DNA from: Candidatus Harrisonbacteria bacterium
GTDB taxonomy: Bacteria; Patescibacteriota; Minisyncoccia; UBA6257; 1-14-0-10-44-23
Length of the DNA: 49,223 bases
Assembly: GCA_023255625.1 (NCBI GenBank)
Contig: JAHFLF010000001.1
Coordinates: forward strand, 354,965-404,187
Reading direction: 5' to 3'
Made by a program: the position numbers and the translations under genes. Shown piece after piece: positions 1-49,223 of this stretch. Under the pieces are notes generated by a model. The model did no database searches. It had not been told where the DNA came from and saw only the letters and a program-made list of their open reading frames with translations. How positions within the stretch are numbered: the first letter of the stretch is position 1; every line of letters starts with the position of its first letter.

Positions 1-314
1 GCATCATAACCGGCATCAATCGCGCTTTTAGCATTTTCTATTTTATGCGTATGGTCAGCGTTTAAGAAGACGGGGTAGTTATAGTGCTTCCTCAAATGTT
101 TCACCATCGCAACAATTTCTTTGTCATTACCTAAAAATTCTCGCTCGTGCTCAGTGGTCCCAAAAATTATCGGGATTTTGCGCCCGACTGATTGCGACAA
201 TTCAAGCGCCGCCTCCCAACAGGCCTTCAAAGTTACGAATTCGGAAATATTAAAATGCGCGATCGCTACTTTATTCTTTTTTGCCTCGCGGATGGCTTTC
301 TTTAAAGTAATCAT
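1..314 (-). CDS. Class II fructose-bisphosphate (ketose-bisphosphate) aldolase, N-terminal part; runs off the window start
   Basis: Reverse-strand translation MITLKKAIREAKKNKVAIAHFNISEFVTLKACWEAALELSQ...VFLNADHTHKIENAKSAIDAGYDA; the NADHT...GYD motif is typical of class II aldolases. Confidence 0.8.
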   Translation of the reverse strand, partial: MITLKKAIREAKKNKVAIAHFNISEFVTLKACWEAALELSQSVGRKIPIIFGTTEHEREFLGNDKEIVAMVKHLRKHYNYPVFLNADHTHKIENAKSAIDAGYD

Positions 315-328
315 TGGAGTAATCCCGT

Positions 329-366
329 CGCCCACTTGTGTGGGCGAACCTCGCCCCTACTGGGGC
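329..366. repeat. Two adjacent short GC-rich hairpins upstream of the aldolase start
   Basis: CGCCCACTTGTGTGGGCG and GCCCCTACTGGGGC. Confidence 0.6.
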
Positions 367-533
367 GGGAATAATTTTATTAGAGAGGTAATACAAGATA
401 ATTCTAGCACAGAAAGAACAGAAAATACTCTAAAAAATCCTCTAAGATTGACGAAAGTCCTGATTTTTGCTAATATCTGAACACTTTTTATGTCTTGGTG
501 GAGGGAAGAAAAATCCCTCCCGGCTACTGCCGT

Positions 534-552
534 ACTCCCTTTTGAAAAGGGA
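534..552. repeat. Short perfect palindrome CTCCCTTTTGAAAAGGGAG
   Basis: Direct reading; intergenic. Confidence 0.6.
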
Positions 553-610
553 GAATAACAAGAGGAACCCGCAAAAAGTATTATTATTTACCGGTTCCAA
601 TGCCTGAGGA

Positions 611-705
611 GTAGTTGGCTAGTTACTTGGTTGCTTAGCTAGTTAGGAAGACCGGATTAAATTCAGTTTTTCTAACTAACAAACTAACCAACTAACCAAG
701 CAACT
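611..705. repeat. Intergenic palindrome, family B (TTAGTTGG units)
   Basis: Left arm agttggctagttacttggttgcttagctagttag; right arm ctaactaacaaactaaccaactaaccaagcaact. Confidence 0.85.
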
Positions 706-720
706 CTCCTGTCCTAACTT

Positions 721-1803
721 ATGAAGAAACTGTCTGATGGCACGATGACCGCCCTGCTCAAAAACGAGCATGGCCTGATCAAAGCGCTGAAGCTCGCAGA
801 GTTTATCGAGGGTGCGGTGATGAAGAAAGGTCAGAAGGTAATGTATGTTGATCTCGGCCCGCTGGGTACAGGGGTAATTTTCGGCGCGGAATACATGAAT
901 GCCGCCGACATTATTAAAAACCTGAAGATCGGCGACAAAATCTCCGGCAAAATAATTGATCAGGAAAATGATGACGGTTTTGTCGAGCTTTCACTAGCTG
1001 AAGCCGGCAAGCAAAAAGTCTGGGCCGAGATTAAAGAGATGAAGGATAAGGATGAGCCAGTAATGGTGAAAATCCTGGCGGCGAACACAGGCGGGCTGCT
1101 TACAGAGGTAAATGGCATGAAGGCCTTCCTGCCGGTTTCACAGTTGAGTAACGAACACTATCCGCGAGTACCAGACGGAAGTAAAGAAAAAATTCTGGAC
1201 GAGCTCAAAAAGATGGTTGGCACTGATCTGCGCGTGAAAATTATCACCAACACGCAGAACATGAACAAGCTGATTGTCAGCGAGCGCGAGGTCGCGAATG
1301 AAAATGTTAAAGAATTACTGGCTAAATACAAAGTTGGCGATGTTATTGAGGGAATTATCTCCGGCGTAGCTGACTTTGGTGCCTTTATGCGTTTTGTTGA
1401 TCAGCCGTCTATCGAGGGACTCATCCACATTTCCGAGCTTGATCACAAACTAATTGAACACCCGAAGGAGGTGGTCAAGGTCAACGATAGTGTTAAAGCA
1501 AAAGTAGTCGAGATTAAAGATGGCCGCGTTTCGCTATCGCTCAAAGCACTAAAACCAAACCCTTGGGATACGGTGGCAGAAAAATACAAAGAAGGTCAGA
1601 CCGTTACCGGCACGATTACCAGATTCAATCCGTTCGGCGCCTTTGTCGGATTGGACATAGAAATACAAGGGCTCGTGCATGTTACTGAATTTGGCGGCGT
1701 AGACGAAATGAAGCAAAAAATTGAGCTTGGTAAACAATACAAGTTTACGATTAGCTCTCTCAAACCAGCCGAAAAAAGAATAATCTTAAAAGTCGTTAAA
1801 TAA
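721..1803 (+). CDS. rpsA: S1 RNA-binding domain protein (30S ribosomal protein S1-like, multiple S1 domains)
   Basis: Repeated S1-domain signatures such as VGDVIEGIISGVADFGAFMRF...GLIHISEL and GQTVTGTITRFNPFGAFVGL. Confidence 0.85.
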   Translation: MKKLSDGTMTALLKNEHGLIKALKLAEFIEGAVMKKGQKVMYVDLGPLGTGVIFGAEYMNAADIIKNLKIGDKISGKIIDQENDDGFVELSLAEAGKQKVWAEIKEMKDKDEPVMVKILAANTGGLLTEVNGMKAFLPVSQLSNEHYPRVPDGSKEKILDELKKMVGTDLRVKIITNTQNMNKLIVSEREVANENVKELLAKYKVGDVIEGIISGVADFGAFMRFVDQPSIEGLIHISELDHKLIEHPKEVVKVNDSVKAKVVEIKDGRVSLSLKALKPNPWDTVAEKYKEGQTVTGTITRFNPFGAFVGLDIEIQGLVHVTEFGGVDEMKQKIELGKQYKFTISSLKPAEKRIILKVVK

Positions 1804-1804
1804 T

Positions 1805-1922
1805 AATTAAAGATACCAATATACAAATGGTACTAATGCTACAAATAGCTGCCAATAATCAAAATCAAAACCGATTAGTATATATTAGTAACATTAGTAC
1901 TCATTAGTAGATTGGTATCTAT
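1805..1922. repeat. Intergenic palindrome, family E
   Basis: agataccaatatacaaatggtactaatgctac paired with gtaacattagtactcattagtagattggtatct. Confidence 0.7.
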
Positions 1923-1928
1923 CATCTT

Positions 1929-2192
1929 ATGCTGACAACAAACACCAAAAAACGCATTATTAAAGAGCACGCAACTACCGAAAAAGACACCGGTTCTGTA
2001 CCGGTGCAGGTCGGTGTTATTACTCGTCAAATCGAGGAGCTAACCAAACATCTCAAGAAGCACGCGAAGGACAATCACAGCCGCCGTGGACTTTTGATGA
2101 TGGTCGGCAAACGCCGCCGGCTCTTGGCCTACTTTGAGAAAAAAGATCCAAAAGGACACAAGGCGCTCCTGAAAAAGTTAGGATTAAAATAG
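1929..2192 (+). CDS. rpsO: 30S ribosomal protein S15
   Basis: TEKDTGSVPVQVGVITRQIEELTKHLKKHAKDNHSRRGLLMMVGKRRRLLAYF. Confidence 0.97.
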   Translation: MLTTNTKKRIIKEHATTEKDTGSVPVQVGVITRQIEELTKHLKKHAKDNHSRRGLLMMVGKRRRLLAYFEKKDPKGHKALLKKLGLK

Positions 2193-2282
2193 TTCATCAA
2201 GTTGTAAAGTTCATAAAGCGGTGGGAAGAGTAAGATTTTCCTATGACTTGATAACTTGATAAACTTTAAAACTTTCAACTTA
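2193..2282. repeat. Intergenic palindrome, family F
   Basis: aagttgtaaagttcataaag paired with ctttaaaactttcaactt. Confidence 0.65.
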
Positions 2283-2286
2283 CCCC

Positions 2287-2910
2287 ATGAATCACCCCGA
2301 ACAACGCGTTGGCATCTTCATCGATGTACAAAACCTGTACCACTCGGCGAAGAATTTATACAGCGCCCGCGTTAATTACAAAGAACTCATCAAGCATCTA
2401 GTTTCCGGCCGCAAGCTGGTGCGGGCGCTCGGCTATGTGATCAAGGCCGAAGCAGCAGTAACGGCGGAGCACTTGGCAAAAATCGAGGCGGGTGAGATGG
2501 AGCAACGGGAAAAGACCACCAAAAGTGAGGCGAGTTTTTTTGAGGCGCTGAAACAATCCGGGATTGAGTTGCGGATGAAAGATATTCAAATTTTTCATGG
2601 TGGCGCAAAAAAAGCGGACTGGGATATCGGTATGGCGATTGATGCGGTCCGGATGTCCGAGAGCTTGGATGTCATCGTGCTAGTAACCGGTGATGGCGAC
2701 TTTATTCCGCTGATTGAGTACTTACGATCTGGCCGAGGCAAGGTAGTTGAGGTGGCGGCGTTCTCGCGCAGCAGCAGCAGCAAACTCAAAGAGGCGGCCG
2801 ACACCTTTGTCGCTTTAGATGAATTGCCGCGAGTTATTATGAAGCCGCTAGGAATGCGCCGCGGTCGCAAAAATAATGCAGACAATGGATATCTGCCGGC
2901 AGAGGAATAG
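2287..2910 (+). CDS. NYN domain (LabA/DUF88-like) protein, putative RNase
   Basis: GIFIDVQNLYHSAK...KADWDIGMAIDAVRMSESLDVIVLVTGDGDFIPLIEYLRSGRGKVVEV. Confidence 0.9.
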   Translation: MNHPEQRVGIFIDVQNLYHSAKNLYSARVNYKELIKHLVSGRKLVRALGYVIKAEAAVTAEHLAKIEAGEMEQREKTTKSEASFFEALKQSGIELRMKDIQIFHGGAKKADWDIGMAIDAVRMSESLDVIVLVTGDGDFIPLIEYLRSGRGKVVEVAAFSRSSSSKLKEAADTFVALDELPRVIMKPLGMRRGRKNNADNGYLPAEE

Positions 2911-2911
2911 A

Positions 2912-3080
2912 GAGCTACGAATAACGAATTGGTTCACGAAAGTACGAATAAGGTATAAAATACATATAAGTCGAAAAATAATAATAATTAAAAAAATAAA
3001 AACGAATTACGAATAAAATACGAAAGCCGAAGAGATGCCGAGCCGCACTATTCGCACTTTCGTACAAAATTCGTAATTCG
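2912..3080. repeat. Intergenic palindrome, family D (ACGAATTACGAA units)
   Basis: acgaataacgaattggttcacgaaagtacgaata paired with attcgcactttcgtacaaaattcgtaattcgt. Confidence 0.75.
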
Positions 3081-5195
3081 TTGATCATTATGGATTTACA
3101 CAAACAAGAATTCTCGTTAGATTACGCAGGCCGCACCTTAAAATTCGAGGTTTCCCGGCTGGCCGAACAGGCGAGCGCCGCTGTGCTTGGCACATATGGC
3201 GACTCAACCGTTTTGGCCACGGTGGTCATGGGCAAAAAAGATAAAGAAAGCAGTTATTTCCCGCTGACGGTGGATTACGAAGAGCGATTTTATGCCGTCG
3301 GTAAAATTCTCGGCAGCCGCTTTGTGCGTCGCGAAGGAAAATCCAGCGAGGAGGCGGTTCTCTCCGGCCGAGTTATCGACCGGACTATTCGTCCACTCTT
3401 TGATGGGCGGATGCGCCGCGATGTTCAGGTGGTAGTTACTATTCTCTCGTATGACGAGGATGATGACTTAGACTTTCTGGCGCTAAATACCGCCTCAACG
3501 GCCTTGGCTATTTCGGACATTCCCTGGGCTGGACCAGTTGCGGGCGTAAAAATAGTTAAAAAAGATGGCGCGCTGATAGTTAATCCAAAAAATTCGCAAA
3601 TTGCGGAGGGGGCAACCTTTCAGATTTTCGCCGCCGGACCAAAAGACCGAATTAATATGATCGAAGCCGATGGACTGGAGCCAGCCGAAGCCGAGGTGCT
3701 TACGGGTTTTGAGCAGGCACAAAAAGAGATAAATACGCTAATCGAATTCCAAAACAGCATCGTCGCCAAAATTGGCAAACCAAAACAAAAAATTGTTTTG
3801 GCGGAGCTAGACCCGGCGGTCAAAGAAAAAATGGTCAGTTTTTTGAATGGAAAATTAGAGCCGGCAATTTATGCTGCAACTAAAATGGAGCATGAGGCGA
3901 GTTTGGCAAAAATCGCCGCTGATCTGAATGAACATCTGCGCGCAGATGGAGTAGACGAAAAAACAATTAAAGCGACAGGGGATTATCTGGAGAAGATGAT
4001 CAGCGAGATTGTGCATAGCGGGGCGATCACCTCCGGCAAACGCCCGGACGGACGAGGGATTGAGGAGGTTCGCGAACTGCATGCCCAGGTCGGGCTGCTG
4101 AAACGCACGCACGGTTCTGGCTTATTTATACGAGGCAACACGCAGTCGCTGGCGCTAGCCACGATTGGCACGCCCGGCCAGGAGCAGACGATAGAAACTA
4201 TGAGCTTCTCGGGCAAAAAACGCTTTATGTTGCACTACAACTTCCCGCAGTATTCAGTTGGGGAAACCGGCCCGTTCCGCGGCGCTGGTCGTCGCGAAAT
4301 TGGCCATGGGGCGCTGGCAGAAAAAGCATTGCGAGGCATGATCCCGACTAAAGAGGAATTCCCGTATGCGGTCCGAGTTGTTTCCGAAATTACCTCATCA
4401 AACGGTTCGTCTTCAATGGCCTCGGTTTGTGGTGCCACGCTCGCGCTAATGGATGCGGGCGTACCAATCAAAAAACCGGTAGCCGGAATCGCGATGGGTC
4501 TTATGTCCGCCAATAGCGAAAAAGATTTTAAAGTGCTCACTGATTTGCAGGGGGCAGAGGATCACTATGGCGACATGGACTTTAAAGTTGCTGGCACTAA
4601 AGAGGGTATTACAGCAATTCAGTTGGATGTAAAAATCATGGGACTGACTATGGAGATGGTGAAAACAACCTTGGAACAGGCCCGCAAAGCCAGATTGCAA
4701 ATCCTAGAGGTGATCACTGCTGCTTTACCGGCGCCGCGCAAAGAGATCTCGCCGCTGGCACCGCTTATCATGAGCGTTAAAATTGACCCGGCGAAAATCG
4801 GTGCAGTTATCGGCAGTGGCGGAAAAACAATCAACGGCATTATTGAAAAAACCGGCTGCATTGCCATCGATATCGACGACGATGGCCTGGTCTATGTCTC
4901 CGGTAAAGATAAAGAGACGACAATGGCGGCCTACAACGAGGTGCTGGCGATCGTGAAAGACTATCAGGTTGGCGAAATAGTCGAGGGCAATATCGTCAAG
5001 ATTTTGGAATTCGGGGCGATTGTTGAGCTAGATGCAAACCACGACGGCATGATCCATGTCAGCGAACTCAAGGATGGATTCGTGAAAACCGTCGGCGAGG
5101 TGGTCAAACTTGGCGATCATGTCCGAGTCAAAGTTATGAAAGTTGAGCCAAATGGAAAAATTGGCTTGTCGCTAAAGGCGATGGGGAAAGTTTAG
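3081..5195 (+). CDS. pnp: Polyribonucleotide nucleotidyltransferase (PNPase); likely start ATG at 3090
   Basis: Two RNase PH domains, KH (IGAVIGSGGKTINGIIEKTG) and S1 domain; GRGIEEVRELHAQVGLLKRTHGSGLFIRGNTQ. Confidence 0.97.
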   Translation: MIIMDLHKQEFSLDYAGRTLKFEVSRLAEQASAAVLGTYGDSTVLATVVMGKKDKESSYFPLTVDYEERFYAVGKILGSRFVRREGKSSEEAVLSGRVIDRTIRPLFDGRMRRDVQVVVTILSYDEDDDLDFLALNTASTALAISDIPWAGPVAGVKIVKKDGALIVNPKNSQIAEGATFQIFAAGPKDRINMIEADGLEPAEAEVLTGFEQAQKEINTLIEFQNSIVAKIGKPKQKIVLAELDPAVKEKMVSFLNGKLEPAIYAATKMEHEASLAKIAADLNEHLRADGVDEKTIKATGDYLEKMISEIVHSGAITSGKRPDGRGIEEVRELHAQVGLLKRTHGSGLFIRGNTQSLALATIGTPGQEQTIETMSFSGKKRFMLHYNFPQYSVGETGPFRGAGRREIGHGALAEKALRGMIPTKEEFPYAVRVVSEITSSNGSSSMASVCGATLALMDAGVPIKKPVAGIAMGLMSANSEKDFKVLTDLQGAEDHYGDMDFKVAGTKEGITAIQLDVKIMGLTMEMVKTTLEQARKARLQILEVITAALPAPRKEISPLAPLIMSVKIDPAKIGAVIGSGGKTINGIIEKTGCIAIDIDDDGLVYVSGKDKETTMAAYNEVLAIVKDYQVGEIVEGNIVKILEFGAIVELDANHDGMIHVSELKDGFVKTVGEVVKLGDHVRVKVMKVEPNGKIGLSLKAMGKV

Positions 5196-5214
5196 GGATT
5201 GTTTTGATGTATAC

Positions 5215-5279
5215 AAACTAAGGCAGGCGTGATTTTGGCAATAGAACCCCGTTTGCCAAAATCACGCCTGCCTTAGTTT
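5215..5279. repeat. Perfect 27-bp inverted repeat with 11-nt loop
   Basis: AAACTAAGGCAGGCGTGATTTTGGCAA ... TTGCCAAAATCACGCCTGCCTTAGTTT. Confidence 0.9.
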
Positions 5280-5356
5280 AGAAAACGGGCCAGCGAAATA
5301 ATATTGTGGTATAGTAGAAATACTAAAGGCCTCTCTTATTTATCTTTTATTATTTT

Positions 5357-6448
5357 ATGGAACCGCAAAATATTCCGATAAACCCGCAGCCGCAAAAACC
5401 CTTGCCAGATGGGCAGGAACAGCAAATTAAAATGCTGCGCCAGAATATTGGCAGCGCATCGGCTTTAGCTTCACCAAATCAAACCGTGCAAGCAAGCCCA
5501 ACGGAGCCCACTCTCAAGATCCCTGCAAAGCCCGTTTTTGACGCAGACGAACCGGTTTTTACCCCAAATACAGTTGCGCCACAGCCGAGCGCGCGCGTTT
5601 TCCAAACCGCGCCGGCACCTGCCACAACGGCAATAATACCGCCGGCTCCGCCTGTTGCTGCGCAAACAGCTGCGCCGTCAGTGGACGCGCTCATCGCCCA
5701 GAGGAAAAGCAAGGGCAAAATGAAAACAATAATTTTTGGAGTTGCTGGCCTTGTTGTAATTGCGGCGGCTGCATACTTTATCGTGCCCCTTTTTAAAACG
5801 GCTCCGGTAGAGCCAGCCCCAATTGCACAGCAGCCGGCCGGCTCGGTAACTCCGGTTGAACCAACACAACCCGCGAAAACTACTCCGGCAATTGTCTCTC
5901 TTTTCACCGTAGAGCCAGCCGCTCGGGGATTTGTAGCTGTGAATAAACCATATACAGCAGCCGTAATCAATGAGGCGCTAACCAAAACAAAAGATCTGCA
6001 GGGAACGCGCGAGACAATGCTCATGAACTTTGATACACCCCAAAGAGCGCTGACCTTTGTGGAGATTATCGGTGCACTTGCGCCAAGCATTCAGGAAAAA
6101 ACTGCTCAACTATTTTCCGGCGAGGTTAGCAGCTACACTTTTAGTGATGCGGCTGGCAACTGGCCTGGCTATGTGGCTAAACTCAAAATGGAGGCAAATG
6201 CCACAGATATTAAGGACTGGTTTAGTTCTCTGGAAAAAACATCGGAAAAGAAAAACTTTTTCGTTACCGATCCTGGTACACTGCAGACCTTTAAAAATGG
6301 GTTGATTAACAACACTTATCCGGACCGTTATGCCCCCGGCACAACCGCCGGAGCATCCTTCTCATACCTGATTTTACCGGAGAAGAAGCTGGTCTTAATC
6401 GGCACCTCGTTTGAGGGGATGAAGGATGCTTTGCGTCTTTTGCAGTAA
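5357..6448 (+). CDS. Hypothetical proline-rich single-TM protein, paralog of 6541-7494
   Basis: TM segment TIIFGVAGLVVIAAAAYFIVPLF; C-terminal domain shared with the next gene. Confidence 0.8.
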   Translation: MEPQNIPINPQPQKPLPDGQEQQIKMLRQNIGSASALASPNQTVQASPTEPTLKIPAKPVFDADEPVFTPNTVAPQPSARVFQTAPAPATTAIIPPAPPVAAQTAAPSVDALIAQRKSKGKMKTIIFGVAGLVVIAAAAYFIVPLFKTAPVEPAPIAQQPAGSVTPVEPTQPAKTTPAIVSLFTVEPAARGFVAVNKPYTAAVINEALTKTKDLQGTRETMLMNFDTPQRALTFVEIIGALAPSIQEKTAQLFSGEVSSYTFSDAAGNWPGYVAKLKMEANATDIKDWFSSLEKTSEKKNFFVTDPGTLQTFKNGLINNTYPDRYAPGTTAGASFSYLILPEKKLVLIGTSFEGMKDALRLLQ

Positions 6449-6538
6449 TCACTAACATGCTAATCAAACCGAATATGCGAATAGAATTCGAAACCCATTA
6501 GCATATTAGTCCTCATTCGCGTGTTAGCGAATACTGTA
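6443..6538. repeat. Intergenic palindrome, family A
   Basis: cagtaatcactaacatgctaat ... attagcatattagtcctcattcgcgtgttagcgaatactgt; upstream TAA lies in the left arm. Confidence 0.85.
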
Positions 6539-6540
6539 CT

Positions 6541-7494
6541 ATGGAGGTAATCAAAGAAATAACTCTTCGGACTCTGGCCGGCGACAGCGCTGCGCTGGCA
6601 AAAAACCTGCATCCGGCGCCGGAACTGATACCAGTCAAATTTCATGACAATAAAGCTCCGGTTCAAACAGCCGGAGCTGTTCAGGGACAAACGGAAAAGA
6701 AAAAAAGTCCGGCGGCAACCTTAGCACTCGCCGCGGTCTTTGTCTTAATCGTGCTGGCTGCGGTTGGATATTTTATGCTACCAAAATTTATTGCAAAATT
6801 TATGGCGGCGCCGGCTGCACAGATTCCGGAAAACTCTACCTCTGCTTTAGAAACAACTGAAACGCAGACGATCGAGCCGCAGCCCGATCAATCAATCGCC
6901 TCTGCCGATTCAACACAAACTTCGCAACCAGAAACATCGACATCCAACTCGTTATTAACCAAGGAACCGGTTGGCAAATCCCAAACTACACTAACTGTCC
7001 CGCTGACTGTGGAATCTTGGAAAGTGGGCTTACAGGACGGGTTGCCCGCCGCCGGTACAAGTGAAGTTAATTTATTTAAAGAGGGTCACATTCAAATTAG
7101 TTTTAGTGAGTTAATCGGTACGCTGATCCCAACACTAAAACCCCAAACAGAAACGCTCTTCGCGGGTGAATACAGTACATTAGTTTTTGTTAACAGTAGC
7201 GGCCGCTGGCCGGGCGTAGTGGCAAAACTAAAAGACGATGTTACCGCTGAATCAATCCAACCATGGTTCGACGCTCTGGAAAAAAGTCCAAACAATAAAA
7301 ATTTCTTCATCACAAACCCGGGCGCGCTCCAACCGTTTAGAGATGGCATTATAGGCGACATCTATCCAAATCGCTTTGCCCCGGGCACAACCGCCGGAGC
7401 ATCCTTCTCATATCTGATTTTGCCGGATAAGAAACTGGTCTTAATCGGCACCTCGTTTGAGGGGATGAAGGATGCTTTGCGGCTTTTGCAGTAA
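6541..7494 (+). CDS. Hypothetical single-TM protein, tandem paralog of the preceding gene
   Basis: Shares YPxRxAPGTTAGASFSYLILPxKKLVLIGTSFEGMKDALRLLQ. Confidence 0.8.
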   Translation: MEVIKEITLRTLAGDSAALAKNLHPAPELIPVKFHDNKAPVQTAGAVQGQTEKKKSPAATLALAAVFVLIVLAAVGYFMLPKFIAKFMAAPAAQIPENSTSALETTETQTIEPQPDQSIASADSTQTSQPETSTSNSLLTKEPVGKSQTTLTVPLTVESWKVGLQDGLPAAGTSEVNLFKEGHIQISFSELIGTLIPTLKPQTETLFAGEYSTLVFVNSSGRWPGVVAKLKDDVTAESIQPWFDALEKSPNNKNFFITNPGALQPFRDGIIGDIYPNRFAPGTTAGASFSYLILPDKKLVLIGTSFEGMKDALRLLQ

Positions 7495-7593
7495 TTACAG
7501 CATTCGCTAACATGCGAATTAAGACTAATATGCTAATGGTACCAAGGTTTCTATTCGCGTATTCGTCTGGATTAGCGTGTTAGTGATTACTGC
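7489..7593. repeat. Intergenic palindrome, family A
   Basis: cagtaattacagcattcgctaacatgcgaattaagactaatatgctaat ... attcgtctggattagcgtgttagtgattactg. Confidence 0.85.
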
Positions 7594-9122
7594 TGTTCGC
7601 GCAGCCGATAGGCAAACGCCTCTGCTAAATCATTTTGCGTTACTGAATCTCGATTATCTAAATCGGCAATCGTTTGGGCTGTTTTTAGAACACGATATAC
7701 TCCGCGCGGCGAGAGCAGCTGTTTTGTGGCAATCCCGCGCATAAACTGTTCCGCCCTAGCGTCCAAATTAATATGTTCATCTACCTCTTTTGAACTCATC
7801 TCGCTATTAAGACGAACATGCTGACTTTTAAATCTTTGCTGCTGCCGACTACGCGCCAGAGAAACTTTTTCTCGTAGAGCATCAAGCTCGCCGTTATCTG
7901 TCTGTGTTTTAGCCCGTAAATCGGCAATCGCCACTCTTGGAACAGAAATCTGAAGGTCAATACGATCTAAAAGTGGCCCGGAAACCTTCTTTTGATATCG
8001 TTCAACTTCATATTGACCGCATTTACAGTTGCGCTCATCGTCGCCGTAATAGCCGCACGGACAAGGATTCATCGCTGCAATCAGCATAAAACGCGCCGGG
8101 AAACGAACCGTACCCTGAACTCGGGTAACGACCGAATGCCCGCTTTCTAGCGGCTGGCGCAGCGCCTCAAGTAAATCGCGCCGGAACTCCGGCAGCTCAT
8201 CCAGAAAAAGCACGCCGCGATGAGCTAGTGATATTTCGCCCGGGCGGGGATGTTGGCCGCCGCCAATAATAGAAACCGGCGATGATGTTTGATGAGGCGT
8301 ACGAAAGGGTCGATGGGCGATATACGGCTCTTCACCGAGCAACCCAGCGGCACTATAAATCTGCGTAATTTCCACAATCTCCGAAATGTCAGGATCCGGC
8401 AAAAGAGAAAGTGCGGCCTGCGCTAACATCGTTTTACCGGTTCCAGGCGGGCCGACCATGAGTAGGTTGTGCCCGCCGGCGGCGGCAATTAGTAACGCGC
8501 GCTTGGCATGTTCCTGCCCCTTGATGTCTAAAATGCTTGGCCCGGTTTTTATTCGGCGCGTCGGAACTGTCTGCGGCTGCGAGCTAATTTTTTTTCTTCC
8601 CTCCAGATGAGCAATTATCTGGGTAAGTGTAGCGACCGGTAAAACTGTCACGCCATTAATCATCGCGGCCTCAACTGCATTTGTTGTTGGCACAACTAAA
8701 TAGGGGATGCCGCGCTCGGCCGCTAGCCGGGCAGTATTCATAACCCCGGAGACACTTCGGAGCGCACCGTCTAGCGCCAGTTCACCTAAAAAAATATATT
8801 TCTCACCGGCAAACTGTTTCATCTGCCCGCTGGCTGATAAGTACCCGAGGGCAATCGATAAATCATATTGGCTGCCGGCTTTTTTAACATCCGCCGGAGC
8901 TAAATTAACAATAATTTTCCGGTTCTCCTGATTTGGCGGCTTGAACCCGCTATTCTTTAAAGCTGCGTTTATCCGCTCTTTCGATTCGGAAAGCGCCTTG
9001 TCGGCCAACCCAACAATCGTGAAAGAGTGCAATCCGCCCTGCACATCAGTCTCAACCTCGATTAAACGGGCGTCGATGCCATCCAACTCTGCCGCGTAGA
9101 GTTTGGCGAGGGAATGCTTCAT
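7587..9122 (-). CDS. comM: YifB/ComM family Mg-chelatase-like AAA+ ATPase
   Basis: Walker A GPPGTGKTMLAQ, GVLFLDELPEF, AAMNPCPCGYYGD. Confidence 0.95.
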   Translation of the reverse strand: MKHSLAKLYAAELDGIDARLIEVETDVQGGLHSFTIVGLADKALSESKERINAALKNSGFKPPNQENRKIIVNLAPADVKKAGSQYDLSIALGYLSASGQMKQFAGEKYIFLGELALDGALRSVSGVMNTARLAAERGIPYLVVPTTNAVEAAMINGVTVLPVATLTQIIAHLEGRKKISSQPQTVPTRRIKTGPSILDIKGQEHAKRALLIAAAGGHNLLMVGPPGTGKTMLAQAALSLLPDPDISEIVEITQIYSAAGLLGEEPYIAHRPFRTPHQTSSPVSIIGGGQHPRPGEISLAHRGVLFLDELPEFRRDLLEALRQPLESGHSVVTRVQGTVRFPARFMLIAAMNPCPCGYYGDDERNCKCGQYEVERYQKKVSGPLLDRIDLQISVPRVAIADLRAKTQTDNGELDALREKVSLARSRQQQRFKSQHVRLNSEMSSKEVDEHINLDARAEQFMRGIATKQLLSPRGVYRVLKTAQTIADLDNRDSVTQNDLAEAFAYRLREQQ

Positions 9123-9123
9123 A

Positions 9124-9219
9124 CAGTATTCACGAACATACTAATAAAACCGAATATACGAATGGGAAGGTCCGTATTTATTCGTGTATTAGTCCGCATT
9201 AGCGTGTTAGCGACTACTG
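9124..9219. repeat. Intergenic palindrome, family A
   Basis: cagtattcacgaacatactaat ... attagtccgcattagcgtgttagcgactactg. Confidence 0.8.
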
Positions 9220-9542
9220 ACCTTGCAGCCACGACAATAACGGCTCTCCGGATCGACATTCAGCAGTGCGACTTCGATTTCTTTGCCGCACTTTTCACAA
9301 ACTCCATATTTGCCCTGATCCATTTTGGTGAGCGCATCATCAACTCGATGAACGCGCCGTTTCAGTGTCTCTACCATACCGGCCTGGGCGGCCATCTCCG
9401 TTGCCTCGTCCGCCTCCTCTTCAAATGAATCAATATCGTCGCCCATATCTACCGGCTTGCGCAATTTAGTAATCTGCTGCGTAATCGCATTTTTGATGGA
9501 AACCAGTTTGTTTTTGAAGCTAGTGATAAGTTTTATATCCAT
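9207..9542 (-). CDS. TraR/DksA-type C4 zinc-finger protein
   Basis: GKYGVCEKCGKEIEVALLNVDPESRYCRGC. Confidence 0.88.
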   Translation of the reverse strand: MDIKLITSFKNKLVSIKNAITQQITKLRKPVDMGDDIDSFEEEADEATEMAAQAGMVETLKRRVHRVDDALTKMDQGKYGVCEKCGKEIEVALLNVDPESRYCRGCKVSSR

Positions 9543-9682
9543 AAGTATTCTCGGATACCTGCCGGCAGGCAGGTACGAATTAAATAGCTAATATACGAAT
9601 AATTTAAGAATTAAGAATTGTCCGCTGACTGACAGATTCAAGATTCTTATATTCTAGCGCAAAAAACCGAATCAGCGCAACT

Positions 9683-10795
9683 TTACTCTTGTGAGGGTAT
9701 CTGCCTTGGCTTTAACTTCTTTTTTTTAGATTTCTTTTTTGCGCCGCTGGCTGGCTGGATGGCCGCTAAGCCGTCGCCAACATGCCAGCGACTTCCGGAC
9801 TCATCAATACCGGCATAGGGCGTCTGTTTCTCCATCTGAACATACGGGCTGTCCTTTTCGGCATTGGCCATAACCTGTTCTAAAATACTGCCCTCCTCTG
9901 CACCTATCCCGCGCGCCTGAATTTCAGACGAAGGTTCAGTTTTCATGCCACCCATATCTGCACCATACTGCTTGCCGACCCCCATCTGCCGATCACCGGC
10001 GGCTTGCTGACTAGCTCCGCCTGCCCGGCGGCCAGACGAGTCGGATGAACTAGAAACTGATCCTGATTTTTCCGGCTGCCCAGAAACCCCTCCCTGTCGT
10101 GTACTGCCGCCAACACCGCCGCGGGACCGACCAATTGATCCGGCCCGTCCCCCAAAACCCTTCGTCCTAGAACCGGCTCCTGTCTTTCCAGCTGCTCCCC
10201 TAAACCTGCTAACAATTGGCTCAATTCTGGCCAATTTTTCCTTGGCCTTCTTAAGAAGATGGTATTTTATCCAGGCGGCAAAAACCATACCAGCGCAGCC
10301 GGGCACAAACCCGGCGATGAAAGAAGTAAAATCTAATTCAATCAAACTCAAGATAATGGCGACGATAGTCAGCGCGCGACTTTTGTCGCCGAGCTTACTC
10401 CTCTTAAAAATGAAACGAAAAAACCAAACTCCGGGCACTGAAAGAATCGTGCCGACTACCGGAATAAAACTAAGCAAATCTATTATGGTCGCAAAGGTAA
10501 ACCAAAGCACCCATTCGCCTACGGAGATCTCTTTGCTTGCATCAACCGGCTCTGACTGCTGATCTTGTTGCTCCGGTTCGCCGCCAGAAAACATTTGACC
10601 ATCCTCACTGACACCCTCCGGCATTTCTTCTGAATACATCTCACCGTCAGAGCCAACTCCGCCGGGAGTACGAGAAGATGACTCTCTACCTGATCCGGGC
10701 GTAGTTCTTGGTGCAGATAGCTGCGGTGAAGCGGTTGCTGGCATTAACAGAGTAATCGCGAATATGCGAATAGCTAATAATGCTAATACTACCAC
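9683..10795 (-). CDS. Hypothetical membrane protein, low-complexity C-terminus
   Basis: Long ORF with signal-like N-terminus MVVLALLAIRIFAITLLMPATA and central hydrophobic segments. Confidence 0.7.
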   Translation of the reverse strand: MVVLALLAIRIFAITLLMPATASPQLSAPRTTPGSGRESSSRTPGGVGSDGEMYSEEMPEGVSEDGQMFSGGEPEQQDQQSEPVDASKEISVGEWVLWFTFATIIDLLSFIPVVGTILSVPGVWFFRFIFKRSKLGDKSRALTIVAIILSLIELDFTSFIAGFVPGCAGMVFAAWIKYHLLKKAKEKLARIEPIVSRFRGAAGKTGAGSRTKGFGGRAGSIGRSRGGVGGSTRQGGVSGQPEKSGSVSSSSDSSGRRAGGASQQAAGDRQMGVGKQYGADMGGMKTEPSSEIQARGIGAEEGSILEQVMANAEKDSPYVQMEKQTPYAGIDESGSRWHVGDGLAAIQPASGAKKKSKKKKLKPRQIPSQE

Positions 10796-10860
10796 GAACC
10801 ATCAGCGACAGCTTCTTGCCACATTCGCGATATTCGCTATTTGCGTATTCGCGATTACTC
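10750..10860. repeat. Intergenic palindrome, family A; one arm encodes the N-terminus of the 9683-10795 protein
   Basis: agtaatcgcgaatatgcgaatagctaataatgctaat ... attcgcgatattcgctatttgcgtattcgcgattact. Confidence 0.8.
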
Positions 10861-10866
10861 TAAAGA

Positions 10867-11853
10867 TTACTGTCGGATTTCAAAATGCACATGCGGGCCG
10901 GTTGAATTGCCGGTTGAGCCCATATACCCGATGACCTGACCCTGGCGAACACTCTCGCCCGGGACAACCACGGAGTAATGCAGGTGCCCATACATTGTTT
11001 GTATAGAAATTGGCGCGTGATCAATGAGCACATAATTGCCGTAGCCACCATTCCAGCCAATCGCTGCAGATGACACGGTGCCGTCGGCAGAGGCAACTAC
11101 TGGAGTATCTTGTGCATTCGGAATCTCGTATGCCGTCTGCGCGTATCGCCCTGTGCCGTGCGGCCCGCCAATCGGCCCTTTTGCGGGCCAGATAAATCCG
11201 CTCGGCAGCCAACCTTTCCAGACGATCCGACCAACAATAGGCGCTGACTCGGCCGAAGCCGGCAGCAGCAACTGATCGCCAACAATCAGCGGTTCATCAG
11301 TCGGCAGTCCATTTAACTTAACAATCTCTTGTACTTTGACTTTACTGACTTCAGAAACAGAAAGTAAAGTATCGCCGGGACGAACCGTGTATCGCAATCG
11401 GCCATCATCCTTTTTGATACTGGAAATAAAAGGAGATCCATCTTCTATCCCTAAAGAACCAATTTCTGCGTGTAAGGGGGTCGTAGCTAAAACTGGTTCG
11501 TGCTCTTCCAGCGTCTCCTCTCCGCTTTCAAATATATTGATGCCAGCGGATGCAGCAGCATTTTCGAATAAGCTCTTGCTCTCTGCCACAACTGCATCTT
11601 TTGGTCCTCCATAAACTACCTCTGTAGCTACGGCTTTCGGGGAGACAGAAAAAATAACCTCGGCGGCAACCGCAAAAAATAGAATTAAGACTGCAACCCG
11701 AACCGACCCCGGGAAAAGCGAGGAAAAACGCCGGAACTTTACCAATATAGCTTGTATTTTGGGCCGAATTGCCCTAAACCAAGCATTGTCCCCGGGAATA
11801 GTAGACATAATAAATCCCAAAGCTCCAGCGGTTTTATAGCCATACAAGACCAT
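10867..11853 (-). CDS. LysM + M23 family metallopeptidase
   Basis: LysM-like YTVRPGDTLLSVSEVSKVKVQEIVKLNGL; M23 GYGNYVLIDH...TMYGHLHYSVV...STGNSTGPHVHFEIR. Confidence 0.93.
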   Translation of the reverse strand: MVLYGYKTAGALGFIMSTIPGDNAWFRAIRPKIQAILVKFRRFSSLFPGSVRVAVLILFFAVAAEVIFSVSPKAVATEVVYGGPKDAVVAESKSLFENAAASAGINIFESGEETLEEHEPVLATTPLHAEIGSLGIEDGSPFISSIKKDDGRLRYTVRPGDTLLSVSEVSKVKVQEIVKLNGLPTDEPLIVGDQLLLPASAESAPIVGRIVWKGWLPSGFIWPAKGPIGGPHGTGRYAQTAYEIPNAQDTPVVASADGTVSSAAIGWNGGYGNYVLIDHAPISIQTMYGHLHYSVVVPGESVRQGQVIGYMGSTGNSTGPHVHFEIRQ

Positions 11854-11929
11854 AAAAGCAAAATTCCCGCTTAGGGATTGTTTTAAATAGTAGCAGAAAG
11901 CGAGAGAGGGGGCAAGGACATGGGAAAAT

Positions 11930-12074
11930 AGACGCTGCTAGAAGCATTAGATGCTGCTAGCGGCAGCTAGTGAATAAAAGATATGCTAGAATGCTTTATC
12001 TTACTCTTTCCAATCTTCTATAGCTGTCTCCTCCTAGCAGCATCTAGCAACATCTAGTACCTCTAGCAACTTCT
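11930..12074. repeat. Intergenic palindrome, family C (CTAGCAGCAT units)
   Basis: gacgctgctagaagcattagatgctgctagc ... cctagcagcatctagcaacatctagtacctctagcaac. Confidence 0.85.
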
Positions 12075-12077
12075 AAT

Positions 12078-13916
12078 ATGTCCTCTCTCAACCCTGAACA
12101 AGAAAAGGCGGCCAATCACCCAGGTGGCCCTCTTCTCATGGCCGCGGGCGCCGGCTCCGGTAAAACCAAGGCGCTAACCAGTCGATTGAAACAGTTGATT
12201 AAGAGGGGAATACCGCCACACGAAATAGTTGCCATTACCTTTACAAATAAAGCCGCCCGCGAGATGCGCGAGCGAGTCTTCGGCAAAGACAATGCAGATC
12301 AAAAATGGCATCCGCGTTTCCCTGTATACGGGGAACCATTCATCGGAACATTTCACTCTTTTGGCGCAAAAATTCTGAAGGAAGAGCCAGCGCTACTGGG
12401 GCGAACATCCGCATTCTCAATTTATGACGATGACGATTCTGGCTCACTCGTAAAACGAATCCTGAAGGAGATGGGGCTGGCAAAAGATATCTGGAAACCC
12501 GCGGCGGTAGAGCAGAGAATTAGCAGTGTCAAAAGCGAGCTTCAAGATATTACGGAAATATTTGAGTCAGAAGACCGGCGCGACCAAATTTTTGCCGAGA
12601 TTTTTAACCGTTACGAACGCACACTAAAACAAGACAATGCCTTTGACTTCGATGATCTAATAGAAAAACCGGTGCGATTACTAAATGAGAACTTAGAACT
12701 TAGAACTAAGTACCAAGGACTATTTAGCCATATTCTGGTGGATGAATATCAGGATATTAACACAACGCAATATCAGTTGATCCGTCTTTTGGTTGAAAAG
12801 CACAAAAATATCTGTGTCGTCGGGGATGATTTCCAGAGTATTTTTGCGTTTCGAGGAGCGGACTTCCGAAATTTTTTGAATTTTGCGAAAGACTGGCCCG
12901 AAGCAACAATTATCAAGTTGGAACAAAATTATCGCTCGACCGCGAATATTATTAATGCCGCAAATGCCGTCATTAAAAATAACACCGTCCAGACGCCGAA
13001 AAATTTGTGGACGGAAAATCCGGACGGAAGATTAATCAAAATCGTGGCCGCCGGAGACTGCGACAGCGAGGCGATTTGGGTTGCAAACGAGATCCGAGAA
13101 CTAAGAAGTGAAAATAGGGATTTGAGCGTTGGGATATTGTATCGAACTAATGCGCAATCCCGCGCGATCGAACAAGCGCTCATTAGTGAAAATCTGGCCT
13201 ACAAAATCTTCGGCGGGTTAAAATTCTACGATCGAAAGGAAATAAAAGATGTTCTAGCCGGATTGCGGCTGGCGAATAATCCGCTAGATACTGTCAGCGG
13301 CGAACGGCTACAGACCTCGCTGGGCAAGCGGATCGGTGCACCAACTGCAAAGATTATGCAGTCGCAAGGAGGGCGGAATAAATCCATTGCGGAACTGATT
13401 GAAATTTTCATGAGGGAATCAAAGTATCAGGATTTTCTAGAAGAAAAATTCAATAACCCGCAGGAGCGAATGGATAACATTAGTGAACTTGCTCGTTTTG
13501 CGGCGGAGTTTGAAAATCTGGGTGAATTTCTGGAGCGTGCCTCACTCCTGCAATCTGCCGATCGCCCCTCTTCCGGCCAACTAACCAGCCAACCAACTAA
13601 CCAGCCAACCAATCCCGTTAACCTGATGACCATCCATATAGCGAAGGGGCTGGAATTTGATTGCGTTTTTATCATCGGCGTCAATGAGGGGATGTTGCCA
13701 CACGAACGGTCAGTAGAAAAACCGGAGCAGGTTGAAGAGGAACGCCGTTTAATGTATGTTGCAATGACCAGAGCCCGCACAATGCTCTATATTCTCTTTC
13801 ACTCCTTCCCCAGCCGCTTTCTCTATGAAATTCCCAAAGATCTGTGCAGCTTTGATAGTTGCGACGGGCTGACCAATGGACTGCCGAGTGAGGATGAGAT
13901 GTGGATAGAGAACTAG
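12078..13916 (+). CDS. pcrA: UvrD/PcrA-family ATP-dependent DNA helicase
   Basis: LNPEQEKAANHPGGPLLMAAGAGSGKTKALTSRL, ILVDEYQDIN, VNLMTIHIAKGLEFDCVF, YVAMTRAR. Confidence 0.93.
   Translation: MSSLNPEQEKAANHPGGPLLMAAGAGSGKTKALTSRLKQLIKRGIPPHEIVAITFTNKAAREMRERVFGKDNADQKWHPRFPVYGEPFIGTFHSFGAKILKEEPALLGRTSAFSIYDDDDSGSLVKRILKEMGLAKDIWKPAAVEQRISSVKSELQDITEIFESEDRRDQIFAEIFNRYERTLKQDNAFDFDDLIEKPVRLLNENLELRTKYQGLFSHILVDEYQDINTTQYQLIRLLVEKHKNICVVGDDFQSIFAFRGADFRNFLNFAKDWPEATIIKLEQNYRSTANIINAANAVIKNNTVQTPKNLWTENPDGRLIKIVAAGDCDSEAIWVANEIRELRSENRDLSVGILYRTNAQSRAIEQALISENLAYKIFGGLKFYDRKEIKDVLAGLRLANNPLDTVSGERLQTSLGKRIGAPTAKIMQSQGGRNKSIAELIEIFMRESKYQDFLEEKFNNPQERMDNISELARFAAEFENLGEFLERASLLQSADRPSSGQLTSQPTNQPTNPVNLMTIHIAKGLEFDCVFIIGVNEGMLPHERSVEKPEQVEEERRLMYVAMTRARTMLYILFHSFPSRFLYEIPKDLCSFDSCDGLTNGLPSEDEMWIEN
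13577..13615. repeat. Family B single arm embedded in frame in pcrA
   Basis: ccaactaaccagccaaccaactaaccagccaaccaat encoding QLTSQPTNQPTN. Confidence 0.85.
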
Positions 13917-14008
13917 TTAGTTCGTTAGATAGTTAGTTGGTTAGTTAGTAAAAACTAATATCAATCCTTTCTTACCAACTAACAAACTAACCAGCTAACC
14001 AATTAACT
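13911..14008. repeat. Intergenic palindrome, family B, between pcrA and rsmA
   Basis: aactagttagttcgttagatagttagttggttagttagt ... ccaactaacaaactaaccagctaaccaattaact. Confidence 0.9.
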
Positions 14009-14011
14009 CCT

Positions 14012-14803
14012 ATGCCCCAACCCCTCGGTCAGCACTTCCTCAAAAACCAGAAAGCGATCACGCGGATTATTGACGCACTCAATTTGCAAAAGGGGGAGAC
14101 GGTCATCGAAATCGGCCCGGGCCTGGGCGCGCTGACTATACCGCTGGTAGCGGAGTGCGATCGGCTTGACTGCAAACTGATTGTGATAGAGAAAGACGCA
14201 GAGTTAGCTGGTGAATTGGTTAGTTCGTTAGTTGGCAAGAGTGTGCAAATTATAGCCGGAGACGCCCTGCTTGAATTACCTAAACTAACTAACCAGCTAA
14301 CCAAGCAACTAACTAACTATTCTCTTGTCGGGAACATCCCCTACTACATCACCGGTGCACTTCTGCGCACGATTGGTGAACTGCCAATCAAACCAAGAAA
14401 AACTGTGCTGATGATCCAAAAAGAAGTGGCGCAGCGGTTATGCGCCACACCCCCAAAAATGAATCTGCTAGCAGCTGCAACACAAATTTGGGCGGAGCCA
14501 AAAATTCTTTTCGAGTTGCCACCAACCGATTTCGACCCGCCACCAAAAGTTTGGTCAGCAGTTATCCAGCTAATCCCTCTAGCTGGCTCTAATCCCTCTA
14601 GCCCCTCTATACTGCTCGATTATTATCGAGCATTGCATATCATCTTCAAGCAGCCACGCAAAACTCTTCTGAATAATTTGAGCGAAGAGATCGGTCGGGA
14701 ACAGGCGCAAAAAATCATGCCGGGGCTTGCATTAGAACCGAATATTCGGCCCCAAAACCTCTCGATCGAGCAAATAATAGAAATAAGTCGCCTATTAGGT
14801 TAA
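14012..14803 (+). CDS. rsmA: 16S rRNA (adenine1518-N6/adenine1519-N6)-dimethyltransferase
   Basis: LGQHFLKNQKAITRIIDAL...VIEIGPGLGALTIPL...LVGNIPYYITGALL. Confidence 0.95.
   Translation: MPQPLGQHFLKNQKAITRIIDALNLQKGETVIEIGPGLGALTIPLVAECDRLDCKLIVIEKDAELAGELVSSLVGKSVQIIAGDALLELPKLTNQLTKQLTNYSLVGNIPYYITGALLRTIGELPIKPRKTVLMIQKEVAQRLCATPPKMNLLAAATQIWAEPKILFELPPTDFDPPPKVWSAVIQLIPLAGSNPSSPSILLDYYRALHIIFKQPRKTLLNNLSEEIGREQAQKIMPGLALEPNIRPQNLSIEQIIEISRLLG
14202..14319. repeat. Whole family B palindrome embedded in frame inside rsmA
   Basis: gagttagctggtgaattggttagttcgttagttgg ... taaactaactaaccagctaaccaagcaactaactaacta. Confidence 0.85.
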
Positions 14804-14807
14804 TAAC

Positions 14808-14836
14808 AAAAAAAATCCCCGCGCTGGCGGGGATTT
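14808..14836. terminator. Bidirectional intrinsic terminator between rsmA and 14844-15908
   Basis: aaaaaaaATCCCCGCgctGGCGGGGATtttc hairpin between convergent genes. Confidence 0.85.
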
Positions 14837-14843
14837 TCGATTT

Positions 14844-15908
14844 CTATTTTTGTGCCGTCTCGGTGATTGCATCATCTTTGCAAGCAGCTCCCGCGGTAAT
14901 TGGGTCTGCGGAAATTTTTGTTGACTTAGCTTGTTTTTCTTCAGCCCTGCCGGTTGCTGCAGCGCAAAGATGGTTGCCATTTATGCCGGTATTGTCTACG
15001 GCAAGAATGCAGGGCGCGGCACTGCAGGAGGTTGCCGCATCAGCCGGGCACTTTTCCGTGGTGTCCTGCCCGCCCATACCAGATCCGGGGACTCCCACGC
15101 TGAAAGTAAATGCTTCTGATCTTTTTGTTGTCGTCCTTGCCACATCTTTACCGTGCTCATCTTTGCCAAAAGTTAAGAAATTACCGCCACCACAGTCAAA
15201 CTTGAAATTCTGATGCGCAGAACACCAACACAACCGGTCATCTGGCGTAGCAAGAGGAGGAGTGCCGCCAGCCCAACCATCGTAAAGCCCGGGAAAAACA
15301 GTCAGCTTTAAAGGATCAACATAGCGAATGATACTAGACAGCGCCAGCCCGCGTGGCACCGAGGATTTAGCTGCATCCGGCACAACTAAATATTCAAAAT
15401 TATCCCCGGAGACAGAGCCACTAACTTTGAAGGCGGAATTCCCAGTTATACCCTGATTTAAGGCGGCTATACTTTGTGAAAGCCCCTGTGAATTCACTGC
15501 CGCCGGAGCATAATTAATCAGTGCGATGCCTTTTTTAGTTGGTGTACCAAAAGTTGCATTCTGTATCGAGAGGTTGCTGACAGTCCCTAGCGTACTTAGT
15601 TGTAATAACCTTTTACCGATAGCACTGATGCTCAATTGAGGAGATCCATTTACGGCACTTGCGAGCGCCGAACCGGAGAAAGAAACTTTGGCCGGCCCGG
15701 CTTGAGCGGGTCCTTTGGGCGCAACAGCAGCGTTACTTGCCGAGAACTGCGCGTTTTGATTTGCAACGAACAAAAGCATCAGCGCCATTCCCGAGACAAT
15801 GCCGACAATCGCCCAGCCGTACCAGGAATGGACATGATGAGTCCCCATCAGCTTAAAATCCTTATTCAAATTACTGATCGCTTCTTCGGTTGGTTTGTTG
15901 TCCTGCAT
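14844..15908 (-). CDS. Hypothetical protein with one N-terminal TM helix
   Basis: TM segment GWAIVGIVSGMALMLLFVA; no recognised family. Confidence 0.7.
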   Translation of the reverse strand: MQDNKPTEEAISNLNKDFKLMGTHHVHSWYGWAIVGIVSGMALMLLFVANQNAQFSASNAAVAPKGPAQAGPAKVSFSGSALASAVNGSPQLSISAIGKRLLQLSTLGTVSNLSIQNATFGTPTKKGIALINYAPAAVNSQGLSQSIAALNQGITGNSAFKVSGSVSGDNFEYLVVPDAAKSSVPRGLALSSIIRYVDPLKLTVFPGLYDGWAGGTPPLATPDDRLCWCSAHQNFKFDCGGGNFLTFGKDEHGKDVARTTTKRSEAFTFSVGVPGSGMGGQDTTEKCPADAATSCSAAPCILAVDNTGINGNHLCAAATGRAEEKQAKSTKISADPITAGAACKDDAITETAQK

Positions 15909-16067
15909 ATAAAAAAATAAACTAAAAATAATAATATTTTACAACATAATTAGTATGCCTCTATAATTTATCCATTGCAACCCGCTGAACAGAAAATAAC
16001 CGGCTAATCTTGCCTGATCTCTATACCCAACTTATGGTATACTCTTGATAGAAAATATCTATCATCG

Positions 16068-16817
16068 ATGAACTACAAAGTGGCATCAGTTGCCGTGGTA
16101 ACGCTCGCACTAGGATGCGCGGCTTTTATATTGTTCTCTAAACCAAACGAGCTTTCATTCAAAGACCAGCAAATTGGAGCAATTCCACTGCAAGAAATCA
16201 AAAAAGTAGGATCGCCGGTAAAAATTGATGAAGATCGCCCGTCGGCGACGCAGGATGTAGCCAAGGCAATCGCCCAGGATCTTTTGGAGCGCAATCCGCA
16301 GGGCCCGCAGCCCAGCCCGACCCAGCCGGGTGTGAGCACAATTCTGGCTCTGGATCCAAAACTGGTCGCCAGCAAAATCCTGGAGGAGGAAACGAAAAAA
16401 ATAGTTGAGAAAATCCTGGCCACGCCGACCGATCCGAAAGATATAATTTTATCCAGCTCAACCTCGGCCAAAGAATACCTGTCGGCCCGCGGGGCAATCA
16501 TTGCTGCCGGCCAGCAAAAGCTGGCTCCTTACAGCACAAAACCGTTCGGCGACGCAACTTTACAGGCAATGGCTTCGGTAACTGCGGAAATCATCAGGCA
16601 ACTCAAGCTACTGCCGGTTCCAGAAGGATTATCCGCAATCCATGCGGAGCAAATTCAACTTGTTACGGCGCAAAACACGATCTTCGAAAGTATTTTGAAT
16701 AGAGATGCTGATCCGATAGCGGCCAGTGTTTCGCTTTCACTAATCGAGCGAGTAGATAAAGGACTGGCTGACCTAAGCGATAAAATAAAAACTTATATTT
16801 CCAAGAACCCCTCTTAA
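16068..16817 (+). CDS. Hypothetical exported protein (first gene of the secretion-like cluster)
   Basis: N-terminal hydrophobic VASVAVVTLALGCAAFILFS; followed closely by same-strand genes. Confidence 0.7.
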   Translation: MNYKVASVAVVTLALGCAAFILFSKPNELSFKDQQIGAIPLQEIKKVGSPVKIDEDRPSATQDVAKAIAQDLLERNPQGPQPSPTQPGVSTILALDPKLVASKILEEETKKIVEKILATPTDPKDIILSSSTSAKEYLSARGAIIAAGQQKLAPYSTKPFGDATLQAMASVTAEIIRQLKLLPVPEGLSAIHAEQIQLVTAQNTIFESILNRDADPIAASVSLSLIERVDKGLADLSDKIKTYISKNPS

Positions 16818-16824
16818 ACCCGGC

Positions 16825-18837
16825 ATGCAAAGATACGGCTCTAAAATCCTGGTTGCCATCTTACTCTGCTCACTAGTCGGGGGAACGATTTCATTCCCGA
16901 AGCCGGCTCATGCTATTTTACTGACCACAGAAGACAACCCGGTTGTCCTCATAACTAATACCGAAACTTCAGTGGCTACGAATGTGACTGCCGGTGCTGC
17001 AGTTGAGGGTACGGTGGCTTCAAACATCAGCGCAAGTTCGCAGACAATTTTACTGGGCGAATCGCTGCTCAAATGGGCGGGGGAGGCCTTTGTGCAGGGA
17101 CTAAAAAAGGCATTATTAAATTATTTGGTAGACCGCGTTATCGCCTACATTAAGGGCGCGAAAGACGGCGGCTTTGTCGGAGATTGGCAGTCTTACTTAA
17201 GTGGTGCGCTGGCCACCGGACTGCAGCAATTCGCCCTCAATTTTACCAACATCGATATCTGCGCACCATTCAGCGCTCAACTAAAACTGGCTTTCGCTAT
17301 TCCGGAGGTCGGTCAATTTTCTCAAAAATATACCTGTGACTTTGATAGCATCGGTGAAAACATCGAGGATTTCTACGCTGACTTCAGAAAGGGCGGCTGG
17401 ATTGCTTACAGTAAATCCTGGGAGCCGCAAAACAATATGTACGGCATCTTCCTCTCCGCCAGCGTTGAGCAGGCGGCCGAGGCCTCGGCCGCACAGGACG
17501 CGGCCAGAGCCGAGGCCTCGGCCGGCGCCGGCTTTTTGGGTAAAAAAGAATGTACAGAAAAGTTGGACACCTCTGATCTGGACGGCGCACTACCCGGCCC
17601 AGACTTAGACGGCGACGGCCAGCCGAACGATGATCCGGCCAGCTGCCACATCACTACGCCCGGTCAGACAGTGGCCGCCAGTTTACAAAAAAGTTTGGAT
17701 TCAGAATTTGATTATATCAACAGCTTGACCGGCACGAACATCGGCCCGTATGTCGCCGCGATTGTTGACGCGATGGTCGGCCGAGTCTTAGAAGAGGGGC
17801 TTTCTCTGGTTGCCGCCCACGCACCCAGCTCGCCAAGTGTCGGCGACTATGTTGATGTGAGCAGCATTAACCGGACAGACTCGCAGCGCTTCCGCAGTCA
17901 ATCGCAGCGGACGGCGAAAGATGTAAAAGAGGCGATTCAGCTGCGGGAATCGGCCCAGGCCTTTGCACAAAGCGCGGCGACAAAATGGCTAAAGTTCACT
18001 CATGGCGCAACTGACATCGTCTCTGAAGCCGCCAGACAAATCCGCGAGGCACAACGGGTGCTTATCTATGTTTACAATGAACTGAACAAGGTTACCCGCA
18101 AAACCCAGATCAATCCTGCGGTCAACGACGGAAACGACAGCACCTTCACTAAAACCGAGCAGCTCTGCAGTCCGGTCAAAACCGTGGCAATTATCGACGA
18201 CCGGGCTTTACCACGACTGCGTGCACAAATTGACCGGGCCACTGATGCGCTAGACACTCTGGACTTAGCCGACGATGAACCAGATGCCAGCGGTAATCCA
18301 TTGACTTCAGAATTTGTCGCCATGGCAGAGGCAGCCCGCGCAATTAGTGCCGGGGACAGAGCGCAGTTTTTTGAACTACTTGCAAATGGCTCGCTCGATG
18401 AGCTTGGCATAGATCCGGCCAGTATTGACTCCAGCGATGACGACAACCCGGATCAAATTGAACTGCTTAAAGAGGTGCAATTTGAACTGGATAATGATTT
18501 GGTAGAAAATTCGCCGGAGACCCGCTACCGGCTTTCGGAAATTCAAAACACGCTGGCCGGCGATGTCATAGTTTCAGCACGCCAGTTTAAGACCGCGATG
18601 AAGAAAATCGACAACGACATCGAAGGCATCCTGAAAAACGCCTCATCGTATGCAAACCGGCTAAAGGCCTGCTTTAACCCGCGCAATGAACTCGACCTGA
18701 AACAGGGCGTGGTGGTGGCGTGGACAACCAACGATCCGGGTGATGAGTCAATCAGCAAACCAGCGCGTAACCCCGGCTTCCCGTGGGAGACCGATGTCGA
18801 TGCAGATCCGGACGCCAGCGAAAATACCTCTGAATAA
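16825..18837 (+). CDS. Hypothetical large exported protein of the type IV secretion-like cluster
   Basis: Signal-peptide-like start; 670 aa; directly upstream of VirB6-like gene. Confidence 0.7.
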   Translation: MQRYGSKILVAILLCSLVGGTISFPKPAHAILLTTEDNPVVLITNTETSVATNVTAGAAVEGTVASNISASSQTILLGESLLKWAGEAFVQGLKKALLNYLVDRVIAYIKGAKDGGFVGDWQSYLSGALATGLQQFALNFTNIDICAPFSAQLKLAFAIPEVGQFSQKYTCDFDSIGENIEDFYADFRKGGWIAYSKSWEPQNNMYGIFLSASVEQAAEASAAQDAARAEASAGAGFLGKKECTEKLDTSDLDGALPGPDLDGDGQPNDDPASCHITTPGQTVAASLQKSLDSEFDYINSLTGTNIGPYVAAIVDAMVGRVLEEGLSLVAAHAPSSPSVGDYVDVSSINRTDSQRFRSQSQRTAKDVKEAIQLRESAQAFAQSAATKWLKFTHGATDIVSEAARQIREAQRVLIYVYNELNKVTRKTQINPAVNDGNDSTFTKTEQLCSPVKTVAIIDDRALPRLRAQIDRATDALDTLDLADDEPDASGNPLTSEFVAMAEAARAISAGDRAQFFELLANGSLDELGIDPASIDSSDDDNPDQIELLKEVQFELDNDLVENSPETRYRLSEIQNTLAGDVIVSARQFKTAMKKIDNDIEGILKNASSYANRLKACFNPRNELDLKQGVVVAWTTNDPGDESISKPARNPGFPWETDVDADPDASENTSE

Positions 18838-18840
18838 TCT

Positions 18841-20952
18841 ATGCACGAACCTTTAGTCCAAAAAATATTAAAATGGCTCATCTGCAGCGGCTTTATCGCC
18901 ACTCTTGTTACGGTTATTTTGCTAGTACCGGGACATGCGGCGCAGGCGCTTGATAATCCGTTCAGCGCTCTTTTGGGACTTCCCTCAATTCCAATAAATG
19001 CCTTTTTCCTGGGTGTTCCATATCTAATCGGCCTGGTCGGCGGATCTATACTAACAATAGCTAGCATGTTCGTCAGTTGGTTTTTTATATTGAACACAAA
19101 CATCTTCCCGGATAAATTTGGGGCGATTGAAAGCGGCTTTCAAATCTCGCTCGGCATTGCCAACTTACTGTTTGTAGTTGCCCTCATCTTTATCGCCTTT
19201 AGCACAATCCTAAATGTCGGAGAGTACACGGCGAAGAAGATGCTTGGTAAATTAATCGTTGCGGTGGTTCTAATTAATTTCAGCTATCTTATCGTTGGTG
19301 CAATCCTAGACCTTAGCCATGTTATGACGATGTACTTTATCTCTGCCGGCGGCGAGGAGCATCTTGGCAGCGGCATAGGTGCAATTTTGCAACCGCAAAA
19401 ATTGCTAGTTCCGGTCAATTTGACAAATCTAACGACCACCGTCTTTTCCCCTTCCTGGTGGGGGCTCATTCTTGGCGCCGTTACAACCGCGATCTTCACC
19501 TGGATCGCCGCAATCGTCATGGCCGCAATCGCAATCATGTTCCTGGTTCGTTACATTTATCTGGCAATACTGATTATTGTGATGCCTCTGGCCTGGGCGC
19601 TGCCACTCTTTCCGGGTGGGGGCGAATTAAGCAGCAAGTGGTGGCACAAATTCAGCGAACAGTTATTTTATCTGCCGGCCGCCACCTTCTTCATCTACCT
19701 CTCTATGAAAATGGCGCTGAATCTTCCGAGTCAAACCCCCGGCATGTTCGCGAGCGGCGGCACTGATAACTGGAGCGGTTATTCAAACATAGGCCTGGCG
19801 CCGCAAGGAATTGCCCAGATGTTAATCGTGGTTGGCATGCTCGTCGGCTCATTGGTAATTGCCAGCAAACTCGGCGGGGCCGGCACGGCGTTTGGTAAGA
19901 TGATGGCGGGCAAGATAACTGATCTGGGTAAAAAGTACGCGAAGGGGGTGGGCATGAAAGCTTACAGTGCTCAAGTTAAAATTCGCGGTAAGAACATTGG
20001 CCTAGAGCAAGGAGTTAAAGCGGGAACCGGCATGCTTGGCAGGGGAATGGCTTGGCAGCCAAAAAGCAAATTCATGAAGGGCGTTACCGGCACAGTCGAC
20101 AAAGCCACCGGCTGGATACCTGGTAAAAAATATATCGCTGGAGCCGCAAAATCTGTCGCCTTTGGTGGTGCCTACGACCAAGTTCTCGGCCAAACTACTA
20201 AATTCAGCGAGGATTATGGTGCCTCGATTAAATCCGCTCAAGCAACCGAGGATATGCTTAGCCGCCAGCAAAAACATGCGAAATATGAAGATCCTAAAAA
20301 AGCTGCTAGAGATGATATGGCATTTTATGCGGAACTTACCAATCCTATTGTTCATAAGGAGCCGGATGAACTCAGAAAGTGGATGGAAGATGAGCCAACT
20401 CGTACCCGCGCGTTAGAGGTTATTAATCGTTTCGAGCCAGAGGCGGGCCCGGATGAGCATGGTAAGGAAGATCCAACCAAGAGTAAGACGAGGATGGCGC
20501 TTGCAACTGCGATGCCAGAACTCGCAGATAAACTCTTGCGAGATAGTAAAGGAAAGCTTGCTGAAAAAGCAGTCTCTGATAAAGGTTTGGGTGAGCGCGA
20601 GGGGGACGCTATGAATTACGCTATGGGCAGAAAAGATGCGGCGGCCAATATCCACCCATCATCACTTGAGAATCCAGAATTTATTAGACAGGCGGAGGCA
20701 ATCATGGCCCGTGGTAATAATAACCCGCAAGCAGAAAAAATGGTTTCTTTGCTTGCTACTATCGCTCGACGCTCTGGAGAGACTAATGAAAAAATACGTA
20801 AGGGCTTCTCAACTAATGCTTACCTTATGGATCGCCTTAGGGTAAGCGTTGGCACTTTGGATTCTCAGCAACCCGCAGATACAACAAATACTCAGGCACC
20901 TCCTGCACCCCAAGGGAGCCCAGCGGCGGCTACACCTGGTACCCCGCATTAA
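18841..20952 (+). CDS. VirB6/TrbL-like polytopic membrane protein
   Basis: Multiple TM helices in the N-terminal half, hydrophilic C-terminus, position in VirB-like operon. Confidence 0.65.
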   Translation: MHEPLVQKILKWLICSGFIATLVTVILLVPGHAAQALDNPFSALLGLPSIPINAFFLGVPYLIGLVGGSILTIASMFVSWFFILNTNIFPDKFGAIESGFQISLGIANLLFVVALIFIAFSTILNVGEYTAKKMLGKLIVAVVLINFSYLIVGAILDLSHVMTMYFISAGGEEHLGSGIGAILQPQKLLVPVNLTNLTTTVFSPSWWGLILGAVTTAIFTWIAAIVMAAIAIMFLVRYIYLAILIIVMPLAWALPLFPGGGELSSKWWHKFSEQLFYLPAATFFIYLSMKMALNLPSQTPGMFASGGTDNWSGYSNIGLAPQGIAQMLIVVGMLVGSLVIASKLGGAGTAFGKMMAGKITDLGKKYAKGVGMKAYSAQVKIRGKNIGLEQGVKAGTGMLGRGMAWQPKSKFMKGVTGTVDKATGWIPGKKYIAGAAKSVAFGGAYDQVLGQTTKFSEDYGASIKSAQATEDMLSRQQKHAKYEDPKKAARDDMAFYAELTNPIVHKEPDELRKWMEDEPTRTRALEVINRFEPEAGPDEHGKEDPTKSKTRMALATAMPELADKLLRDSKGKLAEKAVSDKGLGEREGDAMNYAMGRKDAAANIHPSSLENPEFIRQAEAIMARGNNNPQAEKMVSLLATIARRSGETNEKIRKGFSTNAYLMDRLRVSVGTLDSQQPADTTNTQAPPAPQGSPAAATPGTPH

Positions 20953-20966
20953 CAAATATATTTTTT

Positions 20967-21602
20967 ATGCCTGAATTTGACACAAAAAATACTGCGACAA
21001 ACCAGCAGGAACCAGATAAAAATAATCCTGGAAAATCACCTTGGCCCTTTGACAATCTGCCCGTTGAAATACATGACTGGTTGATTTCCGACGAGGTAGA
21101 CACATTTGTCAGGGATCTAACGGCTAAAAATACGGATTCTATTCCAGATAAAAGGGCACTGGGCTTTACAATAACCTGGCTGGCAATCGGAAAAATTAAT
21201 GCTAATCAATTTGTCGGTTCGCTAATCAATGCCTTTAAAATCTCTCCAGAGATTGCGAAAACGCTTGCTAAAGAAGTCAGGGATGGGGTTTTAAAACCCA
21301 TCAAATTCGCAATGCGCTCCAAACTCGGAATAGACATTGAGCATGTTACTGATGAGCCGGGAGTAATCGCGAATGGTTTAATAATGGACATACGAAAACC
21401 AGTGGCGGCTGCGCCCACTCCTACCGCGCGAGTAATCCCAATGAGCCGACCCGTGGCGGGACAGTCCACGGTTAGTCGGTCGACAGTTAGTCAGCCAGGA
21501 GGTGGACAGCCGCAAATCAAAGCTGGCGTGATACAACCGACAAAGCCGATTGGTTTGAGTGAGGTTGTGCCGCAGCCGCCTGGAGGAACGGGGAACGGTT
21601 AG
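20967..21602 (+). CDS. Hypothetical protein in secretion-like cluster
   Basis: ORF, co-directional; contains a family H repeat arm near the C-terminus. Confidence 0.65.
   Translation: MPEFDTKNTATNQQEPDKNNPGKSPWPFDNLPVEIHDWLISDEVDTFVRDLTAKNTDSIPDKRALGFTITWLAIGKINANQFVGSLINAFKISPEIAKTLAKEVRDGVLKPIKFAMRSKLGIDIEHVTDEPGVIANGLIMDIRKPVAAAPTPTARVIPMSRPVAGQSTVSRSTVSQPGGGQPQIKAGVIQPTKPIGLSEVVPQPPGGTGNG
21462..21500. repeat. Family H arm embedded in frame in 20967-21602
   Basis: cggttagtcggtcgacagttagtcagccaggagg, nearly identical to 30208-30240. Confidence 0.85.
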
Positions 21603-22062
21603 TTGGTTAGCTAGTTAGTTGGTTAGTTGGTTAGTTGGTCATAAAGCAAACGAAAACTTAAACAAGAAATTTATGGCGGAAAGTTTTCGTGGATTAAAAA
21701 TCTGGCAAATCTCTGAAGATCTTGTAATTGAAATCTACCGTTTGACTAAAAAATTCCCGGGTGATGAAGTTTTCTCGCTCACAAATCAACTCCGGCGAGC
21801 GGCTATTTCCGTACCCGCAAATATCGCCGAATCTTCTGGCAGATGGGGAGAAAAAGATAAAATACAATTTCTGATGATTGCCAGGGGGTCAATTACAGAA
21901 ATTCGTAGCCACATCTCCATAGCCAAGCGACTCCACTATATAAACGACTCGGAGTATACTAAAATTGACTCTTCTTACGAACAACTTACTAAAAGCTTGA
22001 ATGCCTTTATTAGAACTATCCGCCCAACTAACTAACGAACTAACTAGCTAACCAACTAACTA
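21598..22062. repeat. Family B palindrome carrying a four-helix-bundle gene in its loop
   Basis: Left arm 21598-21641 ggttagttggttagctagttagttggttagttgg; right arm 22021-22062 ccaactaactaacgaactaactagctaaccaactaact. Confidence 0.9.
21673..22035 (+). CDS. Four helix bundle protein (23S rRNA intervening-sequence protein / S23 family)
   Basis: FRGLKIWQISEDLVIEIYRLTKKFPGDEVFSLTNQLRRAAISVPANIAESSGR; ORF opens at 21619 but ATG at 21673 fits the family start. Confidence 0.92.
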   Translation: MAESFRGLKIWQISEDLVIEIYRLTKKFPGDEVFSLTNQLRRAAISVPANIAESSGRWGEKDKIQFLMIARGSITEIRSHISIAKRLHYINDSEYTKIDSSYEQLTKSLNAFIRTIRPTN

Positions 22063-22078
22063 TCTTCGCGATTACTCT

Positions 22079-22456
22079 ATGCAGTTCGAAGTTCCACAAT
22101 TTCTGGATGTTGAAGACAAAATCTTCGGGCCGCTCACGCTCAAGCAATTTTTGTACCTGGCCGGTGCCGGGGGCTTTAGTTTTATTCTCTTCTTCGCCCT
22201 CCAAACCTGGCTCTGGATAACCTGCACCTCGGTTTTAGCGGTAATCGCCGCCGGTCTGGCCTTCGGAAAATTTAACGGCCGACCGATAATTTATACGCTC
22301 TTTTCTGTAATCAAATATACCTGGCGGCCAAAATTTTATCTATGGCAATATTCCGCACCCGGGCAAGAGCAGCCGGTGATGCACAGCATCGAGGGCCGCC
22401 AGCCAACCGGTTCGGCGCTCAAAAAATTGTTGTTGCGACTAACCACCAGACAGTAA
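22079..22456 (+). CDS. PrgI family protein
   Basis: MQFEVPQFLDVEDKIFGPLTLKQFLYLAGAGGFSFILFF...IKYTWRPKFYLW. Confidence 0.9.
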   Translation: MQFEVPQFLDVEDKIFGPLTLKQFLYLAGAGGFSFILFFALQTWLWITCTSVLAVIAAGLAFGKFNGRPIIYTLFSVIKYTWRPKFYLWQYSAPGQEQPVMHSIEGRQPTGSALKKLLLRLTTRQ

Positions 22457-23012
22457 TCGCTAACACGCTAATACGGACGAATATGCCAATGGGGGGAAGC
22501 TGGAGACTCGCCACAGTAATCGCTAACACGCTAATACGGACGAATATGCCAATGGGGGAGAAAGATAGAAAAACAGCAGACCTGATCTATCCGGAGTTAA
22601 GCTATGCAATTGTTGGAATACTTTTCGAGGTAGCTAATGCCCTCCCACCTGGATTACCGGAAAAAGATTATCAGAGGGCCTTATCTATGTTATTAACTGA
22701 TAGAAAAATTAATTTCGCTCGCGAAGTCTACATTCCAATCACTCTTCTAGGAAAACTTGTTAGTAAATATTTCGCGGATTTTGTAATAGATAATAAGATA
22801 TTGCTTGAGCTCAAGGTGGGTCCAACTCTTGGTTATGCCCATGCACGGCAGACATTAACCTGTTTACGAGCAAAAAATCTCCAATTAGGTATAATTGCCT
22901 ACTTCACTAAAAATGGAGTGCAGTGTCGACGTATCGTTAACGAAAATTACAAATCCGAACCCTCTCTGACTCATTAGTGTATTAGTCTTGATTCGCATGT
23001 TAGCGATTACTG
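22451..23012. repeat. Family A palindrome, left arm tandemly duplicated, carrying a GxxExxY gene in its loop
   Basis: cagtaatcgctaacacgctaatacggacgaatatgccaatggggg at 22451-22495 and 22513-22557; right arm attagtgtattagtcttgattcgcatgttagcgattactg 22973-23012. Confidence 0.9.
22552..22977 (+). CDS. GxxExxY protein (PDDEXK_3-type family)
   Basis: SYAIVGILFEVANALPPGLPEKDYQRAL...VDxxIxLELKVG pattern (FVIDNKILLELKVG). Confidence 0.92.
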   Translation: MGEKDRKTADLIYPELSYAIVGILFEVANALPPGLPEKDYQRALSMLLTDRKINFAREVYIPITLLGKLVSKYFADFVIDNKILLELKVGPTLGYAHARQTLTCLRAKNLQLGIIAYFTKNGVQCRRIVNENYKSEPSLTH

Positions 23013-23055
23013 CCACTAGAACATTTTCGTGAACACTACATGATATACTAAAGGT

Positions 23056-23736
23056 ATGCCTAGCAGAGAGGATGCGCTGCCAACACAGCAGTTTATTGAT
23101 ATTGAGGCCGTCGAAAACGGCGTACTTTTGTTGCGGGGAGGGAGCATGCGCCAGATTGTCGCCGTATCGGGGCTGAATTTTGACTTAAAAAGCGAGGATG
23201 AGCAAAATGCGATTATTTTCAGCTATCAAAATTTTCTAAACTCGCTCAATTTCACCCTGCAAATTTTTATCCATTCACGCAAAGTAAACATTGATGGCTA
23301 CCTGGCCGGACTAAAGGGGATAGAGGCCGGTGAAATGCATCCGCTTCTGAAAACGCAGTTGGCGGAATACGGAGAGTTTATCCGGTCATTCGTAGCTGAA
23401 AATGCGATCATGCAAAAATCTTTCTATGTGGTTGTGCCCTATGATGTTGTCGAAATCGGAGGTGTCTCTTCCTCGGGCGGCGCATTGAGTTTTTTAAAAA
23501 AGAAAAAATCAGTAGACCAAACCGCGCTTTCAGAAACCGAACAAAGCGAATCGCGGAAACGCAATATGGGCCAGCTCTCACAACGAGTCGAACAGGTTAT
23601 TGCCGGACTACAACAAATCGGCCTGGCCAGCGAACCGCTTGAAGAACAAGCGGCAATAGAGCTCTTCTACAATCTCTATAACCCAGAGAATGCGGAGAAG
23701 AAGGGGCTCTCGATAGATGCTGCTAGAGATAATTAG
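23056..23736 (+). CDS. VirB4/TraC-like N-terminal protein
   Basis: QFIDIEAVENGVLLLRGGSMRQIVAVSGLNFDLKSEDEQNAII...LQIFIHSRKVNIDGYL; upstream of VirB4-like ATPase. Confidence 0.75.
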   Translation: MPSREDALPTQQFIDIEAVENGVLLLRGGSMRQIVAVSGLNFDLKSEDEQNAIIFSYQNFLNSLNFTLQIFIHSRKVNIDGYLAGLKGIEAGEMHPLLKTQLAEYGEFIRSFVAENAIMQKSFYVVVPYDVVEIGGVSSSGGALSFLKKKKSVDQTALSETEQSESRKRNMGQLSQRVEQVIAGLQQIGLASEPLEEQAAIELFYNLYNPENAEKKGLSIDAARDN

Positions 23737-24163
23737 ACGCTGCTAGATGCTGCTAGGGGGGCACGGAAAAACAAATGGAAAATACTTACAAAAATTTAAT
23801 TGTTTGGCAGCGCGCAGTCGAACTAGTCATTGCTATCTACGAGCTTACATTTCATTTTCCGAATTCGGAACAATATGGATTAACCTCTCAAATACGCCGT
23901 GCCGCAGTTTCGATGCCTTCAAATATAGCCGAAGGTAAAACCCGCCGCACCGGAAAAGATTTCCGTCATTTTCTAACAATGGCTTTTGCATCTGGAGCGG
24001 AACTAGAAACACAATTAATTATCGCAAAACGACTTGGTTTCGCAAAACCAGAGCTATACTTGAAAGCTGATACTTTGCTAAACGAGGTCATGAAAATGCT
24101 AAATGTACTATTACAAAAAACAAGCGGAGTCCTAGCAGCATCTAGCAGCATCTAGCAGCATCT
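23712..24163. repeat. Family C palindrome carrying a four-helix-bundle gene in its loop
   Basis: Left arm gatagatgctgctagagataattagacgctgctagatgctgctaggg; right arm cctagcagcatctagcagcatctagcagcatctat. Confidence 0.9.
23775..24155 (+). CDS. Four helix bundle protein (23S rRNA intervening-sequence protein / S23 family)
   Basis: YKNLIVWQRAVELVIAIYELTFHFPNSEQYGLTSQIRRAAVSMPSNIAEGKTRRTGKDFRHFLTMAFASGAELETQLIIAKRLGF. Confidence 0.95.
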   Translation: MENTYKNLIVWQRAVELVIAIYELTFHFPNSEQYGLTSQIRRAAVSMPSNIAEGKTRRTGKDFRHFLTMAFASGAELETQLIIAKRLGFAKPELYLKADTLLNEVMKMLNVLLQKTSGVLAASSSI

Positions 24164-25876
24164 ATGGAAAACCAAGTCAAAAACATTATAGCTCCTGCCG
24201 GTATCGAGGTCGCCGCTGGCCATATTAAGCTCGGCAACAAATATGCCAAGACGCTCTTTATATTCAGCTATCCGCGCTATCTGTCGACCGGCTGGTTTTC
24301 ACCAATCATCAACTTCCCAGATCTGCTGGACATTGCGATTTTTGTAAATCCGATTGATGCTACAACCGCGCTTAAACAACTGCGCCGAAAAGCCACGCAA
24401 ATTGAAGCGCAATTAATTGAAAAGCAGGAGAAGGGGCTGATCCGCGATCCAATTTTAGAAACCGCCCAGCAGGACATTGAGTCTCTACGCGACGCGCTTC
24501 AGCAGGCGCGCGAAAGTATGTTCGCGACCTCGGTCTACATTACTCTGTACGCCGACGATCTGGATAAGCTTGAGAAGTTGGAAGGTAAAATTACCAACAT
24601 GCTGGAAACTCGACTGATCTATGTCAAACCAACCTCCTTTCAACAAGTTGAGGCGGTTAATTCCGTTTTCCCGCTTTGCAAAGACCGCGTGAACATAACC
24701 ACCCTGCTCAACTCGGGCCCGATCTCCTCATTTTTCCCGTTCATCTCGCTGAACATGACCAGCGACTCTGGGATTCTGTACGGTGTAAACCGACACAACA
24801 ATACGCTGGTAATTTTTGACCGCTTCTCGCTAGAAAATGCCAACATGGTCATCTTCGCCAAATCCGGATCCGGTAAATCATATGCGGCCAAGCTCGAGGC
24901 GTTGCGACTGCTCATGACCGGCACCGATGTCATAATTATTGATCCGGAGAATGAGTACGAAAAATTGGCAACCGCAGTTGGCGGCAGCTACTTCAAAATC
25001 GCCCTGGCCTCGGAGCACCACATTAATCCCTTTGAAATTCCGGCGATTCCAAAAGATGAAGATCCGGCGGAGACGCTGCGTAGCCATATTGTTGTCTTGA
25101 CTGGGCTGATTAAACTTATGGTCGGGGAGACGACTCCGGAGGAGGAGACCATAATCGACCGCGGACTAAACGAGGCGTATGCCAGCCGTGAAATTATCCC
25201 GGGCAAAGACTTTAGCAACGCTACCCCACCGCTCCTCAAAGACCTGGAGACAATTTTCCGTAATATGGAGGGGGGTAATTCGCTGGCAGAACGGCTCTAT
25301 CGATTCACCGAGGGCAGCTTTGCCGGCTTTACCAATCAGCCGACCAGCATTGATCTGCGTAACCGTTTGATTGTTTTCTCGATTCGCGATCTGGAAGAGG
25401 AGCTGCGCCCGATTGCTATGTACATCGTGTTGAACTTTATCTGGTCGCTGATCCGCGGAGACTTTAAAAAACGCGTAGTGATGATTGATGAGGCCTGGAT
25501 ACTAATGAAAAACCGCGACAGCGCCACCTTCTTGTTTGGACTGGTCAAACGCGCCCGCAAATATTTTCTGGGTATTACAACAATCACGCAGGATGTTGAA
25601 GATTTTCTGCTCTCGCCTTATGGCCGACCAATTCTGACCAACTCCAGCTTACAGTTACTGCTTAAGCAGGCCCCGGCGATGATGGACACAATTTCGAAAA
25701 CCTTTAATCTCTCGGAGGGGGAGCGGCAGCTTTTAATCGAAGCCAATGTGGGTCAAGGACTTTTCTTCGCGGGCAGCAACCATGTGGCTATCCAAATCGT
25801 CGCCAGCTATCCGGAGCACCAACTCATCACTACAAATCCGGAGGAGCTATTGCAACAGCAAAATCTGATACAATGA
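24164..25876 (+). CDS. VirB4-like conjugation/type IV secretion ATPase
   Basis: Walker A FAKSGSGKSYAAKLEALR; IIDPENEYEKL; RVVMIDEAWILMKN; TTITQDVEDFL. Confidence 0.93.
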   Translation: MENQVKNIIAPAGIEVAAGHIKLGNKYAKTLFIFSYPRYLSTGWFSPIINFPDLLDIAIFVNPIDATTALKQLRRKATQIEAQLIEKQEKGLIRDPILETAQQDIESLRDALQQARESMFATSVYITLYADDLDKLEKLEGKITNMLETRLIYVKPTSFQQVEAVNSVFPLCKDRVNITTLLNSGPISSFFPFISLNMTSDSGILYGVNRHNNTLVIFDRFSLENANMVIFAKSGSGKSYAAKLEALRLLMTGTDVIIIDPENEYEKLATAVGGSYFKIALASEHHINPFEIPAIPKDEDPAETLRSHIVVLTGLIKLMVGETTPEEETIIDRGLNEAYASREIIPGKDFSNATPPLLKDLETIFRNMEGGNSLAERLYRFTEGSFAGFTNQPTSIDLRNRLIVFSIRDLEEELRPIAMYIVLNFIWSLIRGDFKKRVVMIDEAWILMKNRDSATFLFGLVKRARKYFLGITTITQDVEDFLLSPYGRPILTNSSLQLLLKQAPAMMDTISKTFNLSEGERQLLIEANVGQGLFFAGSNHVAIQIVASYPEHQLITTNPEELLQQQNLIQ

Positions 25877-25880
25877 AATC

Positions 25881-26585
25881 ATGAAATTAAGGCCTTTGCT
25901 CAAATTCGCATTATTCGCTATTAGCGCATTAGCGCTTACTCTGGTTACTCCTGTTTTTGCACAAACAACCGTGCCGAAACCGCCTCCGATCAAAATCGAT
26001 TTCGTTCTCACCTGGCAGGCGCAAACCACCGCCCCGCAAGGGTATACCGGCAAGATACTGCCGGCGCGCGGGACTAAAATCAAGGTCTTTGCCCAGCCGA
26101 TGTCCGACGATAAACCGGTTGATCTAACTGGATATGAAATTAGTTGGACAGTTAATGGCGTACCTCTGCCGCAGGAGCAGAATAAAAAATCAATTCAGTT
26201 TATGGCCGGCCTATATGGCGCCTCACAATACAATGTCGCCGTAAGAGCCCGCCAGGAAAACACAATTGTCGGTCAAACAACGATTACGATACCAATTGTT
26301 GCCCCTAAAGTGATTATTGATATCCCATATCCAAACCAAATTACTCCGCGGGAAGATGTCCTGCTGCGCGCCCTGCTCTATTTTCTGCCAGAGGAAACAG
26401 CGCGAAGGGCCCGAGTATCTTGGATGATTAACGGAGTAAATATCTCTGCAGAGGACACTTTTGGTGATTTACTAAATACCTCTTTTGACGGCAAGGCGTC
26501 AGACATACCGGTTTCAGTTTCGGTAAGAAACGGCGATACCCGCGAGATCGTGGCGAATGCACTAACTCACATTTCTATTCAATAA
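25881..26585 (+). CDS. Hypothetical exported protein
   Basis: Signal peptide KLRPLLKFALFAISALALTLVTPVFAQ. Confidence 0.75.
   Translation: MKLRPLLKFALFAISALALTLVTPVFAQTTVPKPPPIKIDFVLTWQAQTTAPQGYTGKILPARGTKIKVFAQPMSDDKPVDLTGYEISWTVNGVPLPQEQNKKSIQFMAGLYGASQYNVAVRARQENTIVGQTTITIPIVAPKVIIDIPYPNQITPREDVLLRALLYFLPEETARRARVSWMINGVNISAEDTFGDLLNTSFDGKASDIPVSVSVRNGDTREIVANALTHISIQ
25902..25942. repeat. Family A single arm embedded in the signal-peptide region of 25881-26585
   Basis: aaattcgcattattcgctattagcgcattagcgcttact. Confidence 0.7.
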
Positions 26586-26589
26586 TTCT

Positions 26590-27396
26590 ATGCGCCGCAT
26601 TTTGATCCCATTCTCATTATTCACTGTTAGCATATTGGCAGCTGCTCCGGTTTTGGCGCAGAAATTGCTTGTCCCCGTCGGCGGAGTCAGCACGGTTGAT
26701 GTTGGTTTACCGGCATACATCGAAGCCATTTACACCTGGGGGATTGGAGCGGCGGCGCTTCTGGCAGTTTTAATGCTGGTTTTTGGCGGCGTGCAGTATG
26801 TTCTTTCTGCCGGTTCATTTGTTGAAAACGAGGCGGGCAAAGAAAGGATTAAGTCAGCAATTTATGGAATTATTATCCTGCTTTGCGCCTCACTAATTCT
26901 CGCGCTGGTCAATAGAAAGCTGACTAACCTTTCGCTGGATTCCATCCCAGAAAATGCCCTGGGAGAAGTAACGAGCCAGATCACAAAACTACAAGCGCAG
27001 GCAATGGCGCGACAAATTGCACAACATCCGGACTCGACGGAAGATGAAAATGGCCGGGCCAGATTAAGATCTAATTTAGAAAAGCTAGAACAGTCCCTGG
27101 CAAAGAATGATATCTCGCAGCAAGAATTTTCTGATGCACTCGATGGCGCAGCCAGATCAATTAATGAATATTTTCAAAGTCGGGCGTTTTTTGAAGAAAC
27201 AAAAAATGGTGTTACTGCATACAACCAAAGAATCGGCTTACCTGTACCCACAGATCGAGAAGTCTTTGAGGTCGTAAGGGCGCGCAAAGAAGACGCATAT
27301 CAAAATGTCATTAGTTGGCTGAGCAACAAGGAACATAGGTCAATAAGAAATGAACTTGAACTTATTCGAACAGAAACGCAAACAACTAAGGAATAA
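26590..27396 (+). CDS. VirB2-like/pilin-type membrane protein
   Basis: Signal peptide plus two TM segments with YIEAIYTWGIGAAALLAVLMLVFGGVQYVLSAG...KERIKSAIYGIIILLCASLILALVN. Confidence 0.7.
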   Translation: MRRILIPFSLFTVSILAAAPVLAQKLLVPVGGVSTVDVGLPAYIEAIYTWGIGAAALLAVLMLVFGGVQYVLSAGSFVENEAGKERIKSAIYGIIILLCASLILALVNRKLTNLSLDSIPENALGEVTSQITKLQAQAMARQIAQHPDSTEDENGRARLRSNLEKLEQSLAKNDISQQEFSDALDGAARSINEYFQSRAFFEETKNGVTAYNQRIGLPVPTDREVFEVVRARKEDAYQNVISWLSNKEHRSIRNELELIRTETQTTKE

Positions 27397-28517
27397 TGAA
27401 AAAAACTTACTGGCTCCTCATTATTATAGTATTCATCATCGCCGCCGCGATCGGCTATTGGTTTTGGCAAAAAAATCCAACGCCGCTGCCCGCAGATCAA
27501 GCGACCTCGACAGTCCCGCTCTTACCGAGCGATTTCCTGCCTGGATCTGGGGATGATGCGGCCGCGACAAACAGTGGCGTTTCACCGATGGTCTTAACCG
27601 ACCACGCTGTTTCTGATTACTGGATAGATGCAGCAGACATGACTTTGTATACAGTAACCGCAGACGGCATAGTCAGTAACACTCCTTATGGTGGTGGAGA
27701 AGAAATAACTTATGATGGCGACGGCCGGCCACTTATATCAGCGCAGCCATCAGCACGCGGCGACCTAGTCCTGCTGACCACTGGAACAAGAACGGCTCCA
27801 ACCGTAGCGTTAGTTAATGTGATTACGGGTAAACGGACATTCCTGCCAACACTCACAAAAGCCGCCGGCTGGCATCCAAACGGAAAGGACATAGTGTATT
27901 TGCGCGACGGTGATTCCAAAAATACCGCGGGGTTATATATATACAATGTGGCCAAGGGTAGTTCCGGGCTGCTCTCTCCGATCAACATTCAGGATGTCCA
28001 TCTTGAGCCACAACACAAAAACGCAATCACTATCACAGAACCGACCACCCTACTGGCTAATGTCTCCAACTGGAGCTTTAATCTGAACGAAAAAACTCTA
28101 ACTCCGATTGTGCCGGCACAGCCGGGACTGCTGATGAGTTGGCATCCTAATTTAACCGGCGAGGGACTTATATTTACGCCAAAAACCGGTCTGGTGCTTG
28201 TCTCGAAACAGGGCAAGACGACTCCATTGGCGATCATGGCCCTACCGGAAAAATGCGGCTTTGGTGTCGCCGGCATGTTGTATTGCGCTGTACCAAATAA
28301 AACGCCAAAAGGGCTGCCGGACAGCTATTTGCAGCGGAGCATCTATACAACCGACTCGCTGGTCGCGATAACTGCGGACGGAAAAACAAAATCGCTGTGG
28401 AACAGCGACATTGAGGGCCAGCCATTTGACGCTGATAATTTACGCGTCTCCGGCAAAACTATTTACTTCATCAATAGATACGACGGCTACCTTTATTCGC
28501 TCTCGCTGGTTAATTAG
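27396..28517 (+). CDS. Hypothetical membrane-anchored protein, likely beta-propeller-like
   Basis: N-terminal TM helix WLLIIIVFIIAAAIGYWFW; repeated YLRDGDSKN/WHPN type motifs. Confidence 0.65.
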   Translation: MKKTYWLLIIIVFIIAAAIGYWFWQKNPTPLPADQATSTVPLLPSDFLPGSGDDAAATNSGVSPMVLTDHAVSDYWIDAADMTLYTVTADGIVSNTPYGGGEEITYDGDGRPLISAQPSARGDLVLLTTGTRTAPTVALVNVITGKRTFLPTLTKAAGWHPNGKDIVYLRDGDSKNTAGLYIYNVAKGSSGLLSPINIQDVHLEPQHKNAITITEPTTLLANVSNWSFNLNEKTLTPIVPAQPGLLMSWHPNLTGEGLIFTPKTGLVLVSKQGKTTPLAIMALPEKCGFGVAGMLYCAVPNKTPKGLPDSYLQRSIYTTDSLVAITADGKTKSLWNSDIEGQPFDADNLRVSGKTIYFINRYDGYLYSLSLVN

Positions 28518-28612
28518 TTAGTTCGTTAGCTGGTTAGTTGGTTAGTTGGTGAAAGGCAGGTGACAAATTTTGTTGCCTCGCCAACTAACCAACTAACTAA
28601 GCAACCAACTAA
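28509..28612. repeat. Intergenic palindrome, family B
   Basis: ttaattagttagttcgttagctggttagttggttagttgg ... ccaactaaccaactaactaagcaaccaactaac. Confidence 0.9.
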
Positions 28613-28620
28613 CCTCCCCG

Positions 28621-29049
28621 TTAGATCGGTTTAATCACTACACCCCGATCCTTGCCCTCGCCAATACTTTCTGTCTTAACATCCGGCCGCATCGAAAGCT
28701 CTACATGAACCAGCCGCCGTTCATAGGCGTTCATTGCCGGCAACCGAACCTCTTCTTTGTTAGTAACTACTTTTTGCGCAGCGGCTTTAGCAATTTCTAT
28801 TATCAACTTCTCGCGCTCCTTCCGGTAGTTGTTAATATCAACTACATACGATACCTCTCCGGTTTTGCGAGCCAGCAAAGCGGCAAAATATTTGAGTTCC
28901 TTAACTAGTTCCGGCAGCTGTGCCGTAAACCACTCATCCTCATCGGTGGTTACGCTCACGCGACGCCCCGGCTCATCAATCTCCACGGTTGCATTGCGCA
29001 GTTGGAGGAAACCGATAATTTTTTTTAATTTTTCTGGGAGGGTCTCCAT
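28621..29049 (-). CDS. jag: Jag/KhpB-like R3H domain protein
   Basis: YRKEREKLIIEIAKAAAQKV...MNAYERRLVHVELSMRPDVKTESIGEGKDRGVVIKP; adjacent to yidC. Confidence 0.9.
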   Translation of the reverse strand: METLPEKLKKIIGFLQLRNATVEIDEPGRRVSVTTDEDEWFTAQLPELVKELKYFAALLARKTGEVSYVVDINNYRKEREKLIIEIAKAAAQKVVTNKEEVRLPAMNAYERRLVHVELSMRPDVKTESIGEGKDRGVVIKPI

Positions 29050-29050
29050 A

Positions 29051-29096
29051 CAGTACAGTAATCGCTAACATGCAAATTAAGACTAATACGCTAATG
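29051..29096. repeat. Family A arm overlapping the yidC stop codon
   Basis: cagtacagtaatcgctaacatgcaaattaagactaatacgctaat. Confidence 0.8.
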
Positions 29097-29852
29097 AGAT
29101 CCTGAAACTATTCGCTTATTCGGCACATTCACATTATCCGACTCTCGCCGACTTATCTGCTTATTAATGCTGTACTGCTGGAATATAGAGAAAATCGCGG
29201 TAGTTGTCCAGTAAAGTCCAATAGCGGCCGCGAGTTTCGGCAAGATCACTAGTGTTAGTATCGGAGCCAGATAGGCCATATATTTTGTCGCTGCTCCGCC
29301 GGGGGCGTTTGCACCGCCCCGAGCCGCTGCTTGTTTGGCCAGCATGTGGCTCTGCAAAAAATTGGCGATCGTGGCAATAATAACGATTATCCAGCTTGGG
29401 TGGCTAACATCGAGCACACCGAGAAAAAGGGAATTGATGCTCTCCGGCGCCGGGATAAAAGAATACAAATCCTTCAAACTTTCGACCGTAACACCAGTCA
29501 AAAAAATCCGATATACTGCGAAAAGAATCGGCAACTGAATTAAAGTATAAAAAATCGAGGAGAACGGGTTGGTTTGATGCTCTTTGTAAAGCGCCATCAT
29601 CTGCTGGGCCTGTTTCTGCTTATCCTGTTTGTGTTCCTGCTGGATCCGCTTCATCTCCGGCTGCATCCGCTGCATGACCATCTGACTCTTGATGCCTTTA
29701 TAGAAAATCGGATAGAGTACGAGCCGGATGGCGATTGTGAGGGCGATAATTGCCAGCCCTAAGTCGCCAAAGGTAACATAGTTGTAAAAGACGATTAGAA
29801 GATTGAAAAGCGGCTGGATTAGGATGGTATGGAACATGATGAGTAATCGCAA
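29091..29852 (-). CDS. yidC: YidC/Oxa1 family membrane protein insertase
   Basis: GDLGLAIIALTIAIRLVLYPIFYKGIKSQMVMQRMQPEMKRIQQ. Confidence 0.95.
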   Translation of the reverse strand: MRLLIMFHTILIQPLFNLLIVFYNYVTFGDLGLAIIALTIAIRLVLYPIFYKGIKSQMVMQRMQPEMKRIQQEHKQDKQKQAQQMMALYKEHQTNPFSSIFYTLIQLPILFAVYRIFLTGVTVESLKDLYSFIPAPESINSLFLGVLDVSHPSWIIVIIATIANFLQSHMLAKQAAARGGANAPGGAATKYMAYLAPILTLVILPKLAAAIGLYWTTTAIFSIFQQYSINKQISRRESDNVNVPNKRIVSGSH

Positions 29853-29882
29853 AGACGCAGTAGCGAATAATGCTAATAAATC

Positions 29883-30194
29883 TTATCCTATTAAATCACG
29901 CAATTCATCTATAATAGCATGTTTATCGGCATCGCGCGCGGGCGGCTGCACGATCAAAATTAGATCAAATTTTGCCCCAGAGCGGACATAACCGGCCAGA
30001 GCATCATAGATAAATCTTTTAATAACATTGCGCCGGCTGGCTAGCTTGTGAACGCGCAAACCGATAACAACGCCAACCCTTGGATGCTCTGCCCCAGCCG
30101 GCAAAAATTTAATCCAACAATACCTGCCCCGAATTACCCGGCCTCCTGCCCGGAGCGTTGTTTGAATCTTGAGTCGATACTTTTTAGCCAACAT
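29883..30194 (-). CDS. rnpA: Ribonuclease P protein component
   Basis: RVGVVIGLRVHKLASRRNVIKRFIYDAL; between yidC and rpmH. Confidence 0.93.
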   Translation of the reverse strand: MLAKKYRLKIQTTLRAGGRVIRGRYCWIKFLPAGAEHPRVGVVIGLRVHKLASRRNVIKRFIYDALAGYVRSGAKFDLILIVQPPARDADKHAIIDELRDLIG

Positions 30195-30207
30195 GTATTC
30201 CGGTAAA

Positions 30208-30312
30208 CGGTTAGTCAGTCGACAGTTAGTCAGCAGGAGGGAACGGCTTGATTGTCAGGAGTGGGTTCCTGAATTAAACCGGCTAACCGTCGACCGACTA
30301 ACTGATAACTGA
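30208..30312. repeat. Intergenic palindrome, family H
   Basis: cggttagtcagtcgacagttagtcag ... cggctaaccgtcgaccgactaactgataactg. Confidence 0.8.
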
Positions 30313-30447
30313 TTATACCGAGAGTTTCTTGCGGCCCTTCGCGCGCCGGCGCTTAAGAACGCGCCGCCCGTACAGAGTCCGACTACGCTTCAGAAAACCA
30401 TGTGTTCGTGCTCGCTTGCGTTTCTTGGGTTGGTAAGTTTTGCTCAT
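30313..30447 (-). CDS. rpmH: 50S ribosomal protein L34 (not in ORF track)
   Basis: Reverse translation [44 protein letters not shown]. Confidence 0.97.
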
Positions 30448-30580
30448 TGCATCTATGATGGCCCGGATTGCTTTAATGGCCGTTAGTTTTGATACGATGC
30501 ATAATACAAGGAAAGAAATGAAAAAGCAAATCAGAAAAATTTAGATTCCTATTGCTCTTTGTCTGGCAGTTGCAGTACAC

Positions 30581-30589
30581 TTATCCACA
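30581..30589 (+). promoter_or_regulatory. DnaA box TTATCCACA upstream of dnaA
   Basis: Exact match to consensus DnaA box. Confidence 0.75.
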
Positions 30590-30698
30590 CCCCGTCCACA
30601 CTTTGTTCGAAAATCGGGGTTTGACGGCTGGCCGCAGCCAGCTAAACTGAAAACCAGTCCTCGCTACTTCGCTAATAAAAAAGTGGAAGCCGATAAAA

Positions 30699-30742
30699 AA
30701 TATTTGTATATTAGTCTTAATTAGCATGTTAGCGAATACTGT
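30699..30742. repeat. Family A right arm abutting the dnaA start
   Basis: gtatattagtcttaattagcatgttagcgaatactgt directly followed by ATG. Confidence 0.85.
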
Positions 30743-32164
30743 ATGAATTACAACGACGACGCGCTTGTGCAGACCTCGGCTATTTTACAAGAGGACATTT
30801 TAGACGAACAGCAGCTTGACCAACTTTGGAGTGCGGCGCTTGGCGAAATTGAAATCCAGGTTTCACGCCCGAACTTTGTAACCTGGTTTAAGAATAGCCA
30901 CTTTGTAAATAAAAAAGGGAATACGGCTTATGTTGGTTTGCCAAATAACTTTGCAAAGGAGTGGATAGAAAACAAATACTCGAAAGTTGTTTTGGGCGCT
31001 TTACGAACGCTGGAGCAGAGCATCATGAAGGTTGAATTTTCTGTGGCTGGCGCAAAGGGTGCCCCGGCGAAAATGACGCGCACTGCGCCGCGCCCAGAAG
31101 AAAGACAGGCGTCTTTCCCGGAATTTAAAATTGACCCGGAGACCGGATTAAACCCGCGCTACTCTTTTAATTCTTTTGTTGTCGGGAAATCCAATGAGCT
31201 GGCCTATGCCGCTGCGAGCGCAATCGTCGAGGAAATTGGGAAAAAGTATAACCCGCTCTTTCTATATGGCGGCGTTGGCCTTGGCAAAACGCACCTGGTC
31301 CAGGCAATGGGCAACGAAATCACCGCCAGATACGGGGGAAAGGTGCGGGTGAAATACACGCCAGCAGAAAAATTCACCAATGATGTTATCTGGGCGATTA
31401 AAAATAAGCGGATGGAGACGATCAAAGAAAAATATCGGCTGATCGATGTCCTGATTCTGGATGATATCCAGTTCATCGCCGGTAAACATGCGACTGAAGA
31501 GGAGTTTTTCCACACCTTCAACGCGCTACACGAAAGCAATAAGCAGATCATCATCTCCTCGGATCGCCCCCCAAAATTTATGCCGGACCTGGCCGAACGG
31601 CTGCGTTCACGCTTCGAAGGTGGCATGATCGTAGACATCAGCTATCCCGACTACGAGCTGCGCTATGCAGTTTTAAAGACAAAGGCCCAGGAGAGGGGGC
31701 TGAATCTAACCGAGGAGGTCTTTGGGCAATTGGCCAATAAAATCCAGCGAACTCTGCGCGAGCTTGAGGGGATCCTGAATAAAATCCAGTTTCACCAACG
31801 GGTTAAACACCTGGAGATAACTCCGGCGGTTATTGATGAAATCCTAGCCGAGATTCTCCAGGAGCCAACCAGGAGCATTAATCCGAATGTGGTGATTAGG
31901 GCGGTAGCAGACTCTTTTGAGATCTCGGTAGTCGATTTGATCGGAAGCTCCCGCAAACGGGAATTGGTCGGGCCGCGCCAAATCGCGATGTTCCTACTGC
32001 GCGACATGCTCGACCTCTCATACCCAAACATCGGTGACCGGATCGGCAAACGAGACCACACCACCGCTTTATATGCTTTTGAAAAAATTGCCGAGGAGAT
32101 CAACCGAAACCAGGTCCTTAACCAAAAAATCCTGACGATCCGGGAGTTAATAAGTAAGGAATAA
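30743..32164 (+). CDS. dnaA: Chromosomal replication initiator protein DnaA
   Basis: YNPLFLYGGVGLGKTHLVQAMGNE...VLILDDIQFIAGK...GKRDHTTALYAFEKI. Confidence 0.98.
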   Translation: MNYNDDALVQTSAILQEDILDEQQLDQLWSAALGEIEIQVSRPNFVTWFKNSHFVNKKGNTAYVGLPNNFAKEWIENKYSKVVLGALRTLEQSIMKVEFSVAGAKGAPAKMTRTAPRPEERQASFPEFKIDPETGLNPRYSFNSFVVGKSNELAYAAASAIVEEIGKKYNPLFLYGGVGLGKTHLVQAMGNEITARYGGKVRVKYTPAEKFTNDVIWAIKNKRMETIKEKYRLIDVLILDDIQFIAGKHATEEEFFHTFNALHESNKQIIISSDRPPKFMPDLAERLRSRFEGGMIVDISYPDYELRYAVLKTKAQERGLNLTEEVFGQLANKIQRTLRELEGILNKIQFHQRVKHLEITPAVIDEILAEILQEPTRSINPNVVIRAVADSFEISVVDLIGSSRKRELVGPRQIAMFLLRDMLDLSYPNIGDRIGKRDHTTALYAFEKIAEEINRNQVLNQKILTIRELISKE

Positions 32165-32472
32165 ACAGTTAAAGAAATATGAATCAACTGTGGATGGATA
32201 TTAGTAAGAGCCGCGGCATCCAAGACCATCCCCACTTCACCCGCCGCCATCCACATTGTTATCCACAAAAAATATCTCAAACTGCCACGGTAAGAAACCA
32301 ATGAAGGATTGGAGCACTGGCCCGCCGCCGACTTTCATCCACTTATCCACTCTTACTACTGCTACTATATTTCTTTCTTTATATTAAAAAAGGATATAAG
32401 GAAGATATGAAAATAAATGTTCTCTACTGTGGAAAAGATTTTTTCGAAAGAAACTGATATCATTAAAAGATT
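32165..32472. other. Candidate origin of replication (oriC) in the dnaA-dnaN gap
   Basis: TTATCCACA at 32259-32267, TTATCCACt at 32343-32351, reverse-oriented TGTGGATGG near 32190 and TGTGGAAAA near 32429, AT-rich stretch at 32370-32420. Confidence 0.7.
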
Positions 32473-33585
32473 ATGAAACTGATTATTCTCCGTAGTAATT
32501 TAAAAGAGGTCTTGGCTTCAGTAGAGAGGGCTGTAACTGATAGCCCAACATTGCCGATTTTAAAAAATATCCTGCTTAAAGTAGATACGCGGCTAACTGT
32601 GCAGGCGACTAACCTTGAAATTGGCGTAACCGCGACTACCAGCGCCAAGATAACCGAGCAGGGGATTCTTTCGGTTCCCTTCGCCCCGCTTTATAGCATT
32701 ATTAACAACAGTGTCAGCGACCGGATCACTTTAGAGTCTAAGGAGCTCTCTCTGACTGTTGCCACTGATAACTATGCGGCCAAGATCCAGGGGAGTAGTC
32801 CAGATGAATTCCCAATCATCCCCAAGCTCCTCGACGAGACAAACACGATTGAGGTGGCCGGCGATGTTTTTAAAACAGCACTCACGCAGGTGCTCCCGTC
32901 CGCCGCCTCAAATGATTTTAAGCCGGAGATGAATAGCGTCTTGCTTATCGTTTCCGGCGGTTCGCTCAAGCTGGTCGCTACCGACGGCTTCCGGCTCGCC
33001 GAAAAGACGCTTTCTAGCAATGCATACGGCACGACGATCCATAGCGAGCTGCGGGCGCTAATCCCTCTCAAAACGGCCCAGGAGGTTTTACGCATCTTCC
33101 CCGGCCACGACCAGCTCACTGTCGCGCTAGATAGCAATCAGGTGCTTTTCCGGTCTAAGGATACGGCGCTTATCAGCCGATTGATTGATGGAAATTATCC
33201 GGAGTACGGGGCTATCGTGCCAAAGAACTTAACTACCGAGTTAGTAGTCGAGCGAGATGAGCTGATCGGCGCGATTAAGCTGGTTAGTAATTTTTCCGGC
33301 AAGACTAGCGACCTCACGCTTAAGGTTAGCGACGAGCAGAAGGCGATTGAGGTCTACGCCTCCAGCCAGACGATCGGAGAAAACTCTTACCAGGTGTCGC
33401 TTAAGAAAAAGAAGCTGGAGGGGATAAGCAAAGTTTCTTTCAACTGGCGCTATCTGCTGGACGCTGTGCGGGTGATGCCCGATCCGATTATCACACTTGG
33501 GTTTACCGGCGAAAGCCGCCCGATGATGATCAAAGGTACAAGCGACGACTCTGTTTTCTGCATCGTGATGCCGATTCAGCAATAA
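32473..33585 (+). CDS. dnaN: DNA polymerase III beta subunit (sliding clamp)
   Basis: MKLIILRSNLKEVLASVERAVTDSPTLPILKNILLKV...ATDGFRLAEKTL. Confidence 0.97.
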   Translation: MKLIILRSNLKEVLASVERAVTDSPTLPILKNILLKVDTRLTVQATNLEIGVTATTSAKITEQGILSVPFAPLYSIINNSVSDRITLESKELSLTVATDNYAAKIQGSSPDEFPIIPKLLDETNTIEVAGDVFKTALTQVLPSAASNDFKPEMNSVLLIVSGGSLKLVATDGFRLAEKTLSSNAYGTTIHSELRALIPLKTAQEVLRIFPGHDQLTVALDSNQVLFRSKDTALISRLIDGNYPEYGAIVPKNLTTELVVERDELIGAIKLVSNFSGKTSDLTLKVSDEQKAIEVYASSQTIGENSYQVSLKKKKLEGISKVSFNWRYLLDAVRVMPDPIITLGFTGESRPMMIKGTSDDSVFCIVMPIQQ

Positions 33586-33702
33586 CCGCGGGGGGATTTC
33601 CGCAGAACGACACTCTCGCAGGCCGAAGAGGCCGAGAGCAGGCGCTGCGCGGCCCGCGCGCAGATAGCCGGTGTCGTTCTGCGGAAATCCCCCCGCGGTT
33701 AT
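33582..33702. repeat. Perfect 32-bp inverted repeat with GC-rich branched interior, between convergent dnaN and PBP genes
   Basis: ATAACCGCGGGGGGATTTCCGCAGAACGACAC ... GTGTCGTTCTGCGGAAATCCCCCCGCGGTTAT. Confidence 0.95.
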
Positions 33703-36194
33703 CTATAGACAACTACCTCCCTCGTCGTGGAGCCGCCGCTAACATCGGTCGCGACTATGCGGATGGTGTTTTGCGGCTGGGCAACTGCGCCCGGAGAAAA
33801 CGCGGACTGGTAATGCAACGACAGCCCTAAATTACCGGAGCGGGAATCGATCAATGCGCCGTTGAAGAATATCTCAATCTTGCTCATTTCTTTTTCGCAG
33901 GAGATCGTTGCCTCAATCGGAATTTGGTTGCCCCTGATGAATGTGCCAGATTGCGGTGAGGTGATGATTATGGTGGCACTCTCCGGGGTGCTTGTTGCGT
34001 TGTCAGAGGAGTCGCCGCCCCCAACCTGGCCCTGCGCAGTGTCCACTAGTGTCGCCCCCGGGGGAACCGGCTGGTTGTAGCCACCGCCAAACAACCCGCC
34101 AGGAATTGTCATGCCGGCCCAGGTCAAAACGCCCTGTTCCCAGTTGGAGAACTGTGGATCGTTTTCCGGGCGCACAGGTATGGGGCCGAGTGGATTTCTC
34201 TTGTCAACATAATAAAGGATGTCGTGTATCTGTGGGTATAATTTTCCGTCTGCCTGGAAATAGCCGATATGGTTTCCATTAAGCATCGGTTTATTAACTC
34301 GTTCCGGTTCAGGAGGATTAAAGCTCTCGGCCGGCATGGTCGGTAGTGCCTCGCGCAAGAAGGCATTTAAAATCGGTACTGCGGCCAGGATGCTGCCACC
34401 GCGCCGCTCCATCGGTACATTGTCATTGTTGCCCGCCCAGACTCCTGCTACGAGGTTGGGGGAGTAGCCGATTGCCCAGGCATCGCGATAATCGTTGGTT
34501 GTGCCGGTTTTTAGAGCAACATCGTAGCCATCGAAGACTGTTAAGTTGAGACTGTTCTGGAAAAGCGGTGCGCGGGCATTTTTGTCGCTTAAAATGTCGT
34601 TGATGGCCCGGACTGGTTGAGGATCGGCGACCGGCTCTGCGATATCGCGATAAGACTCCAGAATTCGCCCTTTCTGATCAGTAACCGAAAGGGTTAGGTG
34701 TTGCTCGTGTTTAACGCCCTCTTGAGCTAGGACGCTATATGCTCCAACCAGCTCGTTTAGGTAGACTTCGCCGCCGCCTAAGACTAGCGAGAGGCCAAAG
34801 CGATCCCGCTGCTCTAAGGTGTTCACGCCAAATTGCTGGAGCATTTTTAAAAAATTATCCACGCCGACCAGATAAAGAGTTTTAACAGCTGGTATGTTGA
34901 CTGATTGGGCCAGCGCATTCCTAAAGCTGATTGGGCCTTTAAACGACTCGTCATAGTCGTGCGGTTTATAGCTTTTGGCTGGATCGTTTACAGTATTGAA
35001 CTCTGTTTCGGTGTCGAACAAGATGGTCGTTGCCGGGTAGCCAAGTTTCAGGGCGGCCAGATAGACAAATGGTTTCAGCGCCGAACCTGGTTGCCGTAGC
35101 CCCTGCATGGCCACATTAAATTGACCGTCGATTTCTTTATCGAAATAGTTACGGCTGCCCACCAGAGCCAATATCTGGCCGGTTTTAGGGTCGGCCACAA
35201 CCATCGCCGCGTTCGTGCCCTTGTAAAGCTCGGTGTTGCGGGCCGCCCCGGCGGCAACGGCCTTTTCGGCAGACTCTTGCAGTGTTGCGTCCAGAGTAGT
35301 TATGACTTTCAGCCCGGCCCGGCGCACATAATCTTCTCCGTATTGCTGTTCCAGATATTCTTTAACTGCGATCGCAAAATGAGGGGCGAGGTTTAAATTT
35401 TTAACTCGGCTGAAAACTAAATCGGTTTTCTCCGCTACGGCGAGCTGCGTTTTGGTGATATAACCAAGTTCGGCCATTCGAGTCAGAACCAGGTTCTTGC
35501 GGGCGAGCAGCTCTTGTACATGGCTACCAAACGGCGAGTAGTAGCTGGGCGCTTGGGGAATCGCCGCCAGAAGAGCGGCCTCCGGTAAAGTTAAATCGAT
35601 CGCCGTTTTTTGGAAGTAGGTTTGCGCAGCTGATTCTATTCCATAGGCATTTGTACCGTAGGGGATTTGATTTAGGTACAATTCTAATATCTGGTCTTTC
35701 GTGAAGGCCTGTTCTAATTTGTAGGCAATCAGCAATTCTTTCAGTTTTCTGGTAAATGTTCGCTCGTCGGATAAGAAGGCCTTTTTTGCCAGCTGTTGGG
35801 TGATCGTAGAGCCGCCCTGGACAACGCTTGCATTGCGGATATTGACCAGCAGCGCTCGCAGTAAAGATGAGAAGTCCAGTGCCGAGTGCTCGTAAAAGCC
35901 AGCATCTTCGATTGCCAATGTCGCCTGTTTTATTTGCAGAGGGATTTGATCAAACGGAACAACCGTTCGCTTTTCCTCTCCATAGATTTCATACAATAGT
36001 TTTGTTCCGGTTCGGTCATAAATTCGGGTTGACTGGCTGACTTCGCGTTCCTGGAGCATCGTCAGCGGTGGGAGCTGCGAGATCGCGGATATCACAAAAA
36101 GGGCTCCGAGCGCGGCGAGTAGGGCGGCCAGAATAATTCCTAAAAACAGGGCGTGTTTAAATCGGAGATGCTTGTTCCGACGCATGCGCATCAA
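33699..36194 (-). CDS. PBP1A-family penicillin-binding protein (transglycosylase/transpeptidase)
   Basis: AIEDAGFYEHSALDFSSLLRALLVNI...VVQGGSTITQQLAKKAFL; RQPGSALKPFVYLAAL; ALKTGTTNDYRDAWAIGYSP. Confidence 0.96.
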   Translation of the reverse strand: MMRMRRNKHLRFKHALFLGIILAALLAALGALFVISAISQLPPLTMLQEREVSQSTRIYDRTGTKLLYEIYGEEKRTVVPFDQIPLQIKQATLAIEDAGFYEHSALDFSSLLRALLVNIRNASVVQGGSTITQQLAKKAFLSDERTFTRKLKELLIAYKLEQAFTKDQILELYLNQIPYGTNAYGIESAAQTYFQKTAIDLTLPEAALLAAIPQAPSYYSPFGSHVQELLARKNLVLTRMAELGYITKTQLAVAEKTDLVFSRVKNLNLAPHFAIAVKEYLEQQYGEDYVRRAGLKVITTLDATLQESAEKAVAAGAARNTELYKGTNAAMVVADPKTGQILALVGSRNYFDKEIDGQFNVAMQGLRQPGSALKPFVYLAALKLGYPATTILFDTETEFNTVNDPAKSYKPHDYDESFKGPISFRNALAQSVNIPAVKTLYLVGVDNFLKMLQQFGVNTLEQRDRFGLSLVLGGGEVYLNELVGAYSVLAQEGVKHEQHLTLSVTDQKGRILESYRDIAEPVADPQPVRAINDILSDKNARAPLFQNSLNLTVFDGYDVALKTGTTNDYRDAWAIGYSPNLVAGVWAGNNDNVPMERRGGSILAAVPILNAFLREALPTMPAESFNPPEPERVNKPMLNGNHIGYFQADGKLYPQIHDILYYVDKRNPLGPIPVRPENDPQFSNWEQGVLTWAGMTIPGGLFGGGYNQPVPPGATLVDTAQGQVGGGDSSDNATSTPESATIIITSPQSGTFIRGNQIPIEATISCEKEMSKIEIFFNGALIDSRSGNLGLSLHYQSAFSPGAVAQPQNTIRIVATDVSGGSTTREVVVYR

Positions 36195-36228
36195 GGTATT
36201 TTAGCATGGATAGTAGTGGTTACAAAAA

Positions 36229-36262
36229 GCGAAAACCCGCCTGGAATAAGACGGGTTTTCGT
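36229..36262. terminator. Hairpin terminator between PBP and acidic small protein
   Basis: CGAAAACCCG...CGGGTTTTCG stem-loop. Confidence 0.7.
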
Positions 36263-36271
36263 GCGGCACAT

Positions 36272-36487
36272 TTAGTTTTCGTCTTTCTCTGCGTCATCCT
36301 CCGGCTCATCTAACTCGGCGTCCAGGTCATCCTCACCCTCAATGTGTAAACCGGCCTCCTCCAGGTCATCCTTATCGCTATCGTCGACCAGGTCGTCGTC
36401 AGCGGCCCGAGCCGTGAACAGCTGATTAATTTTTAAAAATTCTACTTCTAATGTTGATGCTTGCATAATGCTTAGTTGGTTAATCAT
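36272..36487 (-). CDS. Small acidic hypothetical protein
   Basis: ORF rich in D/E C-terminally; isolated between terminator and palindrome. Confidence 0.5.
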   Translation of the reverse strand: MINQLSIMQASTLEVEFLKINQLFTARAADDDLVDDSDKDDLEEAGLHIEGEDDLDAELDEPEDDAEKDEN

Positions 36488-36575
36488 ATTCGCCGGGCTT
36501 CGTAACCCGGAGTGAAGATAAGTTTTTGAATATCACTATTATAGTAATCGAACTCCGGCTGTCAACCGGCAAGGA

Positions 36576-37070
36576 TCAGCCAAGTGTGGATATCTTTTTA
36601 TTAGTCTTATTATTAGCCGCAGCGATTGCTGTGGCGAGCGCATCAGATGCATTGTCGTCTGCCGAGAGGGTCTTAAGGTTCAAGAGCAGCATAACCATTT
36701 TCCGGACCATTGCCTTATCAGCGGCGCCATAGTTAGTAACGGCCAGTTTGATTTCTCCCGGCGTGAGTTCAATGATCGGAATGCTGCATTCTTGCAAAGT
36801 CAGGAGAATTACACCGCGGGCCTGGGCGACCTCAAAGGCGGTTTTTTTATTTTTTGAAAAAAAGAGCCGCTCAATTCCAGCAGCATCCGGAGAGTGCTCT
36901 TCGATTAGCTCAAGCAGAACGCGCTTGATCTCCACCAGTTTGGCGGGCAACCCGCCGGCTTTTTTGATGTCGGTCGTGCCATAAGTTAGAGATTGCAAAG
37001 AGCCAGGTTTTTGTTCAATCACCGCAAAGCCCATTGAGGTGCTGCCCGGGTCTATACCTAGAATGCGCAT
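36576..37070 (-). CDS. ruvC: Crossover junction endodeoxyribonuclease RuvC
   Basis: MRILGIDPGSTSMGFAVIE...AGIERLFFSKNKKTAFEVAQARGVILL. Confidence 0.95.
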   Translation of the reverse strand: MRILGIDPGSTSMGFAVIEQKPGSLQSLTYGTTDIKKAGGLPAKLVEIKRVLLELIEEHSPDAAGIERLFFSKNKKTAFEVAQARGVILLTLQECSIPIIELTPGEIKLAVTNYGAADKAMVRKMVMLLLNLKTLSADDNASDALATAIAAANNKTNKKISTLG

Positions 37071-37072
37071 AT

Positions 37073-37170
37073 TTGGTTAGTTGGTTGCTTAGTTAGTTGG
37101 TTAGTTAGCTAGGGCAGCCCAGAGAAATTGTATCTACAAGTTAACTAACTAACAAACTAACTAAGTAACG
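37073..37170. repeat. Intergenic palindrome, family B, between ruvC and yebC
   Basis: ttggttagttggttgcttagttagttggttagttagct ... agttaactaactaacaaactaactaagtaac. Confidence 0.9.
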
Positions 37171-37715
37171 ATTGTATTTGTTACTACCCGTTGTACATCC
37201 TCGTGTTCCTCAAACCCCGCGATTATCGCGGCGAGAAGATTTTGTGAGCTGGCAGAGACTGGTTGAGGGAATTTTGCTTTGTAGTGTCGAGTTGGCACGC
37301 CGTCTTGAATTTCGTCGACAAGCTCAAAGGCCCAAAGAGTGCTTCCGGTATCGGCCGGCTTAATGCCAAGCTCCCCGGCGAGCGTTCTCATTTCTTGCAT
37401 CGTACGATTGCTGCTGTCAGTAATACCCTCAACAATCATTAAAAGACCTTCGGGCCCGATACATTCGAAAACAAATTCTTTCAAATCCTTTTGTTCTTTG
37501 GCCCGATTTATGGCGCGTTCTATATTTTCATTCGGCACACTAGACGCACGAGCTGTTTCAACCAGCGTTCGCAGTCGCGGATTTTCTTCCGGTTTCGGAT
37601 TTGTTTTTGCGGCGATAGCGATTGCCCCCAATATTTTTGTAAACAAAATCGCCCGCTTCTGATCCTTAGCGCCCTTCTGATGTTTGATTTGCGACCATTT
37701 GTTGTGACCGGACAT
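37161..37715 (-). CDS. YebC/PmpR family DNA-binding protein (184 aa)
   Basis: MSGHNKWSQIKHQKGAKDQKRAILFTKILGAIAIAAK...SVPNENIERAINRA. Confidence 0.95.
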   Translation of the reverse strand: MSGHNKWSQIKHQKGAKDQKRAILFTKILGAIAIAAKTNPKPEENPRLRTLVETARASSVPNENIERAINRAKEQKDLKEFVFECIGPEGLLMIVEGITDSSNRTMQEMRTLAGELGIKPADTGSTLWAFELVDEIQDGVPTRHYKAKFPQPVSASSQNLLAAIIAGFEEHEDVQRVVTNTIVT

Positions 37716-37721
37716 GGGCAG

Positions 37722-37836
37722 AAGTTGCTAGAGGAGATTAGATGCTGCTAGCACGAATAAATAGAGAGTTGGCCATTTTGTCTGTGGTATCCTTATGCTA
37801 ACAGCTTCTAGCGACCTCTAGCAACCTCTAACGCCT
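37722..37836. repeat. Intergenic palindrome, family C, between yebC and pilB-like
   Basis: agttgctagaggagattagatgctgctagc ... acagcttctagcgacctctagcaacctctaac. Confidence 0.85.
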
Positions 37837-37838
37837 CT

Positions 37839-39530
37839 ATGATCCCCAACGATAACCCCCAACTTACCGAGCAGCTGGCTAAGATTTGGCAACAGAGCCA
37901 GGAGCGATTGACGAGGCAGAGAGCCGGTCAGCAGCAATTTGCTTACCTTGATTTAACCAATGCACCCCTGCAGCTTGAGGCCTTTAAGCTGCTGCCGGAG
38001 GAGCGGGCTAAAGAGCTTGGCGCTTTGGCAATCGAACGCCGGGGCTTTGTGATGGCTTTGGCTGCGCTGAAGCCGGCTAGCGCTCCAGTTCAGTCATTGG
38101 CTCAAGAATTTAAACTTAAAGGTTTTCGGGTGAATCTTTTTGAGGTTTCTCCGGAAAGTTTCGAGTACGGGCTAACGGTGTATAAGCGCCTGCCCAAAAT
38201 GAGAAGCGAGATTAATACTCGCGTGGACATTTCCCCAGAAAAAGTTTCTTTGCTGGAAAAAGAGTTAACCAGCATAACCAAGGTTAATCAGCAGCTTCAG
38301 AAGCTGCTGGTCGGCGAGGTTCAAACCGGCGAGATTTTGAATGTTGTTTTGGCCGGCGGACTTACTAATCGGTGCTCGGATATTCATTTTGAAACCGCCG
38401 AGCACGGTTCGGCTCGGCTGCGCTATCGGATTGATGGAGTCCTGCAGACCGTAACCGAACAAATCAGAGACGAGGTTTACAAGCTGATTTTACTGCGTAT
38501 AAAATTGCTGGCCAATTTGCGGCTGAATGTTTCGAATGTCGCCCAGGACGGCGCCTTTTCTTTGAAACTTGGCGATTTGGAAATCGAGCTGCGCGTTGCA
38601 ATAGCGCCATCAGAATTCGGCGAGGCGATCGTGATGCGTATTTTAGACCCGCGAGCAATTCAAATTACTCTGCCGCAACTAGGGTTTCGGCCAGATGATT
38701 TAGCAATTGTTCAGGAGGAACTAAAAGCTCCGAACGGAATGATTTTAAATACCGGTCCGACCGGCTCCGGGAAAACTACTACTCTATACGCATTTTTACG
38801 GACCGTCGCGACTCCGGAGATAAAAATAATTACCATAGAAGACCCGATTGAATACCATCTACCCGGCATTGAGCAGACGCAGACTAATGACAAGGCCGGC
38901 TACACATTCGCCGGCGGCTTGCGGTCAATGATGCGCCAGGATCCAGACATTATTTTAGTTGGCGAGATTCGTGATAAAGAAACGGCAGATATCGCGTTGC
39001 AGGCCGCACTCACCGGGCATCTGGTTTTTTCAACTTTGCATACTAATTCCAGTTCTGGAGTTATTCCTCGTCTCTTAGACCTAGGAGCACAGTCGGTTTC
39101 AATAGGCCCGGCGCTGAATTTGGTGATTGCGCAGCGGCTAGTCCGTAAACTTTGCGAGAGGTGTCGGGTCGAACAGCAACTTGGTGCAAGCCGCAAGTCG
39201 CAAGTCGTTGAATTTCTGAAGAGATTGCCGGATAGGGTTGATAAAAAGCAGTATGAAACAGTTGAAAAAATCTATGAGCCGAAGAAGGATGGTTGCGAAA
39301 ATTGCCATGGGACTGGCTATCTCGGCCGGATTGGTATTTACGAACTTCTACATCTCGACGATAGCTTTGAAGAGTTGATTAAAAATAGTTCAACTGAAAG
39401 TGAGATTCGCGAGCACAGCAAAAAACAGGGAATAGTCTTTTTACAGGAAGACGGCATTTTGAAGGTGCTATCTGGTATAACTTCGTTTGAAGAGGTTGAG
39501 AGTGTAACCGGGCCGATTAAGTGGCTATAA
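37839..39530 (+). CDS. pilB: GspE/PilB family type II/IV pilus assembly ATPase
   Basis: LNTGPTGSGKTTTLYAFLR; IEDPIEYHLPGIEQTQTN; LRSMMRQDPDIILVGEIRDKETADIALQAALTGHLVFSTLHTN. Confidence 0.95.
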   Translation: MIPNDNPQLTEQLAKIWQQSQERLTRQRAGQQQFAYLDLTNAPLQLEAFKLLPEERAKELGALAIERRGFVMALAALKPASAPVQSLAQEFKLKGFRVNLFEVSPESFEYGLTVYKRLPKMRSEINTRVDISPEKVSLLEKELTSITKVNQQLQKLLVGEVQTGEILNVVLAGGLTNRCSDIHFETAEHGSARLRYRIDGVLQTVTEQIRDEVYKLILLRIKLLANLRLNVSNVAQDGAFSLKLGDLEIELRVAIAPSEFGEAIVMRILDPRAIQITLPQLGFRPDDLAIVQEELKAPNGMILNTGPTGSGKTTTLYAFLRTVATPEIKIITIEDPIEYHLPGIEQTQTNDKAGYTFAGGLRSMMRQDPDIILVGEIRDKETADIALQAALTGHLVFSTLHTNSSSGVIPRLLDLGAQSVSIGPALNLVIAQRLVRKLCERCRVEQQLGASRKSQVVEFLKRLPDRVDKKQYETVEKIYEPKKDGCENCHGTGYLGRIGIYELLHLDDSFEELIKNSSTESEIREHSKKQGIVFLQEDGILKVLSGITSFEEVESVTGPIKWL

Positions 39531-39581
39531 GTTAGGCGCAATCGCAGTTCCACTAAGCTGGCGATTTTTGCATAAATTAAA

Positions 39582-39651
39582 AGGCGTCGCGGATTCGCCA
39601 TAGGGAGCAGTAAAAGGTATCCCTGCTCATCTTGGCGAATCCGCGACGCCT
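39582..39651. repeat. Hairpin with 19-bp perfect arms
   Basis: AGGCGTCGCGGATTCGCCA ... TGGCGAATCCGCGACGCCT. Confidence 0.9.
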
Positions 39652-39791
39652 ATGCAAAAAAACCGCCTAGTAGTGGGCAAAATTCGGACCCGCGAGAATT
39701 ATCTCTATCCACAGCTTATTCAGTATGGTGATTTTGCCTATTTCCGGATGGTATACTAAATATCCGATTGTTGTTGGAGGGCTTACTGCTC

Positions 39792-39820
39792 TTGACAGAT
39801 TAGAGATTTGGTGCTATATT
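39792..39820 (+). promoter_or_regulatory. Strong sigma70-type promoter inside the 39656-40078 element
   Basis: TTGACA - 17 nt - TATATT. Confidence 0.75.
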
Positions 39821-39826
39821 CTGATT

Positions 39827-40078
39827 AAGAATTGTGCGGCAAAAGCAGCTGCTATGTCGCTTGCTCTTTGTTTTCACGATAGTGGCTTAAATACGATCGC
39901 TCTTTTAAAACCGTCTGGTAGTGGGCAAAATGGGATGGCTCATCGATTTGGACAACTTGGCTCCGGCTGGGGTGCTCCTCGATTTCATTCTTGGTTTCTT
40001 TTTAGATTTTCTAAAGAAGAACTTTTTATCAGCTTCCTCCCCAGGTGCTGATTTTGCCCACTACTAGGCGGTTTTTTT
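39827..40078 (+). ncRNA. Candidate structured ncRNA ending at an intrinsic terminator
   Basis: Promoter upstream; 3' arm ATTTTGCCCACTACTAGGCGG + T7 pairs (with two G-U) with internal copy at 39907-39931. Confidence 0.45.
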
Positions 40079-40094
40079 ATTTTCTAAGGAGCGC

Positions 40095-40100
40095 TATACT
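40095..40100 (+). promoter_or_regulatory. -10 element TATACT, 8 nt upstream of the ruvB ATG (near-leaderless)
   Basis: gcgcTATACTcaagccacATG. Confidence 0.6.
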
Positions 40101-40108
40101 CAAGCCAC

Positions 40109-41170
40109 ATGAGTGATACAGACGATACAAAAGAGGAGCCCGCCCCGACGCCACAAGGGGCCGGGGCTCCGACCGAAAGCGTCGGAGTAGCTGATGATCG
40201 GGCTATTGATTTGATTCTGCGGCCATCTAAATGGGACGAGTATGTTGGCCAGGAGAAACTTAAAAAAAACCTGCGCGTGATTTTGCAGGCGGCTTTGGGC
40301 CGCGGTGAGAGCTGCGACCACCTTCTGCTGTTCGGCCAGGCCGGGCTTGGTAAGACGACGCTGGCCAACTTAATTGCGCTCGAGCTTGGCGCTAATTTAA
40401 AGACAACTTCGGGCCCGGCGATTGAGAAGATGGGCGACCTGGCCGCTGTGCTGACAAATCTTTCAAAAGGCGATGTGCTGTTTATTGACGAGATTCACCG
40501 GTTGAACCGGTTGATTGAAGAGGTTTTGTATCCGGCCATGGAGAGCCGCAAGCTGCATCTGATTGTGGGTAAGGGGCCGGGCGCGCGTACGGTGACGCTG
40601 GATCTGCCGGCGTTTACTTTGATTGCCGCTACAACACGGCCGAATTTAATCTCGGCACCGCTGCGTTCGCGATTTGGCGCGACATTTAAACTTGATTATT
40701 ATGAGCAGCCAGACATTGAGCAAATTTTAAAGCGCTCCGCAAAAATGCTTGGGCTGACGGTTGAAGATGGAGCATTGAAGGCGGTTGCTCAAGCGTCGCG
40801 TTTTACGCCGCGCACCGCGAATCGTTTATTGCGCCGGATGCGCGACTATGCCCAGGTGCATGGCAAAGAAATCATTGATACTGACACGGCGCGGAAAACA
40901 TTGGAGATGCTGGAGATTGATGAGTTGGGGCTGGAGCCGCATGACCGCCGCATTTTAGAGGTCTTGATTGATAAGTTTCACGGCGGGCCGGTAGGGCTTT
41001 CCACGCTGGCTGCGGCATTTAACGAAGACAAGGGGACGATTGAGGATGTGTATGAGCCATACCTCATGAGTATTGGGCTGATTGTGCGCACTCCAACCGG
41101 CCGGCGAGCGACAGAGAAGGCGTATGAGCATTTGGGGCGACTTGATGGGAACCAGAGTAAGTTGCTTTAG
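40109..41170 (+). CDS. ruvB: Holliday junction branch migration helicase RuvB
   Basis: LRPSKWDEYVGQEKLKKNLRVILQAA...LLFGQAGLGKTTLANLIALELGANLKTTSGPAIEK. Confidence 0.97.
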   Translation: MSDTDDTKEEPAPTPQGAGAPTESVGVADDRAIDLILRPSKWDEYVGQEKLKKNLRVILQAALGRGESCDHLLLFGQAGLGKTTLANLIALELGANLKTTSGPAIEKMGDLAAVLTNLSKGDVLFIDEIHRLNRLIEEVLYPAMESRKLHLIVGKGPGARTVTLDLPAFTLIAATTRPNLISAPLRSRFGATFKLDYYEQPDIEQILKRSAKMLGLTVEDGALKAVAQASRFTPRTANRLLRRMRDYAQVHGKEIIDTDTARKTLEMLEIDELGLEPHDRRILEVLIDKFHGGPVGLSTLAAAFNEDKGTIEDVYEPYLMSIGLIVRTPTGRRATEKAYEHLGRLDGNQSKLL

Positions 41171-41171
41171 A

Positions 41172-41248
41172 TAAATTTCTAATTTTCAATTTAGAAATTT
41201 CATAATTTAAGACATTGTTTGAAAATTGAGAATTAGAAATTGAAAATT
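41172..41248. repeat. Intergenic AT-rich palindrome, family I
   Basis: aaatttctaattttcaattt ... aaaattgagaattagaaatt. Confidence 0.8.
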
Positions 41249-41761
41249 ATGTTGCGTATTTCCGAGGTTCTTGCTAACCCCACCGGCACCGACAAAGGTG
41301 CAGAGTATGTAGTTATCAAAAATACTGATGGGGCTGCTATTTCGGTGAGCGGATATAAAATAAAAAACGGCGGCGGTAAAACAATTCCAGTTTCCGGCAC
41401 GATTGCTCCGCATGGAGAGCTCAAGGTCATGACCGGAGGCGTGGCACTTAAAAATACAGGGGATACTTTGATACTTTTGAATCCAGCGGGTGCGCAGATT
41501 GATTCGTTTACATATACAACCGCCGCCGATGGCGTTGCGCTTCAACCGGCGGCGTTTTTGACGGCCGAGATGAAGGCGGAACTATTTGAAGAGCTGGCTA
41601 CAACCAGCCCGGCTGCTGGGCCACTTTCCGGCGGCGCGCCCGCCTCGGGCGGGCAAGTCTTGATTGCAATCGTCTCCGCTGCTATTCTGGCGCTACTTGC
41701 GGTCTGGGTAGTAAAACAAGTTAAGTACGATGAAATAGTTAATAGTCCCTTTGCTAAGTAA
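41249..41761 (+). CDS. Lamin-tail-domain (LTD) protein with C-terminal TM helix
   Basis: RISEVLANPTGTDKGAEYVVIKNTDGAAISVSGYKIKNGGGKTIPVSGTIAPHGELKV. Confidence 0.85.
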   Translation: MLRISEVLANPTGTDKGAEYVVIKNTDGAAISVSGYKIKNGGGKTIPVSGTIAPHGELKVMTGGVALKNTGDTLILLNPAGAQIDSFTYTTAADGVALQPAAFLTAEMKAELFEELATTSPAAGPLSGGAPASGGQVLIAIVSAAILALLAVWVVKQVKYDEIVNSPFAK

Positions 41762-41848
41762 TTTTCTGTCATTGCGAGTACCCGAAGCAATCCAGGATTT
41801 TTCTAACGACCTGGATCGCCACGCGAGTACGCTCGCGATGACAGACTA
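41761..41848. repeat. Intergenic palindrome, family J (CTGTCATTGCGAG...CTCGCGATGACAG type)
   Basis: ctgtcattgcgagtacccgaagcaatccagg ... cctggatcgccacgcgagtacgctcgcgatgacag. Confidence 0.9.
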
Positions 41849-41851
41849 GAT

Positions 41852-42313
41852 ATGCTTAAAAAGTCAATTCAGATTAAAAATGCAGCGGCAATGCAGAAAT
41901 TTGCGGCACAGATGGCTCGCGAAATTGTCGCACAACCGTTTGACGAGCATGCGAAGGTCATCGCTTTAGTCGGCGATCTTGGGGCCGGCAAAACCACTTT
42001 TGCGCAGGGGCTTTTGCGTGAGCTCGGCGTGAAGCGCCGTGTAATTTCCCCAACCTTTCTGATTATCCGCCCCTACTCGTTACTCGTTACTCGTACTCGT
42101 TACTCTCGTGTATTCCACATTGATTGCTATCGACTTAACAATTCTGACGAATTGTTAAGTCTTGGATTTAAGGAAATACTAAAAAATCCGCAGCATATCG
42201 TTCTTATTGAATGGCCGGAGCTTATAAAAAAATATTTGCCGAAGGATACGCGCTGGGTGAAGATTGAGCATCCAGAGAAGGGGATGCACCGGTTGGTGCG
42301 GTTAATCGGTTAG
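41852..42313 (+). CDS. tsaE: tRNA threonylcarbamoyladenosine biosynthesis ATPase TsaE
   Basis: VIALVGDLGAGKTTFAQGLLRELGVKRRVISPTFLI...FHIDCYRL. Confidence 0.95.
   Translation: MLKKSIQIKNAAAMQKFAAQMAREIVAQPFDEHAKVIALVGDLGAGKTTFAQGLLRELGVKRRVISPTFLIIRPYSLLVTRTRYSRVFHIDCYRLNNSDELLSLGFKEILKNPQHIVLIEWPELIKKYLPKDTRWVKIEHPEKGMHRLVRLIG
42073..42109. repeat. Short tandem repeat (ACTCGTT units) embedded in tsaE
   Basis: actcgttactcgttactcgtactcgttactctcgtg encoding YSLLVTRTRYS. Confidence 0.8.
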
Positions 42314-42334
42314 TCAGTGATGCATAAAAGAGAA

Positions 42335-42377
42335 AGGTCCGCGGGCGACCTCTCCCTTTGGGTTGGTCGGCGGACCT
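42335..42377 (-). terminator. Intrinsic terminator for the 42376-42711 gene
   Basis: Reverse strand AGGTCCGCCGACC...GGTCGCCCGCGGACCT followed by TTCTCTTTTATG. Confidence 0.65.
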
Positions 42378-42711
42378 AGTGCGGGTCGGACAAGTTCGAT
42401 GTTCGCTCTCCTGTCCAACTGAAAGGCGCATGTTGCCGCAGATACCAGAAGGTGTAGAAACCGCATAGTCCCGACGCGCCCCAGATCGCAGCGACTTCGA
42501 TTGCGTCCTGTGTCTGCGGCGTGATAGCTCCAGCCATGAAGACACCCGCAGAGACCGAAACTTGAGCTACATAGGCGATGACCCAGCAGGCCGCCGCCAC
42601 TCTGTTCTTCGGGTCAGCCCAGAGCGCATACTGGGACACATATGCGCATACCCGGATGAGTCCTGCGCCAGAGATCAACATGCTCACGAGCGCCACATAC
42701 CTGGTGTCCAT
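42376..42711 (-). CDS. Small (111 aa) polytopic membrane protein, unknown family
   Basis: 3-4 hydrophobic segments; perfect extended Shine-Dalgarno TAAGGAGGTGATCCA directly upstream. Confidence 0.75.
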   Translation of the reverse strand: MDTRYVALVSMLISGAGLIRVCAYVSQYALWADPKNRVAAACWVIAYVAQVSVSAGVFMAGAITPQTQDAIEVAAIWGASGLCGFYTFWYLRQHAPFSWTGERTSNLSDPH

Positions 42712-42741
42712 TGGATCACCTCCTTAGCTTCTTTTATAGCG

Positions 42742-42835
42742 CAGTATTCGCGAACACGCAAATATGCGCTAATATGCTAATGGAATCGGAACACTATTCG
42801 CATATTCGATTTATTAGCATGTTAGCGATTACTGT
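42742..42835. repeat. Intergenic palindrome, family A, abutting the exonuclease ATG
   Basis: cagtattcgcgaacacgcaaatatgcgctaatatgctaat ... attcgatttattagcatgttagcgattactgt-ATG. Confidence 0.88.
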
Positions 42836-43708
42836 ATGAAAAAGCTTCTCCTCATTGACTCCCACGCCCTTATCCACCGCATGTACCACGCGATGGCGCC
42901 ACTCACGACTGCGCAAAACGAGCCAATCGGCGCTATTTACGGGATTAGTCAGCTCCTTTTGCGAATGCTTACCGAGACGGTGAGGCCGGATTATGTTGCT
43001 GCGTGTTTTGACCGGCCGGAGCCGACATTTCGCAAAGAGAGCTTTCCGGAGTACAAGGCGCAACGGGCGCAGACCGAGCCGGATTTAGTTAAGCAGCTGA
43101 TTCGCAGCCGCGAGGTGTTTGCGCATTTTAAAATCAAATGTTTTGAATTGGCTGGCTTTGAGGCCGATGATTTAATCGCGACGCTGGCTACGAAACTGCA
43201 CAACGAAAAAGATTTACAGGTGACTATTTTGTCTGGCGACCGCGACTTGTTGCAGCTCGTTGAGGACGACCACATTGTTGTCGAACTGTTCAAAAATGGC
43301 GGGGGAGAGACGACGCATATGAACGAGCAGGCAGTTATCGCCAAGTACGGGCTCAAACCAATCCAGATTATTGACCTCAAGGGGCTTATCGGCGATCCGT
43401 CCGACAATATTCCTGGTATCAGGGGCGTGGGTGAAAAAACTGCCACCCCACTCTTAAAAGAATTTGGTACCGTTGAAGGAGTATTTGAAAATCTGGTGAT
43501 CGTGCCGCAAAAAACAGCGAAAAAATTTGAGGGGCAGCTAGAGATTGCGATGAAGTGTAAAAAATTAGCGACGCTCGAACATAATGCGCCGATTTTTCTT
43601 GATTCACTTGCCGATCTGCGCGCTCTGCCGCTTGATGTATCTGGGCTTACGACATATTTTGAGTCGCTGGGGTTTGTCTCGCTGGTCCATCGGATTGGCG
43701 CGAATTAG
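42836..43708 (+). CDS. Stand-alone 5'-3' exonuclease (Pol I N-terminal-type FEN domain)
   Basis: LLIDSHALIHRMYHAM...VAACFDRPEPTFRKESFPEYKAQR...LSGDRDLLQLV...GDPSDNIPGIRGVGEKTA. Confidence 0.93.
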   Translation: MKKLLLIDSHALIHRMYHAMAPLTTAQNEPIGAIYGISQLLLRMLTETVRPDYVAACFDRPEPTFRKESFPEYKAQRAQTEPDLVKQLIRSREVFAHFKIKCFELAGFEADDLIATLATKLHNEKDLQVTILSGDRDLLQLVEDDHIVVELFKNGGGETTHMNEQAVIAKYGLKPIQIIDLKGLIGDPSDNIPGIRGVGEKTATPLLKEFGTVEGVFENLVIVPQKTAKKFEGQLEIAMKCKKLATLEHNAPIFLDSLADLRALPLDVSGLTTYFESLGFVSLVHRIGAN

Positions 43709-43731
43709 CGGTAACAGAAAATTCTGTGTGG

Positions 43732-43737
43732 TATAAT
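43732..43737 (+). promoter_or_regulatory. -10 element TATAAT 6 nt upstream of ATG (leaderless candidate)
   Basis: ggTATAATtttagcATG. Confidence 0.6.
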
Positions 43738-43743
43738 TTTAGC

Positions 43744-44649
43744 ATGGCTATTCGAAAACAGTTGAAGTTTTTAGGGTTTTTTAAAAAACCGGAGGTTCAG
43801 TTTTTTTTAATAATTTTAGCGCCGCTTACCGCGTTTTTTCTAGTCAGCTATCAAAATGTTTCAGAGAAGGAGCAAGAATTTATTTTAATCGGCGTGGCTA
43901 CATTAGTCGCCATGGTGTTTTTCCAAACACTTTATTCCGGCTATGAGCATTATCGTTTGAATAAACAGGAGCAGGCCTTTTTGAGCATTTCTGCTCATCA
44001 GATGCGCACACCGCTCACCGCTGTCCGTTGGCTGATGTCGGAGATAACTGCAAATGATAACAAGCCGGAGGAGCGGAAAGATTTAGGGCGAGTTGCCGAA
44101 ATAGCCATCACAAAATTGAACAACATTATTGATTCATTTTCAGCGCTGGCCAGAATCGGCGATGCGCAGCTAGCGGAATTAAGCGAACGATTGGATATTT
44201 GCGATTTAATTGAAAAGGCAGTTACTACGGCCGAGCCGGTTTCCAGACAATATGGAGTCGCAGTTTTTTTCGAGGGGCCGTGTGAGGATCTTTATGTTAA
44301 GGTAGATCCGGTTAAGCTGGAAATTGTTTTTTCAAATTTAATTAACAACGGAGTCAAATACAATCATCGCGGCGGGATGGTTACTGTCGGGGCCAGACGC
44401 GTCGAAGGTGGTAAAAAAATTGAAGTAATGGTTCGTGATACCGGTATTGGAATTCCTGAAGCCGAGCAGGGGCGGATCTTTGGGCAGTTTTTCCGGGGCA
44501 AGCAGGCGCAGCAGATTAATCTAATCGGCGTCGGATTAGGATTGTATATGACCAAGCAGATAATTGAGCAGCACCGCGGGCAGATTTGGTTTGAATCAGC
44601 GCCCGGGAAGGGCACGACCTTTCATTTCACCTTACCCAGCAGTCGCTAA
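43744..44649 (+). CDS. Membrane sensor histidine kinase (ORF track starts at 43726; ATG 43744 preferred)
   Basis: H-box ISAHQMRTPLTAVRWLMSE; N box NLINNGVKYNHRGG; DTGIGIPEAEQGRIFGQFFRG; GVGLGLYMTKQIIEQHRG. Confidence 0.95.
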   Translation: MAIRKQLKFLGFFKKPEVQFFLIILAPLTAFFLVSYQNVSEKEQEFILIGVATLVAMVFFQTLYSGYEHYRLNKQEQAFLSISAHQMRTPLTAVRWLMSEITANDNKPEERKDLGRVAEIAITKLNNIIDSFSALARIGDAQLAELSERLDICDLIEKAVTTAEPVSRQYGVAVFFEGPCEDLYVKVDPVKLEIVFSNLINNGVKYNHRGGMVTVGARRVEGGKKIEVMVRDTGIGIPEAEQGRIFGQFFRGKQAQQINLIGVGLGLYMTKQIIEQHRGQIWFESAPGKGTTFHFTLPSSR

Positions 44650-44652
44650 CAC

Positions 44653-44754
44653 GCCACAGTAATCACTAACACGCTAATACAGACGAATACGCGAATAAAA
44701 TCCGGACTCTTCTTTATTAGTATATTAGTCTTAATTAGCATTTTAGCGATTACT
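44653..44754. repeat. Intergenic palindrome, family A, upstream of mutM
   Basis: acagtaatcactaacacgctaatacagacgaatacgcgaat ... attagtatattagtcttaattagcattttagcgattact. Confidence 0.88.
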
Positions 44755-45708
44755 GTGCCCGAACTTCCCGAAGTTGAAACTGTGGTTCGTGATTTACGCC
44801 GGAAAGTTGTCGGCCAGACAATTACTGCTGTTTGGACTGACTGGCCGAAACTAATTAAGGATTTTGAGAATCAGAGTCGGCTGCATGTTTCTAAAAAAGC
44901 AGTCGCACATTTTCAGAAGCATCTTCCGGGCTTACGGATTGAACGGGTAGAGAGGCGAGCGAAAAATATTTTGATTTATCTTTCCGGCGGGCATTTGATG
45001 CTCGTACATCAAAAGATGACCGGGCATTTTCTCGTCGGTAAATGGCAGATAGAGAATGGCAAAGCAGTTGGTATTTCGCCGCGTGAGATTGTTGAGGATT
45101 CGTATAACCATCATGTGCATTTAATTTTCTCTCTATCGCCGGTTTCTTCTTCCCAACTAACTAAGCAACCAACTAACCAGGCAACTTATCCTATGCAGCT
45201 TGGGCTTTCAGATGTCCGAAAGTTTGCCAAAGTTTTGTTCGGTAAGCAGGAACAGATTGAATCATTGCCCGAGCTTGCTAATCTCGGCCCGGACGCGCTC
45301 GACCCACAGCTGACCATTTCGCAATTTCGCGAAATTGCGAAATGCCAAACCCGGCCAATCAAGCAGGTCTTGATGGACCCGTTTGTAATTGCCGGGATCG
45401 GCAATATTTACTCTGACGATATTTTGTGGCGGGCCAAAGTGCATCCAAAAACACGCGCTGCGGTGCTCAAGCCGGCGCAGCTTTCGGCTATTTATAAATC
45501 AATGAGGGTAGTTTTGACTAAGGCCGTGCGGCTGCGCGGTACCTCAACCAGCGACTTCCGCGATACCGACGGCAAAGAGGGCGGCTATACAGAATATCGG
45601 CTGGTGTATGGGCGCAAAGGCCAGCCGTGCCAGCGCTGCAAAACTCCGATTGAGCGGATGGTGATCGGTGGCCGCAGTGCGCATTTTTGTCCGAAGTGCC
45701 AACAGTAA
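44755..45708 (+). CDS. mutM: Formamidopyrimidine-DNA glycosylase (GTG start)
   Basis: (M)PELPEVETVVRDLRRKVVGQTI...GIGNIYSDDILWRAKVHP...CQRCKTPIERMVIGGRSAHFCPKCQ. Confidence 0.97.
   Translation: MPELPEVETVVRDLRRKVVGQTITAVWTDWPKLIKDFENQSRLHVSKKAVAHFQKHLPGLRIERVERRAKNILIYLSGGHLMLVHQKMTGHFLVGKWQIENGKAVGISPREIVEDSYNHHVHLIFSLSPVSSSQLTKQPTNQATYPMQLGLSDVRKFAKVLFGKQEQIESLPELANLGPDALDPQLTISQFREIAKCQTRPIKQVLMDPFVIAGIGNIYSDDILWRAKVHPKTRAAVLKPAQLSAIYKSMRVVLTKAVRLRGTSTSDFRDTDGKEGGYTEYRLVYGRKGQPCQRCKTPIERMVIGGRSAHFCPKCQQ
45152..45186. repeat. Family B single arm embedded in frame in mutM
   Basis: cccaactaactaagcaaccaactaaccaggcaact encoding SQLTKQPTNQAT. Confidence 0.85.
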
Positions 45709-45833
45709 TCGCCAACATGCGAATTAAGACTAATACGCTAATCGTTGCCTTGCGTGAAACTTTGCGCGGTAGTACTCTTGGAGTATTGTTTTTATTAGCA
45801 TATTAGTTATATTAGCGTGTTCGTGAATACTGT
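45704..45833. repeat. Intergenic palindrome, family A, between mutM and pyrG
   Basis: cagtaatcgccaacatgcgaattaagactaatacgctaat ... attagcatattagttatattagcgtgttcgtgaatactgt; mutM TAA in left arm. Confidence 0.88.
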
Positions 45834-45835
45834 TT

Positions 45836-47479
45836 ATGTTCGGCTCAAAAAAGAATACAAAATATATTTTCGTGGCGGGCGGTGTGATGTCAGCAATCGG
45901 CAAGGGAATCACCGCCTCTTCAATTGCGAAAATTATGCAGTCGCGCGGGCTTAAGGTTACGGCGCTGAAAATTGATCCGTATGTAAATGTTGACGCGGGC
46001 ACGATGACGCCGACCGAACACGGCGAGGTGTTTGTACTTGCAGATGGTATGGAGTGCGATCAGGACATGGGCAATTACGAGCGCTTTCTAGACACCGACC
46101 TGACCAGAGATAATTATATGACAACTGGTAGCGTGTATCTTTCTGTGATTACCAAAGAGCGCAATTTAGAGTATGGCGGTAGAAATGTTGAGGTGGTGCC
46201 GGATATTCCCAATGAGGTTATTGCTAAAATAGATGCAGCGGTCGCGGCGACTGACAGCGATGTGGCCGTCGTTGAGGTGGGCGGCACGGTGGGAGAGTAC
46301 CAGAATGTATTATTCCTTGAGGCGTATCGTATTTTAAAATTCCACCACCCCGGTGACTGCGCGTTCATGCTGGTCTCCTACCTGCCGGTCTTAAACGGCG
46401 AGCTCAAGAGCAAGCCAACGCAGTATGCCGTCAGGTCGGTTAACGCCGCCGGTATTGTGCCGGATGTTGTGATTGCACGGTCTGCTTCGGTTATTGACGC
46501 TAAACGCAAAGAGCGCATCGCGTTTAATTGCAGCTTGCATGTTGAGGAGATTATCTCTGCCCCGAATGTTGAGAGTATCTATGAGGTGCCAATTAATTTT
46601 GAAGATCAGGGGCTTGGTGAATTGCTTGCAAAAAAGTTGGGGCTTGGCGGTCGCGACCGCGATATGAAGGAGTGGCGCGGGCTCGTTGATACAATCCACG
46701 CTGCGACCGAGCCAATTAAAATTGCAATTGCCGGAAAATATTTTACAACCGGAGAATATGTTCTCACTGATTCATACATTTCTGTTTTGGAGGCGATTAA
46801 GCACGCCGCGTATCAGCAAGCAAGAAAACCAGTGATTGAGTGGGTGAATGTTGAGGATTTTGAAAAGGATCCTAGCCAGCTTTCCAAACTTGATCAGTAT
46901 GGTGGCGTGATTGTTCCTGGCGGGTTCGGCGATCGCGGCGTAGAGGGCAAGATTGCCGTTATTCAGTATTGCCGCGAGAAAAAGATCCCGTATCTTGGGC
47001 TTTGCTACGGTATGCAGCTGATGGTTGTTGAGTATGCGCGCCATATCGCCGGCATGACTGATGCGAATACGACGGAGGTTGATCCAAAGACAACGCACCC
47101 GGTCATTGATATTTTGCCGGAACAAAAAGAATTGCTGGCGAAAAAACAGTACGGCGCTTCAATGCGGCTTGGTAATTATCCGGCAACGCTTAAGCAGGGG
47201 ACGATTGTGCGCGAGCAGTATGGCAAAGACGAGGTGATTGAGCGGCACCGGCACCGGTATGAGGTCAACCCGGAGTATATTGCCGAAATTGAAAAAGCCG
47301 GGTTGGTTTTTTCCGGCACGAGTCCGAGCCGGAAGTTGATGGAATTCGCAGAGCTACCAAAAGACAAGCACCCGTATTTTGTCGGCACGCAGGCGCATCC
47401 GGAGCTTATTTCACGGCCGCTGCGGCCGCACCCGCTGTTTGCCGGCTTAATCGCTGCTGCTATTGACAGGAAGGTATAA
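45836..47479 (+). CDS. pyrG: CTP synthase
   Basis: KYIFVAGGVMSAIGKGITASSIAKIMQSRGLKVTALKIDPYVNVDAGTMTPTEHGEVFVL. Confidence 0.98.
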   Translation: MFGSKKNTKYIFVAGGVMSAIGKGITASSIAKIMQSRGLKVTALKIDPYVNVDAGTMTPTEHGEVFVLADGMECDQDMGNYERFLDTDLTRDNYMTTGSVYLSVITKERNLEYGGRNVEVVPDIPNEVIAKIDAAVAATDSDVAVVEVGGTVGEYQNVLFLEAYRILKFHHPGDCAFMLVSYLPVLNGELKSKPTQYAVRSVNAAGIVPDVVIARSASVIDAKRKERIAFNCSLHVEEIISAPNVESIYEVPINFEDQGLGELLAKKLGLGGRDRDMKEWRGLVDTIHAATEPIKIAIAGKYFTTGEYVLTDSYISVLEAIKHAAYQQARKPVIEWVNVEDFEKDPSQLSKLDQYGGVIVPGGFGDRGVEGKIAVIQYCREKKIPYLGLCYGMQLMVVEYARHIAGMTDANTTEVDPKTTHPVIDILPEQKELLAKKQYGASMRLGNYPATLKQGTIVREQYGKDEVIERHRHRYEVNPEYIAEIEKAGLVFSGTSPSRKLMEFAELPKDKHPYFVGTQAHPELISRPLRPHPLFAGLIAAAIDRKV

Positions 47480-47492
47480 ATTGTGCTATAAA
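47463..47492 (+). promoter_or_regulatory. Candidate promoter for the DGR target gene, overlapping the 3' end of pyrG
   Basis: TTGACA - 18 nt - TATAAA. Confidence 0.6.
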
Positions 47493-47516
47493 ATAAGGAG
47501 TTCTTTGAAGGCATTG

Positions 47517-47567
47517 AGCCGCGTAGTTTGCTTGTTTTACGATTTAAAACGAATAAACTACGCGGCT
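47517..47567. repeat. Hairpin in the leader of the DGR target gene
   Basis: AGCCGCGTAGTTT ... AAACTACGCGGCT perfect 13 bp, nested GTTTTA/TAAAAC. Confidence 0.85.
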
Positions 47568-47648
47568 ATGGATGCCGCATGTTCGCACGCCCAAATCCCG
47601 TCATAGCGACGGGTGCGGAGCGTGATTGTTCTCGGAAGGAGACCTGCG

Positions 47649-48269
47649 ATGGGTTCCCCGACTCTTCAGACATTGGGCCTCTTGTTCCCCCCGGAGATCA
47701 CGGACGAGCGGCTCGTCCGGTTGCACTCCTCTGGTGCGTTCGCCAGAGTGCTCGTCCATCCGGACTACGATGCTCTCGCCGCCGATCTGGCCGGTGAGGG
47801 TGGCGAGCCCCTGATCCGTCGCGCTCGGCGGCTCACCGTGGAGACGTGCGGTCCGAAGCTGAATGCGCCCTTCAGTGGGGCGCGGATCCTGACCGATGTC
47901 TACGGCGAGGGTGAGGGTTCTTTCGACCTCACCACGGTCGAGCCGTTCCATCTCGACACATCGCTCCGGCTCGGTCCTGCTCTCGAGGCCGCGATGCCTC
48001 GGCGCACCAAGATCTCCATGGGTGCGCGGCGCAAGCGGTGGTTCGTGAAGAACGCGAACGCCCGCACGCTGCCGGAGCCCCAGCAGGCCCTGGCCGACCA
48101 GTGGCGCAAGGAGAAGAAGTTCATCTTCTTCGGCGACTCGAGCTGGGAGGTCAAGGACGACAACGAGTACTTCGAGTACGCGTACGACGACGGCAGGCAG
48201 TGGGACGACCGCTGCAGCTGGTCCGACGACGGTGTGGACGGCCTCTACTGCGTCCTCTCCGGCAAGTAG
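47649..48269 (+). CDS. DGR target protein with C-terminal variable repeat (ORF track starts 47613; ATG 47649 follows an AAGGAG Shine-Dalgarno)
   Basis: Clear SD AAGGAGacctgcgATG; GC-rich codon usage; last about 41 codons homologous to the TR at 48697-48819 with A-only differences. Confidence 0.88.
   Translation: MGSPTLQTLGLLFPPEITDERLVRLHSSGAFARVLVHPDYDALAADLAGEGGEPLIRRARRLTVETCGPKLNAPFSGARILTDVYGEGEGSFDLTTVEPFHLDTSLRLGPALEAAMPRRTKISMGARRKRWFVKNANARTLPEPQQALADQWRKEKKFIFFGDSSWEVKDDNEYFEYAYDDGRQWDDRCSWSDDGVDGLYCVLSGK
48143..48265 (+). repeat. DGR variable repeat (VR)
   Basis: 123-nt ungapped match to the TR, 13 mismatches, all at TR adenines; ends one base before the last sense codon is complete. 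Confidence 0.93.
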
Positions 48270-48276
48270 GCCCCTG

Positions 48277-48323
48277 GCGATCAGGGTATCTGGCGGTTTT
48301 CGGACCGCTGGATCCCTGGTCGC
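48277..48323. repeat. Hairpin immediately downstream of VR
   Basis: GCGATCAGGG-T-ATCTGGCGGT-TTTCGG-ACCGCTGGAT-CCCTGGTCGC, 20 bp with three G-T pairs. Confidence 0.8.
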
Positions 48324-48336
48324 TTGGTTCTCGCAT

Positions 48337-48376
48337 TTCGACCCCGACGGCTCCGCCTCGGGGTCGTCGCTTTTTT
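48337..48376 (+). terminator. Intrinsic terminator downstream of the DGR target gene
   Basis: cGACCCCGacggctccgcCTCGGGGTCgtcgcTTTTTT. Confidence 0.85.
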
Positions 48377-48696
48377 GATATATAATTATCTATGGATAGT
48401 AGGTGGACAACACGCGGTTTCGTTTGGCAAGGCAGGTTTACCCGCCTTTGGCGGGCGGGGCTTCGTGTGGCCGAATTCTAGAATCTGTTTGTGCAGAGTT
48501 GCAGCGGGTTAGATCGTCAGATCCAGGTAAACTTTCTGCGAGCGTCGCGAACAACATTCTTATACATAACATTATTACTTGGTGCACCGCGCTAGCGCAT
48601 TATAGATGCGGCATACGATTCAATCCGAAGAATCCGCCAGCTGGCGGATCAACGGGTGGTGGCTGTTACAGCGCCTTGGATGGCGCAGTGCACATT

Positions 48697-48819
48697 CTGG
48701 GAGGACAAGGACGACAACGAGTACTTCGAGTACGCGTACGACGACGGCAAGCAGTGGAACGACAACTACAACTGGTCCGACAACGATGTGGACAGCAACT
48801 ACTGCATCCTCTCCGGCAA
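48697..48819 (+). repeat. DGR template repeat (TR)
   Basis: AAC-rich copy of the VR: aacgacaactacaactggtccgacaacgatgtggacagcaactac. Confidence 0.93.
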
Positions 48820-48820
48820 C

Positions 48821-49223
48821 TCATTGGTTATGTGGGCTGCGCTGCGCGTTTCCTTTTTGCGTTTGGGTGCGCGCAGAATCTTGCTCAACTCTTTTCAACC
48901 AACCGCCGAGCATTTTTCCAATTTCATTGAATTTTTCCGAAAGCAGCGCATACTGTTTATGTCCGAGATCTCCGGTTTCCCAAAGGATCATTAAGAAGAA
49001 TTTCAGCGTATCGAATTTGGTGTTTGCTTTTTGCAGTGCCGGAAGTTTTTGTTCTTTTCTAAGATATTGCGCGATAAACATTAATTCCATTGTTTCTATA
49101 AACAAAGAATCTATTTTTTCGCCAAGTGTATACTTCGATGGTTTCTTAATATGGATAATAATCTCGTGCCACAGTTTGTAAGCGCTAATCAAATGTTGCA
49201 AAATACTCAAGTTGCCGTGGGGG
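48821..49223 (-). CDS. avd: bAvd-like DGR accessory protein (four-helix bundle); 5' end open at the window edge
   Basis: SILQHLISAYKLWHEIIIHIKKPSKYTLGEKIDSLFIETMELMFIAQYLRKEQKLPALQKANTKFDTLKFFLMILWE...LLSEKFNEIGKMLGGW; frame stays open upstream of the TTG at 49210 (..PHGN). Confidence 0.9.
   Translation of the reverse strand, partial: PHGNLSILQHLISAYKLWHEIIIHIKKPSKYTLGEKIDSLFIETMELMFIAQYLRKEQKLPALQKANTKFDTLKFFLMILWETGDLGHKQYALLSEKFNEIGKMLGGWLKRVEQDSARTQTQKGNAQRSPHNQ

Follow-up and report, generated by a model that had tools for sequence, protein, structure and literature searches.

At the end of the window analysed here, a stretch of 49,223 nucleotides (G000:C8:354965-404187), lies a complete cellular diversity-generating retroelement (DGR), carried by a Parcubacteria-type genome of the same family as Ca. 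Harrisonbacteria CG10_49_15. The locus is ordered as a target gene ending in the variable repeat (VR), a structured leader RNA, the template repeat (TR), avd in reversed orientation, a simple-repeat tract and the reverse transcriptase (RT), with the features inside the window collected in Table 1. The window stops at 49223 because the assembly breaks in the poly-G tract between avd and the RT.

Table 1. Features of the DGR locus, in window coordinates unless prefixed
Feature	Position	Strand	Remarks
DGR target gene, 206 aa	47649..48269	+	C-terminus is the VR; no known domain family
Variable repeat (VR)	48143..48265	+	Adenine-specific mismatches against the TR
Likely terminator 3′ of the target gene	48340..48376	+	G+C-rich hairpin, then a T run; direct sequence reading
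Structured leader RNA 5′ of the TR	48406..48700	+	Covariation; best-supported domain 48576-48685
Template repeat (TR), AAC-rich, non-coding	48697..48819	+	Outside any plausible gene
avd (bAvd), from internal TTG	48821..49210	-	Read from its ATG, starts past the window (L004:4217) and runs through the tract
5′ end of the RT frame, from nearest upstream ATG	49193..49223	+	Antisense to avd; runs to C8:405254 (L004:4158-5255)
First five G of the poly-G tract	49219..49223	+	Followed past the window by 10 N and 12 G (C8:404188-404209), then the RT

The retroelement and its target gene

The VR and TR form a gapless alignment of 123 nt that contains 13 mismatches, each of them at a TR adenine (9 A>G, 2 A>C and 2 A>T). 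As the TR has 38 A in its 123 positions, the hypergeometric probability of 13 out of 13 mismatches falling on A is 4.4e-8. The mismatches fall in 11 codons and are non-synonymous in 11/11, and the repeat edge is marked by a G at 48266 that stands against a C on the TR side, a non-A difference just beyond the aligned copies. Our re-alignment agrees with a preliminary description of the sequence, which had reported the gapless repeats, the restriction of all 13 differences to adenines of the downstream copy and the change of 11 codons; its placement of the upstream copy at the C-terminus of an open reading frame and of the downstream copy in non-coding DNA is likewise borne out. Only one TR/VR pair of this type was found in the 931,659-base genome. 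Among relatives in which avd is divergent from the RT, the same adenine signature is present in 110 of 138, with 1811 of 1897 mismatches located at A.

The target protein had been described as having an N-terminus of no recognised family, and this holds, with no Pfam or NCBIfam family matched, while homologues do exist in the same family and order. The closest, 62% identical, is found in G002, a genome of the same family as that of the window; weaker homologues occur in G188 and G165, target homologues are rare overall, and a scan of the genome contig set with the target protein returned no relative. AlphaFold2 models the C-terminal region with confidence, and none of the PDB matches to it was significant, the best being a C-type lectin (E=0.55). 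The target gene has a GC content of about 65% and another open reading frame (L004:8501-9067) one of about 61%, in surroundings that are mostly at 45-50%, which suggests either a different origin or a codon bias for the two.

The reversed gene adjoining the TR, initially called bAvd-like, clears the Pfam bAvd cut-off (51.1 vs 40 bits), though it remains under the NCBIfam Avd cut-off (67 vs 80). An RT had been predicted past the window end, upstream of avd on the - strand. Extension of the contig did find it, as an RVT_1 match (E=8.8e-24) at G000:C8:404430-405095 that is the sole RVT_1 match in the genome; the predicted orientation was wrong, as the RT is on the + strand and divergent from avd. 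Its frame (L004) is open and contains the motifs GLPLGNLTSQ and YADD, and alignment to 14 relatives leaves about 70 columns invariant. With adenine-specific TR/VR differences, a C-terminal VR, Avd and an intact DGR-type RT all in place, the original identification of a DGR stands. The RT also carries an in-frame insert of about 25 residues (L004:4751-4827), located between conserved motifs and free of stops, which derives from a dispersed palindromic element that has matches at four or more further sites in the genome. Elsewhere in the window, intergenic repeats of the form CAGTAATC..AACACGC..AATA lie at 42741-42835, 44655-44757 and 45702-45833, as direct and inverted copies between genes.

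A structured leader RNA 5′ of the template repeat

The region between the target terminator and the TR is alignable over 105 loci. RNAalifold applied to 38 leader sequences gave 45 pairs, of which 40 are supported by compensatory changes. Across the alignment 94% of cells pair and 448 cells are changed on both sides, compared with 37-48% pairing and 64-119 such cells in a control where partners were slid by 1-3 columns. A covariance model of the 3′ domain of the leader (model R1) was built from 25 loci, this one included, and scores 64 bits at 48576-48685 in the window. It matches 88 of 99 loci outside its building set, is weak in two divergent viral loci (L187 and L197), and has no match in co-directional viral DGRs. 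In a blind search of 380 genomes of the phylum, model R1 gave 79 matches in 65 genomes, and at least 65 of the 79 are located 463-597 nt upstream of a same-strand RT, among the RTs listed. No match to the leader was obtained from any of the 4227 models of Rfam 15 up to E=1. The most likely role of the leader is as the 5′ portion of the DGR RNA; its binding by the RT or Avd is an inference. In one locus (L082) the leader occurs twice on the - strand, at 3021-3136 and 3502-3617, the copies being 481 nt apart and of identical score, suggesting a duplicated RNA-TR unit.

Simple repeats and reading frames at the avd/RT junction

Runs of nine or more G occur only twice in the genome, one of them being the junction tract, and runs of nine or more C are absent. 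The second G run (G000:C8:109898-109906; L264) is close to the 5′ end of an opposite-strand open reading frame of 355 codons, and it is possible that this is a second length-variable gene.

We collected relatives as RTs of the same order with their flanks, followed by 80 loci each from named genomes and IMG/VR, and a phylum-wide search later added 29 loci. A simple repeat is present at the avd/RT junction in 79 of the 80 named-genome loci, from records that include Yanofsky-, Nomura-, Kaiser-, Jorgensen-, Woese- and Berkelbacteria as well as others; it is mostly a poly-G of 7-13, and otherwise (GA)n or (GT)8. The later loci carry a junction tract in 27 of 29 cases, (CT)10 and (ATTG)7 among them, so that six repeat units are seen at one site: poly-G, (GA)n, (CT)n, (GT)n, (GGTT)n and (ATTG)n. 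Within the order set, G≥7 is found at 44 of 62 junctions, against only 10 runs of G or C of at least seven elsewhere in 437 kb. The co-directional avd/RT viral DGRs (about 65 loci) show no junction tract except for one short (GA)4, and an exact search of viral contigs for the avd/RT start motif found nothing. In most loci the tract sits 10-65 nt upstream of the RT. Its length ranges from 7 to 14 G among related genomes, and on the RT tree at least 52 changes of length and at least six changes of unit are required. We also considered that the tract might be part of a conserved sequence motif and rejected this, as a flanking consensus is absent; the tract is conserved as a repeat and not as a sequence.

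Several loci deserve separate description. The RT of G002 that is 100% identical to the RT of PFBD01000008.1 (Ca. Harrisonbacteria CG10_big_fil_rev_8_21_14_0_10_49_15) belongs to a genome with three DGR-type RTs, on contigs C34, C30 and C16 (L010, L044 and L079), two of them with poly-G tracts and one with (GA)n. L096, L097 and L098 have no junction tract and instead carry (TGGA)8-10 just after the RT, about 1030 nt past the RT start, between the RT and a convergent target gene. In many tract loci (e.g. L045, L050 and L062) the start codons of avd and the RT share bases in a head-to-head CATATG.

The position of the tract relative to the two genes was assessed by a frame test in 114 non-redundant loci, in which each n mod 3 class was scored for an ATG located no more than 75 nt past the tract and open into the avd core. 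Such a class exists in 114 of 114 loci, and in 103 of them there is exactly one. Two controls were used, a dinucleotide shuffle and a shuffle of the spacer alone with RT codons kept, the latter being added because antisense ATGs can arise from RT codons close to the start; no open class remained for 49% of loci in the former and 36% in the latter. In a held-out phylum set, at least one class is open in 27/27 loci and exactly one in 22/27. Past the tract avd stays open for a median of 120 codons (under 95 in 3 of 114). At the tract lengths as assembled, avd is in frame in 23 of 101 loci and off in 47 and 31 for the other two phases, compared with an in-frame ATG in 24 of 24 divergent-avd loci that have no tract (Fisher 5e-13); a tract-less locus found later (L303) lacks such an ATG for avd. 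The majority of RTs have an ATG of their own downstream of the tract, and 26 loci have an RT without a start there. Among those in which each gene has a unique open class, a count by eye finds the class shared in 16 loci and different in 2 (P=2e-6 against 1/3), an agreement that may come in part from in-register antisense codons. VR-TR divergence did not differ by phase (medians 0.134 in-frame and 0.147 out-of-frame), which supports neither side, and the locus set offers no two near-identical loci that differ in tract length.

For the locus in the window, avd can be read through the tract from an ATG on the RT side, and the nearest in-frame ATG of the RT, at 49193, lies across the tract, in antisense orientation to avd. 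The RT frame contains no ATG, GTG or TTG between the tract and its conserved core. A G count divisible by three opens both genes, and the phase remains undetermined because the 10-N gap hides the true count. An avd start that leaves the tract uncrossed is also possible, at the internal TTG (49210).

Probable phase variation of the mutator and its alternatives

We consider it probable that this complete DGR is subject to slipped-strand phase variation of its mutator, a switching that we infer in the absence of reads, strain pairs or expression data. This interpretation is favored because the tract lies between the start and the core of the gene, is kept whatever its unit, occurs in all phases and is mostly off-frame. 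Counting against it are the start codons that follow the tract, near enough to serve avd in 72 of 114 loci and present for most RTs, the hidden tract length in this locus, and the tract-less L303. As in known DGRs, the TR RNA with its leader would be copied by the RT and Avd, and the adenine-mutated cDNA would replace the VR. Slipped-strand gain or loss of repeat units would move avd into and out of frame, and in this locus and similar ones the RT as well, such that only a fraction of cells could run the mutator at any time. Avd has been described as essential for retrohoming (PMC10053308) and for cDNA synthesis (PMC6642488); on that basis the mutator would be inactive in the majority of cells, with a reversible switch to the active state in a few. 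With somewhat less assurance, we think it likely that the arrangement extends across the CPR, with a hypermutable repeat across the head-to-head starts of avd and the RT gating targeted DGR hypermutation as a second, random source of mutation, in some loci through both genes, and with an undescribed structured RNA carrying the template.

It is possible, if unlikely, that the tract has a transcriptional or nucleic-acid-structure role (promoter spacing for avd or the RT, a G-quadruplex or a part of the DGR RNA) and is not a frame switch. Its distance from the RT in most loci is one at which a promoter could sit, most of the repeats are G-rich on the + strand and many RTs have an ATG after it, but (CT)n, (GT)n and (ATTG)n occur too without any flanking consensus, and on a transcriptional role a single open avd frame per locus is unexpected. 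A transcriptional effect could also exist in addition to the frame switch. We have stronger doubts that off-frame tracts are read through by transcriptional slippage or ribosomal frameshifting, which would provide a constant low level of Avd and no heritable switch. All three phases are indeed tolerated, and homopolymers of 8-14 are slippery for polymerases; however, di- and tetranucleotide repeats, which slip far less in transcription than homopolymers, occupy the same site.

An ordinary DGR in which the tract is a neutral mutational relic, with Avd starting after it at GTG or TTG, appears very improbable. In 72 of 114 loci (this one and 71 others) the first 12 codons past the tract include such a codon, or rarely an ATG, from which a slightly shorter Avd could start, and the NCBIfam Avd profile match in this locus begins at TTG 49210. 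Against this, 36 single-class loci have no start codon shortly after the tract, tract-less relatives have their avd ATG at the matching place, and the ATG-open frame across the tract exists in every locus, above both controls. Finally, although some sequencers are known to produce spurious poly-G and N gaps fall at the tract in two assemblies (this one and L183), we rejected a sequencing or assembly artefact as scarcely credible, given recurrence at the same homologous site in more than 100 genomes and within long contigs (L049 on a 984-kb contig), non-G repeats in some loci and the lack of such a tract in co-directional DGRs.

If phase variation of the mutator is true, evolvability would itself be regulated by evolvability. 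The control of DGR activity is an open question, for which a repeat-length switch acting on avd and the RT offers a concrete and testable mechanism, with avd being out of frame in most assemblies, and the leader RNA gives an entry point to template recognition by these RTs. DGRs in the CPR are already known, Paul et al. 2017 reportedly being their main survey, and the junction switch and the leader RNA are the additions made here. Titles, abstracts and text searches of the open-access literature, a scope that does not cover that survey, yielded no description of a DGR repeat-length switch nor of a structured leader RNA 5′ of the TR.

Relative to the prototype DGR of Bordetella phage BPP-1, the present locus differs in having avd reversed between the TR and RT, a long structured RNA before the TR and a repeat at the avd/RT junction. 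The two have in common the RT, Avd, TR, C-terminal VR and adenine-specific changes, as described for BPP-1 (PMC6642488). As a cellular DGR in a Patescibacteria genome, the locus also resembles the Patescibacteria-restricted DGR clade 2 of Roux et al. 2021 (PMC8144416), who report that the targets of such DGRs lack a recognisable domain, as here. The text of that study is silent on avd and on a repeat tract, and membership of the present locus in the clade is putative. The closest parallel for the junction itself is with the contingency loci of Neisseria, Campylobacter and Helicobacter, in which a homopolymer, di- or tetranucleotide tract lies near the start of a frame and one of three lengths is in frame. 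The junction resembles such loci in having a tract within or just ahead of the 5′ coding region, in only some lengths being in frame and in a length that varies among related genomes. Unlike in those loci, the gene being switched, by a process inferred here and not observed, would belong to a targeted mutator.
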